Assembly (NCBI GenBank): GCA_900319655.1
Contig: ONPH01000046.1
Coordinates: forward strand, 1-11,239
DNA: 11,239 nt
Origin: an uncultured Eubacteriales bacterium
GTDB taxonomy: Bacteria; Bacillota; Clostridia; Oscillospirales; Acutalibacteraceae
Reading direction: 5' to 3'
The notes below the pieces were generated by a model. That model did no database searches. It was not told the DNA's origin and was given only the letters and a program-made list of their open reading frames with translations. Of this stretch, positions 1 to 11,239 are shown in pieces. Both the position numbers and the translations under genes were made by a program. Numbering within the stretch: the stretch's first letter is position 1; each line of letters starts with the position of its first letter.

Positions 1-249
1 TAGAACCTTTTGGACATCTTCAATGAACTTTTTTGGATGACGAAAACGATTGTCAGGAATGCGAATAATTTTCACGCCAAGTTCTTTTAATTCGTCTTCA
101 TAAACATACTTGTCACCCTCGCGCGGCTTTAGAAAAGTCAAAATATCACAATGAAATTTTTTGCGATCAAGATTGCGCAACGTGTTCATAATATAGGACT
201 CAGCGCCGCCACGATCCATTCCGCCCACTACATGTAAAATCTTTTTCAT
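1..249 (-). CDS. Glycosyltransferase, family 4 type, N-terminal part (runs off the window)
   Basis: The first 83 codons are visible, and the C-terminus lies beyond base 1. The protein opens MKKILHVVGGMDRGGAESYI, which is the N-terminal beta strand and Gly-rich loop (GGMDRGGAE, residues 9-17) of GT-B fold, GT4-type glycosyltransferases such as EpsF/CapM-like enzymes. These transfer a sugar from a nucleotide donor onto exopolysaccharide, capsule or glycolipid intermediates on the cytoplasmic side of the membrane. Residues 37-60 continue the expected Rossmann pattern (CDILTF, then LGVKIIRIP). The ATG at 249 is preceded by GGAGG (complement of 257-261), which settles the start. By my count the stretch is about 39% G+C, lower than the operon to its right, as is common for polysaccharide clusters. 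Family assignment is confident. The sugar and the pathway cannot be told, because the donor-binding C-terminal domain is missing. Confidence 0.85.
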   Translation of the reverse strand, partial: MKKILHVVGGMDRGGAESYIMNTLRNLDRKKFHCDILTFLKPREGDKYVYEDELKELGVKIIRIPDNRFRHPKKFIEDVQKVL

Positions 250-582
250 CCCAAAACCTCCGTGATTTATAAGCTAAAAAAATAATATCACCCTTTAAAA
301 ATAATATTATTCCAAATTAGAAATAAATCTTTATTTTTTAAAAGAATTATGGTATAATATGGTTAACAAGCCCGCACAAACCCAGTATTTGTGGCTTATC
401 TCCGAAACAACCGAATATATTGTGAATGTTGTAGCAAATAAACCGCCGAATATTGGTAATAATCGGTGTAATTACGGTTTGATTTTTCGCGATTTGTGTG
501 TTACAATATGTATGTGGTAACAAAAAGGTTACAGCACTTACTAAACTTTCAGAAATGAAATTCTGATTGGAGGTAGATAAAC
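250..582. other. Divergent A+T-rich intergenic region
   Basis: This stretch separates the leftward glycosyltransferase from the rightward CHAP-dockerin gene. It holds the extended -10 promoter at 479-507. A second possible rightward -10 (TATAAT, 353-358) has only a weak -35. I see no convincing promoter for the leftward gene, although the region is A+T-rich enough to hide one. A short direct repeat, CCGAATAT, occurs near 411 and near 446. I support no gene, RNA or terminator here. Confidence 0.5.
479..507 (+). promoter_or_regulatory. Predicted sigma-A promoter of the CHAP-dockerin gene
   Basis: A -35 of TTGATT (479-484) and a -10 of TACAAT (502-507) are separated by exactly 17 nt. The -10 is preceded by TGT (499-501), giving an extended -10. 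The predicted start near 514 leaves a leader of about 70 nt before the TTG start codon at 583. Confidence 0.65.
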
Positions 583-1719
583 TTGATACGTATTGCAGCA
601 AAAAGATTTAGCGCGGTTTTAATAGTAATTGCGCTGATTGTAACATCTGTATTATCAATGGGCATTTCCGCCGGTGCGGCGACAACATATACTCCCAGGC
701 TTAACGCTCCGGAGTCAAATAACGTTTATTATTACAACAGCAACTATAACGTTTTTCAGAAGTACGGCTACGGCTTGCCGAACTGTACGGCATACGCTTA
801 CGGCAGAGCATATGAGATTTTGAAATCAACTCCCAAGCTCAGCTGGAACGGCGCAGGTCAGTGGTACGACTACAACAAAAGCGGCGGCTATTACAGCTAC
901 GGCAGCACACCTAAGCTCGGCGCTATTGCCTGCTGGTGCTACAGCGGCGGCGGTCACGTTGCGGTTGTAGAGAAGATTGAAAACGGTACAATCACCCTTT
1001 CAAACTCAGAGTGGGGCGGAAGAACCTTCTACCTTACAACCTGCTCTACAAGTGATAAAAACTACGGCGGCAACAGCTGGTGGACCTTCCAGGGCTTTAT
1101 TTACCTGCTTGATTCCGCAACTCCGGCTCCTGCTCCTACATACAAGACAGGAATTTACAAGACAACTGATTATGTTAACCTCAGATATCACGCGGGTACA
1201 AGCAACACTATCCTTACAACAATTCCCTCGAACACTCAGGTTACCGTAACTCACCTCTACACCGAGGCGAGCACAGGCTGGGTATGGGGTTACACAACCT
1301 ATGCAGGCAAGTCAGGCTGGTTTGTTCTTGAATACGCAACCTATATTTCGGCGCTTCCCACAACAGCTCCTACAACGGTTGCTCCCACAACAGCAAAGCC
1401 TACAGTGCCCCCGACAACGGTTCCGCCGACAACAGTTGCTCCTACAACGGTTGAACCTACAACCGATCCCGAAGCTCCGACAGAGCCTATTACAACAGAG
1501 CCCTCTGAGACAGAGCCGGTTGGTCTGGGCATAGGCGATGTTAACGCCGACGGCGAAATCAACATCGACGACGCCACAATGATTCAGAGATACGTTGCTT
1601 ATATCGAGGAACTCTCTGTTGAGCAGATGGAATGGGCAGACTTCGACTTTGACGGATATGTAACAATTTCAGATGTAACAGCAATGCAGTCATTCCTTAC
1701 TTATTGGAAGGATATGTAA
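583..1719 (+). CDS. Secreted CHAP-domain peptidoglycan hydrolase with SH3b and type I dockerin
   Basis: A 378-residue exported protein with a clear domain order. Residues 1-33 are a signal peptide: a basic start, a hydrophobic core (AVLIVIALIVTSVL) and a likely cleavage after GAA. Residues about 55-175 are a CHAP amidase/endopeptidase domain with candidate catalytic Cys68 (LPNCTAYAYGR) and His125 (GGGHVAVVE), and Asn141 or Glu143 as third residue. Residues about 188-252 form a bacterial SH3 domain, which usually binds cell wall. Residues 259-312 are a Thr/Pro/Glu linker. Residues 316-378 are a type I dockerin with two calcium loops, D319/N321/D323/D330 and D353/D355/D357/D364. The expected role is cleavage of peptidoglycan cross-links or stem peptides, with the dockerin docking onto a cohesin-bearing scaffoldin. 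The start is TTG, fixed by GGAGGT at 569-574 and by the signal peptide starting directly there. The gene is monocistronic, with its own promoter and terminator. Confidence 0.9.
   Translation: MIRIAAKRFSAVLIVIALIVTSVLSMGISAGAATTYTPRLNAPESNNVYYYNSNYNVFQKYGYGLPNCTAYAYGRAYEILKSTPKLSWNGAGQWYDYNKSGGYYSYGSTPKLGAIACWCYSGGGHVAVVEKIENGTITLSNSEWGGRTFYLTTCSTSDKNYGGNSWWTFQGFIYLLDSATPAPAPTYKTGIYKTTDYVNLRYHAGTSNTILTTIPSNTQVTVTHLYTEASTGWVWGYTTYAGKSGWFVLEYATYISALPTTAPTTVAPTTAKPTVPPTTVPPTTVAPTTVEPTTDPEAPTEPITTEPSETEPVGLGIGDVNADGEINIDDATMIQRYVAYIEELSVEQMEWADFDFDGYVTISDVTAMQSFLTYWKDM
1357..1518 (+). repeat. Degenerate tandem repeat coding a Thr/Pro linker
   Basis: This stretch encodes residues 259-312, built from imperfect repeats of PTTV-A/P/E units (APTTVAPTT, VPPTTVPPTTVAPTTV) that grade into an acidic PTEPITTEPSETEP part. 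Such linkers are flexible, often O-glycosylated, and typically separate catalytic domains from a dockerin. The DNA repeat (CCTACAACGGTTGCT and variants) is the kind that changes length by slippage. Confidence 0.75.
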
Positions 1720-1741
1720 TACAATCAAACAAATCTTTTAT

Positions 1742-1771
1742 CCGGCGGTGAGCAGTCACCGCCGGTTTTTT
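1742..1771 (+). terminator. Rho-independent terminator of the CHAP-dockerin gene
   Basis: A perfect 10-bp stem, CCGGCGGTGA (1742-1751) pairing with TCACCGCCGG (1756-1765), has a GCAG tetraloop and is followed by six T residues (1766-1771). It lies 22 nt after the stop codon. Confidence 0.93.
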
Positions 1772-1775
1772 CGCG

Positions 1776-1810
1776 TGAAAACAAAGCCGGCAGACGTTTT
1801 TGTCTGCCGG
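1776..1810 (-). terminator. Rho-independent terminator of the alpha-galactosidase operon
   Basis: A perfect 9-bp stem, CCGGCAGAC (1787-1795) pairing with GTCTGCCGG (1802-1810), has a six-base loop. Read on the minus strand it is followed by a T-rich tail (CTTTGTTTTC). It begins 6 nt past the stop codon of the GH36 gene and stands back to back with the terminator of the convergent gene. Confidence 0.85.
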
Positions 1811-1816
1811 TTATGT

Positions 1817-4231
1817 TTATTCCTGAGTTTTTTCTTCTGTTTTTACTTCAGTTTTTAATTCTGAATTTTCCTGCGGTTTTTCCTCATCGACCGCCTCGAT
1901 AAAGTAAATTCGTGAAGCAAAGTCGGGGAATACCCTGACGTGTTCGTTCAAGCCCGTGCCCGAGAATGCCGAGCTCAGCGCAACGCCTGTGGTCATCAGC
2001 AGTTTGCCTGTCGCGGTGAAGCTCTCCGCCTCGCCGTCCATCTTGTAGTATTTGGCGACGACGTTGTGGATGAACGAGTCCTGCTTGATGTGGAACGGCG
2101 CCATTGTGTTAATCAGACTGCCGAACAGCTTTATGTCAATTTTGCGCTGACTGTTGTACAGCTTATACTTTTGCTCGGGGTTAAGCCCGTAGGCAAAGAA
2201 CTTGTGCGACTGCGTGTTCGGAGTCATAAGCTCCTGCAGCAGCATTCCGACCGCTTTGCGCTTGTCGGGGGAAACGCAAATCCATTGGTGCAGATTGCCC
2301 GAGTAAATGCGGTAAAACCTGCCGTACTGCAAAACGTCGCGCCACTGCTTGTACAAGGCAATCTGGGATTTGATTTGCTGCCGTTGCTCGGCGTTCAAAT
2401 CCCTTACGTCGTATTCGTAGCCGAGAACTCCGAACGCCGCAACGTCAAAGCGCGTCTCCTGAGCGGTACAGCGCAGGGTTTGATGGTTCGGACTTGCGCT
2501 GACGTGAGCGCCCACACACGACTGCGGATAGCCGTAGCTGTAGCCTTCCTGAATGGTCGCGCGGCAGATTGCGTCGGTGTTGTCGCTGCCCCAAATCTGC
2601 GGAAAATAGCAGAGAATTCCGAGGTCAAAGCGGTTGCCGCCCGAGGCGCAGCCCTCAAAGAGAATTTCGGGGAATTTATCTACCAGCGCCTTCATCATGC
2701 GGTACAGTCCGGTAATATAGCGGTGGGCTGTTTCACCCTGATTTTTGGGCTGTAGATACTGGGAATAGGCGTCGGAAAAAATCCTGTTCATATCCCACTT
2801 AACATAGCTTATATTCGCTGAGGAGAAAACCTCGGTCATTTTATTTATCAAAAAGTTTTGAACCTTCGGGTTCGCAAGGTCTAAAATTCGCTGGTTCCTG
2901 CCCTCGGAGTGGAGCTGACCGGGAACTTCCATTGTCCAGTCGGGATGCTCGCGGTAAAGGTTGCTGTCGGTGTTCACCATCTCGGGTTCAACCCAGATGC
3001 CGAACTGCATATCCAGCGCGTTGATTTTATCCGCAAGTCCCTTTAAGCCTGTCGGCAGTTTTTTCTGATTTGGATACCAGTCACCGAGCGAAGATGTGTC
3101 GCTGCTGCGCTCTCCGAACCAGCCGTCGTCCATAACGAACAGCTCAATTCCGAGCTCCTTGCCTGCTTTTGCAAGCGTGACCATTGATTTTTCGGACACA
3201 TTAAAGTAGCACGCTTCCCAGCTGTTGAGCAGGACAGGACGGGGCTTGTTTTTCCAAGTACCCCTGACAATATGCTCGCTGACAAAGCGGTGCATATTCT
3301 CGCTCTGTCCCGAAAAGCCCTTGTTCGAGAAGGTCATAACCGCCTCGGGAGCTTCAAAGGCTTCGCCCCTTTTGAGGATGTACCTAAAGCCGTCGGGCTG
3401 AATACCCGAGGTAATTCTCGTCTTTCCGTAGGCGTTGACCTCAACCGCGGCGTAGTGATTGCCGCTGTAAATCAGGTTGAAGCCGTAAACGCCGCCTGTG
3501 AATTCGCCTGCGTTCGGCTCGTGAACCATAAAGAACGGATTAGCGCGGTTTGACGAGCAGCCTGCGCGCGACTCGATAACGAACTTTCCTGCGGTCAGGC
3601 TCGCGGTGTTTTTGTTCATCTCACGCGCCCACGCGCCGTGAAAGGACGTAACGCTTACTCCGCTGAACGGAACGTCAATCTGCGTGCTCAGCAGGCGTTC
3701 AATCTCAATCGAGCCGGGGCTGCCGTTAATAAGCCTTGCCGAGCGCGTGATAACGTCACATTCGGCAAATACACGGTAGTGAAGCTCCAGCGTCATTCCG
3801 CCGTCCTTTAGCTTAACGCAGAGGTGCTCGCCTTTGCCGTCCTCACTGTACGCCGTCGGCAGGGTGGTATAGTCAAGCTCTCCATGGCTCATTTCGTAGC
3901 AGTCAAAAAGGAAGATAAGGCTTCGGCTGCCGTTGTTCATCACAAGCTCAATGAACGGCTCGCGCACGTCTCCGTGACCGGGCGACGAAATCTCAAGGCA
4001 CATATCCTCGAGCAAGGTGGTGGGATGTTCCTTGGAGTAAATTATGCTGTTGCCGAGCTCAAACTCACGCTTTTCGCGGAAAACCTCGCAGTCCTCGCTT
4101 GACGAAATCGCCACCTTCGGTCCGTAGTAGAGGTGCTCCAAATGCCCTGACTTTCTCACGGCAAAGATGTATGAGGTGTGCTCGGTTTCGAGCAGGAAAG
4201 AGGGCAGAGAGCCCTTTAATTTTTTAATCAA
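1817..4231 (-). CDS. Alpha-galactosidase, GH36 (cytoplasmic)
   Basis: An 804-residue retaining alpha-galactosidase that removes terminal alpha-1,6-galactose from melibiose, raffinose-family sugars or galactomannan fragments. GH36 landmarks are all visible: FVMDDGWFG (365-373, with the substrate-binding Asp pair D368-D369), GIWVEPEMVN (411-420), YVKWDMNR (476-483) with nucleophile Asp480, EGCASGGNRFD (526-536), and GSDNTD (548-553) with acid/base Asp550. Residues about 1-330 are the N-terminal beta-sandwich and the C-terminal domain follows the barrel. There is no signal peptide, so it acts in the cytoplasm on imported sugar. Length is slightly above the usual roughly 730 residues, mainly because of a Glu/Lys/Thr-rich tail (782-804). 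The start is TTG at 4231: an in-frame TGA sits directly upstream and homologues begin at about this point. It lies 5 nt after the symporter stop codon with only a weak AGGGTGA ribosome site, so it probably relies on translational coupling. Confidence 0.95.
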   Translation of the reverse strand: MIKKLKGSLPSFLLETEHTSYIFAVRKSGHLEHLYYGPKVAISSSEDCEVFREKREFELGNSIIYSKEHPTTLLEDMCLEISSPGHGDVREPFIELVMNNGSRSLIFLFDCYEMSHGELDYTTLPTAYSEDGKGEHLCVKLKDGGMTLELHYRVFAECDVITRSARLINGSPGSIEIERLLSTQIDVPFSGVSVTSFHGAWAREMNKNTASLTAGKFVIESRAGCSSNRANPFFMVHEPNAGEFTGGVYGFNLIYSGNHYAAVEVNAYGKTRITSGIQPDGFRYILKRGEAFEAPEAVMTFSNKGFSGQSENMHRFVSEHIVRGTWKNKPRPVLLNSWEACYFNVSEKSMVTLAKAGKELGIELFVMDDGWFGERSSDTSSLGDWYPNQKKLPTGLKGLADKINALDMQFGIWVEPEMVNTDSNLYREHPDWTMEVPGQLHSEGRNQRILDLANPKVQNFLINKMTEVFSSANISYVKWDMNRIFSDAYSQYLQPKNQGETAHRYITGLYRMMKALVDKFPEILFEGCASGGNRFDLGILCYFPQIWGSDNTDAICRATIQEGYSYGYPQSCVGAHVSASPNHQTLRCTAQETRFDVAAFGVLGYEYDVRDLNAEQRQQIKSQIALYKQWRDVLQYGRFYRIYSGNLHQWICVSPDKRKAVGMLLQELMTPNTQSHKFFAYGLNPEQKYKLYNSQRKIDIKLFGSLINTMAPFHIKQDSFIHNVVAKYYKMDGEAESFTATGKLLMTTGVALSSAFSGTGLNEHVRVFPDFASRIYFIEAVDEEKPQENSELKTEVKTEEKTQE

Positions 4232-4236
4232 TCAAA

Positions 4237-5676
4237 TCACCCTTTTTCGGTGGTTTCTGTTTCGGTAGAAATTTTCTTTTCTTTTTGATTTTTGTCGATG
4301 GTAGACATAACCTTTTTCTCGTTGTAGAAGCTGAGGATAATTGCGCCGAGTGTGCAGAACGCAACGGCTACAAAGCCTACGATTGTCATACCGAGAACGG
4401 ACGCGGTGATGTCGTTGCTGTTGGTGTTCTGGGTTGTGCCGATGATGGCGAGTGATGTGAACACGAGCATAGCGAGCGACTGACCGAACTTCATGGCAAA
4501 GGTACGCGCCGCAAAGAACAATCCCTCGCGGTTTTCGCCTGTGTCATAGCCGTCAGCCTCGGCAACGTCGGCAACAATCGACTGCGGAATAATGTCGAGC
4601 AGTGCCATCGGGAACGCCGCGATAACGCAGATAACAACGCCGTAAACAACGCCCGGGATAACCGTTGTGCCGATTACGCCGATAAGTCCTGTTATTACAT
4701 AAGCGATTGCAAGTCCCAAAAATCCCGAGATTACGAGCTTTTTCTTTCCGAACTTCTTAACGAGCTTCGGAACAATCGGGTAAAATACTGCTGAGAGCAC
4801 CGTCATTCCGCCGAGGAAAATCATGGTGTAGGATTCGTCGAGCTTCATCGAAACCTTAACGAAGAACGGCAGACCAGTCTGGAACAGAGTAAGTCCTACC
4901 CAGTACATAATGTCGGAGCCGACAAAGGTGCGGAAGCTTTTGTTTTTGAAGGTTGCGCCGAGCGACTTGAACATATTTGCGTTCGACGGCTTTGTGTCAA
5001 CAAATTCCTTTTCCTTTAGGAAGAAGGTCGGGATAAGCATACAAATGCAGGAGATTATCGCCAGCACGATAAAGCAAATGCGGTAGCTCCACGCAAAGCC
5101 GACGCTTCCGCGCAGCATTCCTGCGAATACAAACGGGGTGTAGGCGAGCAGTGTGCCTGCAAAGAAGGTCAGCGAAATCGCTGTTGAAATGTACATACGG
5201 TCGTCCTGAGTTTTGCCGAACTCCGAGATAAGCGCGTTGTACGGCGTGCAGTACATCGTCATAAACAGGTAGAACAGTACAACGAATACCGAAATCCACG
5301 CAACGTTCCATCCGCTGATTGTCTCAACGGGAGCGCAGAACAAAAGCACCGTTACAATCGACAGCGGAATTGCCGCATACTGCATAAACGGAATACGTCT
5401 GCCGCGTTTGTTTTTACTGCGGTCTGAAAGCGAAGCGATAAGCGGATCGGTAACCGCGTCAAATACACGCGAAAGCGCCGTGATAAGTCCGAGAATTGTT
5501 AAAAATCCGCCGATTACAAGACCGGGCATAATGTACTGAATAGCGCCTGAGTTGATGTCGTTTTGCGTTGGCAGGTAAAAGGTTACGAACCACGCGTTGA
5601 TAATTCCGCTGAGCGTAGACCAGCCGAGCTGACCTACCGCGAATATCCTCATTTGTCTTTTGGTTAGCCGTTTCAT
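4237..5676 (-). CDS. GPH-family (MelB-like) sugar:cation symporter
   Basis: A 479-residue polytopic membrane protein with about 12 predicted helices. It belongs to the glycoside-pentoside-hexuronide:cation symporter family of the major facilitator superfamily. Diagnostic features are the helix-II motif SRVFDAVTDP (residues 69-78; D73 and D77 match the cation-site Asp pair of MelB), the following loop with NKRGRRIPF (89-97), CTPYNALISEF (143-153), and the late cytoplasmic signature VADVAEADGYDTGENREG (368-385) with MKFG (395-398). It should import an intact glycoside, driven by a sodium or proton gradient, for the GH36 enzyme encoded next. The ATG at 5676 is preceded by GGGAGGA lying inside the last codons of the upstream gene, with 1 nt between stop and start. 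The tail (455-479) is Lys/Glu/Thr-rich, as is that of the alpha-galactosidase. The exact substrate is inferred only from context. Confidence 0.93.
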   Translation of the reverse strand: MKRLTKRQMRIFAVGQLGWSTLSGIINAWFVTFYLPTQNDINSGAIQYIMPGLVIGGFLTILGLITALSRVFDAVTDPLIASLSDRSKNKRGRRIPFMQYAAIPLSIVTVLLFCAPVETISGWNVAWISVFVVLFYLFMTMYCTPYNALISEFGKTQDDRMYISTAISLTFFAGTLLAYTPFVFAGMLRGSVGFAWSYRICFIVLAIISCICMLIPTFFLKEKEFVDTKPSNANMFKSLGATFKNKSFRTFVGSDIMYWVGLTLFQTGLPFFVKVSMKLDESYTMIFLGGMTVLSAVFYPIVPKLVKKFGKKKLVISGFLGLAIAYVITGLIGVIGTTVIPGVVYGVVICVIAAFPMALLDIIPQSIVADVAEADGYDTGENREGLFFAARTFAMKFGQSLAMLVFTSLAIIGTTQNTNSNDITASVLGMTIVGFVAVAFCTLGAIILSFYNEKKVMSTIDKNQKEKKISTETETTEKG

Positions 5677-5677
5677 A

Positions 5678-7156
5678 TTATCCTCCCAAGTTGCTGTTTT
5701 TAAGCTCCATCGCGATTTTGACCGCCTTGTACGCGCCGTCGTAAAGCCCGATGGATTTGTTGATTTTTATTGCCTCGCACATCTCGGTGAGCAGAGCGTC
5801 CTCGTTCAGGAACATATCAGTCATCTGCAGGGTGTGCGGAATATCCGAACATTCAAGCGTTCCGTCGCCGAATTCAGCGGAGTGGATTGCTCCCCACTTT
5901 TCGTGACCGCCGATACGCTTTAAGAATAGCTTGGGAATGGGGTAGAAGGCAAGCTCGCTCGGCTTTGTCAGCAGAACGTCGGCGCTGCGCATAAGAATAT
6001 TGGTGCAGTAAACCGCCTCAAAAATATTCTCGTTGCAGAACACATGAACTCCCTGAACCTCGCCGTCAATCGCGTTTTCGCAGAAGGCTTTTGTGTCGTC
6101 CCAGTTGTTAAAGTGGGTTTTGCCGAGCATATTGAGCGACGGCACGTCGCGCTTTAATGCGTCCCAAACCTGCTTGTAGTCTCCGATGTTGATGTAGATA
6201 ACCGCGCGGTTTTCCTTAACCGCAGGGATAAGGTGCTTTATTACAGCGGCAAAGAGCTCTCGCTGAGCGCCTGCTCCGCCGATTGTCAGCAAAAAGCGCA
6301 TCGGCTTGCCGTCTTTCTTGCGGTTAAGCCTTGCCTCGCAGTCCTTCTCGATATTCGCGACAAGCTCGTGGTCGATGTAGTGACCTGTGTATTTAAGGCT
6401 TTCGGGCGGCATGGGCTTAAGCACCTTTTTCTTTGCCATTCCGTTTAGAATTCTGTAGCCCATATACGACTGCCTTGTCTGTATCAGGTGAACCGAGCCC
6501 TCGGCAAGGTGCAAAGCCATCGGCCAGTTATCGGGGATGGCGTTTACAACGTGCTTCATTCCTGCGTGCAGAGCCGCTTGCGCAGGCCATACGTGAGTGC
6601 CGATAACAGGAATTTCCTTTGGAATATTCTTAAAAACCGTCGTCATCAATTCAGCGGTTTTTTGGTCGGATGAATTGTAAGTGAGCTGTCTGAAGCCTTC
6701 ATAGTTGAGCGGTTCCCAGAGCAGCTTGTTGAACAGCCGACTTTTCTGCGAAAGGCGCGAGCCGAGCGAATATAAATCGTTTTGAGCGCCGATAACCTTG
6801 GTGCAGGTGGTGTTGGGATAAGAGTTCAAGTCCATCCAGTAGGGGGTGTAGCCCAGCGCGTGAGCGGCGCTTGCCATGGCAATTGAAATTCTGTAATGGC
6901 CGAAGCCCATGCGAATGTTGCCGACGATCAAGCCCTTTTCAAGGTCAAAGGAGCTTCCGTTCTCTCCCTCGGCAACGCGGATGTCCTCAACGCCGAGCGG
7001 TTCGTTAAGGCAGGCGTTTTTTACGAGCTTAACAGGGTAGTTCTTAGTGCTGTCGTCGCCGTACTTATTGATGTATTTTTTCTTTCCGTTGAGAGCCTTG
7101 CGGTAGGCTCTTTCGCTGATTTCGTTACCGAAAATCACTTTGGAGCGGTCTTTCAT
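5678..7156 (-). CDS. Uncharacterised protein with GT-B-like (MurG/MGDG-synthase-like) motifs
   Basis: A 492-residue soluble protein that I cannot assign to a named enzyme. It has no signal peptide or membrane helix. Three stretches suggest a GT-B glycosyltransferase fold. GNIRMGFGHYRIS (79-91) resembles the Gly-rich loop and GH motif near the N-terminus of MurG and MGDG synthases. FLLTIGGAGAQRE (288-300) resembles the strand and glycine loop that opens the nucleotide-binding half. ADVLLTKPSELAFYPIPKLF (392-411), followed by GGHEKWGA (416-423), resembles the MurG-type donor-binding region with its acidic residue and Pro-rich loop. The first 70 residues look like a separate basic extension. It is the first gene of the operon, with a strong ribosome site GGAGGA (complement of 7161-7166), and its last codons hold the ribosome site of the symporter. 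It could be a glycosyltransferase, a phosphorylase-like enzyme or a non-catalytic relative. Function is unknown. Confidence 0.85.
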   Translation of the reverse strand: MKDRSKVIFGNEISERAYRKALNGKKKYINKYGDDSTKNYPVKLVKNACLNEPLGVEDIRVAEGENGSSFDLEKGLIVGNIRMGFGHYRISIAMASAAHALGYTPYWMDLNSYPNTTCTKVIGAQNDLYSLGSRLSQKSRLFNKLLWEPLNYEGFRQLTYNSSDQKTAELMTTVFKNIPKEIPVIGTHVWPAQAALHAGMKHVVNAIPDNWPMALHLAEGSVHLIQTRQSYMGYRILNGMAKKKVLKPMPPESLKYTGHYIDHELVANIEKDCEARLNRKKDGKPMRFLLTIGGAGAQRELFAAVIKHLIPAVKENRAVIYINIGDYKQVWDALKRDVPSLNMLGKTHFNNWDDTKAFCENAIDGEVQGVHVFCNENIFEAVYCTNILMRSADVLLTKPSELAFYPIPKLFLKRIGGHEKWGAIHSAEFGDGTLECSDIPHTLQMTDMFLNEDALLTEMCEAIKINKSIGLYDGAYKAVKIAMELKNSNLGG

Positions 7157-7191
7157 AAAATCCTCCTTTATTTTTCCACATAAAGCGGAAT

Positions 7192-7222
7192 ATTATATAC
7201 AAAACAACCAAATATATCTTAA
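7192..7222 (-). promoter_or_regulatory. Possible promoter of the alpha-galactoside operon
   Basis: On the minus strand TTAAGA (complement of 7217-7222) stands 17 nt before TATATA and 19 nt before the overlapping TATAAT (complement of 7192-7197). The -10 is good and the -35 is mediocre. It lies about 35 nt ahead of the first gene. No operator repeat is obvious next to it. Confidence 0.45.
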
Positions 7223-7324
7223 CATATATATAAAGAAACGCAATGTTTATTTAAGAATTGCGCGTGAAATTAATCGAAACGACCTTTACGATATTAAAAT
7301 TATGAAAAAATAAAAAATTACCCC

Positions 7325-7353
7325 TTGACAAACGGATAAAAATACTGTATACT
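7325..7353 (+). promoter_or_regulatory. Sigma-A promoter of the DUF3793-flavodoxin operon
   Basis: A consensus -35, TTGACA (7325-7330), a 17-nt spacer and a -10 of TATACT (7348-7353). The predicted start near 7360 falls at the edge of the first palindromic operator. Confidence 0.85.
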
Positions 7354-7361
7354 ACAATACA

Positions 7362-7377
7362 GTTAGCAACCGCTAAC
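7362..7377. promoter_or_regulatory. Palindromic operator, copy 1 (GTTAGC-aacc-GCTAAC)
   Basis: A perfect 6-bp inverted repeat with a 4-nt centre, starting 8 nt after the -10 element and so covering the predicted transcription start. It is the first of four copies that share the arms but differ in the centre, as expected of a dimeric repressor site. Confidence 0.8.
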
Positions 7378-7380
7378 CTA

Positions 7381-7397
7381 TGATATTATTAATATCA
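7381..7397. repeat. Perfect inverted repeat TGATATT-att-AATATCA
   Basis: Seven-base arms with a 3-nt centre, lying 3 nt after operator copy 1 in the leader. The arms recall the TGATAAT half of Fur boxes, but the spacing (7-3-7) is not that of a standard Fur box. It may be a second regulator site or just a weak A+T-rich hairpin. Confidence 0.45.
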
Positions 7398-7440
7398 AAT
7401 GCAACGGCGTCCATAGCGGATGCATATTTTCGGGATATCG

Positions 7441-7456
7441 GTTAGCAATAGCTAAC
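7441..7456. promoter_or_regulatory. Palindromic operator, copy 2 (GTTAGC-aata-GCTAAC)
   Basis: This copy has the same arms as copy 1, begins 79 nt further on and ends 17 nt before the ribosome site GGAGG (7474-7478) of the DUF3793 gene. In RNA it would also form a 6-bp stem with a tetraloop. It could act as a second repressor site, a roadblock or a leader hairpin. Confidence 0.75.
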
Positions 7457-7487
7457 TGATAGTAAAATCCCTCGGAGGAATACGCAG

Positions 7488-8045
7488 ATGTCGGAAGATT
7501 TGATAATTAAGCATTGTTCTCCTACCCTCGCGGGGCTGAAAACCGCTAACCTTTTCAGCTGCGTCTACACAGACAAGGCTGAACTTAAGCGCTATGCAGA
7601 GCGATTTAACGAGCGTTTCGGCGCGTGGGGAGTAAAAATGCAGCCGTTGGAATTTGGCAGGGAACGCGCCTTGATTTATGTTTATCGCCCGACAAAGCTT
7701 AAAAAGGATTTGAGCGATTTTCAGTCCAGAGATATTCTCTCATCCTTTGGCTACAAGCGGTTTGAGCTGACCGAGTGTATCGAAACGCTCAAAAGCAGAA
7801 TTAACCGCTGCAAGGCTTTTCCGCACGAAATCGGACTTTTCCTCGGTTATCCTCCCGAGGATGTCCGCGGGTTTATTCTTCATAAAGGAAACTGCTGTAA
7901 ATGCTGCGGTTGTTGGAAGGTTTACGGTAATGAAGAAAAAGCCCTGCGCGAGTTTGCCAAGTATAAAAAATGCTCCGACATCTATTATTCCAAATGGCTC
8001 AGCGGAACATCATTTACAAAATTAATCGTTAAAAAATCAGCGTAG
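7488..8045 (+). CDS. DUF3793 family protein
   Basis: A 185-residue cytoplasmic protein of the DUF3793 family, recognised from the opening KHCSPTLAGLKTANLFSC (residues 8-25), the central FPHEIGLFLGYPPEDVRGFI (111-130) and the late WKVYGN (143-148). The family has no established reaction. It is common in Clostridia and often sits next to flavodoxin and iron-transport genes, and here a flavodoxin follows 14 nt downstream. The notable feature is a dense cysteine cluster, CCKCCGC (136-142), next to the conserved WKVYG, together with Cys10 and Cys161. This could bind metal or act in redox chemistry. That is an inference, since family members do not all seem to carry so many cysteines. The ATG at 7488 has GGAGG at 7474-7478. 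Control by the two palindromes upstream is likely. Confidence 0.9.
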   Translation: MSEDLIIKHCSPTLAGLKTANLFSCVYTDKAELKRYAERFNERFGAWGVKMQPLEFGRERALIYVYRPTKLKKDLSDFQSRDILSSFGYKRFELTECIETLKSRINRCKAFPHEIGLFLGYPPEDVRGFILHKGNCCKCCGCWKVYGNEEKALREFAKYKKCSDIYYSKWLSGTSFTKLIVKKSA

Positions 8046-8059
8046 GAAGGTAGTTTATT

Positions 8060-8482
8060 ATGAGTAAAACAGCAGTAGTATTTTGGAGTGCCACAGGTAA
8101 CACCGAGGCTATGGCGGACGCCGTAAAGGAAGGCGCTGCACAGGCAGGCGCTGAGGTAAGCGTATTTTCAGCTTCGGATTTTTCAGCGGATAAAGCCGCA
8201 GAGTTTGACTCGATAGCCTTCGGATGTCCCGCAATGGGCGACGAGGTGCTCGAGGAGGATGAGTTCCGGCCGATGTTTGATGCGGTTCTGCCTGCACTTA
8301 AGGATAAGAAAATCGGTCTTTTCGGCTCATACGGCTGGGGAGACGGTCAGTGGATGCGCGACTGGGAGGAAACCTGCAAATCTGCAGGCGTTACCCTTGT
8401 AAGCGAGCCTGTAATGGCTAACGAAGCTCCCGGCGACGAGGCTGTTGCAGCCTGCAAGGCGCTTGGCGCGGCTTTGGCTTAA
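8060..8482 (+). CDS. Short-chain flavodoxin
   Basis: A 140-residue flavodoxin: a soluble FMN protein that carries one electron at a time at low potential and commonly replaces ferredoxin when iron is scarce. The phosphate-binding loop is SATGNTEAM (residues 10-18). The 50s loop is FGCPAMGDEVLEEDEF (54-69) and the 90s loop is FGSYGWGDGQW (88-98), with Tyr91 or Trp93 placed to stack on the flavin. The acidic surface (DEVLEEDE) is typical. Length fits the short-chain class, with no insertion in the last strand. The ribosome site AGGAAGG (8044-8050) overlaps the stop region of the DUF3793 gene, and the 14-nt gap indicates one transcript. A hairpin terminator follows at 8573-8597, so the operon is just these two genes. 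Confidence 0.95.
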   Translation: MSKTAVVFWSATGNTEAMADAVKEGAAQAGAEVSVFSASDFSADKAAEFDSIAFGCPAMGDEVLEEDEFRPMFDAVLPALKDKKIGLFGSYGWGDGQWMRDWEETCKSAGVTLVSEPVMANEAPGDEAVAACKALGAALA

Positions 8483-8572
8483 AATATATTTATTAATTAT
8501 GCTCTACCGAAAGGCATCGTAGCGGTACAACGGTTTGCCGATCCAATACCAATTTCATTATTATTTTGCATG

Positions 8573-8597
8573 AACGTCTGCTTTTGCAGGCGTTTTT
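8573..8597 (+). terminator. Terminator of the DUF3793-flavodoxin operon
   Basis: AACGTCTGC (8573-8581) pairs with GCAGGCGTT (8586-8594) across a TTTT loop, with one G-U pair. The run of T at 8593-8597 supplies the tail. It lies about 90 nt after the flavodoxin stop codon. Confidence 0.75.
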
Positions 8598-8628
8598 GCA
8601 TTGTTATTCTTATTGATTTTTATAGGGT

Positions 8629-8642
8629 ACGGTCTTGACCGT
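8629..8642. repeat. Small perfect palindrome ACGGTC-tt-GACCGT
   Basis: Six-base arms around a TT centre, about 20 nt ahead of the next -35 and followed by a few T residues. It may be a second weak terminator or an upstream regulatory site. The evidence is only the symmetry. Confidence 0.35.
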
Positions 8643-8661
8643 TTGATTTTCGCATTGTAGC

Positions 8662-8690
8662 TTGACAAAACGGGTATTCTAATTTATAAT
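8662..8690 (+). promoter_or_regulatory. Full-consensus sigma-A promoter of the HMA-ABC operon
   Basis: TTGACA (8662-8667) and TATAAT (8685-8690) are separated by exactly 17 nt. Both hexamers match the consensus perfectly, so this should be very strong unless repressed. The operator copy beginning 4 nt later is well placed to do that. Confidence 0.93.
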
Positions 8691-8693
8691 ATA

Positions 8694-8709
8694 GTTAGCG
8701 AACGCTAAC
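8694..8709. promoter_or_regulatory. Palindromic operator, copy 3 (GTTAGC-gaac-GCTAAC)
   Basis: The first base lies 4 nt after the -10 element, so the site covers the predicted transcription start. Here symmetry extends one base further inwards (GTTAGCG pairs with CGCTAAC around AA), making it the most symmetrical of the four copies. Confidence 0.85.
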
Positions 8710-8745
8710 TGTTTTATTGCGTGACGCTTTTAATTTTGCGCAAAG

Positions 8746-8761
8746 GTTAGCATAGGCTAAC
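8746..8761. promoter_or_regulatory. Palindromic operator, copy 4 (GTTAGC-atag-GCTAAC)
   Basis: This copy begins 52 nt after copy 3, in the leader and 25 nt ahead of the HMA gene. Its left part, AGGTTAGC, equals the half-site of the DtxR/IdeR consensus, but the arms stand further apart than in that consensus. Confidence 0.8.
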
Positions 8762-8786
8762 ATTATCAAAGACAGGACTGATATAT

Positions 8787-9041
8787 ATGATTAAAACGAC
8801 ATTAACGATTGACGGAATGATGTGCCCGATGTGCGAAAGCCATATAAACGATGTAATCCGTAAGGATTTTGAGATTAAAAAGGTAAGCTCCTCGCATAAA
8901 AAGGGCATAACCGAGATTATCAGCGAAACCGCGCTCGACGAAGCGGCAGTCAAAAACGCCATTGACAAAACAGGCTACAAGGTGATTTCGGTAAAAACAG
9001 AGCCGTATGAGAAAAAGCGCTTTTCGCTTTTCGGGAGGTAA
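8787..9041 (+). CDS. Small HMA (heavy-metal-associated) domain protein, CopZ-like fold
   Basis: An 84-residue protein consisting of one HMA ferredoxin-like fold with the metal-binding motif GMMCPMC (residues 10-16, ligands Cys13 and Cys16) in the usual first loop. The rest gives the expected pattern, including EIISETALDEAAVKNAID (47-64) and TGYKVISV (66-73). The tail EKKRFSLFGR is basic and hydrophobic. HMA proteins of this size usually carry Cu(I) or another soft metal to a transporter or regulator, although this one could bind a different metal. It is the first gene of an operon: the ABC ATPase starts 2 nt after its stop codon, and that gene's ribosome site GGGAGG lies within the last codons here. 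The ribosome site of this gene is only CAGGA (8773-8777), weak compared with its neighbours. Two operator palindromes precede it. Confidence 0.9.
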   Translation: MIKTTLTIDGMMCPMCESHINDVIRKDFEIKKVSSSHKKGITEIISETALDEAAVKNAIDKTGYKVISVKTEPYEKKRFSLFGR

Positions 9042-9043
9042 GT

Positions 9044-9679
9044 ATGTCGAACGTGAGCTTTGAGCTTGATGAGGGCAAGTTTGTGGTTATCCTCGGCCCG
9101 TCGGGAGCGGGCAAGAGCACATTGCTCAACCTTCTCGGCGGTCTTGACAGCCCCACAAGCGGCACAATCACCGTCGGCGGCAGGGATATAAGCACCCTTT
9201 CCGACAACGAGCTTGCCGACTACCGCGCCGCGACGGTGGGCTTTGTATTTCAGTTTTACAATCTGATACCCACTCTGACGGTGTACGAGAATGTCGAGCT
9301 TGTCTCGCAGATTTCGCCTAATTCGCTCGACGCTAAAAAGATGGTAGCCGAGGTCGGCTTACAGGACCATCTGCACAACTTTCCTGCCGAGCTCTCGGGC
9401 GGTGAACAGCAGAGAATTTCAATCGCCAGAGCGCTTGCCAAGAATCCGAGGATTTTGCTCTGTGACGAGCCGACAGGCGCGCTCGACTCCGAAACAGGCG
9501 TTATGGTGCTCAAGCTGTTGCTCAGCATGGCAAGAAACTACGGCAAAACCATAGTAATCGTCACCCACAACCAGAGTATTGCGAAAATGGCGGACGTTGT
9601 AATCCGCGTTAAAAACGGAAAAATTCGCTCAATGACGGAGCAGGAAAACCCGATGAGCGCCGACGAGGTGGAGTGGTAA
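9044..9679 (+). CDS. ABC transporter ATP-binding protein, LolD/MacB type, short N-terminus
   Basis: A 211-residue ATPase with all core motifs: Walker [10 protein letters not shown] (18-26), Q-loop Gln70 in FVFQFYNL, signature LSGGEQQR (117-124), Walker B ILLCDEPT (137-144) with catalytic Glu142, D-loop GALD (145-148) and H-loop His175. The sequence GGLDSPTSG (32-40) is typical of LolD/MacB partners of FtsX-type permeases. The reading frame begins at SNVSF, where family members normally have about 25 more residues holding the first strand and the A-loop aromatic residue. In-frame codons upstream end at a TGA at 9008-9010 and include no start codon, so the ATG at 9044 with GGGAGG at 9033-9038 is the only choice. 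ATP binding may be altered, or the part may have been lost. The last base of its stop codon is shared with the start of the permease gene. Confidence 0.92.
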
Positions 9680-11239
9680 TGCTTATACGCAAGTTGTTCC
9701 GTACCGCGTGGGGCTACAAGGCTCAGTTTATCTCGATGATAATTATGATAACGCTCGGTATGGGTATGTTTTTGGGCTTCAATATGGAGTGGGCGACAAT
9801 CGAGCACGACACGTTCAAGTTCTTTGACCAAACTCGTTACGCCGACTACCGCCTGTATTCGCAGGAGGGCTTCACGAGCGGTGATTTGGAGAAAATCTCG
9901 CAGATTGACGGCGTTGACTCCGCCACGCGCTTTCTCTCGGTCAACCTCGATATTAAGGGTGAGAAGAACAAATCCCTCGCGCTCGACGTCAGCGAAAATT
10001 ACACGGTATCAACCTTCACGGTAATGCAGGGCGCGGAGTATGACGAAAACAGCGACGGCTTTTGGCTGTCGGATAAATTCGCTTCTCTTAACGGTTATTC
10101 TTTGGGCGATACCTTAACGCTCGAATATCAGGGCGTTGAGCTCTCGGGCGAGATTGTGGGGCTTATCAAGGCAGGCGAGCATATGATTTGCGTTGCCGAT
10201 AAAAACCAGATGATGCCCGACTACAACACCTTCGGCTACGCCTATATCACGCCGAAAAAGCTTAAAAGCTTTGTCAGCGACAAGGCGAAAAGCTCTTTTA
10301 AGGACGAGCTGACAAAGTCGGGAGTTCCGTCTGAATTTGCCGACGACAGTCTTGTTAATATCTTTGTGACGGACGATACTTTGGAGAAGGCGGAAAACGC
10401 CGTGTTCGCACAGATTAATCTGATTTCGGATTTGGACAAGCAGAGCCTTGAAAGCGCGGTCAAGGACAAGCTCGGGCGGACGATTATGGTTACTCCCAAG
10501 GACGACCACGTTGTGTTCAAGGAATCTCAGGGCGAAGCCGAGGAAGGCAAGACAATGGGCTCGGTACTGCCCGTGCTCTTCCTCGCAATCGCGATACTCA
10601 CGATGGTCACGACAATGCACCGCATAGCCACCAAGGAAAAGCTCCAAATCGGCACATTAAAGGCGCTTGGCTTTAAGAACCGCAGGATTTTGCTCCACTA
10701 CACCTCTTATGGACTGTTTATCGGGCTGTTCGGCACGGCACTTGGAATAGCCCTCGGCTACGCCGTCTGCAAGCTGATAATGAGCGAAAACGGAACGATG
10801 GGCACTTACTTTGATATGCCCGACTGGTCGGCAGTAATTCCGCCGTTTTGCTATCCCGTAATGGCAGGCACTATCGGCTTGCTCACGCTAATCAGCTACC
10901 TGTCGGTACGCAGTCAGCTAAAGGGCACGGCGGCTGACGCGCTCAGACCGTATTCGCCTAAGAAAATGCGCAAGGTTTTTCTCGAAAAATTCAGATTTTG
11001 GGATAAGCTTCGTTTCGGCACAAAGTGGAATATCCGTGATTTGAGCCGCCACAAAAGCCGTTCTGCGATGACCTTGTTCGGCATAGCAGGCTGTATGGTG
11101 CTTATGGTCGGCGGCTTGGGAATGCGCGACACAATGTCGGGCTTTCTCGACTTGCTTAACAACGATATTTCAAACTACACAACAAAGGTGAATTTAGTCG
11201 ATAACGCCGACAAAAAGAAGGCTGTAAATTTAGCGAATG
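9679..11239 (+). CDS. ABC transporter permease, FtsX/MacB type (runs off the window)
   Basis: The first 520 codons of a large permease, with the C-terminus beyond the window. Order of parts: one membrane helix (about 16-36), a large extracytoplasmic domain (about 40-290), then a FtsX-type block of three helices (about 295-317, 344-366 and 386-410), with the conserved cytoplasmic stretch KLQIGTLKALGFKNRRIL (321-338). A second half opens with WNIRDLSRHKSRSAMTLFGI and a helix near 463-483. This duplicated layout fits the long permeases of Firmicutes that move or sense peptides, lipids or drugs rather than simple metal importers. The ATG overlaps the ATPase stop codon (TAATG), so the two are translationally coupled and form one transporter. 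The substrate is unknown. The link to the HMA protein and the shared operators suggests a metal-related role, which is an inference. Confidence 0.9.
   Translation, partial: MLIRKLFRTAWGYKAQFISMIIMITLGMGMFLGFNMEWATIEHDTFKFFDQTRYADYRLYSQEGFTSGDLEKISQIDGVDSATRFLSVNLDIKGEKNKSLALDVSENYTVSTFTVMQGAEYDENSDGFWLSDKFASLNGYSLGDTLTLEYQGVELSGEIVGLIKAGEHMICVADKNQMMPDYNTFGYAYITPKKLKSFVSDKAKSSFKDELTKSGVPSEFADDSLVNIFVTDDTLEKAENAVFAQINLISDLDKQSLESAVKDKLGRTIMVTPKDDHVVFKESQGEAEEGKTMGSVLPVLFLAIAILTMVTTMHRIATKEKLQIGTLKALGFKNRRILLHYTSYGLFIGLFGTALGIALGYAVCKLIMSENGTMGTYFDMPDWSAVIPPFCYPVMAGTIGLLTLISYLSVRSQLKGTAADALRPYSPKKMRKVFLEKFRFWDKLRFGTKWNIRDLSRHKSRSAMTLFGIAGCMVLMVGGLGMRDTMSGFLDLLNNDISNYTTKVNLVDNADKKKAVNLAN

Follow-up and report, generated by a model that had tools for sequence, protein, structure and literature searches.

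The window, which is the whole stretch of 11,239 nt analysed here, carries two operons, one encoding a DUF3793 protein and a flavodoxin (operon 1) and the other a small HMA-domain protein, an ABC transporter ATPase and an FtsX-like permease (operon 2). The features of the two operons are as follows.

7325..7353, plus strand: predicted sigma-70-type promoter of operon 1 (TTGACA, 17-nt spacer, TATACT; consensus scan 11/12)
7362..7377, no strand assigned: putative operator 1a, GTTAGC-AACC-GCTAAC (exact match; at the expected transcription start)
7441..7456, no strand assigned: putative operator 1b, GTTAGC-AATA-GCTAAC (exact match; leader, 47 bp 5′ of the ATG)
7488..8045, plus strand: DUF3793 protein, 185 aa (PF12672, E 3.3e-59)
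8060..8482, plus strand: flavodoxin, 140 aa (PF00258, E 2.1e-17)
8662..8690, plus strand: predicted sigma-70-type promoter of operon 2 (TTGACA, 17-nt spacer, TATAAT; consensus scan 12/12)
8694..8709, no strand assigned: putative operator 2a, GTTAGC-GAAC-GCTAAC (exact match; at the expected transcription start)
8746..8761, no strand assigned: putative operator 2b, GTTAGC-ATAG-GCTAAC (exact match; leader, 41 bp 5′ of the ATG)
8787..9041, plus strand: small HMA-domain protein, 84 aa (PF00403, E 8.5e-6; homologues in relatives)
9044..9679, plus strand: ABC transporter ATPase, 211 aa (PF00005, E 1.9e-37; N-terminus shorter than in close homologues)
9673..11239, plus strand: FtsX-like permease (PF02687, E 5.7e-16; ORF cut by the window end; GTG at 9673, ATG at 9679)

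Four exact copies of GTTAGC-N4-GCTAAC are present in the window, compared with 0 in 200 dinucleotide shuffles. An exact-match search agrees with the original prediction of four perfect-arm copies at these coordinates with centres AACC, AATA, GAAC and ATAG, and with its statement that the window holds no other complete copy; a fifth exact copy is absent from the 11,239 nt, where the only further matches are three with three mismatches each. The proposed arrangement of one copy at the start and one in the leader of each operon fits the promoter scan, from which the start points are predicted. Operator 1a starts 14 bp 3′ of the start of the −10 hexamer, the commonest offset in a set of 95 site-promoter pairings described below, and operator 2a starts 9 bp 3′ of it, a rare offset (1/95). 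Judged from sequence, the four palindromes are most likely operators.

The ABC transporter ATPase of operon 2 lacks approximately 23 N-terminal residues that are present in close homologues from eight other genomes. The missing stretch, in the region preceding the Walker A motif, resembles IVxFENVTRxYTSGEHELKALD and lies 5′ of NVSF; its loss may reflect a real deletion or an assembly error.

The pattern was searched in 59 genomes, comprising the window's own genome, 35 of the same genus and 23 from other families of the order. Of these, 41 contain the exact pattern, with 111 occurrences in total, against 4 for a reversed control. Crude ORF calling places 96 of the 111 sites outside ORFs, and several of the 15 inside seem to owe this to over-extended starts or weak ORFs. 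The random, coding or unconserved distribution named beforehand as telling against a regulon was not observed. The own assembly (1.6 Mb, 226 contigs, 80.7% complete) holds six exact copies, four in the window and two elsewhere, and none of the reversed control. One of these two (C30:3595, L107) is located 142 bp 5′ of an enolase gene; enolase genes are preceded by an exact site in this genome, G002 and G034, and are not obviously explained as targets by an iron logic. The other (C143:639, L108) lies between a gene judged by eye to be TetR-like and an MMPL gene, and an MMPL gene, likewise no obvious iron target, also adjoins an exact site in G021:C4 (L093). A separate palindrome with a conserved centre, GTCAGCTAA[A/C]GCTGAC, is found six times in the own genome (contigs C47, C136, C138, C167, C202 and C222), which suggests that its copies are part of a longer repeated element.

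Flanking sequence was taken for all 111 sites. Across 172 sites with the left arm GTTAGC, the motif extends to R-GTTAGC-N4-GCTAAC-Y, with a purine before it in 87% and a pyrimidine after it in 94%. The pairing set comprises 95 site-promoter pairings with at least 10/12 promoter matches, in which one promoter may pair with two sites; the −10 hexamer starts 13–16 bp 5′ of the site in 61 of them, and in 8 the site is placed 16 bp before the −10 hexamer, filling the −35/−10 spacer. Of 52 pairs of neighbouring sites no more than 120 bp from one another, 21 have a spacing of 34 or 35 bp (L056–L131, L298–L377); among the matches listed, the first site of such a tandem is in most cases just 3′ of the −10 hexamer. 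The pairs in the window are spaced by 79 and 52 bp and therefore do not use this tandem spacing.

To count targets, an ORF of at least 60 aa starting no more than 350 bp from a site on either side was accepted, for which 100 of the 111 sites qualify; divergent neighbours are included, so one site may count toward two of the clusters below.

FeoA/FeoB cluster: 40 sites, 27 genomes
DUF3793 cluster: 20 sites, 11 genomes
DtxR cluster: 6 sites, 5 genomes
NuoE-like [2Fe-2S] protein cluster: 4 sites, 4 genomes
Cluster of ABC transporters with a fused membrane domain: 4 sites, 3 genomes
Enolase, ZIP and NusG-domain-II protein clusters: 3 sites each, 3 genomes each
DUF2325 cluster: 3 sites, 2 genomes
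ArsR-like and MMPL clusters: 2 sites each, 2 genomes each
Two further clusters: 2 sites each, 2 genomes each

A gene from these 13 recurrent clusters is found beside 84 of the 100 sites and none beside the remaining 16, while 29 of all 42 clusters are confined to one genome, FecCD (G048) among them. Sites are situated between divergent feoA and dtxR genes in L056, L063, L096 and L099, and dtxR adjoins sites in G026, G028, G029, G032 and G033.

The association was also approached from the genes, by searching the 350 bp upstream for TTAGCN4GCTAA, allowing up to one mismatch. DUF3793 and feoB anchors were identified by Pfam search in all 59 genomes, and feoA genes were taken from those regions and from motif-fetched loci; genes with fewer than 150 bases upstream were dropped and not every second feoB paralogue is included. 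In genomes whose DtxR-family protein has arginine at position 43 (class R43, defined below), such a site precedes DUF3793 in 14 of 15 genomes, feoA in 30 of 32, the main feoB (E <1e-200) in 25 of 28 and other feoB paralogues in 11 of 19, counts in which adjacent feoA and feoB genes may share one site, and shuffled upstreams pass in 0.2–1.9%. Motif-fetched loci supplied 80 of the 181 upstreams, and all DUF3793 genomes were found by Pfam alone. The own feoB genes add no support, the best match upstream of L255 having three mismatches and L277 being without upstream sequence. With sites recurring at feoA/feoB, DUF3793, ZIP and FecCD genes, comparative genomics supports the proposal of one regulon under one dimeric, metal-responsive and possibly DtxR-like regulator. 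Among the fetched loci, HMA homologues were found in G012, G017, G027, G035 and G048, with an exact site starting 58 bp 5′ of the HMA ATG in G012 and 315 bp 5′ in G035. DUF3793 is followed by the HMA and ABC genes in G017 and G027, where sites lie 5′ of DUF3793; the tie that had been drawn between the DUF3793-flavodoxin and HMA-ABC operons of the window thus recurs in these genomes.

A profile search with PF01325 matched 57 of the 59 genomes at E 0.001 (52 above the cut-off), and the own genome's only match above the cut-off is the product of G000:C150, locus L141:1486-1857. This protein of approximately 122 aa contains both the N-terminal Fe_dep_repress domain (PF01325, 5e-12) and the Fe_dep_repr_C domain (PF02742, 1.5e-12), each above its cut-off, and its structural model matches the DtxR, IdeR and MntR structures, indicating the same fold. 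Only these two DtxR domains were found and an SH3-like third domain is absent, placing the protein in the wider DtxR/MntR family and not as a three-domain IdeR. At the aligned primary-site columns it carries Met10, Cys102, Glu105 and His106, which is the iron-type ligand set (PMC4805248); the DtxR numbering derives from a reference DtxR sequence and was cross-checked structurally (model residue 4 on DtxR 3, N-terminus). The nearest solved chains by sequence are those of MntR (1on2, 1e-14); the MntR ligands Asp8 and Glu99 are absent, with Met and Cys in their places. Of the ancillary-site ligands, which we take to be His79, Glu83 and His98 in DtxR, His79 is kept, and Ser83 and Val98 replace the other two. 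The dtxR gene does not adjoin the window's operons, and its contig C150 holds no operator match with fewer than two mismatches.

The first C of CCTAA is the one base that IdeR contacts by a direct hydrogen bond, through Gln43 (PMC8464063). The window's regulator has Arg as residue 43, in the recognition helix predicted by the model. Among 56 DtxR-like proteins from the 59 genomes, residue 43 is Arg in 42, Val in 10, and Ile, Ala, Asp and Lys in one each; the set includes G051, G019 and G043, whose proteins a sequence pattern had passed over. Class R43 comprises 38 genomes (in G019, G021 and G034 there is in addition a second protein, whose residue 43 is Asp or Val), and the non-R class comprises 10 (eight Val, Ile in G044, Ala in G040). 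Outside both classes are 11 genomes, nine from which no protein of this clade was recovered (G043 has an MntR-like one) and G041 and G047, which combine R43 with Asp or Asn at position 10. Symmetric variants of the site number 102 C-type, 6 T, 1 A and 1 G in R43 genomes, and 3 C-type, 18 T, 3 A and 0 G in non-R genomes, where G005, G031 and G037 have one GTTAGC-type site each. The C-type is in the majority in 33 of 38 R43 genomes versus 1 of 10 non-R genomes (Fisher p 1e-5). The five R43 genomes without an exact site are G018, G024 and G030, with the inner TTAGCN4GCTAA 5′ of feo genes, G015, with a one-mismatch form, and G001, in which no exact or near site was found 5′ of the feo and DUF3793 genes examined. 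The exact sites in G047 (two) and G041 (one) are only C-type, a hint that the base tracks residue 43 and not residue 10; the feoA site of G041 is mixed (TTAGT..GCTAA).

The relationship was examined in two further samples. The first consists of the best 80 of 585 loci from named genomes, all R43, with titles including Ruminococcus, Oscillospiraceae, Lachnospiraceae, Clostridia, Christensenella, Saccharofermentans and others (MAGs). With base 1 left free (GTTAGN6CTAAC), 69 sites were found in 31 of these 80 loci, and 97 of their 138 half-sites have G at that base. For the second, seven V43 proteins served to build a profile, which had matches in 269 of the order's 297 genomes; all of the best 30 loci, by construction those most similar to the profile, have V or I at 43. 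The free pattern occurs 83 times in 14 V/I43 genomes versus 14 times for the control, and among the matches listed (75 sites, 12 genomes) base 1 is A in 65, G in 48, T in 29 and C in 8 of 150 half-sites, counts that leave out G158 and G232 (four sites each). One V43 genome, G291, is G-rich at base 1 (0.61). The difference between R and V/I has an odds ratio of 5 (p 7e-11 by half-site, 5e-5 by locus or genome), comparing unlike samples, dtxR neighbourhoods on one side and whole genomes with background on the other, whose members are relatives and not independent. In the predicted operators, base 1 thus varies with residue 43, R43 going with GCTAA and V/I43 with ACTAA or a mixture. In a tree of 55 proteins, all R43 rows fall on one side of a branch (95/78); R43 is therefore one clade and the covariation largely one event, or one main switch, and other differences between the R43 and non-R clades could be responsible for the base change. 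The IdeR Q43A variant still binds the consensus, and its authors argue for indirect readout (PMC8464063), so residue 43 need not set specificity. The contact register is also not identical across the family, as MntR Lys41 lies close to base pairs 4 and 5, and 12 of 20 half-sites have G at −5 (PMC11275975). The V/I43-class proteins (e.g., L139, L147, L378–L407) carry Asp or Asn at position 10 together with Cys102, by sequence a mixed iron/manganese-type ligand set, and variant sites nonetheless precede feo genes in their genomes.

The palindromes are very probably operators of the two-domain, iron-dependent DtxR-family repressor encoded at L141. When ferrous iron is plentiful, one repressor dimer would occupy each GTTAGC-N4-GCTAAC site; at the promoter-proximal copy the iron-loaded dimer would exclude polymerase from the start point and block initiation, and a second dimer on the leader copy would strengthen repression. 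As iron falls, the DUF3793-flavodoxin and HMA-ABC-FtsX operons would be switched on, like feoAB in relatives. Each site would correspond to one dimer's half of the classical 19-bp DtxR/IdeR box. It has G at repeat base 1 where that box has C (GCTAA instead of CCTAA), a difference that goes with Arg in place of Gln at recognition-helix residue 43. The DNA and protein letters show the sites, how they are placed around predicted promoters and that they are conserved at iron genes; they also show the family and ligands of the regulator and the residue-43/base-1 association. Binding, the iron signal, repression rather than activation and an Arg43-guanine contact are what we infer. Repression is the simplest reading, with polymerase exclusion as described for IdeR boxes, which repress where they overlap the start or −10 (PMC10317159), and it agrees with the feoAABC operon of Faecalibacterium duncaniae, which is repressed by ferrous iron (PMC10781979).

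A regulon without iron specificity, in which this DtxR-family protein still occupies the sites but responds to manganese or to both metals, is improbable. The solved chains nearest to it by sequence are indeed those of MntR (1on2, 1e-14), the SH3 domain is absent, two of the three ancillary ligands are missing and a ZIP transporter is among the target families; position 10 is Asp or Asn in the V43-class relatives, and Mn and Fe were both bound by a regulator combining Asp with Cys (PMC4805248). However, the own protein has the iron-type Met10 and Cys102 (PMC4805248), an Asp8 to Met change in MntR relaxed its preference for manganese (PMC2628430), and ferrous-iron uptake genes dominate the targets, along with FecCD and flavodoxin. 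A different dimeric regulator, TetR-, ArsR- or Fur-like, for which the DtxR link would be mere correlation, could be suggested by the own-genome site between the TetR-like and MMPL genes and by ArsR-like genes near sites in G032 and G034. We consider this very unlikely, as the operator base changes with DtxR residue 43, dtxR itself lies beside sites in the five genomes named above and the geometry is that of an IdeR half-site; the sites as a set track feo and DUF3793 genes and DtxR residue 43, for which reason the TetR-like candidate raised by the C143 site was dropped.

A further alternative is that the palindromes work at the RNA level, as attenuator or terminator hairpins, and not as DNA sites. 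The segment 8691–8712 scores as a terminator-like stem with a T run, operator 1a (approximately 2 nt past the expected start) and both leader copies could be wholly transcribed, and arm base 6 changes symmetrically in some relatives. Against this, bases 6 and 11 cannot pair in RNA at 21 of the 69 sites in the best 80 of 585 named loci, and in 8 of the 95 pairings the site fills the −35/−10 spacer and would not be transcribed from that promoter. An Rfam search of the window also gave no match, and on these grounds an RNA element is disfavoured to the point of being barely conceivable.

Taken as operators of the DtxR-family repressor, isolated half-sites appear to be the normal iron-regulon operator in many gut Clostridia, positioned where feo and DUF3793 promoters are predicted to start transcription. 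Iron limitation becomes a likely regulatory context for DUF3793 and for the HMA-ABC-FtsX operon. Both the occurrence of IdeR half-sites in other species and their role there have been described as matters for investigation (PMC10317159). We put at about even the chance of a wider proposal, in which isolated single-dimer DtxR half-sites, frequently in tandem at 34–35 bp, serve as the iron-regulon operators of a large group of gut Clostridia and in which operator and repressor have co-evolved at one contact, pairing Arg43 with G, Val/Ile with A or weakly with any base, and the Gln of actinobacterial IdeR with C. If true, this would amount to a natural specificity code for proteins whose mode of base readout is in dispute. 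The residue-43/base-1 covariation, the part of most interest to specialists, makes direct versus indirect readout by DtxR proteins testable. The regulator is of a known kind; the operator letter and the recognition residue are without a description in the literature searched, which was open-licence PMC text, where the matches listed include no paper on the motif or on DtxR in these bacteria, although other work may exist. Among the same matches, the motif letters appear in at least two Corynebacterium DtxR papers and DUF3793 is mentioned in at least one fungal paper.

Among known systems, MntR (approximately 140 aa) is two-domain like the L141 protein, and its chains are the closest by sequence; they differ in their ligands, Asp8 and Glu99 in MntR versus Met and Cys here. 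The letters of the MntR box also differ from those of the window operator. The MntR equivalent of residue 43, Lys41, also reads a base (PMC11275975).

On the 19-bp box, one IdeR dimer binds repeats 1 and 3 and the other repeats 2 and 4, DNA with a single repeat pair binds one dimer with a KD of approximately 78 nM, and the minimal consensus proposed is TTAGGNNNNCCTAA (PMC8464063). The window motif contains TTAGC-N4-GCTAA within GTTAGC-N4-GCTAAC, and the divergent spacing originally ascribed to it, 4 nt rather than 1, proves to be a mis-registration; the comparison had used the innermost two repeats, which belong to different dimers. An unusual operator spacing is rejected, as the single-dimer half-site TTAGG-N4-CCTAA has identical geometry. 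The DtxR/IdeR box TTAGGTTAGSCTAACCTAA holds this single-dimer unit twice, 5 bp apart, whereas the second overlapping unit of a 19-bp, two-dimer operator is absent both from the four window sites and from the base frequencies of the 172 sites. The closest parallel is the half-site of Saccharopolyspora erythraea IdeR, TTAGG-N4-CCTAA, which shares the 5-4-5 geometry, the CTAA core and a winged helix-turn-helix of the same family, binds one dimer per site and precedes nuo genes (PMC8464063); NuoE-like genes are among the targets here. The window system differs in having G rather than C at repeat base 1, Arg rather than Gln at residue 43 and a regulator without the SH3 domain, and the isolated half-site, an exception for IdeR, appears to be the standard predicted operator in these relatives.
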